56,188 nucleotides of DNA from an uncultured Eubacteriales bacterium (GTDB taxonomy: Bacteria; Bacillota; Clostridia; Christensenellales; Aristaeellaceae). Every line of letters starts with the position of its first letter. The first letter of the stretch is position 1. The position numbers and the translations under genes are program-made. The DNA is taken from assembly GCA_902793325.1 (NCBI GenBank), contig CADBCY010000016.1, forward strand, positions 1 to 56,188, in the 5' to 3' direction. Below, in pieces: positions 1 through 56,188 of this stretch. The notes below the pieces were generated by a model, which saw only the letters and a program-made list of their open reading frames with translations, did no database searches and was not told the DNA's origin.

Positions 1-90
1 GCAGATGGCAACCTTACGGATGAGTTCATCGAAAACCTTATGCCCTGGAACGAGGCCGTCATGGCTGAGTGTAAACGCGGCTATATTTGA
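1..90 (+). CDS. Transposase, C-terminal 29 codons (probable IS66 TnpC)
   Basis: This open frame enters from outside the window and ends with TGA at 88-90. The last residues read LMPWNEAVMAECKRGYI. The LMPW-type ending followed directly by the terminal inverted repeat resembles the C-terminal element of IS66 TnpC transposases of Firmicutes. Only 29 residues are visible, so the family call rests on this short ending plus the inverted repeat; the catalytic DDE core is not in view. Confidence 0.5.
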   Translation, partial: ADGNLTDEFIENLMPWNEAVMAECKRGYI

Positions 91-97
91 CGCTTAC
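1..97 (+). mobile_element. IS66-family insertion sequence, right end only
   Basis: The stretch ends in GACGCTTAC (89-97), the reverse complement of GTAAGCGTC; GTAAGCG is the usual outer end of IS66-family inverted repeats. The transposase reading frame stops at 88-90, overlapping that end, which is the normal layout. The element begins outside the window. IS66 elements make 8-bp target duplications, so 98-105 (GATGGACC) is the predicted copy on this side; the other copy cannot be seen. Confidence 0.6.
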
Positions 98-107
98 GAT
101 GGACCAT
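98..107 (-). pseudogene. Start of a gene interrupted by the IS66-type element
   Basis: On the minus strand an ATG (107-105) sits seven bases after a perfect AGGAGG (120-115) and behind a good sigma-A promoter (171-143). The gene reads Met-Val-His-Arg and then runs into the insertion-sequence end at 97; in the fused sequence a stop follows within five codons. Before either insertion the order would have been tRNA-Ser, terminator, promoter, this gene. The rest of the gene, beyond the insertion sequence, is outside the window and its product cannot be named. Confidence 0.55.
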
Positions 108-142
108 GGTAATACCTCCTGATTGTCCGATTTATCGGGAGG

Positions 143-171
143 ATTATACCATAACCGCACCCGCTATACAA
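143..171 (-). promoter_or_regulatory. Sigma-A promoter of the IS-interrupted gene
   Basis: Minus strand: -35 TTGTAT (171-166), 17-bp spacer, consensus -10 TATAAT (148-143). The leader that follows carries the small dyad CCGAT-AA-ATCGG (about 127-138), a possible operator or hairpin, and then the AGGAGG ribosome-binding site at 120-115. Confidence 0.7.
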
Positions 172-175
172 CAAG

Positions 176-213
176 AAAACCTCTCTTGCCTTGGTAGACA
201 AAAGAGGTTTTTT
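176..213 (-). terminator. Native terminator of tRNA-Ser, now separated from it
   Basis: Hairpin AAAACCTCT (176-184) / AGAGGTTTT (203-211) flanked by A and T runs, so it can work in both directions. On the minus strand it lies directly behind the left copy of the tRNA 3' end (215-238). It is therefore most likely the original tRNA-Ser terminator, moved 12.9 kb away by integration of the element. Confidence 0.65.
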
Positions 214-214
214 G

Positions 215-238
215 TTGGCGGAGAAGGAGGGATTCGAA
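215..238. repeat. att repeat, left end of the integrative element
   Basis: 24-bp sequence beginning TTGGCGGAGAAG, identical to 13074-13097 at the 3' end of tRNA-Ser. It is a duplicated tRNA 3' end (acceptor stem side and part of the T arm) without the rest of the tRNA, as left behind by tyrosine integrases. Confidence 0.85.
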
Positions 239-420
239 TTTTAAGATTTAGTTATTCTTTGTACTAATTGCACACATTATCGCATAACATATTAGTGCAT
301 ATTATACCAATTTCAGGTGCCCGATGCAACGCCGACCAACCTCGATAAATCGTATTTGGGGTACGATTTGGGGTATGAATCGTGGTGAATATCCTGTGAA
401 TCCTGTTCCAGATTACTCCC
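239..420. other. Left-end non-coding region of the element with TTTGGGGTA repeats
   Basis: No convincing gene. TTTGGGGTA occurs twice, at 355-363 and 367-375, 12 bp apart, and a related GTGGGGTAC lies at 13009-13017 just inside the other end. Matching short repeats just inside both ends are what arm-type integrase binding sites look like. Binding is inferred, not shown. An open frame over 264-524 has no family resemblance and overlaps the toxin-like gene, so it is not called. Confidence 0.45.
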
Positions 421-912
421 TTACGGATTCTCACTCGCCTGTTTGAGCGCCATTGCCTTGACAGTTTCATCCACATAGAAGCCGTTTTTGCACAGATCTT
501 CAATGAGTGATGCGATTTCCTCAACCAGCCCCATCCTCTTTGCTCTCAAAAGCACGCCCAGCGTTCCTGTCACATGAAGCCCCAGGAACTTGGCTGTCTT
601 CTTGGCGGCATTGTCATCGATGATCAACAAGTCAGCGGTCGGCGGCTCCTGGGCAAGTATCATCACCTCGACCTCTCCATCGTGCAGCTTGGCCCGATAC
701 ATTTGCTTCTGGGAGTTGTCTGAAATCTGTTTAACCTCAATCCAGTCCGGGCGCTGTTTGATCTGGCGGCAGGCCGAATCGTCCTTTTCCGTCACCTCGT
801 CAAAGACCGCTTGAGGGATCACGATTCTGCCATATACCTTCTGGAGCAAGTCCAGTCTGCCTATGTTGCACAGCGCGATCAGCGGTGTGGAGTTGACGAT
901 CACTCTAAGCAT
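421..912 (-). CDS. DUF3368 PIN-like protein, probable toxin partner
   Basis: 163 residues. The start VIVNSTPLIALCNIGRLDLL and the middle LHDGEVEVMILAQE...LLIIDDNAAKK fit DUF3368, a PIN-like nuclease fold often paired with UPF0175 proteins. The acidic residues expected for metal binding are visible in the DGEVE segment and the IIDD segment. The gene overlaps the upstream UPF0175 gene by 8 bp, so the two are translationally coupled. By family context it is a candidate toxin or RNase of an addiction pair that would stabilise the element. Toxicity is inferred; many such pairs are untested. Confidence 0.75.
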   Translation of the reverse strand: MLRVIVNSTPLIALCNIGRLDLLQKVYGRIVIPQAVFDEVTEKDDSACRQIKQRPDWIEVKQISDNSQKQMYRAKLHDGEVEVMILAQEPPTADLLIIDDNAAKKTAKFLGLHVTGTLGVLLRAKRMGLVEEIASLIEDLCKNGFYVDETVKAMALKQASENP

Positions 913-1168
913 TCTTCATTTCCTCCAAAAACTCCGCCTCATCATCGAAGTGGAATATGGAGACGTGATTCTCGCCCAGATATTTGATAAAGTCTTCTTC
1001 CGTCATACCCGCGATCTGTGCGCAATACCCTATGGAAACGCCATTCTGTGTATAATAACCCAACGCTATCGCCCGCTTGGCAAAGGACAGCGCTTGTTCC
1101 TTCGTCATCCGCGTATCGTAAAGCACCGCATCCGGTATCTTTATCGCCAGTTCACACACAGTTTCCAC
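905..1168 (-). CDS. UPF0175 family protein, probable antitoxin partner
   Basis: 87 residues with the UPF0175 pattern: an N-terminal strand (CELAIKIPDAVL), then TRMTKEQALSFAKRAIALGYY and a small helix-turn-helix-like part, GVSIGYCAQIAGMTEEDFIKYL. These proteins usually sit just upstream of DUF3368 genes, as here. The start is uncertain: GTG at 1168 gives a full-length protein but partly overlaps the only Shine-Dalgarno-like string (GGGAGG). A TACAAT box at about 1196-1191 may be its -10. A terminator separates it from the Bro-N gene upstream, so the pair is probably its own transcription unit. Confidence 0.7.
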   Translation of the reverse strand: METVCELAIKIPDAVLYDTRMTKEQALSFAKRAIALGYYTQNGVSIGYCAQIAGMTEEDFIKYLGENHVSIFHFDDEAEFLEEMKNA

Positions 1169-1230
1169 CTCCCATTGCAGCCAACGTTTTCTACAATTGT
1201 ATCCGGCCTTCGTCTACAGAATACCACATG

Positions 1231-1256
1231 AAAGCGGGGAATGCAAGATTCCCGCA
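1231..1256 (-). terminator. Terminator of the res-mod-OLD-BroN operon
   Basis: Minus strand GCGGGAAT-loop-ATTCCCCGC (about 1255-1234) followed by TTTC, only a few bases after the stop codon of the Bro-N gene. The T run is short, so efficiency may be moderate. Confidence 0.55.
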
Positions 1257-1258
1257 CG

Positions 1259-2122
1259 CTATTCATCATCCTTTTCAGTCCTGTCCGCCATGTCATCAAT
1301 GAGATTGGTCACAACTGAATTGAGCTTCGCGGCATTTTTTGAAGTGATGACCGGCTGCCCTGTTCTGGCCTCGATCTCTTTGCGGGCATTCCCAGCAATT
1401 CCCCCGCCCTCGCGGGCAACTGATTGATTCTGTGTCAGTCCCTGTGGGTTCTGGGTTCGGGTCAGCTCTGTCGTGGTGGCCTCAGCCAGCATGTTCAGGG
1501 CAAGCTCAAGCGTGCTCATGTTGTCGCGGAGGTTTTCTTTCTTGAGTCCCTTCAGATCCTTATATCGCCGCGTCGTCATGCCGGACCTGGCCTTCGTGAC
1601 TTCGTCGGTCAGTATGGCATATTCCCGGCCTTCCTGGACGCCGTGCGCCTTCCACTCGTCCGTCAATTCCTTTCGGGCACGAATGGTCTGGAGCCTCTGA
1701 TTGATCCACTCCGGCGAATAACCCAGGCGGGCATAGGTCTCCAGAGCGCGGTCGATGGTCAGCTCCGGGTCGATGGTCTCGTCGATGCGCTCGCGTCCCA
1801 CCTCCGCCAGCCACATCTTGAAAGGCTCCGCTTTGGGTGACGGAATGGACTGGATCAGCCGGAGAAGCTGCTCCGTCGTGGCGACGTCGGTAGCCCTCTG
1901 CTTTCCATCGTGCGCGCGCATTTTCAAAGCGTGACAATTTGTCACGGTTTGATTGCCCTCTTCCCTGAGACGCTGCTTCAACTTGCGCCAATAAGCGTTC
2001 GGATCTTTGCTCTCAGTCAGGGCCCGAACCACATCCATGAAGGAGAAATACCATTCCTCATTCTCATTGTCCCATGCCGTTCGGATGGGCTGATCTTCAA
2101 ATAGCTGGAGTGTACTGTTCAT
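1259..2122 (-). CDS. Bro-N / DinD-like protein
   Basis: 287 residues. Residues 1-105 resemble the Bro-N domain of phage antirepressors: WYFSFMDVVRALTES...YWRKLKQRLREEG, then QRATDVATTEQLLRLIQSIPS and FKMWLAEVGRERIDE. The C-terminal part (ILTDEVTKARSGMTTRRYKDLKG...NARKEIEARTGQPVITSKN) matches the conserved tail of DinD-type DNA-damage-inducible proteins. E. coli DinD inhibits RecA filament activity; whether this protein does so is unknown. It starts 9 bp after the OLD gene, with AGAGG overlapping the OLD stop, so it is the last gene of the res-mod-OLD operon. Inference: a DNA-binding or damage-sensing accessory of the defence module. Confidence 0.75.
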   Translation of the reverse strand: MNSTLQLFEDQPIRTAWDNENEEWYFSFMDVVRALTESKDPNAYWRKLKQRLREEGNQTVTNCHALKMRAHDGKQRATDVATTEQLLRLIQSIPSPKAEPFKMWLAEVGRERIDETIDPELTIDRALETYARLGYSPEWINQRLQTIRARKELTDEWKAHGVQEGREYAILTDEVTKARSGMTTRRYKDLKGLKKENLRDNMSTLELALNMLAEATTTELTRTQNPQGLTQNQSVAREGGGIAGNARKEIEARTGQPVITSKNAAKLNSVVTNLIDDMADRTEKDDE

Positions 2123-2131
2123 ATTCGGCCT

Positions 2132-3820
2132 CTATAAATCTATTCCAAGAATAAAGCTACGTATTTCCAAATAAGCCAGATCATCGAAATCAGGGTAAGA
2201 TTCAAGAACCTCATTTACCCAACGAGGGCCGTGATTTCCAATAGTTTTTACAAAGCATTCCAATTCTCCGACAGGTACGAGATGAATGCCATTATCCTTT
2301 AATATCGTGTTCAATCGGTCAAACGCTGCTCTTGAATCACCTGCTGGGATCGCAGAAATCCCCATTTTCTTAATGTTTTCCCATTTTGATGTAGTCTTAA
2401 GCGTTTCCTGTAGCTTTTTCAATTCGTCCTTACTAAGTATAGTGTCCGTTGACTCATCAAGAATGCTTATGATGGACGATTTAGCATCCTCACGCTTAAT
2501 TGTATCCCTGGGGCTATGCAAATGCGAAACGAATATCTTATAATCATCCTTGATTTCATCCCATGCGATTCCGAAGGATTCAACAATGGCTCTAAATACT
2601 CCTTCATCGTTTAGTACATCCATGTCTGGAATAAGTTTCACATCAACATTCAATGAGCGAAGAGCGGTAACAACCTTGGCCATACGCTGTTTGCCGCCAC
2701 AGTGAATAAACAGCGTTTCGGAGTATTTACCCTGCTTCTGTTTAAGATGATTATCGATAATCGAATACATCTGACAATCCGAATCGCTCTCACAGAGTAC
2801 CACGTTTTTATGAAAGAGGCTTGACAGAATATTCGAGTGCCTGAGTAGCGGATCACCCCACACTTTTACTATATCCGCATTGCTCAAAATAGAAAAATAA
2901 TTAATGTCATCTTCTCTGGTAATACGTATTATTTTCAATCGATCCGGGCATGTCTCGAATAATCCTTTAATGATTTCATCGCTATGCGTAGAAATGAAAG
3001 CTTGCTGTTGTCCAGAAAGGGTTTCACCGATTATTTGTCCCAGGATTCTTGCCTGCGGCGGATGCAAAAATGCTTCAGGTTCATCAATAAGGTATGTACA
3101 ATAATGCTTCATCATTAGGTATAGTATTATTCCAGTAAAGCTTTTTATCCCGTCACCCTGATTGTGGACTTGTTTATACTGAGCAAGTATATTAGCATAA
3201 GCCTCTTGACGTTCTTGCTCATCGCCAAATTCTTGATTAAGCTTTACAGGCTCACCGATACATAGAGGTATTGAACCTCCAAATTGTGTATTTGGTATTA
3301 GCTCCGACCCAAAGGCCTTTTTAAAGCATTTTGATAGCCATTTTCTATAAGTTGGTTCAAATGCAGCATATTGAATTGGATGATCTCTTTTTGAATCTCT
3401 GGGAATATTATTAGGGGGAAAACAAGCTAATAATCGTTGCGAAGCATTGAGATTAGCAACGAATAAGTTCCTATATCTTCCGTATACATCTTCCCTCTGA
3501 AAAGCCATATCTGATCCTTTGTCCACAGCTATGTCAAGGTCAAGAAATGAGTACGATAAATAGGTTCTGTCACGGTTCCTTTTAGCAACTTTTTCTAATA
3601 GGGAAAGCACACTTCCCTCATGCTTCAGTATTTCCACATCTCTTATAACAATTCCATTAGGCTTTCTTTCACACAATCTGTATATATCATCCAAAGACTG
3701 GCTTTTTCCAGCGTTGTTGGGGCCAACAAAAAGAATTATATCGTTTTGAGTAATATCAACTGTCTGCCCGTTATTGAATACTATCTTTGAGATGTATCCT
3801 CCTACGTTTGCATTGCTCAT
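2132..3820 (-). CDS. OLD-family ATPase with TOPRIM nuclease domain
   Basis: 562 residues. ABC-type ATPase parts: Walker A GPNNAGKS (33-40), a signature-like GDGIKSFTG (222-230), Walker B LIDEPEAFLHP (244-254) and H-loop STHSD (277-281). A TOPRIM nuclease follows: VVLCESDSD (340-348, catalytic Glu 344) and DMD (399-401). This is the OLD architecture, known from the P2 phage exclusion protein and from Gabija GajA. No UvrD-like helicase is adjacent, so it is not a standard Gabija pair. GGAGG lies well placed before the ATG. The gene follows mod by 38 bp and precedes the Bro-N gene by 9 bp. It is visibly AT-richer than res and than most of mod, suggesting separate acquisition. Confidence 0.88.
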   Translation of the reverse strand: MSNANVGGYISKIVFNNGQTVDITQNDIILFVGPNNAGKSQSLDDIYRLCERKPNGIVIRDVEILKHEGSVLSLLEKVAKRNRDRTYLSYSFLDLDIAVDKGSDMAFQREDVYGRYRNLFVANLNASQRLLACFPPNNIPRDSKRDHPIQYAAFEPTYRKWLSKCFKKAFGSELIPNTQFGGSIPLCIGEPVKLNQEFGDEQERQEAYANILAQYKQVHNQGDGIKSFTGIILYLMMKHYCTYLIDEPEAFLHPPQARILGQIIGETLSGQQQAFISTHSDEIIKGLFETCPDRLKIIRITREDDINYFSILSNADIVKVWGDPLLRHSNILSSLFHKNVVLCESDSDCQMYSIIDNHLKQKQGKYSETLFIHCGGKQRMAKVVTALRSLNVDVKLIPDMDVLNDEGVFRAIVESFGIAWDEIKDDYKIFVSHLHSPRDTIKREDAKSSIISILDESTDTILSKDELKKLQETLKTTSKWENIKKMGISAIPAGDSRAAFDRLNTILKDNGIHLVPVGELECFVKTIGNHGPRWVNEVLESYPDFDDLAYLEIRSFILGIDL

Positions 3821-3858
3821 GGATAGTCCTCCTCATGTTTACGGTTCTCATAAGTGCA

Positions 3859-5877
3859 TCATGCTTTCCACACCGTCTCATCGCCACATATATTGCGGAT
3901 TTTTAGGCGGAAGGGTGGTTTGTCGGTGCGGATTTTGCCGTCCCAGAATTGTTTGGTTTTGGTGCCATTGAGGATGACGTAGCCGTTCTTATCGATTTTG
4001 ATTTCGGCGTCGGAGTGCCACTCGCCCTCGGCGGCGGTACAATCGAGGCTGAGGAACTCGATCAGCTCCAGGCCCTCCTCGCTGATCTCGATGGGCTTAT
4101 AGGGCTTTTTCGCGGTGGCGTTCAGGGCGGCGGTGCGGTTGAACTCGTCGATTTTGCGGAGGACGCGGTCGCTGACAAAGGTGTCGATGGCGACGGCCCA
4201 GCCGCCGAGGAGATCATCGTGGGCTTCCTCCACATGGAAGGTGGCGTAATCGCCGATGACCACATCGTCCAGGATGGCCTTGAGGTCGCGCAGTTCGATC
4301 TCCACCGTGGTGCTGTCATCGTCTTTGATGAATTGGCGGATTTCCGTCTCGTCGGTGATGTCGATATAATAGACGATCACCTTTTTGACGGAGCCGTCCA
4401 GGTCGGGGATGGCCTGGTGGATGATTCGGTTCATCATCACCACATCCAGCAGCTTGGAGGAACTGTCCATGAGGTTCGGAACGTATACCGGCACCATGCC
4501 CAGCCTGCTGTCGGAGATCGCGCCTTCCCAAAAGGCATCCAAAGCGTCCTCATTCTTCAAGCCGGGAATGAGGGATTTGATCTTATCCATGGTCTGGACG
4601 GGATTCCGGTAAAGCTGGACGCCGTCCTTTATCTCATATACATCAAACGTGGCTTTATCGGTAATAAGTCTATCTCTAACAGTTTGAATAGAATTCAAAC
4701 CAATATCACCATGTACAAATCTTCGGCCAAGTCGGTTTGCCACTGCCGCTGTTACACCGCTACCACCAAAGAAGTCTGCAACTATCATTTGGGGATTAGA
4801 TGACGTATTTATGATTCGTTCCAACAGTGCTTCCGGTTTCTGTGTTGTATAATTCATTGCTTCGGCTGAGCGACCAGCAACATAAGCAATATCATTCCAA
4901 TTATCATTAAGAGGGACTCCAGGCAACTCATCCATAAACACTATACGGCATCGCTTTATAGGTTTCCCATTTTTGCCAAGTCTGATCCGTCCGTGACTAT
5001 TTGGAACCTCGGTCTGCGGAGCATTCCACAATTGTTCAAATTTCTCCGGAGATGTTCTCCACCTTGCCACCGTTCCGTGAAAATCATATGCTGCCATTTT
5101 TCCCTGTGGATCAAGCATATTCTCAAATTTATAATAACGACCGGACGGTGCCTGTGTCCACTCATCTGCGATATAATCTTCCGTATACGGTGTGTACTGT
5201 ATATTGAATGGATATACATCGGATATCGAATAGAAGAAAATACTATCTTTCACCCTGCTATAGTTTTGAACGCTATCATTATGAGAGGCCGTCCTGACCC
5301 ATGTGATCTCATTCCTGAAATTATCCTCGCCGAACACTTCATCCAGAAGTATTTTGACATAGTGACCGATATGCCAATCCAAGTGTACATATATCGAAGC
5401 CTCGGCGCTCATGACGCTCTTGATCGCCATGAGATTCTCATACATCCAGTTCAGATATTTCTCCTTATCCCAAACGTCGCCGTACATCTTCTCCTCGAAG
5501 GATTTGAGGTCCTCGAAATCGAGTTCCTGCTCGGCCTGGGCGATGGCCTCGGCTACCTTGGGGTTCCGGCGGATAAACACCTTTTTCGCATAGTCCGCGC
5601 CACTGGCGAAGGGCGGGTCTATGTAGACCAGGTCTACCTGGATGCCCTGATCTTTCAGCCAGGCGCAGGCGGAGACGCACTCGCCGCGAATCACCATATT
5701 GCCGTCGGCATTGTCGCCCACGGTTTCCACCTTTTCCATCTCATACAGGGGCATGCCGCGCTGCAAGACCATGGAAGCATCGTCAGCGCCCTTATAGCGG
5801 AGGATTCTGTTGAAATTGCCCAGCACCGCCTGTCCCTCAATTGGTTCCGGTATAAATGGCACGTATTTGATCGGCAT
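3859..5877 (-). CDS. mod: Type III DNA adenine methyltransferase (Mod)
   Basis: 672 residues. Catalytic motif IV DPPF is at 87-90 and the SAM-binding motif FFGGSG at 369-374, followed by [11 protein letters not shown]. This order (IV before I, with the target-recognition domain between) is the beta-class arrangement of type III Mod subunits, which methylate adenine at N6 and define specificity for the complex. GGAGGT precedes the ATG. The gene follows res by 18 bp, whereas classical type III operons run mod-res. The DNA for about residues 180-410 (roughly 5340-4640) is AT-rich against GC-rich flanks, which fits exchange of the recognition domain. Confidence 0.9.
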
Positions 5878-5895
5878 AAAGACAACCTCCGCTGT

Positions 5896-8736
5896 TTATT
5901 TGAAGAAGGTAACGATCTTTTGATGTACGGCATTGATGCGCTCTGTGTCTGACAGCGTATCCTCAAGATAGAGGTACTCGAAGCGTTCATAGCCAAACGC
6001 CGCATTGTTGCCGCGCAGGAATTCCGTTTCCATGAAGGCGCGCTTATCCTTGAAGGCGGGATCGTTTGCATAGATGCCGCCCTTGGTCTCTACGATAATC
6101 GCCTTGTGGATTTTACCCTCCCGGCGCTGAATAATCAGGAAGTCGGGCGTATACATGCCCACATACTGCCAGCCTCGTTCCGCATGCTTAAAGCAGCAGA
6201 TTTTGAATTCCGTCATGGCCCGGTCGCCGTTGTAGTACACCTCCAGGCCGAGGGATTCCATCTCTTGCAGCTTCAACGCTTCATCCAGGAATTTCTTTTC
6301 CAAATCACTGTCCGTTTTATATGGCAGGTAGTGGAAGGAGCGATCCTTTCCAATCGGCAAGCCGATCCTTTGATAAAGGTATCGCAAGAACTCTCTGTCA
6401 CTCTGCCTCTTTGCCAAATCAAGCTGTTGCTCAATATCCTTGCTGACCTTCAGCTTTCCGGCATCGTCCTGGACAATTCGCTCTACCATATCCTGAGAGG
6501 GGTAATATTTCTCCAGTTGCGTGGTCTGGATGGTAGGCGTGAAGTTGGCAATGTTCAGCAGGCTGGCCTCGGCGGGTATGATCTCCTCCGTCGTGTTGAA
6601 GCTTCGCTTCGCGCTGAACGCCTTTCGGACATTGGCTTCGACAGCGGCCTGATCGATCCTGGAGCTGTAATAGCGAACACCGTCGCGTTCGTAGGTCACG
6701 TTCATATATACTTTATACAAAGCATCGCGGCAGGCGCCCAATTCCTGCGGGGTAATCATGCCGAAGCTGCCCTTGACGATGCGATGCAGCCACGTCGGGA
6801 AGGTCGCGTGTACCGTGCCATATTCCGCATCATCGACGCTGATCCCGGATATCTTCATCGTGAAATCAGTGGTTTTGATGATGGGGGCAAGCGTCCGCGC
6901 ATCGTCGGCAGCCTTCGGGATTGCCCTCTGAGGATCAGCTGCCTCAACGATGAGGGTTTCGTAATTGACCTTCAACTGGTAGAAGTCCACCTTGGGCAGT
7001 TTCAGGTAAGCCGTCCGGTCATACCGATTCAGGGTGAATGTCGGATTGTCTGCCTCGGCAAATTCCTTCAGGGAGATATGGTGCGCCTGTTGCAGCTGGG
7101 CGTTGAGCTTCTCGGCGTTGCTGTCGTTCAGATAGATCAGGGCCGTTTCGGGCGCGTCCTTATCCACCTGGCGCAGGCATCGGCACGAGGTTTGCAGCAC
7201 CATGTTTTTCGGGCAATCGCCCTCCTGGGAGAGGATGATGCCGGTGAGGCTGCGGCAATCCCAGCCCTCCTTGCCGATTTGAACCAAAAGAACGATGCGA
7301 ATGCGAGAGAAGGGTTTGTCCAGGGAATCAAATTGCAGCTGGCTATCCGTTGGCTGTGGATAGCGCTTGTTCCCCTTATGGAACCTGAGTATGGCATCAG
7401 AACCATAGCCATACTCGGCGGCGATGGAGGACACGAGAGGATAGACCATCTCCTCCAGCTTCTCTATCGTCCCGCAGTAGATGCCCAGCTTGGCGACGGT
7501 GCCGTCCTGGTAAACGGTGTCCTTATAGGTATCCAGGAATTCCCGCACACCCTTTTCGATGATGACCGGGCTTTCCGCCACTTCCGCGATCTTCACCCGA
7601 GGCCGTTTCAGGAAGTTGCCGATGCCGTCGATCAGCGGATAGTAGTATACAATGTTCGTGATCTCCGCTGTGGCCACCGACAGCTTGTCCGCAACGGTGA
7701 TCTTTTCCGCTTTCTCCAAATAGGGCGTGCCGGAGAAGCCGATTACGGCATTGATGCGCTGGCCCTGGCTCCATCGCGTAACCACAGCACGCAGCTTGAT
7801 GTCATTGCTGACGGCGTGGTGGACTTCGTCTATGAATATGGAAAGGGCGGGCAGTTTGCCGATGAGATTACGCAGTTCGTGGGGATCGTCCTCGTCATCA
7901 AACATGCCTATCTGCCAATCCCTGTCTGGCAGGCGATCCAGGATCACCTTCTCGGCATTTGTCACGGCCACCAGCCCAAACAGGTCAGATAAAGGCTGAT
8001 GGCTGGCGATCTTCTGGACGTTGGGATTCTTGGTTCGGTTGGATTTATTGGAGGATTTCGCCTGATCCAGCACCTCGAAGATGATGACACGCTTGAGCTC
8101 GCTGGCGGCAGGCTCCGGGATCACCCATGAGGGATCAAAGTTCTGGATGGTTTTCAGACTGGGTACCACCGAGGATTTCAGGCCGGACGGCGCAAAGATA
8201 ATGAAGTTGTGGGCAAACGCCGGGTTGGCCGGTTCATTCATGGCGAAATACAGATCAATGTATATAAAGGCCGCCATGAGATAGGTCTTCCCGGCACCCA
8301 TGGGAAGGCTGAACAGATAGTCGGTGTAGGATAGCTTATAGAAGGCATCGTGGAAAAACTGGTGGTAGTCTATGGATTCAGGCGCTGCCTTGATCTGTTT
8401 TTCCAGCTTTTCCGATACCTGTTCACCACGATCATTCCGGAGCGTGGCGTATTCATACAGCGCAGCGGCAGCCGGGTTGCTCTTGAGGATGTCGCGCACC
8501 TTGGCAGAGAGTTCGGCTTCATCAAGATTCAGGGTATTAAAAGCGCCTCGGTTGAAAAGGGTGGCGAGAGGCTGGGCTCCACAGGCGATCTTGAGGAAAA
8601 GATAGGTCTTTATGGCTTCGACCTGGGCATCGCGCATCTGGCCCTTTTTCTCGATGTACGCAATCAATTCCTTGACGGTGCATTCATCGGTTTGTAGCCA
8701 TAAATCCCGCTTGGCCTCGATCATCTTGTAGAACAT
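5896..8736 (-). CDS. res: Type III restriction enzyme subunit (Res), helicase-nuclease
   Basis: 946 residues. Superfamily 2 helicase motifs: Walker A GAGKT (147-151), DEVH (303-306), motif III-like GFSGTP, and a motif VI region KEGWDCRSLTGIILSQ. The C-terminal nuclease reads PDFLII...IVETKG, a PD-ExK core at P864/D865, E883 and K885. Res hydrolyses ATP and cuts DNA only with Mod, usually near two head-to-head unmethylated sites. It is the first gene of the defence operon, with AGAGGG before the ATG and a sigma-A promoter at 8805-8777. All catalytic motifs look intact. Confidence 0.9.
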   Translation of the reverse strand: MFYKMIEAKRDLWLQTDECTVKELIAYIEKKGQMRDAQVEAIKTYLFLKIACGAQPLATLFNRGAFNTLNLDEAELSAKVRDILKSNPAAAALYEYATLRNDRGEQVSEKLEKQIKAAPESIDYHQFFHDAFYKLSYTDYLFSLPMGAGKTYLMAAFIYIDLYFAMNEPANPAFAHNFIIFAPSGLKSSVVPSLKTIQNFDPSWVIPEPAASELKRVIIFEVLDQAKSSNKSNRTKNPNVQKIASHQPLSDLFGLVAVTNAEKVILDRLPDRDWQIGMFDDEDDPHELRNLIGKLPALSIFIDEVHHAVSNDIKLRAVVTRWSQGQRINAVIGFSGTPYLEKAEKITVADKLSVATAEITNIVYYYPLIDGIGNFLKRPRVKIAEVAESPVIIEKGVREFLDTYKDTVYQDGTVAKLGIYCGTIEKLEEMVYPLVSSIAAEYGYGSDAILRFHKGNKRYPQPTDSQLQFDSLDKPFSRIRIVLLVQIGKEGWDCRSLTGIILSQEGDCPKNMVLQTSCRCLRQVDKDAPETALIYLNDSNAEKLNAQLQQAHHISLKEFAEADNPTFTLNRYDRTAYLKLPKVDFYQLKVNYETLIVEAADPQRAIPKAADDARTLAPIIKTTDFTMKISGISVDDAEYGTVHATFPTWLHRIVKGSFGMITPQELGACRDALYKVYMNVTYERDGVRYYSSRIDQAAVEANVRKAFSAKRSFNTTEEIIPAEASLLNIANFTPTIQTTQLEKYYPSQDMVERIVQDDAGKLKVSKDIEQQLDLAKRQSDREFLRYLYQRIGLPIGKDRSFHYLPYKTDSDLEKKFLDEALKLQEMESLGLEVYYNGDRAMTEFKICCFKHAERGWQYVGMYTPDFLIIQRREGKIHKAIIVETKGGIYANDPAFKDKRAFMETEFLRGNNAAFGYERFEYLYLEDTLSDTERINAVHQKIVTFFK

Positions 8737-8776
8737 CCAATTGCCCTCTTATGTACATACTAAAATCTCATAATAC

Positions 8777-8805
8777 ATTATATCATGTTTTTGCCTGAAA
8801 GTAAA
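8777..8805 (-). promoter_or_regulatory. Promoter of the res-mod-OLD-BroN operon
   Basis: Minus strand: -35 TTTACT (8805-8800), 17-bp spacer, perfect -10 TATAAT (8782-8777). The leader to the res ATG is about 35 nt. No further clear promoter is seen between the four genes. Confidence 0.65.
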
Positions 8806-8865
8806 ACAAAAGTATATGCCCATAGCCTTGTCTACTGCGTATGCTTTCCTGATGACGCTATACTT

Positions 8866-9594
8866 CTACTTCGCATTGATGAATCGTGAACAATTCTCAC
8901 AAAGATCCTTACATTCCTGCATCTCGAACAGATCAGGAGAACGGGTGATACCAGCATAAGGAATTCCCTTCCGCTTGCAGATGTCGATAATCTCCTTCCT
9001 TCTATTCGGAGGCATCCGGTTTCCCAGATAGACCTTTGTGATCGGGAAAAACTTCTTCGTGAAGCCACTCTTCCCATGCTCCTGTGGTGGCAACAGCAAA
9101 CGCCACTCGTTCTGATAAAGCCAATCAATGCTTTTCCGAAGCACTCCATTGAGATAAATATCACTGAGGGCTTCCATGCTCAGATTATGATCATAGCTCT
9201 CCAATAGCGCTTGTGTTACAGGATGACGTGCCTTGCAATAAATCACAGGACGGATGTTTTGTAGAATATCCTCGTATTCTTTATCTTCTTTCACAGTGTA
9301 CTCAAGACAAAATCCATTGTGCTCGTTCGCATAGCCACCCCACATGAGTTGGGATGTAGGCGTTGTTGTGAAACAGGCAACTCGGAACATTTGCTGCAAA
9401 TCATTTGAAAACCGATTATATTCCTCTGTCAACACATTCCTCAATGCGATCCCCCAATCGTTCACAGCCATCATCTCACGCAACATTCTATTTGAAAAAA
9501 GAGAGACTTGAAGCTTGACCAATTCTTCATGCCCTTCCGTGAAAAACACACTTTCTATAGTGCCACCGTTTTGAACTGCATTATATATGTGCAT
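8866..9594 (-). CDS. DUF2971 protein, N-terminally truncated
   Basis: 242 residues. The core matches DUF2971: FRVACFTTTPTSQLMWGGYANEHNGFCLEY, then RPVIYCKA, a WLYQNEWRLLL segment and FFPITKVYLGNRM. DUF2971 function is unknown; such genes are frequent on mobile and defence islands. The usual N-terminal part (a YKY...W...FNDPF-like region) is absent and no ribosome-binding site precedes the ATG. Directly upstream the sequence turns into a CHC2-primase remnant on the opposite strand. I infer that the 5' end was lost at that junction and that the protein may not be functional. Confidence 0.65.
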   Translation of the reverse strand: MHIYNAVQNGGTIESVFFTEGHEELVKLQVSLFSNRMLREMMAVNDWGIALRNVLTEEYNRFSNDLQQMFRVACFTTTPTSQLMWGGYANEHNGFCLEYTVKEDKEYEDILQNIRPVIYCKARHPVTQALLESYDHNLSMEALSDIYLNGVLRKSIDWLYQNEWRLLLPPQEHGKSGFTKKFFPITKVYLGNRMPPNRRKEIIDICKRKGIPYAGITRSPDLFEMQECKDLCENCSRFINAK

Positions 9595-9596
9595 GA

Positions 9597-10112
9597 GAAA
9601 AGCATTTGCTGTACCTCGACGTTGATAAGCTCGAAGCGGTGAAGCTCATCGCCAACGACTTTGGTATTCCCATTGAAGACCAGCCACTTTCAAAATCATC
9701 ATCTCCGTCCATAAAAGACAAATCACCGCCCACGCCAGTGCAGCGCCATGAATGGCGCGTTCAGAAGACCCAGCGGCAGTTTGAACAGTGGCGGACACGC
9801 AGCATAGACCTGCTCAACAGTTATTATGCAAACCTGGATGAGCAGGAGCGGGTGTGTATACGGCAGAGGCTGGAAGCCTCGGACCGCAATGTCCTCGACA
9901 GGATCACGGAAAAGAAAGCGATCATCCAATTCTACCTGAACACCCTGCAATCAGGTACACTGGATGATCAGATCGACCTGTATCTCTACGGAAGGGAGGT
10001 CATCACGCGAATTGAACGGCGATTGGAAAAACATCAGCAAGGAGAAGCTGGACAGGCTGTCTGCGGAGATGGTGCCGGTGGACTACGTCCGAGAGCAGCT
10101 GCATCGGAATGA
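9597..10112 (+). pseudogene. CHC2 zinc-finger primase protein, 5' part missing
   Basis: The open frame starts abruptly after a stop at 9594-9596 and reads LYLDVDKLEAVKLIANDFGI. That is the end of a CHC2-type zinc-finger primase domain (normally ...ID.V...F.LD..EAV..L..DFG); the zinc ligands upstream are gone. A linker rich in Ser/Pro and a helical region with QFEQWRTRSIDLLNSYYANL follow. The last part overlaps the next gene. In phage satellites and related islands such a gene sits just upstream of the VapE-like gene and starts replication. Here it is almost certainly dead. Confidence 0.65.
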
Positions 10113-11427
10113 GAAGGGAAAGGTCACGCAGACCATTGAGAACTGCATGCTGGCGGTTCGGGAGGATACTTTCCTGCGCGGACTGGTTCGGCTGAACCTG
10201 CTCAGCTGCCGGATGGTGATCTGCAAGGAAGTTCCCTGGAGACGCAGCGGTGCGGCGCTGACCGACAACGATATGGACAACATCCTCAGCTACATGGCGC
10301 AGAATTATGATCTTCGAAATGACAGCCTGTGCAGGAGGGCGGTCTCCATGGCGGCGAATAACGACAGCTTCCATCCCATCCGGGATTACCTGAACAGCCT
10401 GAAATGGGATGGACAGCAGCGGCTCCGGCACGCCCTGCGCCATTTCCTCGGCGCGCCGGAGGATGAACTGACCTACCTCTGCCTCAAGACCTACATGATG
10501 GGCGCGCTCCAGAGGGTGTTCTGGCCGGGATGCAAGTGTGAGTATGTTTTGACGCTGATCGGTGGGCAGGGCGTTGGCAAATCGACCTTCTTCCGTTTCC
10601 TGGCGATCAAGGACGACTGGTTTACCGACGATTTGGTGGACTTCAAGAGCAGCCGAATCTATGAGAAGATCAACGGGCACTGGATCATAGAGATGCCTGA
10701 GATGCTCGCCATGATGAACGGTAAGCGTGCGGAGGAGACGAAGGCATTTGTCTCCCGGCAGTCCGATGTGTACCGCGATCCCTACGCGGTCTATCCCGCC
10801 GACCGTCCCCGGCAGTGCGTGTTTGGCGCGACCACCAACAGGCAGAAGTGTCTGCCCTTCGACCATACTGGCAACCGCAGATTCCTGCCGGTTACGGTGG
10901 ACCTGGACAACGCGGAGGTGCACATCCTGGAGGATGAAGCGACATCCCGGGAGTACATCAATCAGATGTGGGCGGAAGCCATGGACATCTTCAAACGGAA
11001 GGACTACACCATGGCCTTCCCGCCCGAAGTCACGCGACAGCTCGACCAACTCCGGCAGGAATTCATGCCTGAGGACACCAACGCGGGTCTCATTCAGGCA
11101 TATCTGGATGAATACGAAGGTGACTATGTCTGCACTACCCAGTTGTACCGGGAAGCGCTGAGAAACTTCGGTGAGCCCACTCGCATCGAGAGCAGCGAGA
11201 TCGGCGAAATCATGCGCTACAGCATTCAAGGCTGGAAGGTTGGCCCGCAGCACCGTTTCCCGATCTACGGACAGCAGCGGTCATGGATACGGGATGAGGA
11301 TTGTAAACAAGAACGTAAACGAGACCATCCAAACCCTGAAAAGCAGCTGTCCATGCTGGAGCAGGGCTTTGTCCCGGTCACGGATACTTCGGACGTGCCG
11401 TTCCTGGAGGCGCATGAGCCATCATAA
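9964..11427 (+). CDS. VapE/VirE-type P-loop ATPase, replication protein of the element
   Basis: About 470-487 residues. Walker A reads GGQGVGKSTFF, followed by DDLVDFKSSRIYEKINGHWIIEMPEMLAMMNGKRAEETKAFVSRQSDVYRDPY, the hallmark of the virulence-associated E family. FGATTNR and GNRRFLPV match the sensor region. These proteins act with or in place of primase-helicase in phage satellites. The start is uncertain: ATG 9964 has no clear Shine-Dalgarno, while TTG 10012 lies 12 bp behind GGGAGG and begins MNGDWKNISKEKL. The gene is followed by xis and int on the same strand. Confidence 0.82.
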   Translation: MIRSTCISTEGRSSRELNGDWKNISKEKLDRLSAEMVPVDYVREQLHRNEKGKVTQTIENCMLAVREDTFLRGLVRLNLLSCRMVICKEVPWRRSGAALTDNDMDNILSYMAQNYDLRNDSLCRRAVSMAANNDSFHPIRDYLNSLKWDGQQRLRHALRHFLGAPEDELTYLCLKTYMMGALQRVFWPGCKCEYVLTLIGGQGVGKSTFFRFLAIKDDWFTDDLVDFKSSRIYEKINGHWIIEMPEMLAMMNGKRAEETKAFVSRQSDVYRDPYAVYPADRPRQCVFGATTNRQKCLPFDHTGNRRFLPVTVDLDNAEVHILEDEATSREYINQMWAEAMDIFKRKDYTMAFPPEVTRQLDQLRQEFMPEDTNAGLIQAYLDEYEGDYVCTTQLYREALRNFGEPTRIESSEIGEIMRYSIQGWKVGPQHRFPIYGQQRSWIRDEDCKQERKRDHPNPEKQLSMLEQGFVPVTDTSDVPFLEAHEPS

Positions 11428-11468
11428 TCGAGATCGACCTATGAAAGAAGGAGGATACAAGAATCAAC

Positions 11469-11783
11469 ATGAACAATGAGGATGTTATCCAGCAAATCAC
11501 CGACATCGTTTGCAATCGCTTTGAGGATATGATAAAATCTATGGTGTCGGCGAACCTTGAAAACGGAATAGGATCACAGGATTATTCACCACTTGTAGAA
11601 GCGATCACTGTCGATGAACTGGCCAGCCTGCTAAAGGTTTCCAAACCGGTCGCCTATGAGCTTGCCAACAGCAAAGGCTTCCCATCCTTCCGGATCGGGA
11701 AGAACATTCGCGTCGACAAGCGTGGGCTTTCCGATTGGATGTCGAAACAGACGGCGGTTCGGAAAGGAACACAGCAGACATGA
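11469..11783 (+). CDS. Excisionase-type helix-turn-helix protein
   Basis: 104 residues. An N-terminal helical tail precedes a MerR/excisionase-like HTH: ITVDELASLLKVSKPVAYELANSKGFPSFRIGKNIRVDKRGLSDWM (about 46-92). Such proteins bend att-site DNA and drive excision. AAGGAGG lies 12 bp before the ATG. Its stop TGA overlaps the integrase ATG (ATGA at 11780-11783), so the two are translationally coupled. Confidence 0.82.
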   Translation: MNNEDVIQQITDIVCNRFEDMIKSMVSANLENGIGSQDYSPLVEAITVDELASLLKVSKPVAYELANSKGFPSFRIGKNIRVDKRGLSDWMSKQTAVRKGTQQT

Positions 11784-12988
11784 CGAAGCATACAAATGGT
11801 GGATCCAATAAGAAATCCCGGAAGAACACGAGAACCTCGAACAATACGGGCTCCATCCGTCAGCGTCCCAACGGGCTCTGGGAGGCCCGGGTCGTGATCG
11901 GAACTGACCCCGCGACCGGCAAGCAGGTGCGCAAGTCGGTCTATGGGGAGAAGGAGAAGGACGTCCGGCGCAAGGTAACGGAGATTCAGAACGCGCTGGA
12001 TAACGGTACTTATCAGGAGCCCAGCAGGATGAAGGTCAGCGAGTGGCTGGAGGAATGGTTGAACACGTTTTGCGCGCACAAGCTGAAGCCTTATACGATC
12101 GTGGCCTATTGCGGGATCATCAAGAATCATCTGAACCCCGCCATCGGCGCAATGAAGCTCCAGGAGGTTCGCGGGCTGCACATTCAGCGAATCTATAACC
12201 GGATGATTGCCGACGGCGCATCCCCCAAGACCGTCAAGAACATCGGAGCCGTGGCGCACAAGGCCTTCAATGTGGCGATCAAGCAGGGATTGATCTCAGT
12301 CAATCCCTGCGACGCCGCAGAGTTTCCAAAGATGGAGCACCACGAGATCAAGCCCCTCACGGACGCGGAGATTCCCATCTTCCTCAACGCCATCAAGGGC
12401 GACCCCATGGAAAACGCCTACGCGCTCTGCCTGTTCGCAGGGCTGCGCGAAGGCGAGTGCCTGGGATTGTCGTGGAATCAGGTGGACTTCGAAAAGCAGA
12501 CGCTGGTCATCAGCCAGCAGCTCCAGCGAGGCAAGACCAAGGGCGGTCAGTACTACATCGCCTCGTCCACGAAGTCCGGCAGGTCCCGCACGATCAAGCC
12601 TCCGCCGATCGCATTTGAATACCTCAAGAGCGAGAAGCGGCGACAGCTCGTCAACCAGTTTGCAGCCGGTACGGAATGGAATAATGAACACAACCTCGTA
12701 TTTACTACGGACAAGGGTAAGAACTGCGCCGTGTCCACCTTCTACAAGGGCTTCAAGCGACTGTTGAAGGAAATGGGGCGGCCGGACGCTCGCCCGCACG
12801 ACCTGCGCCATACCGCCGCGACTGTCGCCATTGCCAGCGGAGCGGACATCAAATCCGTGCAAAGCCTGCTGGGGCACGCCACGGCAAGCTTCACGCTGAA
12901 CGTCTACGCGCACACTTCGGAAAAGATGATGGAAGACACAGCCGCCCGCGTTCAGAACTATTACGATCAGTTGAAGACTACGTTATGA
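11780..12988 (+). CDS. int: Tyrosine integrase of the tRNA-Ser element
   Basis: 402 residues from ATG 11780. An AP2-like arm-binding N-terminus (TGSIRQRPNGLWEARVVIG) is followed by a core-binding domain and a catalytic domain. Catalytic set: R223 (GLREGE), K265 (STKSGRSR), H340xxR343 (HDLRH), H366 (LGHA) and the nucleophile Y376 (NVYAH). All are present, so the enzyme should be active. A further upstream in-frame start exists, but ATG 11780 overlaps the xis stop and is preferred. The gene points at tRNA-Ser and ends 86 bp before the right att repeat. Confidence 0.93.
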   Translation: MTKHTNGGSNKKSRKNTRTSNNTGSIRQRPNGLWEARVVIGTDPATGKQVRKSVYGEKEKDVRRKVTEIQNALDNGTYQEPSRMKVSEWLEEWLNTFCAHKLKPYTIVAYCGIIKNHLNPAIGAMKLQEVRGLHIQRIYNRMIADGASPKTVKNIGAVAHKAFNVAIKQGLISVNPCDAAEFPKMEHHEIKPLTDAEIPIFLNAIKGDPMENAYALCLFAGLREGECLGLSWNQVDFEKQTLVISQQLQRGKTKGGQYYIASSTKSGRSRTIKPPPIAFEYLKSEKRRQLVNQFAAGTEWNNEHNLVFTTDKGKNCAVSTFYKGFKRLLKEMGRPDARPHDLRHTAATVAIASGADIKSVQSLLGHATASFTLNVYAHTSEKMMEDTAARVQNYYDQLKTTL

Positions 12989-13036
12989 GCATTTAAATGG
13001 AGTATACTGTGGGGTACGGACATTGTTAAGATTGTT

Positions 13037-13071
13037 AAATGCCTTGAAAACTCAGGGTTTTCAAGGCATTT
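13037..13071. terminator. Terminator at the right end of the element
   Basis: Perfect 15-bp stem AAATGCCTTGAAAAC (13037-13051) / GTTTTCAAGGCATTT (13057-13071). It lies between int and the tRNA 3' end. It ends int transcription rightwards and, being symmetrical with A and T runs, probably also replaces the lost native terminator of tRNA-Ser leftwards. Confidence 0.75.
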
Positions 13072-13073
13072 GA

Positions 13074-13097
13074 TTGGCGGAGAAGGAGGGATTCGAA
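13074..13097. repeat. att repeat, right end, inside tRNA-Ser
   Basis: Second copy of the 24-bp direct repeat found at 215-238. It covers the encoded CCA, the discriminator base, the 3' acceptor strand and part of the T arm, so the integrated element rebuilds a complete tRNA. Confidence 0.85.
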
Positions 13098-13167
13098 CCC
13101 TCGAGACGCTTTTGACGCCTACGCGATTTCCAGTCGCGCGCCCTCGACCAAGCTAGGCGACTTCTCC
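13075..13167 (-). tRNA. tRNA-Ser (GGA)
   Basis: Minus strand. Acceptor GGAGAAG (13167-13161) pairs with CTTCTCC (13085-13079); discriminator G and encoded CCA occupy 13078-13075. The anticodon loop is CTGGAAA within the CGCGA/TCGCG stem, giving anticodon GGA. A long variable arm, typical of class II tRNA-Ser, and the T loop GGTTCGAATCC are visible. Its 3' end is the integration site of the element. Confidence 0.95.
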
Positions 13168-13225
13168 ACGGATATTCGGTTTTGCACCGCTGGCGGGTCG
13201 GGCCATCGGCAACTCAACGGATGAA

Positions 13226-13254
13226 ATTATAACACAACTCAACCCCAAATGCAA
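13226..13254 (-). promoter_or_regulatory. Promoter of tRNA-Ser
   Basis: Minus strand: -35 TTGCAT (13254-13249), 17-bp spacer, perfect -10 TATAAT (13231-13226). The predicted start is about 50 nt upstream of the tRNA 5' end. The -35 overlaps the first bases of the tandem 93-bp repeat. Confidence 0.7.
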
Positions 13255-13438
13255 TACCTATTTTGCGGAAAGTTTCCGTAAACCAGGGCGGGGGGGGCCC
13301 TGCGGGTGCGCGGGCTTGAAAATCGCCGGATGGATGGGCTGCGGCAATACCAGTTTTGCGGTAAGTTTCCGTAAATCGGGGCGGGAGGGCCCTGCGGGTC
13401 GCGCGGGCTTGGAAAATCGCCGGAAGAATGGGTTGCAG
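13251..13438. repeat. Two tandem 93-bp imperfect repeats with internal palindromes
   Basis: Unit 1 starts at 13251 and unit 2 at 13344, both with GCAATACC, and they stay alignable to about 13438. Each contains a 21-bp near-palindrome (unit 1 TTTGCGGAAA-G-TTTCCGTAAA at 13262-13282), then GGGGCCCTGCGGGT-like and CGCGGGCTTG(G)AAAATCGCCGGA segments. The array fills the gap between the tRNA-Ser promoter and the degV promoter. No open frame explains it. Confidence 0.8.
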
Positions 13439-13461
13439 GAATGGAAATGGCATGTTATAAT
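13433..13461 (+). promoter_or_regulatory. Promoter of degV-trmO
   Basis: -35 TTGCAG (13433-13438), 17-bp spacer, perfect -10 TATAAT (13456-13461). The -35 lies at the very end of the second 93-bp repeat. A leader of about 165 nt follows. Confidence 0.7.
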
Positions 13462-13631
13462 AGCCTATGGTGGGGCTTTTCCTGCCCTTGGAGAACGGTA
13501 AACATCAGTATTGCCCGCGCGTCGCTCGTCGACGGGGAGGAGAGCGCGGGTTCGGGCGCCGCGACGGTCGGAATGCGTCGGCGCCGCGCTCCGGGACGCG
13601 CGTCCCGGGGCTTCAGGAAAGGGGAATGGAA
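13462..13631 (+). other. GC-rich structured leader of degV
   Basis: Non-coding. It contains CCCGCGC...GCGCGGG and a perfect 18-bp palindrome, CCGGGACGC/GCGTCCCGG, at 13591-13608, ending just before the ribosome-binding site AGGAAAGGGG (13615-13624). I do not recognise a known riboswitch or T-box. It could fold over the ribosome-binding site. Confidence 0.4.
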
Positions 13632-14504
13632 ATGAGCGACTACATCATCATGACGGATTCATCCTGCGACCTGCCAGCAAAGCTGGCCGACGAGCTCGAG
13701 CTCACGGTGCTGCCGCTGACGGTGTACGTGGACGACGTGAAGTACGTCAACTACCTCGACGAGCGGGAGATCGCCTTCAGCGAGATCTATGCGAAGCTGC
13801 GCACCAAGTGCCCGGCCAAGACCTCCGCGGTGAACATGCAGGACTTCCTGGAGCCCATGGAGGCCCACCTGAAGGCGGGAGAGGACGTGCTGTACCTGGG
13901 GTTCTCCTCGGGCCTGAGCAGCACCTACAACGCCGGCGCGGCGGCTGCGGCGGAGCTCGCGAAGAAGTATCCCGAGCGCAGGATCTACGCCGTGGACACC
14001 CTCTGCGCCAGCATGGGCCAGGGGCTTTTGGTGTACCTCGCCGTCCTGGAGAAGCGCAAGGGCAAGACCATCGAACAGGTGCGGGATTACGTCGAGGACA
14101 CCAAGCTGCACCTGTGCCACTGGTTCACCATCGAGGATCTGATGTTCCTCAAGCGCGGCGGTCGCGTGTCGGCGGCCACGGCCATCGTGGGCAGCATGCT
14201 GAGCATCAAGCCCGTGATGCACGTGGACGACGAGGGCCACCTCATCAAGGTGGACACCGCGCGCGGCAGGAAGGCGTCCATCCGCGCGCTGGCGGACGAG
14301 GCGGAAAAGCGCGGCGTCGACCTCCAGCACCAGACCGTGTTCATTTCCCACGGCGACTGCATCGATGACGCCAACTACCTGGCGGACATCATGCGCGAGC
14401 GCTTCCACGTGAAGGAAGTCGTGATCAGCTACGTCGGCCCCGTCATCGGCGCGCACTCCGGCCCGGGCACCGTGGCGCTGTTCTTCCTGGGCACGTCGCG
14501 CTGA
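13632..14504 (+). CDS. DegV family fatty-acid-binding protein
   Basis: 290 residues. Begins MSDYIIMTDSSCDLP, the DegV N-terminal signature, with SGLSSTYNAG (fatty-acid head-group binding region), FLKRGGRVS and GPVIGAHSGPGTVALFF at the end. DegV/FakB proteins bind an acyl chain; those working with FakA present it for phosphorylation and phospholipid synthesis. No FakA is adjacent. ATG 13632 is chosen because AGGAAAGGGG is spaced 7 nt before it; ATG 13626 would be too close. The gene is followed after 4 bp by trmO. Confidence 0.9.
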   Translation: MSDYIIMTDSSCDLPAKLADELELTVLPLTVYVDDVKYVNYLDEREIAFSEIYAKLRTKCPAKTSAVNMQDFLEPMEAHLKAGEDVLYLGFSSGLSSTYNAGAAAAAELAKKYPERRIYAVDTLCASMGQGLLVYLAVLEKRKGKTIEQVRDYVEDTKLHLCHWFTIEDLMFLKRGGRVSAATAIVGSMLSIKPVMHVDDEGHLIKVDTARGRKASIRALADEAEKRGVDLQHQTVFISHGDCIDDANYLADIMRERFHVKEVVISYVGPVIGAHSGPGTVALFFLGTSR

Positions 14505-14508
14505 CGCC

Positions 14509-15204
14509 ATGCGGCAGATCGAGCCCATCGCCCGCATTCATACGGACTTCACCTCCAAGTTCGGCATCCCGCGCCAGGCGGGCATCATCGACGCGCTGAA
14601 GGGCACGGTGGTGTTCGAGCCGAAGTACCGGGACGCCAACGCCCTCAAGGGCCTGGAGGGCTTCTCCCGGCTGTGGCTGATCTGGGAATTCTCGGAATCG
14701 GTGCTGGCGGAATGGTCGCCCACGGTGAAGCCGCCCCGGCTGGGCGGCAACACCCGCATGGGCGTGTTCGCCACCCGCTCGCCCTTTCGCCCCAACCCGC
14801 TGGGGCTGTCCTGCGTGAAGCTGGAGGGCATCGAGCCCGGCACGCCCGAGGGCCCCGTGCTGCACGTGGCCGGCGCGGACATGATGGACGGCACGCCCAT
14901 CTACGACATCAAGCCCTACCTTCCCTATGCGGACAGCTTTCCCGACGCCCGGGGCGGCTTCACCGACGGCATGGTGATCGAGACCCTGGACGTGGACTTC
15001 CCCGACGCGCTGCTGGCGCAATTCCCGGCAGACAGGCGGGCGGCGCTCGTCGAGGTGCTGCGCCAGGACCCGCGGCCCGGCTACCGCCACGGCGACGACG
15101 GGCGCCGCTACGGCGTGGAGTTCGCCGGGTTCGACGTGCGCTTTACCGTGCGCGGGGGCGTGCTGCGCGTGACGGATGTCGTGCCGCTGGCGGAGCGGCG
15201 CTGA
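14509..15204 (+). CDS. trmO: TrmO/TsaA-type tRNA (t6A37) N6-methyltransferase
   Basis: 231 residues. PIARIHTDFTSKFGIPRQAG at the start, then the TrmO core: FSRLWLIWEFSE, TRMGVFATRSPFRPNPLGLSCVKLEGIE, and DGTPIYDIKPYLPYAD. TrmO uses S-adenosylmethionine to methylate N6-threonylcarbamoyl-A37 in certain tRNAs. The C-terminal extension of about 70 residues (PGYRHGDDGRRYGVEFAGFDVRF) is also typical. No own ribosome-binding site is clear, so it is probably coupled to degV. The tRNA-t6A genes tsaE and tsaB lie 4.5 kb downstream. Confidence 0.88.
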   Translation: MRQIEPIARIHTDFTSKFGIPRQAGIIDALKGTVVFEPKYRDANALKGLEGFSRLWLIWEFSESVLAEWSPTVKPPRLGGNTRMGVFATRSPFRPNPLGLSCVKLEGIEPGTPEGPVLHVAGADMMDGTPIYDIKPYLPYADSFPDARGGFTDGMVIETLDVDFPDALLAQFPADRRAALVEVLRQDPRPGYRHGDDGRRYGVEFAGFDVRFTVRGGVLRVTDVVPLAERR

Positions 15205-15255
15205 CGAAAGCAAAATCCCGGTCCGGCAGTCCGGACGCATCGAGGACAAGACAAA

Positions 15256-15303
15256 CCAAACGGCCCGGTACGACGTCGAAGTTCGTCGTACCGGGCCGTT
15301 TGG
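15256..15303. terminator. Bidirectional hairpin between trmO and the M16 gene
   Basis: Nearly perfect 19-bp stem starting CCAAACGGCCCGG (15256-15274) and returning at 15285-15303, between two convergent genes. Only short A/T tracts flank it, but position and stability favour a shared terminator. Confidence 0.6.
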
Positions 15304-15313
15304 CGCGTCGCGC

Positions 15314-16582
15314 TCAGCCCAGCTTTAGCAGGATCGCGCGCAGCGCCTCTGGCCGCACGCGGCGGGGGCTGCCCAGGGCGCACAGTGTGGCGTTGTCCGG
15401 GGTGAACACGGCGCGAAACAGCCCGCGCAGCGCCTCCGGCTCCACGGCGGCGAAGGCGTCCAGGCGCTCCCGCGCGTCTTGCCAGCCGCAGTTCAGGATG
15501 CCGTTCTCAAAGCCCCAGTCGCAGGCCATCCCCGCGGGGTCGTCCATGCGCTGGCGCTCCAGGGAGAGCATGCCCCGGCGCAGGGCGAGCAGCTCCGCGT
15601 CGGGCAGCGACTTGGCCGCGTTCAGCGCGGCGACCACGGCGGCGACGCCCTCTTCTATGCGCGCGGGCTCCACGCCGAAGTCGAAGCTCAGGCCGGCGAC
15701 GCCGCCGCAGTACTGGAGGTAGCCGTCGATGCCGTAGGCCAGGCCGGTGTCCTCGGAGAGCGCCATGTACAGCGCGCCGTTGTCGCCGAGCAGGTAGTCC
15801 TGCGCCAGCGCGAGGGCCGCGGGCGGGAAGGACGCGGCGTCCACGTCGAAGCAGAAGCAGAGGTGGGACGCGCGCTGGGCGTCCGCGTGCACGGCGGCGT
15901 CCCGGCGGAAGAACGCCTCCGGGAGCGCGGGCACGGCCGCGGGACAGGGCGCGCCGGGCTCGATGGCCGCCAGCCGCGCCCTCAGCGCCTCCGGATCGGG
16001 CACGTTGCCCGCGGCGGAGAAGAAGAAGCCGCCCCGCCCCCGCCAGCGCCCGTGCAACTGCGCCAGGCGCTCGAAGCTCACCCGGTTCGCGGCGTTCACC
16101 GTGCCCTCGATGGTTCGCGCCAGCGGCGTGTCCCGCCATACCCTGGCGCGGGCGAACTGGTCGTAGGAGTTCTCGGCGTCGTTCTCGCGGATCTCCGCCT
16201 GGACGCGCAGCCGTTCCCGCTGCAGGCCCTCCACGGACAGCGCGGGCGGCTCCAGCACCCGGAGCAGGATGTCCAGCCCCAGGTCGAAGGATTCCGTCGG
16301 CCCGTTCATCTCGAAGCGCACATAGGCGTCGGAGGTGGTGGCGTCGAAGTCCAGGCCGTGCTCGTAGAGATCCGCGTACAGTCGTCCGCCCATGCGCTCG
16401 CTGATCGCGCGGAACACGGCGTGCTCCAGAAAGTGGGCCAGGCCCGCCTCTTCCGGGGCGTCGTGCATCGCGCCGCGGCGGATCCACAGGTTCAGGCTGA
16501 ACGTGGAAAGGCGCGGGTTCAGACAGGTGTACAGCCCCGCGCCGTTGGAAAGGATGCCGTTGAAGTTCGTCATGGCGATCAT
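15314..16582 (-). CDS. M16 family (pitrilysin-type) zinc metallopeptidase
   Basis: 422 residues. The inverted zinc motif HxxEH is HFLEH at 50-54 and the third ligand is E130 (QAEIRENDAE), the standard spacing. The second half carries a typical inactive-like M16 domain (LSEDTGLAYGIDGYL). Length fits the single-unit bacterial M16B peptidases that work as dimers. The partner is often an adjacent paralogue; none is present. The start is ATG 16582 or 16573; neither has a strong Shine-Dalgarno. It lies 42 bp after galT on the same strand and may share its transcript. Confidence 0.88.
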   Translation of the reverse strand: MIAMTNFNGILSNGAGLYTCLNPRLSTFSLNLWIRRGAMHDAPEEAGLAHFLEHAVFRAISERMGGRLYADLYEHGLDFDATTSDAYVRFEMNGPTESFDLGLDILLRVLEPPALSVEGLQRERLRVQAEIRENDAENSYDQFARARVWRDTPLARTIEGTVNAANRVSFERLAQLHGRWRGRGGFFFSAAGNVPDPEALRARLAAIEPGAPCPAAVPALPEAFFRRDAAVHADAQRASHLCFCFDVDAASFPPAALALAQDYLLGDNGALYMALSEDTGLAYGIDGYLQYCGGVAGLSFDFGVEPARIEEGVAAVVAALNAAKSLPDAELLALRRGMLSLERQRMDDPAGMACDWGFENGILNCGWQDARERLDAFAAVEPEALRGLFRAVFTPDNATLCALGSPRRVRPEALRAILLKLG

Positions 16583-16624
16583 TGTGGGGGTTCCGCAGGC
16601 CGCCGGCCCGGAATCCCCGTCCCC

Positions 16625-18160
16625 TTACTTTTTCGCGTACCCGAGCGTCTCCAGGAACCGCAGCACGCCGGCGTCGCCCTCGGGGGTATGCTTGTACACG
16701 CCCGCGTCCGCCAGCACCCGCGCGCACTTCATGGCCACGGCCCGGTGCAGCGCGGCCTCGGCCTGGGCGTCGGTGAGGTTCGCGCCGGTCTCGGCGGCGA
16801 TGTCCAGCAGCCAGTCCCAGTGCCGGCGCAGCGGGCTGTCCGCATCGGGGACGTCGGAGAGCGGCTTGCGGCCCGTCAGGTACTCCGAAAGGCCCTTCAG
16901 CTCGCCCAGCAGTCGCCCGGGCAGTATGAACAGGCCCATCACCTCGATCAGGCCGATGTTCTCCTTCTTGATGTGGTGCAGATCCGCGTGGGGGTGGAAG
17001 ATGCCCAGCGGGTGCTCGGCGCTGGTGCGGTTGTTGCGCAGCACCAGGTACAGCTTGTAGCGCCCGTCGGCCTCCCTGCGCGCTACCGGGGTGATGGTGT
17101 TGTGCGGCGCGTCGGTCTCGGCCAGGATGTCGCAGGCGGGGTCGGAGTAGCGCCGCCAGGCGACCAGCATGCGGTCTGCCAGCTCCACCAGCGCCGCCCG
17201 GTCCGCGCCGCGCAGCACGACGCAGGTCATGGGCCAGTCCGCGACCCAGGCCTCCACGCCCGCGGCGGGCGCGGCCAGCGGGATGCGCACCGGGGAGGCG
17301 TCCATGGGGAAGTCGTGCCGCCCGCCCTGGAAGTGGTCGTGGGAGAGTATGGAGCCGCCCACGATGGGCAGGTCGGCGTTGGAGCCCAGGAAGTAATGCG
17401 GGAACTGGTCCACGAAGTCGAACAACCGCTCGAAGGTGCCCCGGCTGATGCTCATGGGGACGTGCTCCTGGTTGAATACGATACAGTGCTCGTTGTAGTA
17501 GAGGTACGGCGAGTATTGCAGGTACCACGGCTTTCCGCCGAGCGTCAGCGGGATCACGCGGTGGTTCTGCCGCGCGGGGAAGCCGATGCGCCCCGCGTAG
17601 CCGGGGTTCTCCGCGCACAGCATGCACCGGGGATAGGCGCGCTGCACGGCGTTGCGGGCGGCGGCGATGTCCCGCGGGTCCTTCTCGGGCTTGGAGAGGT
17701 TGATGGTGATTTCCAGCCTTCCCGCGGGGGTGTCCTCGAAGAAGCGGGCGTTTTTGGCGATGCGGTCCACGCGGATGTAGTCCACGTCGCGGCACAGCTT
17801 GTAGAAGTACCTCGTGGCGGCCTGCGGACCGGCCTGCTGCCGCAGCAGCGCGAAGCGCTCGCGCACCATGGCGGGGTGGGGCGTGACGGCGCCCATCAGC
17901 TTCGCAGAGAACAGGTCGCGGCGCTCGCCGCTGTCCTGCAGGATGCCCCGCTCCACGGCGATGTCGCACAGCCGTTCCAGCCAGGCGGTGGCGGTTTCCG
18001 GCGCGGGGGCGGGCGCGTAATCCACGTCCTCCGGCGCGTCCTGCGCCATGATCTCCAGCAGGCGGTTGACGGTATAGCTGCGGTCGATGGGCGCGACGAG
18101 GCCGTTCTCCACGGCGAAGTCGGCCAGGCGGTAGATGCATTCGGTGGCGGTGGGCTTCAT
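16625..18160 (-). CDS. galT: UDP-glucose-hexose-1-phosphate uridylyltransferase, class II
   Basis: 511 residues. The Firmicute class II GalT family: AYPRCMLCAENPGYAGR, YNEHCIVFNQEHVPMSISR, GSILSHDHFQGGRHDFPM (HxHxQ-type nucleotidyl-transfer site) and GIFHPHADLHHIKKENIGLIEVMG. It transfers UMP between glucose-1-P and galactose-1-P in the Leloir pathway. ATG 18160 is chosen since GAGAGG is 8 nt upstream. The gene diverges from galK. galE is not in the window. Confidence 0.93.
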   Translation of the reverse strand: MKPTATECIYRLADFAVENGLVAPIDRSYTVNRLLEIMAQDAPEDVDYAPAPAPETATAWLERLCDIAVERGILQDSGERRDLFSAKLMGAVTPHPAMVRERFALLRQQAGPQAATRYFYKLCRDVDYIRVDRIAKNARFFEDTPAGRLEITINLSKPEKDPRDIAAARNAVQRAYPRCMLCAENPGYAGRIGFPARQNHRVIPLTLGGKPWYLQYSPYLYYNEHCIVFNQEHVPMSISRGTFERLFDFVDQFPHYFLGSNADLPIVGGSILSHDHFQGGRHDFPMDASPVRIPLAAPAAGVEAWVADWPMTCVVLRGADRAALVELADRMLVAWRRYSDPACDILAETDAPHNTITPVARREADGRYKLYLVLRNNRTSAEHPLGIFHPHADLHHIKKENIGLIEVMGLFILPGRLLGELKGLSEYLTGRKPLSDVPDADSPLRRHWDWLLDIAAETGANLTDAQAEAALHRAVAMKCARVLADAGVYKHTPEGDAGVLRFLETLGYAKK

Positions 18161-18288
18161 GCAAAACACCTCTCGTATGGGTCGTGGTCGATGCGGCGAA
18201 AACCTTCCATGACAGTATTATCGGAGAAAAGACCGCCCGTGTCAATCCGTTATTTGCGTTAAACTCCGGTCATTTCCGGGGAAAGCGC

Positions 18289-18326
18289 AAAAAGCGCTTG
18301 CAGAATCGGGGCATATGGGGTAAAAT
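18289..18326 (+). promoter_or_regulatory. galK promoter with overlapping dyad
   Basis: -35 TTGCAG (18298-18303), 17-bp spacer, -10 TAAAAT (18321-18326). The palindrome AAGCGCTT (18292-18299), extended by outer GCAA/TTGC, overlaps the -35. A CG-centred dyad like this resembles operators of LacI-family regulators or a catabolite-repression site. The regulator is not in the window. Confidence 0.55.
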
Positions 18327-18375
18327 ACACTCAGTCTACTATGCCCGTTGACCATCGACAAGGAGGAGATCGCAC

Positions 18376-19623
18376 ATGGACGTCAGGAGCCTGCTGGAGA
18401 AAAACGCCGCGCGCATGAACGCGCTCTACGCCGGGGAGGACCAGACTGCGCGCTACGCCGCGCTGGCCGACGCCTTCCGCGCCAGGTTTGAAAGGGAGCC
18501 GGAGCTGTTCGTCTCCGCGCCCGGCCGCACCGAGGTGGTGGGCAACCACACCGACCACCAGAACGGCTGGGTGCTGGCCGCGTCGGTGAACCTGGATACC
18601 GTGGCCGCCGTCGCGCCGAGGGCGGACAGCACCGTCACGCTGTACTCCGAGGGCTACGACGCGCCCTTCATTGTGGACGTGTCCGATACCGCCGCCCGCG
18701 AAGCGGAAAAGGAGACGACGCTGTCGCTGATCCGCGGCGTGGCCGCGCGGCTCGCCGCGCTGGGCTACAGGGTGGGCGGCTTCGACGCCTGCGTCACCAG
18801 CACCGTGTTCAAGGGAAGCGGCCTCTCCTCCTCCGCGGCCTTCGAGGTCATGCTGGTCGGCGTCTTTGACGCGCTGTACAACGGCTGGAGCATCGATCCC
18901 AAGCTGAACGCGCAGATCTCCCAGTACGCCGAAAACGTGTACTTCGGCAAGCCCAGCGGCCTGATGGACCAGATGGCCAGCGCCGTGGGCGGGCTGTCCA
19001 TCCAGAACTTCGGCGTGAGCCCCGCTGGCGTGGAGGCCATACGCTACGACTTCGGCGCGAAGGGCTACGCGGTGTGCGTGGTGTCCGCCGGCGGCGAGCA
19101 CGGCAACCTGACCGGCGCCTACGCGGCCATTCCCGCGGAGATGCGCCAGGTGGCCGCCGCGCTGGGACAGGAGATCCTGCAGCACGTCACCCCCGAACAG
19201 TTGGAGGCCGCCCTGCCCGGGCTGAAGGGCAAGGTGAGCGACCGCGCCATACTGCGCGCCTTCCACTACGTGGACGAAACCCGCCGCGCCGTGGAGGCCG
19301 CCGACGCCCTGAAGCGCGACGACCTCGACGCCTTCCTGGACTGCGTGATCCGCTCCGGCGACAGCAGTTGGGAGCTGCTGCAAAACCTGCACGTGGACGG
19401 CAGCGACAACCAGGAGATTCCCCTGGCGGTGGAGATGAGCCGGCGGATGCTCCGGGGCCGGGGCGCGTGGCGCATCCACGGCGGCGGCTTCGCGGGCACC
19501 ATACTGGCCTTCGTGCCCTTCGACACCGTGGACAGGTACCGCGCCGCCATGGACGCCGTGTTCGGCGACGGGGCCACCACGGTGCTGGCCATCCGGCCTG
19601 AGGGCGTGGTGTGCATCCGGTAA
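18376..19623 (+). CDS. galK: Galactokinase (GHMP kinase)
   Basis: 415 residues. The galactokinase signature appears as PGRTEVVGNHTDHQNG (49-64), the variant common in gut Clostridia, and the GHMP ATP motif as GSGLSSSAA (147-155). FGKPSGLMDQMASAVGG and RIHGGGFAGTILAFVP follow. It phosphorylates galactose at C1 and supplies galT, which is divergently transcribed. AAGGAGG is well placed. A hairpin, GAGGGGCG/CGCCCCTC (19666-19688), follows the gene. Confidence 0.92.
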   Translation: MDVRSLLEKNAARMNALYAGEDQTARYAALADAFRARFEREPELFVSAPGRTEVVGNHTDHQNGWVLAASVNLDTVAAVAPRADSTVTLYSEGYDAPFIVDVSDTAAREAEKETTLSLIRGVAARLAALGYRVGGFDACVTSTVFKGSGLSSSAAFEVMLVGVFDALYNGWSIDPKLNAQISQYAENVYFGKPSGLMDQMASAVGGLSIQNFGVSPAGVEAIRYDFGAKGYAVCVVSAGGEHGNLTGAYAAIPAEMRQVAAALGQEILQHVTPEQLEAALPGLKGKVSDRAILRAFHYVDETRRAVEAADALKRDDLDAFLDCVIRSGDSSWELLQNLHVDGSDNQEIPLAVEMSRRMLRGRGAWRIHGGGFAGTILAFVPFDTVDRYRAAMDAVFGDGATTVLAIRPEGVVCIR

Positions 19624-19665
19624 TCGGGCGCCGGAATGCGAAATCAGGAAACGGGAAGCGGGAAT

Positions 19666-19688
19666 GAGGGGCGGACCGTTCGCCCCTC
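19666..19688 (+). terminator. Hairpin between galK and tsaE
   Basis: Perfect 8-bp stem GAGGGGCG-loop-CGCCCCTC with no U run. It may be a weak galK terminator or a structured leader for tsaE, whose ATG is 12 bp further on. Confidence 0.35.
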
Positions 19689-19700
19689 GTCGGGAAAACG

Positions 19701-20183
19701 ATGGTAAGAGAATTCAGGACGACTTCCGAAGCCGATACCCTGGCCTTTGCCGCGCGGCTGGCGCCGATGCTGGCGGCCGGGGACGCGGTGCTGCTCCACG
19801 GCGACCTGGGCGCGGGCAAGTCCGTGCTGGCGCGGGGCATCGCCCGCGGCATGGGCGTGACCGGCCCCATGCCCAGCCCTACCTTCACGCTGCTCATCCC
19901 CTATGCGTGCGGCGGGCGGAAGCTCTACCACTTCGACCTCTACCGCCTGTCCGACCCGGACGAGTACTACGCCGCGGGGCTGGACGAGTTCGTGGGCGGC
20001 GACGGCGTGGCCGTGGTGGAGTGGCCGGAGATGGCGGAGCTGGACCCCGAGCCCGCGCTGGACGTGCATATCCGGCGGGGCGAGGGCGACGACGAGCGGC
20101 GGATTGCCGTTGAAAACCGCGGCGTGGCGGGCTATGCCCCGGCCGCGCTGTCGGACTGGAGCGTGACGGACCATGGCGAATGA
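19701..20183 (+). CDS. tsaE: tRNA t6A biosynthesis ATPase TsaE
   Basis: 160 residues. P-loop GDLGAGKSVLARGIARG, then SPTFTLLIPY, YHFDLYRL and VVEWPE, the TsaE pattern. TsaE hydrolyses ATP to reset the TsaB-TsaD complex that makes threonylcarbamoyl-adenosine at position 37 of ANN-decoding tRNAs. It overlaps tsaB by 11 bp, as in most Firmicutes. TsaD and TsaC are not in this window. Confidence 0.92.
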   Translation: MVREFRTTSEADTLAFAARLAPMLAAGDAVLLHGDLGAGKSVLARGIARGMGVTGPMPSPTFTLLIPYACGGRKLYHFDLYRLSDPDEYYAAGLDEFVGGDGVAVVEWPEMAELDPEPALDVHIRRGEGDDERRIAVENRGVAGYAPAALSDWSVTDHGE

Positions 20184-20883
20184 TATCAACATCCTGGCGC
20201 TGGATACCTCCGGCCCCGTGGCGGGCTGCGCGGTGATGCGGCGCGGGGAGATCGCCCACGTGGTCGCTATGCGCCAGGGGCTCACGCATTCGGAGACGAT
20301 CATGCCCGCGGTGGACGAGGCGCTGGCCTCCGCCGGGCTCAGCTGCGCGGACATCGACGTGTTCGCCGCGGTGGCCGGGCCGGGCAGCTTCACCGGCGTG
20401 CGCATCGGCGTGTGCGCGGCGAAGGGGCTGGCCCACGCCGCCGGCAGGCCCTGCTGCGCCGTGGACGCGCTGGAGACGCTGGCGATGAACGCCTACGGCT
20501 TCGACGGCCTGTGCTGCCCCATGCTGGACGCGCGGCGCGGGCAGGTGTACTGCGCCGCCTTCGACATGAAGGACGGCATGCCCGAGCGAGTGCTCCCCGG
20601 CGACGCGATGAAGCTGGAGGATTTCCTCGCGAGGCTGCCGGAGGGGCGCAGGCTGATCTTCGTGGGCGACGGCGTGCCGGCATACGGCGACAGGGTGCGG
20701 GCGGCGCTGGGCGAACGGGCCCTGATCGCGCCGCCGAACCTGCGGGACCTGCGCGCCGACGCGGCCTGCGCATTGGCGGCGTCCCGCCCGGAGACCTGGG
20801 TGGAGGCGCGGCTGCTCCGGCCCATCTACCTGCGCGCGCCGCAGGCGGAGCGGGAGCGCAAGGCGCGGGAGGCGAGGGCATGA
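20173..20883 (+). CDS. tsaB: tRNA t6A biosynthesis protein TsaB
   Basis: 236 residues, an ASKHA-fold protein: ILALDTSGPVAGCAV, LTHSETIMPAVDEAL, VAGPGSFTGVRIGVCAAKGLA and CPMLDARRGQVYCAAF. It scaffolds TsaD, the catalytic subunit, and TsaE. Overlaps tsaE by 11 bp and rimI by 4 bp (ATGA), so three genes are translationally linked. Confidence 0.92.
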   Translation: MANDINILALDTSGPVAGCAVMRRGEIAHVVAMRQGLTHSETIMPAVDEALASAGLSCADIDVFAAVAGPGSFTGVRIGVCAAKGLAHAAGRPCCAVDALETLAMNAYGFDGLCCPMLDARRGQVYCAAFDMKDGMPERVLPGDAMKLEDFLARLPEGRRLIFVGDGVPAYGDRVRAALGERALIAPPNLRDLRADAACALAASRPETWVEARLLRPIYLRAPQAERERKAREARA

Positions 20884-21368
20884 GCGAAATCACCCTGGGG
20901 CTCATGACCCCGGAGGACGTGGACGCGGTACACGCCATCGAGGTGGCCTGCTTCACCACGCCCTGGTCCCGGGAGAGCTTCCTGCGCGAAGTCACCGAAA
21001 ACGCCTGCGCGCGCTACGTGGTGCTGCGCGAGGACGGCGTGCCGGTGGCCTATGCCGGGGTATGGTTCGTGCTGGACGAGGGGCACATCACCAACATCGC
21101 CGTGCGGCCCGACCGGCGCGGCCTGGGCTATGGCGAACGGGTGACGCGGGCCATGATCCAGTTGGCCGCCGACAGCGGCATGAACTGGATGACGCTGGAG
21201 GTGCGCCGGTCCAACGCCGCGGCGCAGAACCTCTACCACAAGCTGGGCTTCATCGACGTGGGCTACCGCAAGCGCTACTATGAGAACCGCGAGGACGCCC
21301 TCATCATGGCCCTGGAGCAACTGCCCGAGGGCAACCCCGACAACGATCCATTCTTGGTCAGGGAGTAG
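20880..21368 (+). CDS. rimI: Ribosomal protein alanine N-acetyltransferase RimI
   Basis: 162 residues, GNAT fold: ACFTTPWSRESF, AYAGVWFVLDEGHITNIAVRPDRRGLGYGERV (acetyl-CoA loop RRGLGYG) and LEVRRSNAAAQNLYHKLGFIDVGYRKRYYENREDALIM. RimI acetylates the N-terminus of ribosomal protein S18 in E. coli; other RimI proteins are broader. Start ATG overlaps the tsaB stop. Standard position behind tsaB. Confidence 0.92.
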   Translation: MSEITLGLMTPEDVDAVHAIEVACFTTPWSRESFLREVTENACARYVVLREDGVPVAYAGVWFVLDEGHITNIAVRPDRRGLGYGERVTRAMIQLAADSGMNWMTLEVRRSNAAAQNLYHKLGFIDVGYRKRYYENREDALIMALEQLPEGNPDNDPFLVRE

Positions 21369-21370
21369 GT

Positions 21371-22987
21371 ATGTTGTTTAAGCTGATCCAAATTCTGGTG
21401 GTGTCGCTGGCCTGCGTGGCGGCGTCGGTGGAGCACCTGCACGCGCTGCAGGCGGAGCGCTACCAGTTGCCCGCCTTCCGGCTGTGGCTGTCCCGCGGAC
21501 ACGAGCGCCTGCTGAAGGAGAACGTGCTGTGGGCCTTCGTGCTGGCGCTGCTGAGCGTATACCTGCCGGTGCTGCTGTCGATGTTCATGTCGGTGGCGGA
21601 GGTTCGCGTGAACCTGTCGAACTGGCTGCTGCTGGCGGTGTTCGCGCTGCTCATGGCGCGCATCGCCTGGCGCGACTACACCGCGCCCAGCCGCAAGCCC
21701 TTCGTGGTCACGCGGCGCATCCTGCGGCTGTCGCTGGTGCTGTGGCTGCTGTGCTTCGCCGTCACGGCGCTGGGCGCGCTGCTGCTGCACATCCCGGCCT
21801 ACTTCCTGTTCGCGGGCATGCCCTACCTGGTGCTGCTGGCGGCGCGGATCATCGAGCCCTACGAGCTGCGGCTCAACGAGAAGTACTTCAAGCGCGCCAA
21901 GCGCAAGATCCGCAAGTGCAAGGACCTCATCACCATCGGCATCACCGGCAGCTTTGGCAAGACCCAGACCAAGTTCATCCTGCGGGACATCCTGTCCGCG
22001 AAGTACAGCGTGCTCGCGACGCCCGCCAGCTTCAACACGCCCATGGGCCTCTCGCGGGTCATCAACGACGACCTCGAGCCCGGGCACCGGGTGTTCATCG
22101 CCGAGATGGGCGCGCAGCACGTGGGCGACATCCGCAAGCTGGTGGAACTGGTGCGCCCGAGCCGGGGCATCCTGACGGGCATCGGCGCGCAGCACCTGGA
22201 TACCTTCGGCAGCATGGAGAACATCGCCGGCACCAAGTACGAGCTGATGCGCGGCCTCCCGAAGGACGGCTTCGCGGTGTTCGGCTCCGGGGACGACTAC
22301 ATCGACCGCCTCTTCGCCCGCTGTACCCGCGAGAAGTGCCGGGTGAGCCTGGAGAAGGAAGAAGACAGCACCCTGTGGGCCGAGCGCATCGAGTACAGCG
22401 GAAAGGGCACCAGCTTCATGCTGTGGCACCGGGACGGCGCGTGTATACCGTGCCGCACGAAGCTGTTGGGGCGCTACGCCGTGAAGGACATCCTGCTGGC
22501 GGCGGCCATGGCGCTGAACCTGGGCATGACGCTGGAGGAGATCGCCGCGGCGCTGCCGAACGTCGAGCCCCGCGAGCACCGGCTGCAGCTCCTGCCGGAG
22601 GGCGAGGACGGGCTGGTGATGATCGACGACACGCTGAACGAGGACGCGGAGACCGCCTACGAGGCGGCGCGCGTGCTGGCCCGCATGCCGGGGCGGCGCA
22701 TCGCGGTCACCCCCGGCGTGGGCGAGCAGGCGGGCAACGAGAAGGACGTGAACTACGCCCTGGGCACAGAGCTGGCCGACGGCGCCGACACCGTGATCCT
22801 GGTGGGGCATCGCTCCTTCAGCCGCAGCCTGGTGCGCGGGCTGATGGAGGCGGGGTTCTCGGCGTCCAGCCTCCATACGGTGGACGACTCCGAAGCCGCG
22901 GACGAGCTGCTCCGGGAGCTCTCCGAGCCGGGCGACACCGTGCTGTTCGAGAGCAGCATCCCGGACTACGAGGCGGAAGAGGAGTAG
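21371..22987 (+). CDS. Membrane-anchored Mur ligase family protein (MurF-like)
   Basis: 538 residues. An N-terminal region with about four membrane segments (residues 5-20, 55-100, 120-160) precedes a Mur ligase core: ATP loop GITGSFGKTQTK, FNTPMGLSRVIND, VFIAEMGAQHVGDIRKLVELVRP, GAQHLDTFGS, PREHRLQLL, MIDDTLNEDAETAYEAARVL. MurF, the closest relative, adds D-Ala-D-Ala in peptidoglycan synthesis, but canonical MurF is soluble. This is either a membrane-tethered MurF or a ligase of another cell-envelope substrate. It starts 2 bp after rimI, so it is transcribed with the t6A cluster, and it ends at a strong terminator. Confidence 0.8.
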   Translation: MLFKLIQILVVSLACVAASVEHLHALQAERYQLPAFRLWLSRGHERLLKENVLWAFVLALLSVYLPVLLSMFMSVAEVRVNLSNWLLLAVFALLMARIAWRDYTAPSRKPFVVTRRILRLSLVLWLLCFAVTALGALLLHIPAYFLFAGMPYLVLLAARIIEPYELRLNEKYFKRAKRKIRKCKDLITIGITGSFGKTQTKFILRDILSAKYSVLATPASFNTPMGLSRVINDDLEPGHRVFIAEMGAQHVGDIRKLVELVRPSRGILTGIGAQHLDTFGSMENIAGTKYELMRGLPKDGFAVFGSGDDYIDRLFARCTREKCRVSLEKEEDSTLWAERIEYSGKGTSFMLWHRDGACIPCRTKLLGRYAVKDILLAAAMALNLGMTLEEIAAALPNVEPREHRLQLLPEGEDGLVMIDDTLNEDAETAYEAARVLARMPGRRIAVTPGVGEQAGNEKDVNYALGTELADGADTVILVGHRSFSRSLVRGLMEAGFSASSLHTVDDSEAADELLRELSEPGDTVLFESSIPDYEAEEE

Positions 22988-23014
22988 CGGGTTCCGGGAC
23001 GACCAAAGGCAAGC

Positions 23015-23083
23015 AAAGATCCTTCGCATCGCATCGGATGGCGGACAGGCCATCCGGGGCGATGCGAAGGATCCGGTTTTTTA
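23015..23083 (+). terminator. Terminator after the Mur ligase gene
   Basis: Long stem GATCCTTCGCATCGC (23018-23032) / GCGATGCGAAGGATC (23059-23073) with an inner GGATGGC/GCCATCC hairpin, followed by a T run at 23077-23082. The outer arm AAAGATCCTTCGC recurs in two other intergenic regions of the window. Confidence 0.85.
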
Positions 23084-23113
23084 TGGGGCGGCGCGGGGAT
23101 GCGTCCGGCGCGG

Positions 23114-24994
23114 TCAGTCGGCCGCCTCCTGCGCAGGCGCGACCTCCTGCGGCGGCGTTTCCTCGGCCTGGAGCTGCCCGGGCAGGTGGCCGTTCAGCAG
23201 CTCGAAGTAGTGGTCGTGCGCCTGCTCGTACTCCTGGTTGAAGGCGGCGTCCTGGCCGGCGTGCAGGCGGGACACGTAGTCGTGGATCTGGTGCTTGAGC
23301 TCGGGCTGGATGCGGGCGATGGTGGCCACGCCCACGTTGGAGCAGATGTCCGAGATGCGCTCGATGTCCGAGAGCATGTTCAGGAACTCGGTGCCCGCCA
23401 GCACGGAGCACTGGCGCAGGCGCAGGCGCTCCAGGTGGTTCTGCTTGAGGGCGTTCACCACGTCGTCCACGACCTCCTCCAGCGGCTCGATGTGCCGCGC
23501 GGCGGCGATGTCGCAGCGCTTGAACGCCTCGCCGGTGAAGTACAGCACCTGCTGGATCAGGTTGTGCACCACGTCGAGCTCATGCAGGGCGTACTCGGAG
23601 AACGAGGTTCCCCCCGTGTGCAGCTCCTCGGCGTAGTCGGCGATGTTCATGGCGTGGTCGCCGAGGCGCTCGAATTCGGAGATGGCGGCGTAGTAGTGGT
23701 TCATGATCTCCACGTGGTTCTCCGACGTGATGTGGGCGGAGAGCTGGACCAGGTAGTTGCTCACGCGGTCCGCCAGGGTGTCGATGATCTCCTCGCGGGC
23801 GCGGATCTTGGCGATCTTGTTCTCGTCGTAGACGGCGACCACCTTGAAGGCGCGCTCGATGTTCTTCCTCGACAGCCGGAACATCTCCAGCAGCGCGTCG
23901 TAGCAGGTGTTCAGCGCCAGGCCCGGGGCGCTCAGGAACACGGGGTTCAGCGCGTCCAGCTTCTTGAGGGCCTTGGGGGTATCGGCGACATCGAGGTCGA
24001 TCTCGTCCTTCACCAGCCGGCGGGAAAGCTTCTCATATACGCCCAGCATGGGCAGCATCAGCACGGCGCAGGACAGGTTGAACACGGTGTTGGTGTTGGC
24101 GATGCCGCCGGAGTAGACCACACTGTTCCACAGCCCGTCCAGCCAGCCGAGCCGGTGCGCCAGGTTCACGCCCACGAGGATCAGCACCGTCTTGGAGAGG
24201 TTGAACAGTATGTTCACCAGGCCCACACGCTTGGAATCGGGCTTGGCGCCGATGTTGCACACGATGGCGGTGGTCACGCAGTCGCCCAGGTAGATGCCCA
24301 CCAGCACCGCGTAGATGGCGCTGAAGGTGAGCTGGCCGGAGGTGGAAAACGCCTGCAGGATGCCGATGCTGGCCGAGGAGCTCTGGAGCACGAAGGCCAC
24401 GCCCGCGCCGATGGTGTAGCCGATCAGCGGGTTTCCGCTCAGGCGGGAGAACAGGTTCTCGATGATGCCCGACTCGGTCAGCGTGCTCACGGCGTCCGTC
24501 ATGTTGAGCAGGCCCGAGAACAGTATGCCAAAGCCGATGATGACCTTGCCGATCTTGTCGGAATTCCTGAAGCGCTTGCCTGCGCCCATGAGGAGCAGTA
24601 TGCCCGCGATCAGCGCCAGCGGCGCGAGGGTGGAGGGCTTGAAGAACTGCAACACCGGCGCGCCGGCGGCGTTCAGGTCCAGCAGGCGGATGATCTGGCC
24701 GGTGACCGTGGTGCCCACGTTCGCGCCGATGATGATGCCCAGCGACTTGTGCAGCGACAGTATGCCCGCGCCGACCAGGCCGGAGGTGATGACGATGGTG
24801 GCCGTGGAGGACTGGATGACCGCCGTCATGACCAGGCCCAGCAGGAATGCCTTCACCGGCGTGCCGGTCAGCTTTTCCATCACGTGCTTCAGCGATCCGG
24901 AGGAGCTCTCCTTCAGGCCGTCGCCCATCATGCGCATGCCGTAGAGGAACATGGCCAGGCCGCCGAAGAGGGTGATGATGTTGAATACGTTCAT
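23114..24994 (-). CDS. Na+/phosphate cotransporter family protein with PhoU-like domain
   Basis: 626 residues. The N-terminal half is a Na/Pi-cotransporter domain with the duplicated QSST motif: VIQSSTATIVITSG (about 60) and VLQSSSASIGILQ (about 203). The C-terminal part, from about 340, has PhoU-like helices (EFERLGDHAMNIADYAEEL, DIERISDICSNVG). It would import phosphate with sodium, the PhoU domain perhaps gating it; some members may instead export. A Gln/Pro/Ala-rich tail ends the protein. Single-gene unit. Confidence 0.9.
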   Translation of the reverse strand: MNVFNIITLFGGLAMFLYGMRMMGDGLKESSSGSLKHVMEKLTGTPVKAFLLGLVMTAVIQSSTATIVITSGLVGAGILSLHKSLGIIIGANVGTTVTGQIIRLLDLNAAGAPVLQFFKPSTLAPLALIAGILLLMGAGKRFRNSDKIGKVIIGFGILFSGLLNMTDAVSTLTESGIIENLFSRLSGNPLIGYTIGAGVAFVLQSSSASIGILQAFSTSGQLTFSAIYAVLVGIYLGDCVTTAIVCNIGAKPDSKRVGLVNILFNLSKTVLILVGVNLAHRLGWLDGLWNSVVYSGGIANTNTVFNLSCAVLMLPMLGVYEKLSRRLVKDEIDLDVADTPKALKKLDALNPVFLSAPGLALNTCYDALLEMFRLSRKNIERAFKVVAVYDENKIAKIRAREEIIDTLADRVSNYLVQLSAHITSENHVEIMNHYYAAISEFERLGDHAMNIADYAEELHTGGTSFSEYALHELDVVHNLIQQVLYFTGEAFKRCDIAAARHIEPLEEVVDDVVNALKQNHLERLRLRQCSVLAGTEFLNMLSDIERISDICSNVGVATIARIQPELKHQIHDYVSRLHAGQDAAFNQEYEQAHDHYFELLNGHLPGQLQAEETPPQEVAPAQEAAD

Positions 24995-25040
24995 AAATAC
25001 CTCGCGAAAGCATAATAATTTGTTTCATCGGTACAAGCAT

Positions 25041-25069
25041 ATCTTATCGCGATGCGGCGGTGAATACAA
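25041..25069 (-). promoter_or_regulatory. Promoter of the Na/Pi cotransporter gene
   Basis: Minus strand: -35 TTGTAT (25069-25064), 17-bp spacer, -10 TAAGAT (25046-25041). The leader of about 40 nt carries a weak GAGG ribosome-binding site. Confidence 0.6.
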
Positions 25070-25160
25070 CAAAGATACTGTTATATTTCCATATCATATC
25101 CTTATGGTTGACTGCGGGAACGATTAGGCGATGGCACAGTGGCATCAAACCCCATGGCAA

Positions 25161-25191
25161 CGCCCCGCTCCGAAGGCTTCGGGGCGGGGCG
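25161..25191 (-). terminator. Hairpin downstream of the M20 gene
   Basis: Stem CGCCCCGCTCCGAAG / CTTCGGGGCGGGGCG with a minimal loop, 13 bp after the M20 stop codon. There is no clear U run, so it may act as a 3'-end stabiliser rather than as an intrinsic terminator. Confidence 0.45.
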
Positions 25192-25203
25192 GGACAGGGG
25201 GTT

Positions 25204-26385
25204 TTACCGCGATAAATACGCCATCGCGATGGCGCTGTGCAGCGCGACGAGGGGCAGGAGCGCGGCTTCATCCGGCGTGAAGCGCGGGCTGTGCAGCGGT
25301 TCGCCGCTGCCGGGCGCGTCGCTCCGCACGCCCAGATGCCAGAAGCAGCCCGGCGCGACGCGCAGGAATTCGCCGAAGTCCTCGGTGCCCATGGTGGGCG
25401 CGCCGATCACGGACACGCGGTCCCGGCCCAGCAGCCGCGCGGCGACGTCGCGGGCGAAGTCCACGCTGGGATCGTCGTTCACCACGCCGGGGTAGCTCTC
25501 GCGCAGCTCGATCTCCGCCCTTGCGCCCGTCGCGGCGCAGACGCCCTCGACCGCCTCGCGGAACCAGCGGCGCACGTTCGCGCGGGACTCCGGCCCCAGC
25601 GTGCGCAGGATGCCCTTCAGCTCCGCGGTCTCGGCGATCACGTTTCCGGCGTCGCCCCCGTGGAAGGCACCCACGGTGACCACGGCGGCGTCCGTCGGCG
25701 CGACCCTGCGGCTGACGATGCTCTGCAGCGCGCAGACCATCTGCGCTCCCGCCGCGACGGCGTCCACGCCCTCGTGCGGGGAGGCCCCGTGGCAGCCGCG
25801 GCCCAGCACGCGCACGGTGAACATGTCCGACGCGGCGTAGGCCTTGCCGTAGCGGAAGCCCACGCTGCCCGCGGGCAGGTCCGGGGTGACGTGCGCGCCG
25901 AACACGGCGTCCACGTGCGGGTTCTCCATGCAGCCGGCGTCGATCATCCGCCGCGCGCCGCCGTCGCCCTCCTCGTCGGGCTGGAAGAGCAGCTTGACGC
26001 AGCCGTGCAGCGCCTCCCGGTGATCGGCCAGCACCATGGCCGCGCCCAGCAGCCCGGCGGTGTGCATATCGTGGCCGCAGGCGTGCATGACGCCGGGGAC
26101 GCGGCTGGCGCAGGGGAGGCCGGTGGCTTCCTCCACGGGCAGGGCGTCCATGTCCGCGCGCAGCGCGACGGTCTTTCCGGGCGAGCCGCCGCGCAGCAGC
26201 CCGACCACGGCGGTGCCGACCGGGCGGGAGACCTCAAAGCCCAGGCGTTCCAGCGTGCGCGCCGCCAGCGCGGCGGTCTCAATCTCGCAGTTTCCCCGCT
26301 CGGGATGGGCGTGAATGGTACGCCGCAGCAGCGCGGCCTGCTCCGCCGCGGCTCTGGCCTCGGTCAGTATGACATCGGGGTTCAT
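25204..26385 (-). CDS. M20 family amidohydrolase (hippurate/N-acyl-amino-acid type)
   Basis: 393 residues from ATG 26385, which follows GGAGGTGG. Motifs: RRTIHAHPERG, ALRADMDALPVEEATGLP, the metal site MHACGHDMHTAGLLGAA, LLFQPDEEGDGGARRMI, HVTPDLPAGSVGFRYG, GRGCHGASPHEGVDA and APTMGTEDFGEFL. It is a di-metal deacylase releasing an amino acid from an N-acyl or N-acetyl substrate; the exact substrate cannot be read from sequence. A perfect palindrome overlaps its -10 box. Confidence 0.9.
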   Translation of the reverse strand: MNPDVILTEARAAAEQAALLRRTIHAHPERGNCEIETAALAARTLERLGFEVSRPVGTAVVGLLRGGSPGKTVALRADMDALPVEEATGLPCASRVPGVMHACGHDMHTAGLLGAAMVLADHREALHGCVKLLFQPDEEGDGGARRMIDAGCMENPHVDAVFGAHVTPDLPAGSVGFRYGKAYAASDMFTVRVLGRGCHGASPHEGVDAVAAGAQMVCALQSIVSRRVAPTDAAVVTVGAFHGGDAGNVIAETAELKGILRTLGPESRANVRRWFREAVEGVCAATGARAEIELRESYPGVVNDDPSVDFARDVAARLLGRDRVSVIGAPTMGTEDFGEFLRVAPGCFWHLGVRSDAPGSGEPLHSPRFTPDEAALLPLVALHSAIAMAYLSR

Positions 26386-26403
26386 GACGCCACCTCCAGG
26401 ATC

Positions 26404-26441
26404 TATGCTGCCAGCATACACCATTTTTGCCCGTCTGTAAA
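26404..26441 (-). promoter_or_regulatory. M20 promoter with 15-bp palindromic operator
   Basis: Minus strand: -35 TTTACA (26441-26436), 17-bp spacer, -10 TATGCT (26418-26413). The perfect palindrome TATGCTG-C-CAGCATA (26404-26418) covers the -10 and the start point, a classic repressor position. No regulator gene is adjacent. Confidence 0.6.
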
Positions 26442-26478
26442 CCGCTTTTGCGCAAAGAACCGAAAATGCGCCGGAGTA

Positions 26479-26507
26479 TTGACAAACCGGGGCTTCTATA
26501 GCAAAAT
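26479..26507 (+). promoter_or_regulatory. Promoter of the pyruvyl-transferase gene
   Basis: Consensus -35 TTGACA (26479-26484), 17-bp spacer, -10 CAAAAT (26502-26507). It diverges from the M20 promoter 38 bp away. Confidence 0.6.
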
Positions 26508-26564
26508 AGAGGCAGGCGCGGTGCGCGCCCCTGAACGGCGATCTGAAGCGGGAGGAAACACGCG

Positions 26565-27689
26565 ATGAAGACGGGCATCCTGAGCATCAACCTGCACACG
26601 AGCAGGCTGAACTACGGCGCGGCGCTGCATAGCTGGGTCTTTCAGAAGCTGATGCTTCGGCGGCCGGACATCGACTGCTGCGACGTCGTGAACTACCTCC
26701 CGCCGTCCCGGGAGAACGTGAACCCGCGCACCCACTTCCTGCGCAAGCGCGGCCGCAATCCCGTACAGTTGGCCGCCTCGCTGCTGATGACGCCGTGGTT
26801 CTCGCTGCGCTACCGCCGCTTCTGGGCATTCTTCGACGCGCGGATGAAGCTGTCCGAAAAGCAGTACACCCGCTCGATGCTGGAGCGGGAGGAGCTGCCC
26901 TACGACGCGCTGTTCTTCGAGAGCGACGTCATCTGGTCGCCCGGCTACTTCGGCGGCAGCTTTGACCCCGTGTACTTCGGGGCGATGGCGCCTATGCGGA
27001 ACAAGAAGAAGATCGTCTATTCCGCCAGCATGAGCGAGGCCAAGCTGAAGGAGCGCCACTACGACGAGCTGCGCGCGCTGCTGGCGTACCCGGACCGCAT
27101 CTCGATGCGCGAGCGCTACGCCTCGGAGATCATTCGCAGGCTGACGGACAAGCCGGTGGCGGACGTGATCGACCCGGTGCTGCTGGCCGATCCGGCGGAC
27201 TTCGACGAGATCACCGCGCCGCGGCGGGTGCGGAAGCCCTACCTGCTGATGTATTTTCCCGTGAGGCCCGACGCCTCCGTGCGCCGGGACGCCGCGAAAT
27301 ACGCGCGCGCCCGCGGGCTGAAGCTGGTGGAGGTCTCCGCGTTTGCCTGGCACAAGCTGTACAACAAGACCTTCAGCGCGGCGGGCATCGAGGATTTCGT
27401 CTCGCTGGTTCGAAACGCCGACGCGGTGTTCTGCAATTCGCTGCACGGCACTTGCCTGTCGCTGCTGTTCCACCGGGATTTCTACGCCTTCGACCACGGC
27501 GGCGGGGGCGGGCGCAAGTACCTGGACCTGTGCGGCAAGTTCGGCCTGGAGGACCGGTTCGTCCGCGAGGGCAGCTTCCGCGAGGCCGCGCCGATCGACT
27601 GGTCGGCGGTGGACCGCACCCGGGAGGCGCTGCGCGCGGAATCGCTGGCCTGGCTGGACGAAGCCATCACCTGGGCGCAGGGCGGGTGA
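26565..27689 (+). CDS. Polysaccharide pyruvyl transferase family protein
   Basis: 374 residues. ILSINLHTSRLNYGAALHSWVFQKLM at the start is typical of PF04230, as are FESDVIWSPGYFG, YSASMSEAKL, SMRERYASEIIRRLTDKPVADVIDPVLL and NADAVFCNSLHGTCLSLLFHRDFYAF. The family adds ketal-pyruvate to sugars of cell-wall polymers or exopolysaccharide. It stands alone here, without glycosyltransferase neighbours, so its acceptor is unknown. GGGAGG precedes the ATG; a strong terminator follows. Confidence 0.88.
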   Translation: MKTGILSINLHTSRLNYGAALHSWVFQKLMLRRPDIDCCDVVNYLPPSRENVNPRTHFLRKRGRNPVQLAASLLMTPWFSLRYRRFWAFFDARMKLSEKQYTRSMLEREELPYDALFFESDVIWSPGYFGGSFDPVYFGAMAPMRNKKKIVYSASMSEAKLKERHYDELRALLAYPDRISMRERYASEIIRRLTDKPVADVIDPVLLADPADFDEITAPRRVRKPYLLMYFPVRPDASVRRDAAKYARARGLKLVEVSAFAWHKLYNKTFSAAGIEDFVSLVRNADAVFCNSLHGTCLSLLFHRDFYAFDHGGGGGRKYLDLCGKFGLEDRFVREGSFREAAPIDWSAVDRTREALRAESLAWLDEAITWAQGG

Positions 27690-27728
27690 GCGACGCCGTT
27701 CCCCTCGCGCGGCGAAGGCGCATTTTTA

Positions 27729-27767
27729 CCGGCCGATGACGCATCGCGGAATCGGCCGGTTTTTTTG
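27729..27767 (+). terminator. Terminator of the pyruvyl-transferase gene
   Basis: Stem CCGGCCGAT (27729-27737) / ATCGGCCGG (27751-27759) followed by eight T residues: a textbook intrinsic terminator. Confidence 0.9.
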
Positions 27768-27838
27768 TGGCGTTCTCCCGTCGCGGGCGCCTCCGGGCAT
27801 TCAGCCGCCGAGCGCAAAGCGGCCGCAATCCCCGTCGT

Positions 27839-28738
27839 CTATCGGTATTTCGCCTCCATGGCCAGTACCGTCCTGTACAGTTCCTCGTTGACCGGCACGG
27901 CCAGCCCGTGTTTCGCCGCCAGCCTGCACACCGTGCCGGCGAACAGCTCCACCTCGCTCCTGCGATGCGCGAGTCCGTCCTGCCGCATGGAGGGCATGCC
28001 CTCGGGCGACAGCGTGTCCAGCAGGCGGACGTAGTATTCCAGGTCCTCCTCCGTCACGGGAACGCCCTCCAGCCGCGACAGCGGGATGACCTCCCGCATG
28101 GCGGCGATCATCTGGTCGCGCGCGGGCCCCGGCCTCTGGATCGTGCCGTAGTTGCCCTCGTGCACCATCACCACCTGGTTCACGCCCACATTGAGCATGA
28201 ATTTGCTCCACAGCCGGTGGAGGATGTCGGGATCGACCTCGTAGGGTACGCCCGCCGCGTCGAAGGCGGCGCAGAGCGCGTCGAGGTCGGGCGAGCGCCT
28301 GCCCCCGGGCAGGCCGACGCACAGCTTTCCGCAGCGCGTGTAGCGGAGGCTGCGCCCCTCCCGGACCGCGTCCATGCCCTGTGCGGTGCAGTAGACGATG
28401 TGCTCAAAGCCGAAGCGCCGCCCGAGGATCTCTTCGCTGGTGATACCGTTCAGCAGCGATACAATGACGGTGTCGGGGCCGACATGGCCCGCCGCGTCCT
28501 CGATCGCCCGGTCCAGCGCGGTTCCCTTGACGGCGAAGATGAGCAGGTCGGCGGGGGACGACGCCCCGGCGTCCAGCAGGCGGAAGCGTTTTTCCGCGCC
28601 GTTGACGGTGATTGTCTGGCTGGCATACACGGCTTTCCGCTGCGGATCGACGATGAACCCCACGTCAAGCGCGGATTGCAGCATGTCGCCGAACAGCAGC
28701 CCCAGCGCGCCCATGCCGATGATGGCGATGTTTCTCAT
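27839..28738 (-). CDS. Ketopantoate reductase family protein (PanE/ApbA-like)
   Basis: 299 residues from ATG 28738 behind GGAGGA. NADPH-binding GMGALGLLFGDML lies at the N-terminus. LLIFAVKGTALDRAI, SLLNGITSEEILGRRFG and LWSKFMLNVGVNQVVMV (catalytic Lys region SKFMLN) are typical of the family. The C-terminal helices (EEVIPLSRLEGVP-type, SMRQDGLAHRRSEVELFAG) match PanE-like proteins. True PanE makes pantoate for coenzyme A. No pan gene is nearby and the family holds other 2-oxoacid reductases, so the substrate is uncertain. Confidence 0.85.
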   Translation of the reverse strand: MRNIAIIGMGALGLLFGDMLQSALDVGFIVDPQRKAVYASQTITVNGAEKRFRLLDAGASSPADLLIFAVKGTALDRAIEDAAGHVGPDTVIVSLLNGITSEEILGRRFGFEHIVYCTAQGMDAVREGRSLRYTRCGKLCVGLPGGRRSPDLDALCAAFDAAGVPYEVDPDILHRLWSKFMLNVGVNQVVMVHEGNYGTIQRPGPARDQMIAAMREVIPLSRLEGVPVTEEDLEYYVRLLDTLSPEGMPSMRQDGLAHRRSEVELFAGTVCRLAAKHGLAVPVNEELYRTVLAMEAKYR

Positions 28739-29113
28739 ATAATGTCCTCCGATTGCAAGAGAAGTCAGGACCCGTTTCCCCGATCCGCGAAGCGCGCGCC
28801 CGCGGAATTTCGCCCCGAACGGCCGACGCATCCGCCGGACAGGGCATTGCGCGGCGTGCCGCTTACAGGGTGACCATGGCTTCCAACTGCCCGTGATGCT
28901 CGCATTCCAGATTAAAGTGGTTTCCGAGGCGCCGGTTCATATCGCCGACATAAGCTCCCGCATCCGCAGGCCGGCCTTTCTCCCCGCTCTGCAGCATGTT
29001 GGCTTTGTCAACATGCTGAGGCGGCGGACCATTGGGTTCGCCGCCTTCCGTTCGTTCCGCTCGCGCAGGACACACCTGCGCCGCGGATGTTCGCTTTAGG
29101 ACGGAGCCTCGCG
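28739..29113. other. 375-bp region between panE-like gene and htpG
   Basis: No confident gene. On the minus strand an open frame without a good start ends at 28863 and reads ...DMNRRLGNHFNLECEHHGQLEAMVTL; I recognise no family and it may be a gene remnant. A perfect 10-bp hairpin CAGCATGTTG (28992-29001) / CAACATGCTG (29009-29018) lies 95 bp past the htpG stop, without a U run. It could be the 3'-end structure of htpG mRNA. Confidence 0.35.
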
Positions 29114-30967
29114 TTACTTCTCCACCAGCTGCGTCAGCAGCGCGTTGGAGCGGCGGAGGAACTCCACCATGCGGTCGGCGACCAGCGGCTGGCGCGCCAT
29201 CTCGGCGAGGTCGGCCACCTGGGCGCACACGGCCTCGGTGCGCTCGCCGTCCTCGGCGGTCTTCAGCCACGCCACCAGCGGGTGCCGGTCGTTCAGCACC
29301 AGCGTGCGCTTCTCGGGCAGCTTCATGTCCATGCCGCCCCAGCGGCTCGACATCTCCGCGAAGCGGCGGCTCTGCTCGTCCACGGTGATCATGGCGATCA
29401 TGCCCTCGTCCTTGAAGGGCTTGAGCTGCACGTCCACGGTGTCGTCGCCCATGGCCTTGCGGAATTCGCCCTCCAGCTTCAGCCGCGCGGTCTCGTCCAC
29501 CTCGGATTCCTCCGTGAGGCTGTCGGCGGCGGCGTCCACGCGCTTGAAGGTGACCTTGCTGTCCCGGTCGGCGTACTCCAGAAAGCTGATGAAGTTGTTG
29601 TCGATCAGCGTGTTCAGCAGTATGACGTCCTTGCCCTGGTCGGTGTACAGCTTGATCATCTGCGCCTGGCGCTTGTCGTCGCTGGCGTAGTAGACCACCT
29701 TGTCGCCCTCCTCGGGGCAGTTGGCGTTCAGGTATTCCTCCAGCGTGACGTACTTGCCGCCGGTGGTCTTGTAGATCAGCGCCTTCTTCACGCGCTCGTA
29801 GAACTTCTCGTCCTTGATGCAGCCGTACTTCACGAAGGGATGGATGTCGTCCCAGTAGCCCTGGTAGGTCTCGCGGTTGTTGTTGAACTCGCTCACCAGC
29901 CGGTCCGCCACCTTGCGGGTGATGTAAGCGGCCATCTTCTTCACGTAGCCGTCGTTCTGCAGGAAGGAACGGGACACGTTCAGCGGCAGGTCCGGGCAGT
30001 CGATGACGCCCTTGAGCAGCAGCAGGAACTCGGGAATGACTTCCTTGATGTTGTCTGCCACGAACACCTGGTTGTTGTACAGCTTGATGACGCCCTCGCT
30101 GGCGGTGAACTCATTCTTGATGCGGGGGAAGTACAGGATGCCCTTCAGGTTGAAGGGGTACTCCGCGTTCAGGTGGATCCAGAACAGCGGCTCCTCATAG
30201 TCGTTGAACACCTTGCGGTAGAAGCTCTTGTACTCCTCGTCGGTGCAGTCGCTGGGCTTCTTCATCCACAGCGGATGGGTGTCGTTGACCTGCTTCGGCT
30301 CCTCGGGCGCCTTGGGTTCCTCGCCCTCCTTCGGCGGCTCCTCGGGCTTGACCTCGCTCAGGTAGATGGGCACGGGCATGAACGCACAGTGCTTCTCCAG
30401 CGTGGAGCGCACCGTCCACAGGTTCAGGAAGTCCTTGTCCTCCTCGTCGATGTGCAGCGTGATGGCGGTGCCGCGCTGGGTCCTGTCGGAGGGCTCCAGC
30501 TCGTACTCCATGCCGTCCTCGCTGGTCCAGCGCACGGCGGGCGCGCCGGTGACGGACTTGGTGTCGATGACGACCCTGTCGGACACCATGAAGGCGCTGT
30601 AGAAGCCCAGGCCGAAGTGGCCGATGATGTCCGCGCTCTCCTGTCCCTCCGCGTAGCGCGAGACGAAGTCCGTCGCGCCGGAGAAGGCCACCTGGGCGAT
30701 GTACTTCACGACCTCTTCCTCGGTCATGCCGATGCCGTTGTCGATGAAGGTGAGCGTGCCTTCCTCTTTATTCACGATCACGTCGATGCGGTCGGGCGCG
30801 TCGTCGCCCTCCGCCTGGCCGTTGCTGACCAGCCAGTGGTACTTGCTGATGGCGTCGCAGCCGTTGCTGATCAGCTCGCGCACGAAGATATCCTTGTCGG
30901 AATACAGCCACTGTTTGATGACGGGCATGATATTCTCGGCATTGATGGAAACGGTTCCCTTGGACAT
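29114..30967 (-). CDS. htpG: Chaperone HtpG (bacterial Hsp90)
   Basis: 617 residues. GHKL ATPase domain: DIFVRELISNGCDAISK (Glu and Asn of motif N1), FIDNGIGMTEEEV and GHFGLGFYSAFMV. The middle domain has FWIHLNAEYPFNLKGILYFP and the region RSFLQNDGYVKKMAAYI. The dimerising C-terminal domain follows. ATG 30967 is used: GGAGGA is correctly spaced, while ATG 30982 overlaps that site. Transcription starts from a sigma-A promoter carrying a CIRCE element just upstream, so HrcA control is expected. In B. subtilis htpG is not HrcA-controlled. Confidence 0.95.
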   Translation of the reverse strand: MSKGTVSINAENIMPVIKQWLYSDKDIFVRELISNGCDAISKYHWLVSNGQAEGDDAPDRIDVIVNKEEGTLTFIDNGIGMTEEEVVKYIAQVAFSGATDFVSRYAEGQESADIIGHFGLGFYSAFMVSDRVVIDTKSVTGAPAVRWTSEDGMEYELEPSDRTQRGTAITLHIDEEDKDFLNLWTVRSTLEKHCAFMPVPIYLSEVKPEEPPKEGEEPKAPEEPKQVNDTHPLWMKKPSDCTDEEYKSFYRKVFNDYEEPLFWIHLNAEYPFNLKGILYFPRIKNEFTASEGVIKLYNNQVFVADNIKEVIPEFLLLLKGVIDCPDLPLNVSRSFLQNDGYVKKMAAYITRKVADRLVSEFNNNRETYQGYWDDIHPFVKYGCIKDEKFYERVKKALIYKTTGGKYVTLEEYLNANCPEEGDKVVYYASDDKRQAQMIKLYTDQGKDVILLNTLIDNNFISFLEYADRDSKVTFKRVDAAADSLTEESEVDETARLKLEGEFRKAMGDDTVDVQLKPFKDEGMIAMITVDEQSRRFAEMSSRWGGMDMKLPEKRTLVLNDRHPLVAWLKTAEDGERTEAVCAQVADLAEMARQPLVADRMVEFLRRSNALLTQLVEK

Positions 30968-31044
30968 GTCTATTTCCTCCATTCAGTTGGCGATTCTATG
31001 CCGTTTCGCCGGGCGGGCCCGGCGCGTACACTCCAAACAACCCT

Positions 31045-31072
31045 ATTATAGCGCTTTCTGATGGAAAGTCAA
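31045..31072 (-). promoter_or_regulatory. htpG promoter
   Basis: Minus strand: -35 TTGACT (31072-31067), 16-bp spacer, perfect -10 TATAAT (31050-31045), immediately downstream of the CIRCE operator. Confidence 0.75.
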
Positions 31073-31079
31073 GTATTTT

Positions 31080-31106
31080 TTAGCACTCAAATAAAAAGAG
31101 TGCTAA
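31080..31106. promoter_or_regulatory. CIRCE element (HrcA operator)
   Basis: Perfect TTAGCACTC-N9-GAGTGCTAA inverted repeat. It begins 8 bp upstream of the htpG -35 and lies 52 bp before the -35 of the divergent XRE gene. HrcA binding here would repress htpG in the absence of heat stress; an effect on the XRE gene is possible but less likely at that distance. Confidence 0.95.
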
Positions 31107-31151
31107 CAGAATACCGGGGCTTCAACTCGGATTCTAATGAATTCTACCATG

Positions 31152-31187
31152 AGTTGCTTGCAACTGAAAGGCGATATGTGTTATATT
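31152..31187 (+). promoter_or_regulatory. Promoter of the XRE-repeat gene with overlapping dyad
   Basis: -35 TTGCAA (31158-31163), 18-bp spacer, -10 TATATT (31182-31187). A 14-bp dyad AGTTGC-TT-GCAACT (31152-31165) covers the -35 and is a candidate autoregulatory operator for the XRE-type HTH encoded downstream. Confidence 0.55.
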
Positions 31188-31254
31188 GAGGCTGCGCCGG
31201 GGGACGCTCCGGCGGAAAACAGAATGCATACGACCCCCGCAGGAGGCGAATAAA

Positions 31255-32859
31255 ATGATTGACAACATCGAAGTGGGAAAGACCATCGCAAAGCTCCGGC
31301 AGAACCGGGGCATGACCCAGCAGCAACTGGCCGCGGCGCTGAACGTGTCGCACCAGGCGGTCTCCAAGTGGGAGAACGGCGCGGCGCTGCCGGACGTGCA
31401 GACGCTGCTGAACCTGACCGGGCTGTTCGGCGTGACCGTGGAGCAGCTCTTGAACGGCGAGGTGCCCGAGGACCGCAACGCGCCGGAGGGCCGCTCGCCG
31501 CTGGAGGATACGCTGCAGAGCGTGGGCAACGCCGTGAACAGCTTCGTCACGGGCCTGTTCGCCGGGGCGAAGCGGGAGGAGGCAGCGCCCGAAGAAGCGC
31601 CCGGGGCCGAAACGCAGGCCGGGGCGGACGAAGCGCCCGCGGAGGCGGAGGAGCCCGCCGAAGAGCCCGCCGAAGAACCCGCCGAAGCGGCCGGGGAAGC
31701 GGCGGAGGAAACCGGGGAGGCGCAGGAGGAGCGCTTCGACCTCGGGAACCTGCTGCGCATGGCGCCGTTTATGACCAAGCAGGCCGTGGGCGAATTGCTG
31801 CTGGAGCACCGCGACGAGCTGAGCAGCAACGACATCGCCAGGTTCGCGCCGTTCATCACCCGGGAATGCCTGGAGGAGCTCATCCAGAAGTCGGAGAGCG
31901 AGATCAGCTGGGAGACCCTGCGCCGCGTGGCGCCCTTCCTGAAGCGCGAGATGGTGGACCGGCTCGCCTGGGTAGCCGCGAAGGGCGGGAAGTTCGCCCG
32001 CGAGGCCGCCGATCAGGTGTGCAGGAACCCGGAGGAGCTGGGCCGCAGCCTGGGCGAGGTGTCGCAGCGCATCGGCGCGGGCATGGAAAAGGCCCTGCGC
32101 CATGCCGCGAAGCTGGGTGGCGACGCCGTGAACGAGGCCGGCAAGGCGCTGAACGACATCTTCGAGGGCCTGAAGGCGCGGGAGGATCGCGCCGCGACCC
32201 TGCGCCGCGCGGCCGTGGAGCGGGCCGTCCAGGACGGGAAGTGGGACTGGATCGCCGCGCACCTGGACGAGCTCGACGAGGAGACGAAGCGAGCCGTCGC
32301 CCGCAAGGCCAACGAGGCGGGCATGCACGACTGGGTGGTGGAGCACCTGGAGGACTACCTTGACGCCGACGCCGTGGACGCCGCCATGGAGCGCGGCGAC
32401 TGGGGCTGGCTGGGCGAGCACGCCTGGCAGCTCGACGCGGAGCTGCAACAGCGCGTGGCGCTGGCAGCGGCGAATGACGGCAACTGGCTGTGGCTGACCG
32501 GCTACGCGGAGCTGCTGGACCTCGGCGACGTCGCCGGGCAGGTGGCCTGCGCCGCCTACGAGGCGGGGGAGAAGGCGCTGGCGCTGACCCTCGCGGAGGG
32601 CATGGCGGCCGACCAGCGGGAGATCCTCGCCAACGCCGTGCTGGCCGCCGGGGACGACGATACCCTGGAGAAGCTCATCGAAGCGCTGGACGGCGACTTC
32701 GCGGACCGGCTCTGCCTGGCGCGCGCGCAGGCGGGCAACTGGGACGGCGCGCTGCGCTTCATCGACCGGGCCGGCGTCGGCGCCGTGGAACAGCTCATGG
32801 AGCTGGCCATCGCCGAGGGCAACTTCGACGCCATCGACCGCCTGAACCCGCGCCTGTAA
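31255..32859 (+). CDS. XRE-family HTH protein with two classes of helical repeats
   Basis: 534 residues. XRE HTH at 8-63 (MTQQQLAAALNVSHQAVSKWENG), then a Glu/Pro/Ala-rich acidic linker (about 105-160). Three repeats share the core R-x-A-P-F-(M/I/L)-(T/K)-(K/R): RMAPFMTKQAVGELL, RFAPFITRECLEELI and RVAPFLKREMVDRLA. After a helical stretch, Trp-rich repeats of about 25-30 residues follow (KWDWIAAHLDEL, HDWVVEHLEDYL, DWGWLGEHAWQL, NWLWLTGYAELL) and lead into a HEAT/TPR-like end. No membrane segment. Function unknown; probably a regulator whose repeats form a protein-binding solenoid. AGGAGG precedes ATG 31255. It diverges from htpG. Confidence 0.75.
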   Translation: MIDNIEVGKTIAKLRQNRGMTQQQLAAALNVSHQAVSKWENGAALPDVQTLLNLTGLFGVTVEQLLNGEVPEDRNAPEGRSPLEDTLQSVGNAVNSFVTGLFAGAKREEAAPEEAPGAETQAGADEAPAEAEEPAEEPAEEPAEAAGEAAEETGEAQEERFDLGNLLRMAPFMTKQAVGELLLEHRDELSSNDIARFAPFITRECLEELIQKSESEISWETLRRVAPFLKREMVDRLAWVAAKGGKFAREAADQVCRNPEELGRSLGEVSQRIGAGMEKALRHAAKLGGDAVNEAGKALNDIFEGLKAREDRAATLRRAAVERAVQDGKWDWIAAHLDELDEETKRAVARKANEAGMHDWVVEHLEDYLDADAVDAAMERGDWGWLGEHAWQLDAELQQRVALAAANDGNWLWLTGYAELLDLGDVAGQVACAAYEAGEKALALTLAEGMAADQREILANAVLAAGDDDTLEKLIEALDGDFADRLCLARAQAGNWDGALRFIDRAGVGAVEQLMELAIAEGNFDAIDRLNPRL

Positions 32860-32874
32860 CGCGAGACTGAAACC

Positions 32875-32922
32875 AAAGATCCTTCGCCTGCCCGTCGATT
32901 CGGGCATGGCGAAGGATCTTTT
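32875..32922. terminator. Terminator between the XRE gene and murI
   Basis: Long hairpin AAAGATCCTTCGCC...GGCGAAGGATCTTTT with inner TGCCCG/CGGGCA, flanked by A and T runs, between convergent genes, so it can serve both. Its arms share a 13-mer with the terminator at 23015 and the site at 45422. Confidence 0.8.
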
Positions 32923-32958
32923 CGTTGTATGGGGATCTGGCGCGCCGGGGCGGTTCGG

Positions 32959-33720
32959 TCACTCCGCGTCCAGCGACGCCATCAGCGCCTGCATCCTGTC
33001 GATCACCCCGGGGCCGCCGGAGGTCTGGTACTCGATGCTGCCGGGGGTGTCGTCGGAGCAGAGCCCGCCGCGTTGCAGCAGGTCCTTCAGCCGCAGCACC
33101 GTGCCCTCGCGGCCGTCGAAGATCTGCGCGTCCGGGAACAGGGCCGCGATGGGGCGGCGCAGGAAGGGGTAGTGGGTGCAGCCGAGCACCACGGCGTCGA
33201 TTTGTTCCGACCGGTACGGCGCGAGCAGCCGCGCGATGTGCTCGGCGGTCTCGGGGGCGTCGGCCTGTCCGGCCTCCACGCGCTCCACCAGGCCCGTGCC
33301 CACCACGGAGATCACGTCCGCGCCGTAGCGCGCCTTGAGCTTTTCGTACTTCTCCAGCGAGAGCGTCGCCTTGGTGGCCAGCACCAGCACCTTGCCGCCG
33401 TGGCGCGCGAAGTGGGCGGGCTTCAGCGCGGGCTCCATGCCCACGATGGGCAGCTCCGGGTGCGCCTGGCGCAGGATCTTCGCATAGGCGGAGGTGGCGG
33501 TGTTGCAGGCGATGACGATGGCCTTCACGTCCCGCGCCAGCAGGCGATCGATGCCCGCGGCGCACAGCGCGCGGATCTCCGCCAGCGGGCGGGGACCGTA
33601 GGGGGCGTTGCCGTTGTCGCCGAAGAACAGGAAGTGTTCGTTGGGCAGTATGCGCCGCGCCTCGTGCAGCACGCTGACGCCGCCCATGCCGGAATCAAAA
33701 AAGCCGATCAGATCGTTCAT
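32959..33720 (-). CDS. murI: Glutamate racemase MurI
   Basis: 253 residues from ATG 33720. IGFFDSGMGGVSVL and FFGDNGNAPYGPRP (substrate loop); catalytic cysteines in VIACNTATSAYA and VVLGCTHYPFLRRPI. It makes D-glutamate for peptidoglycan. AGGAG precedes the start. It stands alone, convergent with the XRE gene. Confidence 0.94.
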   Translation of the reverse strand: MNDLIGFFDSGMGGVSVLHEARRILPNEHFLFFGDNGNAPYGPRPLAEIRALCAAGIDRLLARDVKAIVIACNTATSAYAKILRQAHPELPIVGMEPALKPAHFARHGGKVLVLATKATLSLEKYEKLKARYGADVISVVGTGLVERVEAGQADAPETAEHIARLLAPYRSEQIDAVVLGCTHYPFLRRPIAALFPDAQIFDGREGTVLRLKDLLQRGGLCSDDTPGSIEYQTSGGPGVIDRMQALMASLDAE

Positions 33721-33777
33721 ATGTGTTTCTCCTGAATGTCCGCGCACAAAGCGTGCGCCGGGAAGCTCACTGATTAT

Positions 33778-33806
33778 AGTATAGCTTTTCCGGCGCAAAA
33801 TTGCAA
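33778..33806 (-). promoter_or_regulatory. murI promoter
   Basis: Minus strand: -35 TTGCAA (33806-33801), 17-bp spacer, -10 TATACT (33783-33778); an overlapping TATAAT 5 bp further on could be used instead. Confidence 0.5.
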
Positions 33807-33826
33807 GGCATATCGCGCGGCGCGGG

Positions 33827-35269
33827 TCACACCAGGTTCCGCACCGGCTGCATCGCCAGGCCGAGCAGGCGCAGCAGCGTCTCCCGGCCCAGGGTCAGCG
33901 GCGGGAAGCGCAGCCCGTCGGGCACCGCGGCGGTGCCGTCCGGCAGGCGCTCCTGGCAGTCCGCGTGCAGGGCGGCCATGTGCCCGCGCAGCGTCGCGTT
34001 CAGCTCCGGGCTGCGGATCACCAGCATCAGCTCCGTGTCCACGTAGGTGCTGCGCAGGTCCAGGTTGAAGGAGCCGATGACGGACAGCGCGTCGTCGATC
34101 ACCATGGACTTCCCGTGGTAGGAATCGCCCCCGGCGTACTCGAGCACCCGCATGCCGGTGGAGAGCACCTCGTCCCGGTGCAGCAGGTAGTCGCCGCTGG
34201 CCACCACGTTCTGGCCGTTCTCCACGGCGTTGATCATCAGCGTGACGGGTACCCTGGCGGCGATCTCCGAGAGTGTCGCCCGGCTGTCCTCGTTCAGCAC
34301 CGCGTAGGGGGAGTGGACGATGATCTCCTCCCGCGCCCGCGCCATCAGCCCGGTGAGCTGCGCGAAGGCCTCCGGCTCCTTGGCGTAGATGGTCGTGGGG
34401 TTGTGGATGAGCCAGACGCCGCGGGTCGCCACGGTGACCGCGCCGTAGTCGGCGGGCGCGAACAGCTCGGGCTTTTCCGCGCGCAGCCCCTCCCGGCGCG
34501 CGTCGAGCGCCGCGTACTCGGCCGCCCGCTTGTCGTCGGAGACGCGGGGGCGGAAGGGCGTGGCGTCGCCGCCGTCCCAGACGCCCTCGAAGTAGCCCAG
34601 CACCTCGAAGAGCGAGCTGTCCGCGCTGCCCGCGGCGTTGTACACCAGCGCCTCCCGGTCGAGGCTGTGCGTGGGCGCGGGGTACTCGCCCAGGAAGTAG
34701 TCGAAGGTGTTCCTGCCGCCCAGGATGTAGGCCGTGTCGTCGGCGATCAGGTACTTGTCGTGCATGCGCCCCATGTGCTTCCACGCCTGCCAGTAGGTGA
34801 ACAGGTTGTAGAACCGCACCTCGACGTTGGGGTGCGCCGCCACGGCGCGGAACATGCCGTTGTGCATCAGGTGGAAGCGCCCGGCGATGCCGTCGATCAG
34901 CATGCGCACGCGCACGCCCGCCTCCGCCCGGGCCAGCACCGCGCACAGTATGTCGCGCGTGCTCTCGCCATCCCGGCAGTCGTAGGTGGTGATGACGAGC
35001 GACGACTTCGCCTGGTTGATGAGCCGGATGCGCTCGTCCAGGGCCTCGGTGCGCGTCTCCAGTATGGCGGCGCGGTCGCCGGTCGAAACGTCGTGGGACA
35101 TCTCCTCCACCCGCGCCTCCACCCGCGCGCGCGCGTCGTCGGACAGCTTCGGCGCCCTGGAAAAGGGCATGTAGCCCACGACGACGCTGTAGACGACGCC
35201 GAGCAGCACGAGCAGTACGAGCGCCCGCAGCAGCCTGCGGACGGGATGCCTTCTTCTTCGCTTTGTCAT
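33827..35269 (-). CDS. Phospholipase D-type membrane protein (cardiolipin-synthase-like)
   Basis: 480 residues. A basic start (MTKRRRRHPVRRL) and one membrane segment (about 14-32) precede two HKD motifs: HDKYLIADDTAYILGGRN and HGKSMVIDDALSVIGSFNLDLRS, the paired active site of the phospholipase D superfamily. It probably transfers or hydrolyses phosphatidyl groups at the membrane. Canonical bacterial cardiolipin synthases have two N-terminal membrane helices; this has one and a long insert between motifs, so the reaction is open. ATG 35269 (GGGGGAAG upstream) is preferred over ATG 35296. It follows rluF closely. Confidence 0.8.
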   Translation of the reverse strand: MTKRRRRHPVRRLLRALVLLVLLGVVYSVVVGYMPFSRAPKLSDDARARVEARVEEMSHDVSTGDRAAILETRTEALDERIRLINQAKSSLVITTYDCRDGESTRDILCAVLARAEAGVRVRMLIDGIAGRFHLMHNGMFRAVAAHPNVEVRFYNLFTYWQAWKHMGRMHDKYLIADDTAYILGGRNTFDYFLGEYPAPTHSLDREALVYNAAGSADSSLFEVLGYFEGVWDGGDATPFRPRVSDDKRAAEYAALDARREGLRAEKPELFAPADYGAVTVATRGVWLIHNPTTIYAKEPEAFAQLTGLMARAREEIIVHSPYAVLNEDSRATLSEIAARVPVTLMINAVENGQNVVASGDYLLHRDEVLSTGMRVLEYAGGDSYHGKSMVIDDALSVIGSFNLDLRSTYVDTELMLVIRSPELNATLRGHMAALHADCQERLPDGTAAVPDGLRFPPLTLGRETLLRLLGLAMQPVRNLV

Positions 35270-35301
35270 GGTCTTCCCCCGGTCCTTGCTTTCCATGGCG
35301 G

Positions 35302-36036
35302 TCAGGGATTTGGACGCGCTTCCCCGTCGCCCAGTTCCCCGAGCAGGCCGTTGAGCTCGGCCTCGGTCAGGTCGCGCCACTGGCCGGGGCGTAGGTTCCC
35401 GAGCCGCAGGTTCATGATGCGCACGCGCCGGAGCCGGACGACGTTCGCGCCCAGCGCCTCGCACATGCGGCGGATCTGGCGGTTCAGCCCCTGCACCAGC
35501 ACGATGTTGAAGCTGTGCGCCCCGGTTCGGCGCAGCTTGCAGGGCAGCGTGACGGTGTCCAGTATGGGCACGCCCGCCATCATCTTCGCCGCGAATTCCG
35601 GGGTGACGGGGCGGTCGATCTCAACCTCATACTCCCGCTCGTGGCCGCCGGCGGCGCGCAGCAGGCGGTTGACGATCTCGCCGTCGCTGGTCATCAGCAG
35701 CAAGCCCTCGCTGTCCTTGTCCAGCCGCCCCACGGGGAAGATGCGCGCGGGATGGCCCACGTAGTCCACCACGTTCATCGGCTCCCGGGGGTCGGCGGTG
35801 CACACGATGCCCCGCGGCTTGTTCAGCACGATGTACACCCTGTCGCCCGTCCCGGAGAGGGGCTTGCCGTCCACGGTGACGCGCATGCCCGGCAGCACGC
35901 GATCGCCCAGCGCGCCCGTCCGGCCGTCCACGCGCACGCGGCCCTCCCCGATGAGCCGGTCGGCCTCGCGGCGGGAACAGTAGCCGCTGTCCGCGATGAA
36001 CTTGTTGAGGCGCTTGCCTTCGCTCCGATTCTCCAT
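35302..36036 (-). CDS. rluF: RluF-type 23S rRNA pseudouridine synthase
   Basis: 244 residues from ATG 36036. The S4 domain LNKFIADSGYCSRREADRLIGEGRVRV is followed by the synthase domain with catalytic Asp in FPVGRLDKDSEGLLLMT. NVVDYVGHPARIFPVGR, GVPILDTVTLPCKL, LVQGLNRQIRRMCEALG and GQWRDLTEAELNGLL track E. coli RluF, which modifies U2604, more closely than RluB. The start at 36036 has GGGGAG behind it. The downstream phospholipase D-type gene starts within about 30 bp of its stop. Confidence 0.85.
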   Translation of the reverse strand: MENRSEGKRLNKFIADSGYCSRREADRLIGEGRVRVDGRTGALGDRVLPGMRVTVDGKPLSGTGDRVYIVLNKPRGIVCTADPREPMNVVDYVGHPARIFPVGRLDKDSEGLLLMTSDGEIVNRLLRAAGGHEREYEVEIDRPVTPEFAAKMMAGVPILDTVTLPCKLRRTGAHSFNIVLVQGLNRQIRRMCEALGANVVRLRRVRIMNLRLGNLRPGQWRDLTEAELNGLLGELGDGEARPNP

Positions 36037-36084
36037 GTCCGACGCTCCCCGTGCTGTCCGGTGTGCTGCTTTCAAACATTCAAC

Positions 36085-36113
36085 ATTCTATCACATTTTC
36101 CGGGGATGGACAA
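36085..36113 (-). promoter_or_regulatory. rluF promoter
   Basis: Minus strand: -35 TTGTCC (36113-36108), 17-bp spacer, -10 TAGAAT (36090-36085). Confidence 0.55.
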
Positions 36114-36192
36114 GTTTACACAGGCATGATATGATGAAAATATCGTTATACCGACAAAATGCCCGCGCCTGGCGCGGGGGATGGGGGAGCGC

Positions 36193-37362
36193 ATGGCAAA
36201 GGTTACGCTTCGCAAGACGCGGGAGACGCGCGTTCGCGGTGGGCACCCGTGGATCTACGCCTCGGAGATCGAGCGGGTCGAGGGGGATTTCGAGAACGGC
36301 GACATCGTGGACGTGCTGGACTTCAGGGGAAAGTTCATCGGCCGGGGGTTCTACAACCCGCAGAGCCAGATTTCCCTGCGCATACTGACCCGCAACGACG
36401 AGCCCTGCGACCGGGCGTTCTTTACCCGGCGGGTCCGGGACGCCTGGGCGTACCGCAAGCTGCTGTGCGACCCGCAGAGCTGCCGCCTGATCTACTCCGA
36501 GTCGGACTTCCTGCCCGGCCTGGTGGTGGACAAGTTCGGCGGGATACTGGTGCTGCAATCGCTGTCGCTGGGCATCGAGCGCATCAAGGACATGCTGTGC
36601 GATATCCTGATGGAGGTCGTCGCGCCCGAGGGCATCTGGGAGCGCAGCGACGTGCCGGTGCGCCGCCTGGAGGGCATGGAGCAGACCACGGGCTTGCTGC
36701 GGGGCGAGGTGCCGGACCGGGTGGAGATGGTCGAAAACGGCATCCGCTTCCTGGTGGACGTGAAGCATGGCCAGAAGACCGGCTTCTTCCTGGACCAGAA
36801 GCAGAACCGCGCCGCCATGGCCCCCTTCTGCCGGGGCGCGCGGGTGCTGGACTGCTTCTGCCACAACGGCTCCTTTTCGCTGCACGCGGCGAAGTACGGC
36901 GCCGCGAGCGTGCTGGGCGTGGACATCTCCGAGGAGGCGCTGGAGGTGGCCCGCGAGAACGCCCGGCTGAACGGCCTGGACAACGTGACCTTCGAGGCGC
37001 ACAACTGCTTCGACCTGCTCCGCGAGCTCACGGACCGGGGCGAGCAGTACGACCTGGTGATCCTGGATCCGCCCGCCTTCACCAAGAACAAGGCGGCGGT
37101 GCAGGCGGCGGTGCGCGGCTACAAGGAGATCAACCTGCGCGGCCTCAGGCTGGTGCGGCCCGGCGGCTTCCTGGTGACCTGCTCCTGCTCGCAGCACGTG
37201 ATGCCGGAGATGTTCCAGGACATCCTCAACCAGGCGGCGCGGGACGCGAAGAAGCGCGTCCGCATGGTCGAATACCGCACGCAGGGCTACGACCACCCCA
37301 TACTGCCGCAGTCGGTGGAGACGAAGTACCTGAAATGCGTGTTCCTCCAGGTGATGGAGTAA
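36193..37362 (+). CDS. rlmI: RlmI-type 23S rRNA (cytosine-C5) methyltransferase
   Basis: 389 residues. An N-terminal PUA domain (LRKTRETRVRGGHPWIYASEIERVEG...VDVLDFRGKFIGRGFYNPQSQISLRIL) precedes a Rossmann methyltransferase domain: GQKTGFFLDQKQNR, VLDCFCHNGSFSLHAAKYGA (motif I), GVDISEEALEVARENA and the NPPY-like VILDPPAFTKNK. RlmI methylates C1962 of 23S rRNA in E. coli. ATG 36193 gives the family start MAKVTLRK; ATG 36181 is an alternative. A hairpin follows. Confidence 0.88.
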   Translation: MAKVTLRKTRETRVRGGHPWIYASEIERVEGDFENGDIVDVLDFRGKFIGRGFYNPQSQISLRILTRNDEPCDRAFFTRRVRDAWAYRKLLCDPQSCRLIYSESDFLPGLVVDKFGGILVLQSLSLGIERIKDMLCDILMEVVAPEGIWERSDVPVRRLEGMEQTTGLLRGEVPDRVEMVENGIRFLVDVKHGQKTGFFLDQKQNRAAMAPFCRGARVLDCFCHNGSFSLHAAKYGAASVLGVDISEEALEVARENARLNGLDNVTFEAHNCFDLLRELTDRGEQYDLVILDPPAFTKNKAAVQAAVRGYKEINLRGLRLVRPGGFLVTCSCSQHVMPEMFQDILNQAARDAKKRVRMVEYRTQGYDHPILPQSVETKYLKCVFLQVME

Positions 37363-37377
37363 GAAAGAATGAATACA

Positions 37378-37415
37378 ATGGCGTCCCTGCTTCCCATCGG
37401 AAACAGGGACGCCAT
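37378..37415. terminator. Hairpin between rlmI and metF
   Basis: Perfect 12-bp stem ATGGCGTCCCTG (37378-37389) / CAGGGACGCCAT (37404-37415) between convergent genes. The following T tract is interrupted (ATGTTTA), but the location suits a shared terminator. Confidence 0.65.
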
Positions 37416-37431
37416 ATGTTTATACCCGGCT

Positions 37432-38355
37432 TCAGTCGATGACGACGCCGGCCTTTTCCAGGATGGTGGGGACGTTTTTCTCCGCGCCGATGGCCATGAT
37501 GTGCACGCCGTCGCAGATGCCCTCGGCCTTGATCTTGGCGATCAGCTCCGCGGCCATCTCGATGCCCAGCTTCATGGGCAGGCCCTTCACGCCCTTCTCC
37601 TTGCCCTCGGCGGCGGCCGCGGCCAGGCGGTCGATCATGGGCTGGGGCACGGCGATGCCGGGCACGTTCTCGTTCATGTACTTCGCCATGCCGGCGGCCT
37701 TCAGCGGGATGATGCCCGCCATGATGTGGGTCTTGATGCCGGCCTTGTCCACGGCGTCCATGAAGCGCTTCAGCTCGTCGATGTCGAAGATGCCCTGGGT
37801 CTGGATGTACTTCGCGCCCGCGTCCACCTTCTGGCGCAGCTTGTTGATCTGCAGGATCTGCGGCTCGTACACGGGGGTGACCGCCGCGCCCTTGTAGAAA
37901 TTCGGCGTGGAGGCGAGGTCGTTGCCGCCGCAGTCCTTGCCGGTGGCTTCCATGGTGCTGAGCATGCGCAGGATGCCCACGGAATCCAGGTCGTACACGG
38001 GCTTCGAGGCCTTGCAGTCGCCCACCATGGTGTGGTCGCCGGTGAGCGCCAGCATGGTGTCGATGCCGAAGGACGCCGCCGCCAGCATGTCGCCCATGAT
38101 GGCCATGCGGCTGCGGTCGCGGCCCGTCATCTGGATGATGGGGTCCAGCCCGGCCTGCTTCAGCTTGATGCAGAGGCCGATGGAGGACGCCTTCAGGCTC
38201 GCGGACTGCATGTCGGTGACGTTGACGGAGTGCACCTTGCCGCGCAGCAGCTCGGCAGCCTCCATTTGCTCGGTGAAATCATAACCCTTCGGGGGAGCCA
38301 TCTCGGCGGTGACGCCAAACTTGCCGCTCTCCAGCGCGATCTGCAGGTTGCTCAT
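37432..38355 (-). CDS. metF: Methylenetetrahydrofolate reductase MetF
   Basis: 307 residues with the FAD-dependent TIM-barrel pattern: GVTAEMAPPKGYDF, VHSVNVTDMQSA, PIIQMTGRDRSRMAIMGDMLAAASFGIDTMLALTGDH, FDIDELKRFMD and HIMAGIIPLK. It reduces methylene-THF to methyl-THF. The adjacent MetV makes this a MetVF-type enzyme, as in acetogens, where it links the methyl branch of the Wood-Ljungdahl pathway to methionine or acetyl-CoA synthesis. Start overlaps the metV stop by 4 bp. Confidence 0.92.
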   Translation of the reverse strand: MSNLQIALESGKFGVTAEMAPPKGYDFTEQMEAAELLRGKVHSVNVTDMQSASLKASSIGLCIKLKQAGLDPIIQMTGRDRSRMAIMGDMLAAASFGIDTMLALTGDHTMVGDCKASKPVYDLDSVGILRMLSTMEATGKDCGGNDLASTPNFYKGAAVTPVYEPQILQINKLRQKVDAGAKYIQTQGIFDIDELKRFMDAVDKAGIKTHIMAGIIPLKAAGMAKYMNENVPGIAVPQPMIDRLAAAAAEGKEKGVKGLPMKLGIEMAAELIAKIKAEGICDGVHIMAIGAEKNVPTILEKAGVVID

Positions 38356-39002
38356 TTCTTCTCCCCCCTGATGTTGATGGTCCTGGGATAGGCCACCTTA
38401 TCGTAGCCCTTGTCCTCGCGGGTGATGCCGATTTTGTCCTCCTGGCCGAGGGACACGAGCTTGTTGTAAATCTCGATCCAGGCGCAGGGGTTCTCGGGGT
38501 TCACCTCGCACTTGCCGTTGCGGGAGCCGCCGCAGGGGCCGTTCACCAGGGACTTGGCGCAGCGGGAGATGGGACAGATGCCGCCGGTCTTGCCGAGCAT
38601 GCAGTCGCCGCACATGTGGCACGCTTCCTCGAACAGGCCCAGCTTCACGCTCTCGCCCAGGAACATGGTGTTGTTGCTGGGGTACACGGGGCACTGGCAG
38701 TACTGGGCGATGACCTGCACGCCGTCGCCGCAGGACATGGCCACCACGGCGTCGGGCTTGGCGGCGTTCACGGGCTTGAGGATGGTGCGGGTCTTCAGGT
38801 GCATGCAGCAGTAGTCGGACATGGCGGTGGCCACGACCTTGATGCCGTGCTGCGCGAGCACCTGGGTCAGCTCGGCGATTTCCTTCTCGCCGCCGGTGGC
38901 GCAGGCGGTGGCGCAACTGCCGCAGCCCACGAGCGCGACGGTCTTGGCGCCTGCCAGCATGCCCAGCAGCTCTTCCAGGGGCTTCTTCTGAGTGATGATC
39001 AT
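38352..39002 (-). CDS. metV: MetV, cysteine-rich partner of MetF
   Basis: 216 residues with many cysteines: VGCGSCATACATGG, SDYCCMHLKTR, SCGDGVQ, CHMCGDCMLGKTGGICPISRCAKSLVNGPCGGSRNGKCEVNPENPCAWIEIY. The last segment is the MTHFR C-terminal zinc/iron-sulfur domain. MetV carries the metal clusters of the MetVF methylenetetrahydrofolate reductase of acetogens. It lies upstream of metF with ATGA overlap. Promoter at 39112-39084. Confidence 0.9.
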   Translation of the reverse strand: MIITQKKPLEELLGMLAGAKTVALVGCGSCATACATGGEKEIAELTQVLAQHGIKVVATAMSDYCCMHLKTRTILKPVNAAKPDAVVAMSCGDGVQVIAQYCQCPVYPSNNTMFLGESVKLGLFEEACHMCGDCMLGKTGGICPISRCAKSLVNGPCGGSRNGKCEVNPENPCAWIEIYNKLVSLGQEDKIGITREDKGYDKVAYPRTINIRGEKK

Positions 39003-39083
39003 GGGTGTTTCTCCTTCGATGTGTCCTGCCCGTTGCGGGCGGAATGGCGCGGGGAAACGGCTTCCCCGGCGCGGTCAGAAACA

Positions 39084-39112
39084 ATTATATCCCCGCGCGG
39101 GGGATAAATCAA
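39084..39112 (-). promoter_or_regulatory. metVF promoter with palindromic spacer
   Basis: Minus strand: -35 TTGATT (39112-39107), 17-bp spacer, perfect -10 TATAAT (39089-39084). The spacer is almost fully taken up by the near-palindrome TATCCCCGC/GCGGGGGATA (39088-39106). Upstream, 39121-39148 forms another dyad, ATGCGATGTT/AACATC(A)ATCGCAT. Either could be an operator. Confidence 0.6.
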
Positions 39113-39165
39113 TACGGTTTATGCGATGTTGTTCCAACATCAATCGCATTTTAACATAGGCCGGA

Positions 39166-39188
39166 GCCTGAAAACCCCGGCGGGGCTC
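39166..39188 (-). terminator. Short hairpin at the end of the Nudix gene
   Basis: Minus strand CCCC-GCC-GGGG followed by TTTT, overlapping the stop codon of the Nudix gene. The stem is short, so it is a weak candidate. Confidence 0.35.
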
Positions 39189-39654
39189 AGTGGTCCTTCT
39201 CCGAGCCGATGAATATGGTGCCGTTGCCCCGGATGAGCCCGGCCAGGTTGTCCCGGATGGCCCGGGGGAACAGGTTGCGGCGCTGGATCTGCCGCAGGTC
39301 CACCCAGTCGTAGCCGATCTGGAACCGGTCGGTCTCCGTGGGCGCCTTGCGCGGCTCCTCCGCCAGGCGGCACAGGAAGATGAAGTAGATCTTGTGGCTG
39401 TTGCCGTCCCGCCGCCCCTCGGTCACGCGCTCGTAGATGCCCGCCAGGCGCAGGGGCACCACGCTGTAGCCGGTCTCCTCCAGCAGCTCCCGCCGCACGG
39501 CGTCCGCCAGCAGTTCCCCGGTGTGCTGCCCGCCGCCGGGAAGGGCATAGTATTCGCCGAAGCGGGAGACGCACCGGTTGACCAGGATCTTTCCCCCGTG
39601 CAGTACGATGGCCTTGGCCGAGTTACGTGCGGACAAGCTGCTCAGTCCTTCCAT
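39187..39654 (-). CDS. Nudix hydrolase
   Basis: 155 residues. The Nudix box is GGGQHTGELLADAVRRELLEETGY (about 41-64), with the required G-x5-E-x7-RE-x-x-EE-x-G pattern. Substrate, likely a nucleoside diphosphate derivative, cannot be read from sequence. ATG 39654 is only about 8 nt from the predicted transcription start and no ribosome-binding site is seen, so it may be nearly leaderless. Confidence 0.85.
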   Translation of the reverse strand: MEGLSSLSARNSAKAIVLHGGKILVNRCVSRFGEYYALPGGGQHTGELLADAVRRELLEETGYSVVPLRLAGIYERVTEGRRDGNSHKIYFIFLCRLAEEPRKAPTETDRFQIGYDWVDLRQIQRRNLFPRAIRDNLAGLIRGNGTIFIGSEKDH

Positions 39655-39668
39655 TGCCAGTTGCCTAT

Positions 39669-39697
39669 ATTATACGATTATTGAACGAAAATAGCAA
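39669..39697 (-). promoter_or_regulatory. Promoter of the Nudix gene
   Basis: Minus strand: -35 TTGCTA (39697-39692), 17-bp spacer, perfect -10 TATAAT (39674-39669), ending only 14 bp before the ATG. Confidence 0.65.
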
Positions 39698-39839
39698 TAC
39701 CGGCCGGGAAGTTTCCGCACCGCGCGACGCGGCCGCGCTTTGCCGGCGCAATTTGACTTTCCGTGGCGGCGGAATCGCCAATGTGATAAGAAACAAATGT
39801 TAAATTTGGTAAATTTGACGTGAATATGGTGTTGTTTCG

Positions 39840-39868
39840 TTGAATGTTGCGGCGGAGACTGATACAAT
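39840..39868 (+). promoter_or_regulatory. Promoter of the 2-oxoacid dehydrogenase operon
   Basis: -35 TTGAAT (39840-39845), 17-bp spacer, -10 TACAAT (39863-39868). The leader carries the perfect palindrome CAGGCACGC/GCGTGCCTG (39878-39895) just past the start point, a possible operator or 5' stabilising hairpin, then AGGGAGG (39917-39923). Confidence 0.6.
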
Positions 39869-39933
39869 AGATGTAACCAGGCACGCGCGTGCCTGCCGAC
39901 GAACCTACTATAGCGCAGGGAGGAATTACTCTT

Positions 39934-41544
39934 ATGGCCGTAGCTGTCATCATGCCCCGTCAGGGCAACACCGTGGAAAGCTGCATCATTACCAGCTGGA
40001 ACAAGAAAGTTGGCGACAAGGTAAATGTGGGCGACATCCTGTTCGCCTATGAGACCGACAAGGCTGCCTTCGAAGAGGAAGCCAAGGTTGCGGGCACGCT
40101 GCTGAAGGTGCTCTACGAAGAGGGCGACGACGTGCCCTGCCTGGAGAACGTCTGCGTGATCGGCGAGCCCGGCGAGGATCCCGACGCCGCGCTGGCGGGC
40201 GGTTCCGCCGCTCCCGCGGCCGCGGGCGCCGCGCCTGCCGCCGCCGCTGCGCCCGCCGCGCAGCCCGCCGGGAACTGCACCCCCGTCATCATGCCCCGCC
40301 AGGGCAACACCGTGGAGAGCTGCGTCATCACCGAGTGGCACAAGGCCGTGGGCGACACCGTGGCCGTGGGCGATCAGCTCTTCAGCTATGAGACCGACAA
40401 GGCCGCCTTCGACTGCGAGGCCGAGGTCGCCGGCACGCTGCTGGCCATCTTCTACGAGGAGGGCTCCGACGTGCCCTGCCTGGACAACGTGTGCGTGATC
40501 GGCGAGCCCGGCGCGAACCCCGATGCGTTCCGCCCCGGCGCCGAGCAGCCCGCGCCCGTCGTCGCGCCCGAAGCCCCCGCCGCCGCGCCCGCGCCCGCCG
40601 AGGAGCTGGCCGAGGCCCCGGTGACGATCGGCGATCTGAAGATCTCCCCGCGCGCCCGGAAGCTGGCGGAGGAGAAGAAGGCCGACCTCTCCAAGGTCGT
40701 GCCCACCGGCCCCGACGGCCGCGTGATCGAGCGCGACGTCCAGGCCCTGATCGACGCCGGCAAGGTGATCGGCGCCGCCGCCGCGACCGAGGTCGCCGCG
40801 CCCGCGGCCGCCGTGGCGCTGGGCGTGCCCTGCGACGACAGCTACACCGAGCCCATGAGCAACATCCGCAAGGTCATCGCCCGCAGCATGGTGGCGAGCC
40901 TGTCCACCATGGCGCAGCTGACCCACAACATCAGCTACGACGCCACCGAGGTGAAGAACGCGCGCGCCATGTTCAAGGCCAAGGGCGAGCCCTTCGGCAT
41001 GGACAAGATCAGCATCAACGACATCGTGATGTACGTGGTCGCCCGCACGCTGATGCAGCCCGAGCACCGCGCCATGAACGCCAACCTCATCGACGACGGC
41101 AAGACCATGAAGTACTTCCGCGGCGTCAACCTGGGCATGGCGGTGGATACCGACCGCGGCCTGATGGTGCCCACCATCTTCAACGCCGACAAGATGTCCC
41201 TCAAGCAGCTGTCCGACACCGCCAAGCAGCTCGCCAGGGACTGCAAGGAGGGCAAGATCAGCCCCGACTACCTGCAGGGCGCTTCCTTCACCGTGTCGAA
41301 CATCGGCTCGCTGGGCATCGAGAGCTTTACCCCCGTGGTGAACCCGCCGCAGACCGGCATCCTGGGCGTGTGCGCCATGAAGGACGCCTTCCGCATGGTG
41401 AACGGCCAGATCGAGGTCTATCCCAGCATGAACCTGAGCCTGTCCTACGACCACCGCGCCATGGACGGCACCCCCGCCAGCAAGTTCCTCCGCGACCTGA
41501 AGAACAACCTCGAGAACTTCACGCTGATGCTGGCCAAGGGCTGA
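39934..41544 (+). CDS. 2-oxoacid dehydrogenase E2 (dihydrolipoyl acyltransferase), two lipoyl domains
   Basis: 536 residues. Two lipoyl domains with lipoyl lysines K43 and K156 (both YETDKAAF), Ala/Pro-rich linkers, a peripheral-subunit-binding domain (ISPRARKLAEEKKADLSKVVPTGPDGRVIERDV, about 235-270) and the acyltransferase domain with catalytic H507 and D511 (SYDHRAMDG). It forms the core of a pyruvate, acetoin or branched-chain dehydrogenase complex. AGGGAGG sits 10 bp before ATG 39934. E1 follows 77 bp downstream; no E3 is seen. Substrate undetermined. Confidence 0.9.
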   Translation: MAVAVIMPRQGNTVESCIITSWNKKVGDKVNVGDILFAYETDKAAFEEEAKVAGTLLKVLYEEGDDVPCLENVCVIGEPGEDPDAALAGGSAAPAAAGAAPAAAAAPAAQPAGNCTPVIMPRQGNTVESCVITEWHKAVGDTVAVGDQLFSYETDKAAFDCEAEVAGTLLAIFYEEGSDVPCLDNVCVIGEPGANPDAFRPGAEQPAPVVAPEAPAAAPAPAEELAEAPVTIGDLKISPRARKLAEEKKADLSKVVPTGPDGRVIERDVQALIDAGKVIGAAAATEVAAPAAAVALGVPCDDSYTEPMSNIRKVIARSMVASLSTMAQLTHNISYDATEVKNARAMFKAKGEPFGMDKISINDIVMYVVARTLMQPEHRAMNANLIDDGKTMKYFRGVNLGMAVDTDRGLMVPTIFNADKMSLKQLSDTAKQLARDCKEGKISPDYLQGASFTVSNIGSLGIESFTPVVNPPQTGILGVCAMKDAFRMVNGQIEVYPSMNLSLSYDHRAMDGTPASKFLRDLKNNLENFTLMLAKG

Positions 41545-41621
41545 TGAAATGCGCGGGCTGCGCCCGGTCCGAACAGAGGCGCATCCCTTCGACAGAGCGA
41601 TAATAAAGGAGTGTATGCATC

Positions 41622-44096
41622 ATGTCCAAACAGTTGTTTGTTGATCCGAATGAGCGCCGCGCGTCCGGCTACATTCACTTCGAAGACATTCCGGTCAACC
41701 AGTACAAAAAGACCGTCAAGGATGAGGTCGGCAACTTCACCAAGGAGCAGCTCGTCAACATCTATCGCGATATGCTGACCCTGCGCGAGTTCGAAACGAT
41801 GATCAACCTCATCAAAAAGACCGGCGAGTACAACGGCGTGGCCTACAACCATCCCGGCCCGGCGCACCTGTCCATGGGCCAGGAGGCGGCCGCCGTCGGC
41901 GAGGCGTTCCACCTGGACGTGAACGACTTCATCTTCGGCTCCCACCGCGCCCACTCCGACATCCTGGCCAAGGGCCTGTCCGCCATCGAGAAGCTGTCCG
42001 ACGAGGAGCTGTTGGACATCATGAAGAACTTCCTCGACGGCAAGACCTACGAGGTCATCAAGGACGAGCCGCACGAGAGCGTGAAGGACATCGCCATCAA
42101 CTTCCTGCTCTACGGCGCGATGGCTGAGATCTTTGCCCGCGAGACCGGCTTCAACCGCGGCTTGGGCGGATCCATGCACACCTTCTTTACCCCCTTCGGC
42201 ATCTATCCCAACAACGCCATCGTGGGCGGCAGCGGCACCATCGCCATGGGCGCTGCGCTGTACAAGCGCGTGAACCGCAAGCCCGGCATCGTCATCGCCA
42301 ACATCGGCGACGGCTCCCTGGGCCGCGGCCCCGTGCTCGAGGCGCTGAACATGGCCGGCATGGGCCAGCTGACCAAGCTGTGGGAAGATGACATGAAGGG
42401 TGGCCTGCCCGTCATGTTCAACATCGTCAACAACCAGTACGGCATGGGCGGCCAGACCGTGGGCGAGACCATGGGCTACGACATGCCCGCCCGCATGGGC
42501 GCGGGCTTCAACCCGAACCAGATGCTGGCCGAGCGCGTGGACGGCTTCAACCCCCTGGCCGTGATCGAGGCCTACGGCCGCAAGAAGAAGCTGCTGCTGG
42601 AGGGCAAGGGCCCGGCGCTCCTGGACGTGGTCACCTACCGCTTCGCCGGCCACAGCCCGTCGGACAGCTCCTCCTACCGCACCAAGGAAGAGATCGCCGC
42701 CTGGGAAGCCCAGGATCCGATTCCCGAGTATCGTCGCCAGCTCATCGAGGCCGGCGTGGCCACCGAGGCAGAGTGCGACGCCATCGTGGAGAAGGTCAAC
42801 GCCTCCATCTTCCGCAACTTCAAGCTGGCCATCGACGAGAAGATCTCCCCGCGCATGGACCTGGCCGCCAATCCCGACGCCATCGCCGATTTGATGTTCA
42901 CCAACGGCCACGTGGAGTCCTTCGGCGCGCCCGGCCAGAAGTGCGACGTCAACATGACGATCGAGGAGAACCCCCGCGTGCAGGCCATCGCCAAGAAGGA
43001 GCGCTGGGGCTTTGAGAAGGACGGCAAGCTGGTCAGCAAGAACAAGGTCTACCAGCTGCGCGACGGCCTGTTCGAAGCCATCATCGACCGCTTCTACAAG
43101 GATCCCACGCTGGTGTCCTACGGCGAGGACGTGCGCGACTGGGGCGGCGCGTTCGCGGTGTACCGCGGCCTGACCGAGGCCCTGCCGTACCATCGCCTGT
43201 TCAACAGCCCGATCTCCGAGTCCGCCATCGTCGGCAGCGCCGTGGGCTACGCCATGGCCGGCGGCCGCGCGCTGGTGGAGCTGATGTACTGCGACTTCCT
43301 GGGCTGCGCGGGCGACGAGGTGTTCAACCAGATGTCCAAGTGGCAGGCCATGTCCGCCGACATCATCAAGATGCCCGTGACGCTGCGCGTTTCCGTGGGC
43401 AGCAAGTACGGCGCCCAGCACTCTCAGGACTGGACGAGCCTGACCGCCCACATCCCGGGCCTGAAGATCGCTTTCCCCGCCACGCCCTACGACGCCAAGG
43501 GCCTGATGGCCGCGTCGCTGGCGGGCACCGACCCCGTGGTGTTCTTCGAGAGCCAGCGCATCTACGACGTCGGCGAGCAGTTCCACGAGGGCGGCGTCCC
43601 CGCGGACTACTACGAGATCCCCTTCGGCAAGGCCGACGTGAAGCGCCCCGGCAAGGACGTCACCATCCTGACCTTCGGCGCGGTGCTGTACCGCGCGCTG
43701 AAGGCCGCCGACGAGCTGAAGGACAAGTACGGCCTGGAGGCCGAGGTCATCGACGCCCGCACGCTGGTGCCCTTCGACTATGACTGCGTGATCGAGTCCG
43801 TGAAGAAGACCGGCCGCCTGGTGATCGTCACCGACGCCTGCGAGCGCGGCTCCTTCGCCTCCGAGGTGGCCCGCCAGGTCACCGAGATGGCCTTCGATTA
43901 CCTGGACGCCCCGCCGGTGGTGGTCGCGTCCCGCAACTGGATCACCCCCGCGCACGAGCTGGAGGAGGCCTTCTTCCCGCAGCCGAGCTGGATCATCGAC
44001 GCCATCAACGCCAAGATCCTGCCCATCCCCGGCTACGAGAACACCACCGACCAGTCCCTGGCCAAGAAGCTCTCCAACGAGAGCAAGGGCGTGTAA
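41622..44096 (+). CDS. 2-oxoacid dehydrogenase E1, alpha and beta subunits fused
   Basis: 824 residues. Residues 1 to about 440 are an E1-alpha: GFNRGLGGSMHTF, then the thiamine-diphosphate motif GDGSLGRG (229-236)...NNQYG (270-274), the interval longer than usual because of an insert around LTKLWEDDMKGG. From about 460 it is an E1-beta: QLRDGLFEAIIDRF, SYGEDVRDWGG, NSPISESAIVGSAVGYAMAGGRALVELMYCDF and LTFGAVLYRALKAADEL. It decarboxylates a 2-oxoacid (or acetoin) and loads the E2 lipoyl groups. Fusion of alpha and beta in one chain is known but less common. Strong terminator follows. Confidence 0.88.
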   Translation: MSKQLFVDPNERRASGYIHFEDIPVNQYKKTVKDEVGNFTKEQLVNIYRDMLTLREFETMINLIKKTGEYNGVAYNHPGPAHLSMGQEAAAVGEAFHLDVNDFIFGSHRAHSDILAKGLSAIEKLSDEELLDIMKNFLDGKTYEVIKDEPHESVKDIAINFLLYGAMAEIFARETGFNRGLGGSMHTFFTPFGIYPNNAIVGGSGTIAMGAALYKRVNRKPGIVIANIGDGSLGRGPVLEALNMAGMGQLTKLWEDDMKGGLPVMFNIVNNQYGMGGQTVGETMGYDMPARMGAGFNPNQMLAERVDGFNPLAVIEAYGRKKKLLLEGKGPALLDVVTYRFAGHSPSDSSSYRTKEEIAAWEAQDPIPEYRRQLIEAGVATEAECDAIVEKVNASIFRNFKLAIDEKISPRMDLAANPDAIADLMFTNGHVESFGAPGQKCDVNMTIEENPRVQAIAKKERWGFEKDGKLVSKNKVYQLRDGLFEAIIDRFYKDPTLVSYGEDVRDWGGAFAVYRGLTEALPYHRLFNSPISESAIVGSAVGYAMAGGRALVELMYCDFLGCAGDEVFNQMSKWQAMSADIIKMPVTLRVSVGSKYGAQHSQDWTSLTAHIPGLKIAFPATPYDAKGLMAASLAGTDPVVFFESQRIYDVGEQFHEGGVPADYYEIPFGKADVKRPGKDVTILTFGAVLYRALKAADELKDKYGLEAEVIDARTLVPFDYDCVIESVKKTGRLVIVTDACERGSFASEVARQVTEMAFDYLDAPPVVVASRNWITPAHELEEAFFPQPSWIIDAINAKILPIPGYENTTDQSLAKKLSNESKGV

Positions 44097-44113
44097 TCCG
44101 CGCCATCACAGAG

Positions 44114-44143
44114 CCTGCCCATCCGCGAGGATGGGCAGGTTTC
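44114..44143 (+). terminator. Terminator of the E2-E1 operon
   Basis: Perfect 11-bp stem CCTGCCCATCC (44114-44124) / GGATGGGCAGG (44129-44139) followed by TTTCT. Confidence 0.8.
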
Positions 44144-44145
44144 TA

Positions 44146-44174
44146 TTGACAAATTGTCTGAATCAGGATATACT
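44146..44174 (+). promoter_or_regulatory. Promoter of the GGDEF gene
   Basis: Consensus -35 TTGACA (44146-44151), 17-bp spacer, -10 TATACT (44169-44174). A leader of about 155 nt precedes the start codon; I could not match it to a known riboswitch, including the c-di-GMP classes. Confidence 0.7.
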
Positions 44175-44335
44175 TATTATGGTAAAGAAGTTCATTGATG
44201 AAATGTCGTGCTCCGGATCGTCGATGCGACAGGGGAGAGCATGAGGTGTGACCCAATACTCAAACGACATACCAGCCGCCGTAGCAATTGAAGGACCTCC
44301 ACGGCCGCGCGGAATGGGGGAACGGAGGAAGTCTT

Positions 44336-45397
44336 TTGAAATTGATCAGGAAATGGCTGCTGTACGCTGGGCTGGACAAGGCGCAGTTTGATTCTTTGAA
44401 GGGGTACACCGCCGGGGAGAACCTGACCAGCCTCAAGTGGTACTCGGTATTTGCCACGATCTTCTTTGCGCTGCTGTTTGTCGTGGACCCGCTGACGGGC
44501 GCCGTGTCCACCGCCAACATGGGCTATTACGGGGGCATGACCCTGTTCAACGCCCTGCTGTTTTTATATGTGCGCAGGGCGGGACAGGCGGTTCAGCGCC
44601 AGGTGCTGCCGCTGGGGTACGCCTTTGTGATGGTGCTCTACGCGGTCTCCATCGGGCTGACCCTGCTGCATCCCGAGTGGCCCGCGGTGACCTTCGTCGT
44701 GTCGCTGATGGTGACGCCGTTTTTGTTCATCGACAAGCCGGCGCACATCATCCTGCTGAATCTGCTGGCAACGCTGTCGCTGTGCCTGCTGTCCCTGCGC
44801 ATCAAGGAGCGCCGGATCGCGCTGGACGACTGCTGGAACGCCGCCACCTTCTGCCTGGTCTCCATCGGCGCGGCGATCAAGCAGAACCAGCTGCGCTTCC
44901 GCGCGCTGGCCCAGGAGTCGCGCATCCGGGAACTCAGCGAGACGGATCTGCTCACCGGCACCCGGAACCGCAACATGTTCGAGCAGCGCTCAACGGAATC
45001 CCCGTCGCTGTGCAGGGAATCGCTGACCTGCGTGTTCGCCGATGTGAATGGCCTGCACGACCTGAACGACCGGGAGGGCCACAAGGCCGGCGACCTGATG
45101 CTGCAGACGGTGGCGCGGGCCTTGCTGGAGCGCTTCGACCGGGACAGCGTGTACCGCATCGGCGGCGACGAGTTCGTCGTGCTGGCCCGGGACATCCCGG
45201 AGCAGGATGTGATCCGAAGCATGCGGGACGCCAGCCGGGAGCTGTCCGCCCGGAACTACAACATCTCCGTGGGCGTCTCCTTCGCCCCCAAGGGGGAGAT
45301 CGACGTGCAGCGCCAGCTGGGCGAGGCGGAGAAGGAGATGTACCGGGAAAAGCAGCTTTACTACCAACATCCCGGACGCGAACGCCGCAGGCGATGA
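44336..45397 (+). CDS. Membrane-bound GGDEF domain protein (diguanylate cyclase)
   Basis: 353 residues from TTG 44336. About six hydrophobic segments over residues 35-180 form a membrane sensor of no recognised type. The GGDEF domain begins at SETDLLTGTRNRNMF, with FADVNGLHDLNDREGHKAGDLML and the intact active site YRIGGDEFVVLA. The inhibitory RxxD site expected five residues before GGDEF is not conserved (FDRD). It would make c-di-GMP. TTG 44336 is chosen because GGAGG lies 7 nt upstream; ATG 44288 has no such site. The terminator overlaps the stop codon. Confidence 0.85.
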   Translation: MKLIRKWLLYAGLDKAQFDSLKGYTAGENLTSLKWYSVFATIFFALLFVVDPLTGAVSTANMGYYGGMTLFNALLFLYVRRAGQAVQRQVLPLGYAFVMVLYAVSIGLTLLHPEWPAVTFVVSLMVTPFLFIDKPAHIILLNLLATLSLCLLSLRIKERRIALDDCWNAATFCLVSIGAAIKQNQLRFRALAQESRIRELSETDLLTGTRNRNMFEQRSTESPSLCRESLTCVFADVNGLHDLNDREGHKAGDLMLQTVARALLERFDRDSVYRIGGDEFVVLARDIPEQDVIRSMRDASRELSARNYNISVGVSFAPKGEIDVQRQLGEAEKEMYREKQLYYQHPGRERRRR

Positions 45398-45411
45398 GCC
45401 GCGGCGTTTTG
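45381..45411 (+). terminator. Terminator of the GGDEF gene
   Basis: Stem AACGCCGC (45381-45388) / GCGGCGTT (45401-45408) running into TTTTG and overlapping the last codons of the gene. Confidence 0.65.
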
Positions 45412-45454
45412 TTCTGCCTGAGCGAAGGATCTTTCAAATGCGAATCGGTAATGA

Positions 45455-46228
45455 TTATATATACTTCTTCATCGTCTGCAGCGCCGCCTTTTCCAGCCGC
45501 GATACCTGGGCCTGGGAGATGCCGATTTCCTCGGCGACCTCCATCTGCGTGCGGCCCTGGAAGTAGCGGCGGCGGATGATCTTCTTCTCCCGGGGCTGGA
45601 GCCTGTCCATCGCCTGCTGGATGGACAGGTCGCGCACCCAGTCCTCCTCGCTCACGCGCTTGTCCTGCACCTGGTCCATCACGTAGATGGTGTCGCCGCC
45701 GTTCTGGTAGACCGGGTCGAACAGCGAGACCGGGTCCTGGATGGCCTCCAGCGCCAGCACCACGTCCTCCTCCGACAGCCCCAGCTCCCCGGCGATCTCC
45801 GCGGGCGTTGGGTCGCGGCCCAGCCGGCAGGACAGCGCGTCCCGCGCCTTCAGCGCCTTGTAGGCCGTGTCGCGCATGGAGCGGGACACGCGGATGGCGT
45901 TGTTGTCCCGCAGGTAGCGGCGGATCTCGCCGATGATCATGGGCACGCAGTAGGTGCTCAGCCGCACGTTCAGCCGCGTGTCGAAGTTGTCCAGCGCCTT
46001 GATGAGGCCGATGCAGCCCACCTGGAACAGGTCGTCCATGTTTTCCCGGCGGTTGTAGAAGCGCTGGATGACGCTGAGCACCAGCCGGAGGTTGGCCTGG
46101 ATCAGCTCGCGCCGCGCCTCGCCGTCCCCGGCGTGCGCCTGACGCATCAGCGCCTGCATGCGCTCGTGCTCCAGCGTGGGCAGCGAGGCGGTGTCCACGC
46201 CGCAGATTTCGACCTTGTTGCCGGCCAT
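45455..46228 (-). CDS. sigG: RNA polymerase sporulation sigma factor SigG
   Basis: 257 residues. MAGNKVEICGVDTASLP is the diagnostic SigG start. Region 2 reads NLRLVLSVIQRFYNRRENMDDLFQVGCIGLIKALDNFD...YCVPMIIGEIRRYLRDNNAIRVSRSMRD; region 4 reads KIIRRRYFQGRTQMEVAEEIGISQAQVSRLEKAAL. SigG drives late forespore transcription, so the organism has an endospore programme. ATG 46228 has GGAGGG six bases upstream. A sigma-F/G-type promoter precedes it. It is usually near spoIIGA-sigE; here it is not. Confidence 0.95.
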   Translation of the reverse strand: MAGNKVEICGVDTASLPTLEHERMQALMRQAHAGDGEARRELIQANLRLVLSVIQRFYNRRENMDDLFQVGCIGLIKALDNFDTRLNVRLSTYCVPMIIGEIRRYLRDNNAIRVSRSMRDTAYKALKARDALSCRLGRDPTPAEIAGELGLSEEDVVLALEAIQDPVSLFDPVYQNGGDTIYVMDQVQDKRVSEEDWVRDLSIQQAMDRLQPREKKIIRRRYFQGRTQMEVAEEIGISQAQVSRLEKAALQTMKKYI

Positions 46229-46249
46229 GTGCATCCCTCCAACAAGGGA

Positions 46250-46279
46250 GAGTATGGCCGGTCGGGGCGAAAAGTATAC
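46250..46279 (-). promoter_or_regulatory. Sigma-F/sigma-G type promoter of sigG
   Basis: Minus strand: -35 GTATA (46279-46275), 15-bp spacer, -10 GGCCATACTC (46259-46250). This fits the forespore consensus GYWTA ... GGnnAnAMT of sigma F. No sigma-A promoter is visible. sigG being switched on by sigma F is established in B. subtilis. Confidence 0.65.
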
Positions 46280-46294
46280 GATTCAGGCGCGCGC

Positions 46295-46338
46295 GAAAAC
46301 GGCGGCCGCCGCCCGGTGCGCAGGGCGACGGCCGCCGT
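46295..46338 (-). terminator. Terminator of the DUF1846 gene
   Basis: Minus strand ACGGCGGCCG...CGGCCGCCGT stem (46338-46299) followed by TTTT, 18 bp after the DUF1846 stop. It separates that gene from sigG. Confidence 0.7.
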
Positions 46339-46355
46339 CAGGGCGGGAAACCGGA

Positions 46356-47840
46356 TTACTTGTGGTACAGCCGCTTGGTCTGGTAGACGGGCTCGCAGGT
46401 CAGGTTGACGCCCAGTTTGTTGAACACGCCCTCGTCCACCTGGGAGAGGATCACCGTGGAGTGGGCCTCGCAGCCCTTCAGGTTGCTGAGCTGCTCCATG
46501 GCCTTCTCCGCGTTCTCGTCCGTCACGGCGCAGATCGTCAGCGCGATCAGCACCTCGTCCGTGTGCAGGCGGGGGTTGCGGTTGCCCATGTGCTCCACCT
46601 TCAGGTGCTGGATGGGCTCGATGACGTTGCGGGAGATCAGCTTGATCTCGTCCGGGATGCTCGCCAGCTCCTTGAGCGCGTTCAGCAGCGCGGCGGCGGC
46701 GGCGCCCAGCAGGTCGGAGGTCTTACCGGTGATGCGGCGGCCGTCGTTCAGCTCGATGCAGATGGCCGGCTCGCCGGTCTCCTCCGCCAGCGCCAGCGCG
46801 GGGGACACGGGCGCGCGGTCCGCGGCCTTCAGGTTCAGCGTGTGCATCAGCAGCTCGATCTTCTGCACCTCTTCGGGCTGTGCGCGGCCCTGCTTCACGG
46901 CGCAGGCGGCCTTGTAGTAGCGGCGGATGATCTCCTGGCAGGAGGCCTCGCAGCACGCCGCGTCGTCTATGATGGAGTAGCCCGCCATGTTAACGCCCAT
47001 GTCCGTGGGGCTCTTGTAGGGGCACTCGCCGTAGATGCGCTCGAAGATGGCCTGCAGCACGGGAAAGATCTCGATGTCGCGGTTGTAGTTGACGGCCTTC
47101 TCGCCGTAAGCGTCCATGTGGTAGGGGTCGAGCATGTTCACGTCGTTCAGGTCGGCGGTGGCGGCCTCGTAGGCCACGTTCACCGGGTGCTTGAGCGGCA
47201 GGTTCCAGATGGGGAAGGTCTCGAACTTGGCGTAGCCCGCCTGCACGCCGCGGCGATGCTCATGATAGAGCTGGGAGAGGCAGGTGGCCATCTTGCCGCT
47301 GCCGGGGCCGGGCGCGGTGACCACCACCAGGGAGCGGGAGGTCTCGATGTACTCGTTGCGGCCGTAGCCCTCGTCGCTGACGATGCCGGAGACGTTGGCG
47401 GGGTAGTCGGGGATGCGGTACAGCCGGTACACCCGCACGCCCATGGCCTCCAGCCTGCGCTTGAAGGCGTCCGCCGCGGCCTGGCCGGTGTACTGAGTGA
47501 TGGCGACGCTGCCCACGTAGAGGCCGAAGTCGCGGAACACGTCGATCAGGCGCACCACGTCGGCGTCGTAGGTGATGCCCAGGTCGCCGCGCAGCTTGTT
47601 CTTCTCGATGTCGTTGGCGTTGATGGCGACCACGATCTCCGCCTGCTCCTTCAGCTCCAGCAGCATGCGGATCTTGTTGTCCGGGGCGAAGCCGGGCAGC
47701 ACGCGGGAGGCGTGGTAGTCGTCGAACAGCTTGCCGCCGAACTCCAGGTAGAGCTTGCCGCCGAAGTTGCCGATGCGCTCCCGAATCTTGGCCGACTGGA
47801 GCCGGATGTACTTCTGGCTGTCAAAACCAATCCTCTTCAT
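46356..47840 (-). CDS. DUF1846 family protein
   Basis: 494 residues from ATG 47840 (GGAGGGGAA upstream). The family start KRIGFDSQKYIRLQSAKIRERI and LYLEFGGKLFDDYHASRVLPGF are recognisable, with a phosphate-binding-like TAPGPGSGKMATCLSQLYHE and FPIWNLPLKHPVNVAYEAATADLNDVNMLDPYH. DUF1846 proteins are widespread in Firmicutes. Structures suggest a nucleotide- or ATP-dependent enzyme, but I know of no settled reaction. Full length. Single-gene unit. Confidence 0.9.
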   Translation of the reverse strand: MKRIGFDSQKYIRLQSAKIRERIGNFGGKLYLEFGGKLFDDYHASRVLPGFAPDNKIRMLLELKEQAEIVVAINANDIEKNKLRGDLGITYDADVVRLIDVFRDFGLYVGSVAITQYTGQAAADAFKRRLEAMGVRVYRLYRIPDYPANVSGIVSDEGYGRNEYIETSRSLVVVTAPGPGSGKMATCLSQLYHEHRRGVQAGYAKFETFPIWNLPLKHPVNVAYEAATADLNDVNMLDPYHMDAYGEKAVNYNRDIEIFPVLQAIFERIYGECPYKSPTDMGVNMAGYSIIDDAACCEASCQEIIRRYYKAACAVKQGRAQPEEVQKIELLMHTLNLKAADRAPVSPALALAEETGEPAICIELNDGRRITGKTSDLLGAAAAALLNALKELASIPDEIKLISRNVIEPIQHLKVEHMGNRNPRLHTDEVLIALTICAVTDENAEKAMEQLSNLKGCEAHSTVILSQVDEGVFNKLGVNLTCEPVYQTKRLYHK

Positions 47841-47898
47841 AGGGTTCCCCTCCGAAAAGCTGATTTTCCGTGGACGCCTGTGATTCCACATACGAATC

Positions 47899-47907
47899 AT
47901 TATAGCA
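47899..47907 (-). promoter_or_regulatory. Extended -10 promoter of the DUF1846 gene
   Basis: Minus strand TGCTATAAT, an extended -10 element. No good -35 hexamer is found at the right distance. Confidence 0.5.
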
Positions 47908-47972
47908 AACCCGGGGCCGGTTTGGCATTATGGAACGATTAAGAATCCGCGGCTCAAAAGGCGTTTCCGGGC

Positions 47973-48001
47973 TTGCAGGGATGCAAAGAATGTGTTATGA
48001 T
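47973..48001 (+). promoter_or_regulatory. Promoter of the H1-like HTH gene
   Basis: -35 TTGCAG (47973-47978), 17-bp spacer, -10 TATGAT (47996-48001); AAGGAGG follows at 48021-48027. Confidence 0.6.
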
Positions 48002-48034
48002 ATAAACGAAGGGATCTGCGAAGGAGGTCGTAGC

Positions 48035-48610
48035 ATGGCGAAGAAAAAGGTGGGAGATCTCATTCGGGAGGCGCGCACGAACGCGGGCCTGACCCAGGAA
48101 CAGCTCGCCCGGAGCGTCGAGGGCGTGAGCGCGTCGGACATCGGCAGGGCGGAGCGCGGCGAGAAGGCGCTGACCCAGGCGGCGCTCAAGCAGATCGCCA
48201 AGGCCACGGGCGTCACCCAGAAGTCCCTGCTGGAAGCCCCCGCGGGCTCCGGCGCCGCCGACCGAAAGGCCGCCGCGGCGAAGAAGGAAACCGCGACCGC
48301 CGCGAAGAAGCCCGCGACGACCGCGAAGAAGGAAACCGCAACGACGGCGAAGAAGCCCGCGACGACCGCAAAGAAGGAAACCGCGACCACCGCGAAGAAG
48401 CCCGCGACGACCGCAAAGAAGCCGGCCTCGGGCGGCGCGTCCGTGAAGCTGACGGCCGCGGAGAAGCGCATCGTGGAGCTCTACCGCAAGGCGGACGCCG
48501 ACACGAAGAAGGAAGTGGAGGCGCTGCTGAAGGGCGAGAAGGACGACGGCGGCCTCGTCGAATCCCTGCTGGGCGGCGCGGTGGACCTGCTGTCGAGCCT
48601 GGGCAAGTAA
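48035..48610 (+). CDS. XRE-type HTH protein with Lys/Ala-rich, histone-H1-like repeats
   Basis: 191 residues from ATG 48035. XRE HTH at about 5-65 (LIREARTNAGLTQEQLARSVEGVSASDIGRAERG). Residues about 75-130 consist of AKKETATTAKKPATT-type 15-residue repeats, rich in Lys, Ala and Thr, like the tails of histone H1 and bacterial H1-like proteins. A C-terminal domain (VKLTAAEKRIVELYRKADADTKKEVEALLKGE) and a hydrophobic end (LVESLLGGAVDLLSSLGK) close it. It probably binds DNA specifically through the HTH and non-specifically through the tail. Role unknown. Confidence 0.8.
   Translation: MAKKKVGDLIREARTNAGLTQEQLARSVEGVSASDIGRAERGEKALTQAALKQIAKATGVTQKSLLEAPAGSGAADRKAAAAKKETATAAKKPATTAKKETATTAKKPATTAKKETATTAKKPATTAKKPASGGASVKLTAAEKRIVELYRKADADTKKEVEALLKGEKDDGGLVESLLGGAVDLLSSLGK
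48279..48426 (+). repeat. In-frame 45-bp tandem repeats encoding the Lys/Ala tail
   Basis: Roughly three 45-bp units, each coding a KETATTAKKPATTAK-type block, lie within the H1-like HTH gene. The near-identity at DNA level (GCGAAGAAG and GCGACGACC modules) predicts length variation by slippage or recombination between strains. Confidence 0.7.
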
Positions 48611-48674
48611 CGCGGGAACATGCCGCGAACGGAAAGGATCGGGCACACGTGCCCACCAGGATGGAGGGATGGAT

Positions 48675-50162
48675 ATGAAGAAATGGCTGGCGCTGCTGCT
48701 GGCCGCGCTGCTGGCGCTCGGAACCTGCGCGCTGGCGGAGGAATCGCAACCCGTTGAGGCGGAGATCGGGGAGGACTGCGCGATCGTCGAGGACCTGCCC
48801 GCGGACGAGGTCGAGGCCGGAACCCCCGTCGCCCCGGAGGAGGTCGAGCCGGACGCGCTGTGGACCGAGGACATGGAGGCCGCCGACGATCCGGCGGAGG
48901 CGAACATGCTGTCCTGGACCGACAGCGACGGCTTCTCCTACGAGGTGATCGACGGCGTCAACAATAAGGTCTGCGTGACGGGCTACAGCGGCGCGCTCAA
49001 GGTGCTGAGCATTCCCTCGAAGACCGGGGAGTTCACCGTGGCGGCCATCGCGGACAATGCCTTCAGCGGGAGCAACATCACCGAAATCACCCTGCCGAAC
49101 ACGCTGGAGGAGATCGGGGACGACGCCTTCTACGGGGCGGCGCTGCAGAAGGTCAACCTGGGCAAGGGCGTCAGGACGATCGGGGACGGCGCGTTCGGCG
49201 AGACGAAGCTGACCTCCGTCAGCCTCCCGGACAGCCTGACCAAGCTGGAGGACCGCGCCTTTGAGATCTGCGAATCGCTGGCGAGCGTGAGCTTCGGCAA
49301 GGGAATCTCGACCATCGAAAGATATGCTTTCTTTGAGTGTACCGCGCTGACCTCGGTCACGATCCCCGGCAACGTGCAGACGATCGAAGACGGCGCGTTC
49401 ATCGGCTGCACGGCGCTGAAGACCGCGACGCTGAAGAACGGCGTCAAGACCATTGAGGACTATGCGTTCGGCTCCTGCGACGCGCTGGAGAAGGTCATCC
49501 TGCCTTCCTCCGTCAGCAAGATCGAGGACGGCGCGTTCTACGTATACGTCAGGGGCGTCAACTTCACCAACCCGAAGACGCGCTTCGAGTGTTCCGCCGG
49601 CAGCTACGCGGCCCAGTGGGTCAAGGACAACACGCTGTACGAAGGCGCGTCCGTGAACCTGGAGCAGTCGGACTGCTACATTGAGCTCGCGAACCAGACC
49701 TACACCGGCAAGGCCATCAAGCCCGATCCCGTGATCGTCTGCCGGAACCGCATGCTGGTCAGGGACGTCGACTACAGCGTTACCTACAAGAACAACCGAA
49801 AGATCGGCAAGTGCACCGCCACCGTCACGGCCATCGGCCCGAACACCGGCGCCCGGACGCTCGAGTTTCTGATCGTGCCCAAGGGTACGAAGTACACCCG
49901 CGTGACCCCGGGCAAGGGGCAGCTCACGCTCAAGTGGAAGAAGCAGAACCGGCAGACGACGGGCTACCAGCTCGAGATCGTCAACAATTCCACGGAGCTG
50001 TCGAAGACGTACACCGTCAAGAGCCCGAACACCACCAAGAAGGTGATCCGCAAGCTGGATCGGAACGCATACTACGACATCTACATCCGTACCTACAAGA
50101 AGATCGGCGGGAAGTATTATTACTCCGAATGGAGCGAAGTCGAATACGTCACCACGAAATAG
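48675..50162 (+). CDS. Secreted BspA-type leucine-rich-repeat protein
   Basis: 495 residues from ATG 48675 (GGAGGG six bases upstream). Signal peptide MKKWLALLLAALLALGTCALA with cleavage before EE. LGTC is a poor lipobox, so a secreted rather than lipid-anchored protein is likely. An acidic region follows (about 22-85), then BspA-type repeats (about 110-310): IADNAFSGSNITEITLPNTLEEIGDDAFYG, TIGDGAFGETKLTSVSLPDSLTKLEDRAFE, and so on. Two C-terminal beta domains (YTGKAIKPDPVI..., and an Fn3-like ITLKWKKQNRQTTGYQLE-type) end it. No sortase motif. Such proteins often mediate adhesion. Confidence 0.87.
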   Translation: MKKWLALLLAALLALGTCALAEESQPVEAEIGEDCAIVEDLPADEVEAGTPVAPEEVEPDALWTEDMEAADDPAEANMLSWTDSDGFSYEVIDGVNNKVCVTGYSGALKVLSIPSKTGEFTVAAIADNAFSGSNITEITLPNTLEEIGDDAFYGAALQKVNLGKGVRTIGDGAFGETKLTSVSLPDSLTKLEDRAFEICESLASVSFGKGISTIERYAFFECTALTSVTIPGNVQTIEDGAFIGCTALKTATLKNGVKTIEDYAFGSCDALEKVILPSSVSKIEDGAFYVYVRGVNFTNPKTRFECSAGSYAAQWVKDNTLYEGASVNLEQSDCYIELANQTYTGKAIKPDPVIVCRNRMLVRDVDYSVTYKNNRKIGKCTATVTAIGPNTGARTLEFLIVPKGTKYTRVTPGKGQLTLKWKKQNRQTTGYQLEIVNNSTELSKTYTVKSPNTTKKVIRKLDRNAYYDIYIRTYKKIGGKYYYSEWSEVEYVTTK

Positions 50163-50166
50163 CGGC

Positions 50167-50200
50167 GGCGGGGGACCCGGGGAAACTCGCGGTCCCCGCC
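50167..50200 (+). terminator. Hairpin after the LRR gene
   Basis: Stem GGCGGGGGACC (50167-50177) / GGTCCCCGCC (50191-50200) with one bulged G, directly after the stop codon; no U run. Weak terminator candidate. Confidence 0.4.
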
Positions 50201-50309
50201 CTTCCCGAACGATGCGGAATCCTCGCCCCAGCGGACGGCAAGCGCGCCCGACCCGCCGCCGGGGTGAAGATTCTTTTATTTTGGTCAAAATGTTCGATTC
50301 CATTGTTAC

Positions 50310-50338
50310 TTGCAATCTGCATGAGTATGATATATAAT
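50310..50338 (+). promoter_or_regulatory. Promoter of the liv operon
   Basis: -35 TTGCAA (50310-50315), 17-bp spacer, perfect -10 TATAAT (50333-50338). A leader of about 80 nt precedes the TTG start of livH. The AT-rich stretch 50265-50345 stands out in the GC-rich surroundings. Confidence 0.7.
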
Positions 50339-50424
50339 AATTGTATAATGTGGAGAATTTCGGATGATCGGGCGACGGTCGGCGGTTTTCTCCCAGCCGA
50401 TCGGCACAGGGGGAGGAAGAGAAC

Positions 50425-51288
50425 TTGAGCATATTCCTGCAAGCGTGCGTGAACGGCCTGCTGATGGGGGGATTCTATTCCCTCATGGGCATGGGCCAGA
50501 ACGTGATCTTCGGCGTGATGAAGATCGTCAACTTCTGTCACGGCGAGATGCTGATGGTGGGCATGTACCTGACGTTCCTGCTGTCCACGAACCTGGGGCT
50601 CGACCCCTACGCCTGCGTGCCGCTGGTGGCCATCCTCATGTTCCTGTTCGGCGCGCTGATCCAGCACACGCTGATCACGCCCTCCCTGGGCACCAAGAGC
50701 TTCACCAACCTGCTGTTTCTGACGGTGGGCCTGGGGCTGCTGCTCTCAAACGGCGCGCTCGTGCTGTTCGGCTCGGAGTACCGCACCATACCGACCTCCT
50801 ACGCCCAGACCTACATCGCCCTCGGCCCCGTGAACCTGGCGCTGCCGAGGCTCATCAGCTTCGGCGTGCTGATCGTCATATCCGTCGCGCTGTTCGCGTT
50901 CCTCAAATATACCACCACCGGCAAGCAGATTCGCGCCGTATCCCAGAACCCCGTCGGCGCCGAGGTGGTGGGCATCAACGCCAGGCGCATCTACATCCTG
51001 ACCTACGGCATCGGCACGGCGCTTGCGGGCGTGGCGGGGTCGCTGCTCACCGGCTTCTACACCATCTTTCCCACGGCCGGCGCGTCCTTCGGCTTCAGGG
51101 CGCTGATCGTCGTGGTAGTGGGCGGCCTGGGCTCCATTCCCGGCGCGTTCTTCGCGGGCATCTTCCTGGGCGTGCTGGAGACGATGGTGGCCCTGTTCAT
51201 CAGCCCGTCCTACAGCGACCTGATCGTGTTCATCACCTTCATCGTGATCCTGGTCGTCCGACAGCTCATCATCATCAGGAGGAAGTAA
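50425..51288 (+). CDS. livH: Branched-chain amino acid ABC transporter permease LivH
   Basis: 287 residues, TTG start behind GGGAGG. About eight membrane helices. LivH landmarks: NGLLMGGFYSLMGMGQNVIFGVMKIVNFCHGEMLMVG near the start, KQIRAVSQNPVGAEVVGIN (coupling EAA-like loop) and VVVVGGLGSIPGAFFAGIFLGVLETMV. Forms the membrane pore with LivM. First gene of livHMGF. Confidence 0.93.
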   Translation: MSIFLQACVNGLLMGGFYSLMGMGQNVIFGVMKIVNFCHGEMLMVGMYLTFLLSTNLGLDPYACVPLVAILMFLFGALIQHTLITPSLGTKSFTNLLFLTVGLGLLLSNGALVLFGSEYRTIPTSYAQTYIALGPVNLALPRLISFGVLIVISVALFAFLKYTTTGKQIRAVSQNPVGAEVVGINARRIYILTYGIGTALAGVAGSLLTGFYTIFPTAGASFGFRALIVVVVGGLGSIPGAFFAGIFLGVLETMVALFISPSYSDLIVFITFIVILVVRQLIIIRRK

Positions 51289-51290
51289 CG

Positions 51291-52352
51291 ATGAACGAGA
51301 ATGTGAAAGCGGTTCGTGCGTATCGCAGGAATCTGTGCATCGCGCTGGGGCTGATCCTGCTGGTGTTCGTGCTGATCCCGGTGTTCGTGAAGTCCCCCTA
51401 CGTGCTGAACGTATTCGTGCTGGTATTCTACATGTCCACGCTGTCCATGGCGTGGAACCTGCTGGGCGGCATGACCGGCCAGAACTCCCTGGGCCACGCG
51501 GCCTACATGGGCCTGGGCGCCTACGCCTCCTGCCTGCTGATCACCAAGGCGGGGGCGAACCCCTGGCTGTCGGCCGTGTTTGGCATGGTGGTGGTGGGCC
51601 TGGTGGCGGGCGTGATCTTCTACCCCTGCTTCATCCTCCGCGGCCCCTACTTCACGCTGGTGTCCATCGCCTTCGGCGAGGCGATGCGGCAGTTCATCAT
51701 CAACTCCACCTTTTTCGGCCGCGCCAGCGGCGTGGGCCTGCCCTTCGGCAAGGATTCCTGGCTCGACTTCCGCTTCATGAGCAAGGTGCCGTACTACTAC
51801 GTGGGGCTGGTCATGGTCATACTCATCTACCTTCTGATGAAGAAGATCGAGCGCTCCCGCATGGGCTACGCGCTGCGCACCATCCGCGAGGACGAGGACG
51901 CCGCCGCGGCCATCGGCATCAACCCCACGAAGTACAAGATCATGGCGGTCGTGGTGTCGGCCATGGTGGCGGCGCTGGTCGGCTTCTTCTACGCCAGCTA
52001 CATCCGCTACATCGACCCCGATCTCATGGTGCAGGCCAAGTCCACCGAGTCGGTGCTGCCCGCGGTGGTGGGCGGCGCGGCCTACGTGGAGGGCCCGCTG
52101 GTGGGCGGCCTCATCATGATCCCGCTGTCGGAGTTCCTGCGCGCGCGCTTCAGCGCCATGCTGCCCGGCATCAACATGCTGCTGTACGCGGTGGCGCTGC
52201 TGGCGGTCATCCGCTTCCGCCCGACGGGCATCCTGGGCTGGTACATGCACAGCCGCTTCAAGCGCTTCGTGGACGAGAAGCTGCTGCGCAAGCCGCCGGT
52301 GGAGGTCTTCGAGGCGGTCGAAATGGAAAAGCATCGCGGGAAGGAGGCGTGA
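51291..52352 (+). CDS. livM: Branched-chain amino acid ABC transporter permease LivM
   Basis: 353 residues. LivM landmarks: LSMAWNLLGGMTGQNSLGHAAYMGLGAYAS, SRMGYALRTIREDEDAAAAIGINPTKYKIMA and a repeat of the VVGGAAYVEGPLVGG type. Nine to ten membrane helices. Starts 2 bp after livH with AGGAGGAAG overlapping the livH end. Confidence 0.93.
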   Translation: MNENVKAVRAYRRNLCIALGLILLVFVLIPVFVKSPYVLNVFVLVFYMSTLSMAWNLLGGMTGQNSLGHAAYMGLGAYASCLLITKAGANPWLSAVFGMVVVGLVAGVIFYPCFILRGPYFTLVSIAFGEAMRQFIINSTFFGRASGVGLPFGKDSWLDFRFMSKVPYYYVGLVMVILIYLLMKKIERSRMGYALRTIREDEDAAAAIGINPTKYKIMAVVVSAMVAALVGFFYASYIRYIDPDLMVQAKSTESVLPAVVGGAAYVEGPLVGGLIMIPLSEFLRARFSAMLPGINMLLYAVALLAVIRFRPTGILGWYMHSRFKRFVDEKLLRKPPVEVFEAVEMEKHRGKEA

Positions 52353-52354
52353 GC

Positions 52355-53104
52355 ATGGATAAGGCGCCCATCATCGAAGTCAAGAACATCACCAAGCGCT
52401 TCAAGGGCCTGACCGCGGTCAAGGACGTGTCCTTCTCCATCCGCGAGGGCGGGATCACCGGCATGATCGGCCCCAACGGCGCGGGCAAGTCCACCACCTT
52501 CAACATGATCTGCGGCTACTATCCGCCCACGGAGGGCCGGATCTTCTACCGCGGCGAGGACATCACCAACAAGAAGGCCTACGAGTACACCAACATGAAG
52601 ATCGCCCGCACGTTCCAGATCATGAAGCCGCTGAAGAACCTGAGCGTGCTGGAGAACGTGGTGGCGTCCTGCTACTTCGGGCACGCGGCGGCGAAGAGCG
52701 AGCGCGAGGCCCGGGAGCGCGCCATGGAGGTGCTCCACTTCACGGGGCTGTACGACAAGCGGCACATCCTCTCCAAGGACATGGGCACCCCCGACCAGAA
52801 GCGCCTGGAGATGGCTCGCGCGCTGGCGACCAAGCCGGAGCTGCTGTTCCTGGACGAGAACATGGCGGGCCTGAACCCGGCGGAGACGGAGGCGGCCATC
52901 GAGCTGATCCGTGAGATCAACCGCTCGGGCGTCACCATCTTCCTGATCGAGCACATCATGCAGGCCGTGGTCAGCCTGTGCGAGAGCGTCATCGTGCTCC
53001 ACCACGGCGAGAAGATCGCCGAGGGCACGCCGGAGCAGGTCATGAACGACCCCATGGTCATGGAGGTCTATCTGGGCACGAAGGGAGGCGCGGCGCATGC
53101 TTAA
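52355..53104 (+). CDS. livG: ABC transporter ATP-binding protein LivG
   Basis: 249 residues. Walker A GPNGAGKST, Q-loop region ARTFQIMKPLKNLSVLENV, Walker B LLFLDENMAGLNP and H-loop LIEHIMQAVV. The usual signature (LSYGQQ or LSGGQ) is replaced by DMGTPDQKR, and Walker B has DEN rather than DEP. Such variants exist in a subset of LivG homologues, so it is probably functional, pairing with the canonical LivF site. Start follows livM by 2 bp; overlaps livF by 8 bp. Confidence 0.9.
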   Translation: MDKAPIIEVKNITKRFKGLTAVKDVSFSIREGGITGMIGPNGAGKSTTFNMICGYYPPTEGRIFYRGEDITNKKAYEYTNMKIARTFQIMKPLKNLSVLENVVASCYFGHAAAKSEREARERAMEVLHFTGLYDKRHILSKDMGTPDQKRLEMARALATKPELLFLDENMAGLNPAETEAAIELIREINRSGVTIFLIEHIMQAVVSLCESVIVLHHGEKIAEGTPEQVMNDPMVMEVYLGTKGGAAHA

Positions 53105-53804
53105 GGTCGAGGGACTGCGGGCCGGCTACGGTTCGATCAACATCCTGTGGGACCTGTCCTTCGAGGTCAACGCCGGCGAGGTCGTGGCCATCCTGGGCTC
53201 GAACGGCGCGGGCAAGACCACCATGGTGCGCGCCGTCACCGGCATGGTGCGGCCCACCGCCGGCTCCGTGGTCTTTGACGGCGAGGAGCTGGCGAAGAAG
53301 AGCAGCCGCTACATCCTGGACAGGGGCATCGTGCAGGTGCCCGAGGGCCGCCAGATCTTCACGGAGATGACGGTGCTGGAGAACCTGGAGATGGGCGCGT
53401 TCAACAAGGCCACCCGCGCGGCGTTCGCGCAGAACCTGGAGACGGCCTACCGGCACTTCCCCAAGCTGAAGGAGCGCGCGAAGCAGGCGGCGGGCACGCT
53501 GTCCGGCGGCGAGCAGCAGATGCTGGCCGTGGCGCGCGCGCTGATCGGCATGCCGCGGCTTCTGATCCTGGACGAGCCGTCGCTGGGCCTGGCGCCCAAC
53601 ATCGTGGACGACATCCTGGAGGTGGCCTCCTCCATGGCGAAGAAGGACAACATCGCCGTGCTGCTGGTGGAGCAGGACATCACCAAGGCGCTGGCCTGCG
53701 CCGACCGCGGCTACGTGATCGAGAACGGCCGCATCGCGCTGCAGGGCACCGCCGCCGAGCTCAGCGCCAACGAGCACGTCAAGAAGGCCTACCTCGGCAT
53801 CTGA
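53097..53804 (+). CDS. livF: ABC transporter ATP-binding protein LivF
   Basis: 235 residues. Walker A GSNGAGKTT, IVQVPEGRQIFTEMTVLENL (LivF landmark), canonical signature LSGGEQQ, Walker B LLILDEPSLGLAP and H-loop LVEQD. Ends the HMGF block; the binding-protein gene follows after a 118-bp gap with hairpins. Confidence 0.94.
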   Translation: MLKVEGLRAGYGSINILWDLSFEVNAGEVVAILGSNGAGKTTMVRAVTGMVRPTAGSVVFDGEELAKKSSRYILDRGIVQVPEGRQIFTEMTVLENLEMGAFNKATRAAFAQNLETAYRHFPKLKERAKQAAGTLSGGEQQMLAVARALIGMPRLLILDEPSLGLAPNIVDDILEVASSMAKKDNIAVLLVEQDITKALACADRGYVIENGRIALQGTAAELSANEHVKKAYLGI

Positions 53805-53830
53805 TCCGCCGCGGGGCCGCGCTGATTTGC

Positions 53831-53891
53831 CTGTCGGCCGCGATGCGCGGCGGACAGCGAAACCGATGATAAACGCCGTGGCAGTTCGGCG
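53831..53891 (+). other. Intercistronic hairpins between livF and the binding-protein gene
   Basis: CTGTC-CCGCG-loop-CGCGG-GACAG (53831-53857) and ACGCCG/CGGCGT (about 53872-53891), with no U run. They may protect the downstream mRNA or partly stop transcription, allowing different levels of binding protein and permease. No promoter is obvious here. Confidence 0.4.
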
Positions 53892-53922
53892 TCGATCATA
53901 AAAACGCAAGGAGGAATAACCC

Positions 53923-55170
53923 ATGAAGAAAATGATCGCTCTCCTGAGCATCCTGGCCATGCTGCTGACGGTGTTTACCCTGCCCGCCATGGCGGACGAG
54001 GAACCCATCCGCATCGGCACCATCTACGCCATGTCCGGCGGCAAGGCTGCCATCGGCGAAAACATCCTGCGCGGCATTGATTTCGCCGTCGCCGAGATCA
54101 ACGCCAAGGGCGGCGTGAACGGCCGCATGCTCGAAGTCGTGCGCGGCGACCACGCCGGCGACCCCGCCCAGGGCAAGTCCGAGGCCGAGCGCCTGATCAC
54201 CCAGGAACACGTCGACGTCATGATGGGCTGCCACATGTCCACCGTCACCGAGATCGTGGCGCAGGTCTGCACCCAGTACGGCGTGCCGATGATCACCGCC
54301 ATCTCCACCCTGGACCGCCTGAGCGACGCGGATCACGAGGCCATGGACTACTTCTTCCGCCTCTGCCCGCTGAACAGCGTGTACGTTGAAGACATGCTGA
54401 AGTACCTGAAGGACTCCGCCGCCCAGACCGGCGAGGAGATCAAGACCATCGCCATCTTCACCGACCGCGCCGCCATCGGCCAGGAGCTGATCCGCTGCGT
54501 CGAGCTGTACAAGGACGAGTACGGCTTCGATCTGGTCGCCACCGTGGACTACACCAGCGATGCCACCGACCTGAGCGCTCAGGTGCTGGCCCTCAAGCAG
54601 GCCGATCCCGACGCCATCCTGTGCGACAGCTACATCGGCGACGCCACCCTGTTCGTGCAGACGCTGAAGGCCCAGAACTACACCCCCAAGATGATCGTGG
54701 CCAAGGCCAACGGCTTCACCGACCCCGCGTTCCTGGCCAACCTGGGCGCCACCGCCAACGGCGTCGCCTCCGTGGTTGAGTTCAACCCCGACCTGATCAA
54801 CGGCCAGGAGATCAACGAGGAGTTCAAGGCCCAGTACGGCGTGAACATGAACGGCCATTCCGCGGAGTCCTACACCGTGGTGTGGATCTTCAAGACCGCC
54901 ATCGAGGCCGCCGGCACCACCGACGGCGCGGCTGTCCGCGACGCCATCGCCGCGCTGGATATCCAGGGCGAGTTCCCCGGCGGGCGCAAGATCGTGCTGC
55001 CCTATGACCGGATCAAGTTCGAGAACTACGATCTGGCGGGCGAGCCGCACTTCCGCGACAACACCTCCGCTTCCGTCGCCATCGCGCAGGTGCAGGACGG
55101 CGAGTGGAAGACCGTGTGGCCGTTCGACTTCACCGACACCCAGATCCTCTATCCCGCTCCCCTGCAGTAA
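53923..55170 (+). CDS. Branched-chain amino acid-type ABC transporter substrate-binding protein
   Basis: 415 residues. A signal peptide, MKKMIALLSILAMLLTVFTLPAMA, is cleaved before DEE. Periplasmic-binding fold type I of the LivJ/LivK kind: IRIGTIYAMSGGKAAIGENILRGIDFAVAEINAKGGVNGR, DPAQGKSEAERLITQEHVDVMMGC and SAESYTVVWIFKTAIEAAG. There is no lipobox cysteine, unusual for a Gram-positive binding protein. AAGGAGG precedes the ATG. The ligand could be an amino acid or another small molecule such as an amide. Confidence 0.9.
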   Translation: MKKMIALLSILAMLLTVFTLPAMADEEPIRIGTIYAMSGGKAAIGENILRGIDFAVAEINAKGGVNGRMLEVVRGDHAGDPAQGKSEAERLITQEHVDVMMGCHMSTVTEIVAQVCTQYGVPMITAISTLDRLSDADHEAMDYFFRLCPLNSVYVEDMLKYLKDSAAQTGEEIKTIAIFTDRAAIGQELIRCVELYKDEYGFDLVATVDYTSDATDLSAQVLALKQADPDAILCDSYIGDATLFVQTLKAQNYTPKMIVAKANGFTDPAFLANLGATANGVASVVEFNPDLINGQEINEEFKAQYGVNMNGHSAESYTVVWIFKTAIEAAGTTDGAAVRDAIAALDIQGEFPGGRKIVLPYDRIKFENYDLAGEPHFRDNTSASVAIAQVQDGEWKTVWPFDFTDTQILYPAPLQ

Positions 55171-55210
55171 TCTGCGGCAAGGCGGACTGAAATTCCCGTA
55201 ACTGCCAAAT

Positions 55211-55240
55211 GCGCCGCCCCAAGCGGGCGGCGCGCGTTTT
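55211..55240 (+). terminator. Terminator of the liv operon
   Basis: Stem GCGCCGCCC (55211-55219) / GGGCGGCGC (55225-55233), then GCGTTTT. It separates the transporter genes from the SDR gene, though the SDR ribosome-binding site follows within 15 bp and read-through is possible. Confidence 0.65.
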
Positions 55241-55268
55241 AACGACTTCGATACAGGAGGAATCCGAC

Positions 55269-56072
55269 ATGAACGATTTTATGAAGAATTTTAGCCTGGA
55301 GGGCAAGATCGCCTGGATCACCGGCGCGAGCTACGGCATCGGCTTCGCCATCGCCACCGCGTATGCCCGCAGCGGCGCGACCATCGTGTTCAACGACATC
55401 AATCAGGAGCTGGTGGACAAGGGCCTGGCAGCCTATAAAGAGGCCGGCATCAACGCCCGCGGCTACGTGTGCGACGTGACCGATGAGGAGGCCGTGCAGG
55501 CGCTGGTGAAGCGCATCGAGGCCGAGGTCGGCGTAATCGACATCCTGGTCAACAACGCCGGCATCATTCGCCGCATCCCCATGTGCGACATGCCCGCCGA
55601 GGAGTTCACCAAGGTCATCAACGTGGACCTGATCGCGCCCTTCATCGTCGCCAAGGCCGTCATTCCCTCCATGATCAAGAAGGGCCACGGCAAGATCATC
55701 AACATCTGCTCCATGATGTCCGAGCTGGGCCGCGAGACGGTGTCCGCCTACGCCGCGGCCAAGGGCGGCCTGAAGATGCTGACCCGCAACATCTGCTCCG
55801 AGTACGGCGAGTACAACATCCAGTGCAACGGCATCGGCCCCGGCTACATCGCCACGCCCCAGACCGCGCCGCTCAGGGAGCGCCAGCCCGACGGCAGCCG
55901 CCATCCCTTCGATCAGTTCATCGTGGCCAAGACCCCCGCGGCCCGCTGGGGCACCACGGAGGACCTGATGGGCCCGGCGGTGTTCCTGGCCTCCGACGCC
56001 TCCAACTTCGTCAACGGCCACGTGCTCTACGTGGACGGCGGCATACTGGCCTACATCGGCAAGCAGCCGTAA
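55269..56072 (+). CDS. Gluconate 5-dehydrogenase-like short-chain dehydrogenase
   Basis: 267 residues from ATG 55269 (AGGAGG upstream). NAD(P)-binding ITGASYGIGFAIA, NNAG in ILVNNAGIIRR, and the catalytic set Ser in NICSMMSE and Tyr/Lys in SAYAAAKGG. FSLEGKIAWITGAS and ARWGTTEDLMGPAVFLASDASNFVNGHVLYVDGG resemble gluconate 5-dehydrogenase/IdnO-type enzymes, which interconvert gluconate and 5-ketogluconate. Substrate unproven; the neighbouring amino-acid-type transporter gives no support for gluconate. Confidence 0.82.
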   Translation: MNDFMKNFSLEGKIAWITGASYGIGFAIATAYARSGATIVFNDINQELVDKGLAAYKEAGINARGYVCDVTDEEAVQALVKRIEAEVGVIDILVNNAGIIRRIPMCDMPAEEFTKVINVDLIAPFIVAKAVIPSMIKKGHGKIINICSMMSELGRETVSAYAAAKGGLKMLTRNICSEYGEYNIQCNGIGPGYIATPQTAPLRERQPDGSRHPFDQFIVAKTPAARWGTTEDLMGPAVFLASDASNFVNGHVLYVDGGILAYIGKQP

Positions 56073-56188
56073 CCCGAACGGATAAAAAGAGGTTCATCAC
56101 GGAAAGTTGTGGGATTGACAGAAATGCGATAGACAAAAGGAGCATGAAAGACTTCTAATTGTAGCTGCGAAACAAACAAGGAAGAAGT
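56073..56188. other. Window end, no gene supported
   Basis: AT-rich stretch after the SDR gene. It contains a TTGACA (about 56115) without a matching -10. AAAGGAG is followed by ATG and a stop after four codons (Met-Lys-Asp-Phe). No terminator hairpin is obvious before the window ends. Confidence 0.4.

Follow-up and report, generated by a model that had tools for sequence, protein, structure and literature searches.

The window, by which we mean the whole 56,188-nucleotide stretch of DNA from an uncultured Eubacteriales bacterium that was analysed, carries four intact minus-strand open reading frames encoding Res, Mod, OLD and Bro-N proteins, separated by intergenic gaps of 18, 38 and 9 bp. 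The four genes are cargo of an integrated element of ∼12.9 kb that is bounded by 24-bp repeats of the 3' end of a tRNA-Ser gene, with the following features.

176..211, minus strand: terminator-like hairpin from the scan, just outside attL
215..238, no strand: attL, 24-bp direct repeat TTGGCGGAGAAGGAGGGATTCGAA, copy of the tRNA-Ser 3' end
421..912, minus strand: PIN/DUF3368 protein, probable toxin of a toxin-antitoxin pair (family match)
905..1168, minus strand: UPF0175 protein, probable antitoxin (family match)
1259..2122, minus strand: Bro-N protein, 287 aa, PADLOC candidate PDC-S13, predicted DdrC-like fold
2132..3820, minus strand: OLD-family ATPase-TOPRIM protein, 562 aa (AAA_15/AAA_21 and OLD-like_TOPRIM)
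3859..5877, minus strand: Mod, 672 aa, beta-class N6/N4 DNA methyltransferase
5896..8736, minus strand: Res, 946 aa, DEAH-type helicase motifs and C-terminal nuclease motif
8777..8805, minus strand: promoter-like site (extended -10), 40 bp ahead of the res start codon
8866..9594, minus strand: DUF2971 protein, PADLOC candidate PDC-S31, 129 bp before res
9964..11427, plus strand: VapE-like protein of the element (family match)
11469..11783, plus strand: HTH_17 excisionase-like protein (family match)
11735..12988, plus strand: tyrosine integrase of the element, from the first in-frame start codon; the true start may be later
13074..13097, no strand: attR, second copy of the 24-bp repeat, at the tRNA-Ser 3' end
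13075..13167, minus strand: tRNA-Ser(gga), integration target

The initial annotation had described a tight operon of four genes on one strand, running from one promoter to one terminator with res ahead of mod. The row of genes and its gaps are confirmed from the reading frames and coordinates, spacing and strand support the operon, and the order of res and mod is borne out. The promoter placed at 8805-8777 agrees with a promoter-like site (TTTACT-17-TATAAT with extended TG); because a scan of positions 1-11000 finds 20 such sites where 13.7 (sd 3.1) are expected, the argument for this promoter is its position and not its score. The terminator proposed at about 1255 was not recovered, since the scan lists no terminator-like site there, folding is no better than that of shuffled sequences (z -0.30) and a 6-bp stem is followed only by TTTC. 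The next minus-strand terminator-like site after the operon lies at 211-176, past the UPF0175/PIN gene pair, and would be the original terminator of the tRNA gene, now the first such site listed after the cargo. LexA control was considered and rejected, as a pattern scan of the window gave 23 matches against 33 expected and no LexA-type box at or near the promoter. The DUF2971 protein has no match in the loci of close res-mod relatives. Taken as a whole, this is a small mobile island that probably serves in defence.

Res, Mod, OLD and Bro-N proteins

On the evidence of their motifs Res and Mod are a divergent type III-like restriction-modification pair. All of the catalytic motifs sought in Res, Mod and OLD are present. 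In Res these comprise the helicase motifs PMGAGKT (residue 145), DEVHH (303), SGTPY (335) and QTSCRCLRQ (515) and a C-terminal PD...ETK nuclease motif at 863-886, retained in all four aligned Res proteins, and in Mod a DPPF at 87 that precedes FFGGSG at 369, which is the beta-class order. Among the type III criteria, a beta-class Mod with DPPY/F before FxGxG and a Res joining an SF2 helicase to a PD-(D/E)XK nuclease are thus both found, while a match of Res to curated REase_III models is not: at E 0.1 the PADLOC models give none, whereas the Res of a canonical locus (L094) gives 1.1e-289. Against Pfam, Res yields a weak ResIII match (2.8e-5) and a sub-threshold RE_endonuc match; of two sequence searches of the PDB one gave only unrelated matches at E 0.7 or more and the other none, and the AlphaFold model, with a mean pLDDT of 48.6, was left out of comparisons. 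Mod matches N6_N4_Mtase at 1.8e-37, its best PADLOC model being MTase_II (1.5e-56) and its best MTase_III model scoring 7.3e-42.

The OLD protein carries a Walker A motif GPNNAGKS at residue 33, LIDEPE at 244, STHS at 277, VVLCESDSDC at 340 and DMD at 399-401, and its best solved relative is 6p74. Two MAG loci have the order hsdR-x-hsdM-hsdS-OLD, with OLD proteins 56-57% identical to that of the window and positioned 17-18 bp after hsdS, so that OLD relatives can attach to restriction operons; these account for two of the four close OLD loci, both being type I operons. They are siblings (hsdR 95% and OLD 78% identical) and therefore represent one lineage only. Close relatives also lie away from restriction genes (L072, with a broken copy in L069), and none was found in phage records.

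The Bro-N protein matches the PADLOC PDC-S13 HMM over essentially its full length (2.4e-135, residues 2-274), a family for which a literature search turned up no tested function. Of the label Bro-N/DinD given initially, the first half stands by family match and the second does not, as the NCBIfam DinD model NF008573 returns 27.2 bits against a cut-off of 242; the earlier account of the locus thus holds for genes, spacing and promoter-like site, fails at the terminator and is partly right in this label. DdrC is a Deinococcus DNA-damage response protein. In a Foldseek search with the predicted Bro-N structure DdrC chains occupy ranks 1-6 (E 1.5e-7 to 1.1e-6), but the TM scores on the query lie at just 0.28-0.41, and by sequence the proteins match weakly (E 0.039-0.057). 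The DNA-damage theme proposed for the last gene draws support from this predicted fold in so far as it is DdrC-like.

Relatives of the Bro-N protein are mostly found away from restriction genes, with some inside other defence operons. One lies 2 bp behind the Res gene of the canonical type III operon mentioned above, another 81 bp or more behind Septu (L074), and a third near HsdM, in pieces at a contig end (L096); two sibling loci (L084, L085) have it between an EcoRI-type methylase and a GmrSD/HNH gene, and in L042 it sits between cas4 and cas1.

The position behind mod

In order to establish what follows mod elsewhere we consider the close clade, defined by a Res at least 45% identical to that of the window. 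All four close relatives with readable downstream DNA (three of them independent), and the window in addition, have defence genes right after mod, and in all four the module is the next gene and on the same strand. The order is res-DUF2513-mod-GajA-GajB (Gabija) in G727 and res-mod-HamA-HamB (Hachiman) in the Anaerosphaera phage PV036460.1, with gaps of 2, 14 and -35 bp; IMG/VR 3300038316_000243 repeats the latter order with a Res 97% identical to that of PV036460.1, the two being sibling phages. The viral contig IMG/VR 3300048050_000114, which carries a TIR gene in this position, reads res-mod-TIR-278aa and then a Panacea-domain gene. Gaps behind mod of 38 bp in the window and of 14 and 7 bp in relatives, together with the 17-18 bp behind hsdS, suggest co-transcription, while the 122 bp of G727 and the 175 bp of L113 leave room for a separate promoter. 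Going by these gene orders, the recurring feature is not a gene set but an architecture, in which the res-mod pair stays and a different defence module takes the place of OLD. This suggests that the first line of defence is constant while the second can be exchanged.

We also looked for a shared exchange sequence at the border of the slot and rejected it: pairs of mod-slot junctions have no 11-mers in common beyond AATATATGTGG, which in the window and both phages belong to the end of mod itself, A-rich stretches, and matches between the sibling phages. Single-protein IMG/VR scans with OLD, Res and Mod confirmed no relatives, a Mod-motif scan of IMG/VR returned only two contigs that were already known, and one scan of genome contigs, made with just two short patterns, returned 3 loci.

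A more distant sister clade (Res 25-28% identical) includes a second locus, of the UvrD-methyltransferase-Res type, on contig C1 of the window's own genome, with an AbiGii-like gene 605 bp behind. Of the 11 loci viewed only the one in Spirosoma is directly followed, on the same strand, by a recognised system, a Zorya II at 29 bp. Apart from this locus and the one on C1, the other 9 show none on that strand, though two of them end 832 and 297 bp behind Res (L122 and L125) and in two more the next gene was unscanned (L123 and L124); the neighbouring gene in Tunicatimonas (L108) is on the opposite strand and matches type I methyltransferase/specificity models.

Interpretation and alternatives

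The reading that we favour, at a probability of roughly 0.55, is that of a mobile island in which a divergent type III-like res-mod core would be joined by a slot, 3' of mod, for an independent second defence module, here OLD with the Bro-N/DdrC-like protein. What the sequence itself shows is the operon, the unbroken motifs, an element flanked by att repeats and, behind related res-mod pairs, differing modules; the evidence base is small, comprising three independent close relatives, and the exact four-gene set was seen once. Mod would mark host DNA and Res, a helicase-nuclease, would cut incoming DNA that is unmarked. OLD could serve as a second line, called on by broken or aberrant DNA left over from restriction or by a phage block on repair or restriction, and the Bro-N protein may bind or hold DNA breaks and so help to sense or process them. 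Perhaps, then, the second module acts on broken or aberrant DNA. The trigger logic for OLD leans on P2 Old and RecBC, as treated in PMC10568477 and PMC13261556. Hachiman (PMC12278908) and Gabija (PMC12407980) reportedly respond to DNA damage or to DNA ends, in keeping with an order of cutting first and then acting on broken DNA. A bolder version, which we consider distinctly unlikely, is that restriction operons of this clade are platforms whose dedicated 3' slot takes second-line systems that sense DNA integrity, and that cuts by Res, or their failure, trigger OLD with Bro-N, Gabija or Hachiman, so that restriction would be the sensor of a two-step circuit and the Bro-N/DdrC-like protein would mark breaks. 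The TIR and Zorya modules show no obvious fit to the order of cutting first.

The strongest competitor, somewhat improbable in our judgement, is plain clustering, in which independent systems have gathered side by side on mobile elements, on one strand by chance, with no functional link. Gabija, Hachiman and Zorya are each described as a system in its own right, and adjacency therefore need not mean cooperation; OLD relatives also occur apart from restriction genes, two loci have the wide gaps noted above, the island holds further cargo (DUF2971 and the UPF0175/PIN pair) and in the sister clade Res is mostly followed by no module. Since both type I loci with OLD turned out to be siblings, weight was moved toward clustering from an exchangeable module. 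Chance is harder to reconcile with a module that is on the same strand and next after mod in 4/4 close relatives, and with the short gaps behind mod and hsdS.

A rather unlikely alternative concerns the Bro-N protein, which would act on the operon or element as an antirepressor or transcriptional regulator and not as a DNA-break factor. PHROGs regulator and anti-repressor families match it weakly (1.2e-5 to 0.003), the best PHROG being one without known function, and many of its relatives in IMG/VR adjoin repressor-like genes or integrases; against this, the six best fold matches are all to DdrC, and the gene is last in the operon. The dedicated four-component system proposed at the outset, in which all four proteins would have coevolved and none would work without the others, has the tight spacing in its favour but is very improbable: in a comparison of 126 sequences (125 loci and the window, overlapping cuts included; relatives at E 1e-20) OLD and Bro-N relatives never co-occur outside the window and its cuts, neither is found beside relatives of this Mod and Res elsewhere, res-mod occurs with other modules, and the four-gene set, seen in no unrelated genome, is not a conserved system. 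What survives of that earlier interpretation is the operon, res before mod, the unnamed combination and the DNA-damage theme.

If the exchangeable-module reading is right, a one-off combination of genes becomes a testable rule, with one restriction core, several interchangeable second systems and one operon position, and the attachment of OLD genes to type I as well as type III-like operons would be explained. It would also provide the widespread PDC-S13/Bro-N proteins with an initial clue to function (DdrC-like, DNA breaks), and one could test directly whether Gabija, Hachiman or OLD is switched on by restriction cuts.

Relation to known defence systems

With EcoP15I-like type III systems the window shares a beta-class Mod, similar to that of EcoP15I (4zcf, E 5.7e-10), and a Res with SF2 helicase motifs and a C-terminal PD...ExK motif; it differs in the res-mod order and in a Res with a weak Pfam ResIII match and no PADLOC REase_III match. 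The UvrD-methyltransferase-Res systems of plasmids and phages (TnsA-N annotated) have homologous Mod (31-38%) and Res (25-28%) proteins, but most have a UvrD helicase in front (L105 does not) and mod ahead of res, and mostly no recognised module follows.

Class 1 OLD proteins (P2 Old, T. scotoductus OLD) share the ABC ATPase and TOPRIM domains with the 562-aa protein of the window. This class is defined as single genes in PMC10568477, while the OLD gene here is in a restriction operon, 38 bp after mod and 9 bp before Bro-N. Gabija, a class 2 OLD with UvrD, shares the OLD-type nuclease and as a pair fills the same slot in G727, but the window has no GajB UvrD-like helicase, the open reading frames of at least 400 aa in positions 1-13100 being the named genes and two antisense frames that were unscanned. 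As to class 3, the retron OLD, no reverse transcriptase is present among the scanned proteins of the element. The predicted Bro-N fold may resemble that of DdrC, with an identity of just 15-19%.

Neither a system name for the combination nor the arrangement itself, a restriction core with this second module, was met in the literature searched, which mostly did not extend to preprints and subscription papers. Modular defence operons are a known kind, of which this locus is a variant, and a preprint reportedly deals with defences embedded within other defence systems. Nuclease-protease pairs, according to PMC12799240, are recurrently acquired by unrelated immune systems, and the trait shared with the present locus is the repeated acquisition of a defence module; in the account given there one pair joins many systems, whereas here one restriction core takes several.

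The operon and its integrated element

The four genes described in the initial annotation, res, mod, OLD and the Bro-N gene, lie on the minus strand with gaps of 18, 38 and 9 bp, as it had placed them, and its promoter-like site at 8805-8777 fits the operon; the terminator that it put at about 1255 does not. A motif check on the Res, Mod and OLD proteins found those sought for helicase, nuclease and methyltransferase, together with the Walker and TOPRIM motifs.

Features of the operon and its surroundings
5896-8736, minus: Res, ResIII (Pfam, weak)
3859-5877, minus: Mod, N6_N4_Mtase
2132-3820, minus: OLD, AAA_15/AAA_21 and OLD-like_TOPRIM
1259-2122, minus: Bro-N protein, Bro-N; PADLOC candidate defence model PDC-S13 at 2.4e-135, residues 2-274
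421-1168, same strand: UPF0175/PIN(DUF3368) pair, immediately 3' of the operon
8866-9594, same strand as res: DUF2971 gene, candidate PDC-S31 (Pfam/PADLOC), 129 bp upstream
215-238 and 13074-13097: att repeats (24 bp, direct), matching the 3' end of tRNA-Ser

Upstream of the operon come the DUF2971 gene and then genes for a VapE-like protein, an excisionase-like protein and a tyrosine integrase, the last adjoining tRNA-Ser. Because of the att repeats, these integrase-side genes at tRNA-Ser and the G+C contrast (51% between the repeats versus 66% to the right of the element), we conclude that an integrated element of ∼12.9 kb, which has Int, Xis-like and VapE-like genes, carries the operon as cargo. 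The UPF0175/PIN(DUF3368) genes, also cargo, are probably a toxin-antitoxin pair within the same possible transcript as the operon. Past the cargo, the nearest terminator-like site listed on its strand is a hairpin at 211-176, just outside attL, probably the tRNA gene's original terminator.

Recurrence of the four genes and the position behind mod

The four-gene set did not recur in the genome, plasmid, phage and IMG/VR searches made. The initial annotation had suggested looking for OLD and Bro-N homologues together and beside res/mod; in a comparison of 126 sequences (window included, some cuts overlapping), with relatives at E 1e-20, the two occur together, or either with Mod or Res, only in the window and its cuts. 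Counting the window's genome, OLD relatives are present in 3/200 genomes from the order (E 1e-20), 2/391 from the class (1e-60) and 1/398 from the phylum (1e-40); a scan of genome contigs gave three loci, one being the contig of genome G072 already found, and plasmid records gave six (28.8-32.2% identity), with none in phage records and none confirmed in IMG/VR. Bro-N relatives were found in 27/200 genomes from the order (1e-20, counting the window's), 25 IMG/VR loci, 9 plasmid records and 4 phage records. Within reach of these searches the named combination does not form a distinct system; the interesting part is the modular arrangement to which it belongs.

Close relatives of res-mod are rare. 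For Res, the window is the only one among 200 genomes of the order at 1e-40 and 177 of the class at 1e-80, and the phylum yields 3/299 at 1e-20 (the window, G727 and the distant G621); Mod was found in 1/120 genomes of the family (window) and in 1/8 of G727's order (G727 itself). Phage and viral sets add the Anaerosphaera phage PV036460.1, MT839692.1 and three IMG/VR contigs. Defence genes follow mod on the same strand in all four relatives with readable downstream DNA (three independent), in the slot that OLD and the Bro-N gene fill in the window: G727 has res-DUF2513-mod-GajA (3.2e-105)-GajB (8.9e-94), res-mod-HamA (2.5e-129)-HamB (E 0) occurs in both PV036460.1 and a sibling IMG/VR contig, with Res proteins 97% identical between them, and in IMG/VR 3300048050_000114 a Panacea-domain gene comes after res-mod-TIR (1.4e-19)-278 aa. 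In two further relatives, L112 and L121, the sequence stops before the slot. The DUF2513 gene of G727 (L103, 14734-15129) overlaps mod by one base. Since res comes first in 5/5 close-clade loci (Res at least 45% identical to the window's) showing both genes, L121 counted, it is the clade's usual order rather than a peculiarity of the window.

Res relatives at 25-28% identity, the sister clade, lie in operons that also encode a methyltransferase and, in most cases, a UvrD helicase. We viewed 11 such loci, and in 9 no same-strand module was recognised behind Res (two stop within 0.9 kb and in two the next gene was unscanned); the gene that follows in L108 is on the opposite strand and matches type I methyltransferase/specificity models. 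Spirosoma linguale pSLIN01 (L107, 7866-15352) carries ZorA, ZorB and ZorE of Zorya II 29 bp behind its UvrD-methyltransferase-Res operon, and on contig C1 of the window's own genome an AbiGii-like gene (5e-13) lies 605 bp behind a Res-like gene. Because the sister-clade loci mostly have no recognised module behind Res, the filled slot marks the close clade and not all relatives in this small sample. The C1 locus (L106, 5960-16591) is a second, distant restriction locus, with UvrD bearing PD-(D/E)XK, a 266-aa protein that matches nothing in Pfam or PADLOC, and methyltransferase, Res-like and AbiGii-like genes.

Neighbours of the OLD and Bro-N relatives

Besides the window, the searches turned up four close OLD relatives. 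Two MAG loci have an hsdR-x-hsdM-hsdS-OLD operon with OLD 17-18 bp 3' of hsdS and 56-57% identical to the window's; because their hsdR and OLD are 95% and 78% identical to each other, we take them from sequence comparison as one lineage. A HEC-07-like protein is encoded between hsdR and hsdM in these OLD-ending type I operons (L009, 14373-16049; L068, 5440-7116). The third relative (58%) is alone in a mobile region and the fourth (pieces of 54-64%) is disrupted by insertions, and nothing related to the restriction proteins tested lies within 15 kb; this gene, in a Dethiobacter alkaliphilus MAG (L069, 3164-9669), is in pieces apparently through insertion sequences. Among distant OLD relatives (28-33%), viewed in five of six plasmid records (the sixth a near-identical Lactococcus plasmid) and one genome, no restriction gene was annotated or matched in the stretches viewed.

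For Bro-N, 15 of the 31 other matched places in the order were taken, with up to 9 kb on either side; 14 of the matches are near full length and one is partial, and none of these loci has a relative of the window's Res, Mod or OLD. Immediate neighbours, listed for 14 of them (in L057 an antisense frame masks the Bro-N gene), comprise 26 proteins without a PADLOC methyltransferase, restriction or specificity match at 1e-10; single ones match PDC-S26, PDC-S69, a mad3/AriA-type ATPase, mad8, a DUF1848 model, pAgo and HEAT. Several relatives have a same-strand neighbour less than 30 bp away and are therefore not all solitary genes.

At least 5 of the 25 IMG/VR loci adjoin defence genes: L094 (Mod-like end, AlbA_2-like gene by our assignment, Res at 1.1e-289, and Bro-N after 2 bp), L074 (Septu PtuA/PtuB), L096 (HsdM; pieces at a contig end) and the siblings L084/L085 (EcoRI-type methylase, Bro-N, GmrSD/HNH in order). 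Bro-N adjoins methylase-like phage gene(s) in L090 and is near such genes in L087 (BLAST only), and an hsdR-like gene lies ∼4.5 kb away in L080. Profile scans covered the neighbours in L074, L084, L094 and L096; those in L073, whose own Bro-N frame is masked by an antisense frame, gave no match. Seven of the nine plasmid records were viewed, and the four phage records fall outside the neighbour count. On Arcobacter cloacae pACLO (L042, 8479-11252) a Bro-N/PDC-S13-type protein is encoded between cas4 and cas1 in a type I-B CRISPR operon, possibly tied to spacer acquisition or end handling.

A structure model of the Bro-N protein from 22 homologues has a mean pLDDT of 82, and in Foldseek against the PDB the top six hits are all Deinococcus radiodurans DdrC (E 1.5e-7 to 1.1e-6); their TM-scores are low, which an interdomain hinge or the DdrC dimer could explain. 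DdrC also ranks first to third with the sequence profile, at weak E values of 0.039-0.057. DdrC binds and stabilises DNA breaks.

Proposed working and known systems

Judging from the families, Mod would methylate host DNA and Res would cut unmethylated DNA. The second module would be a back-up acting on broken or aberrant DNA. A DdrC-like partner, as modelled, would suit a role linked to DNA breaks. Such a scheme does not obviously accommodate the TIR and Zorya modules, so all that the slot modules have in common may be that each adds a further defence system to the row of genes.

According to the cited papers, Hachiman is activated by DNA damage (PMC12278908), the proposed target of Gabija is DNA ends without RecBCD (PMC12407980), P2 Old is activated by RecBC inhibition, and the toxicity of one E. 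coli OLD protein is independent of RecBC (both PMC13261556). The window's OLD has its family in common with P2 Old; the likeness is one of family, and a common trigger would be an extrapolation from it.
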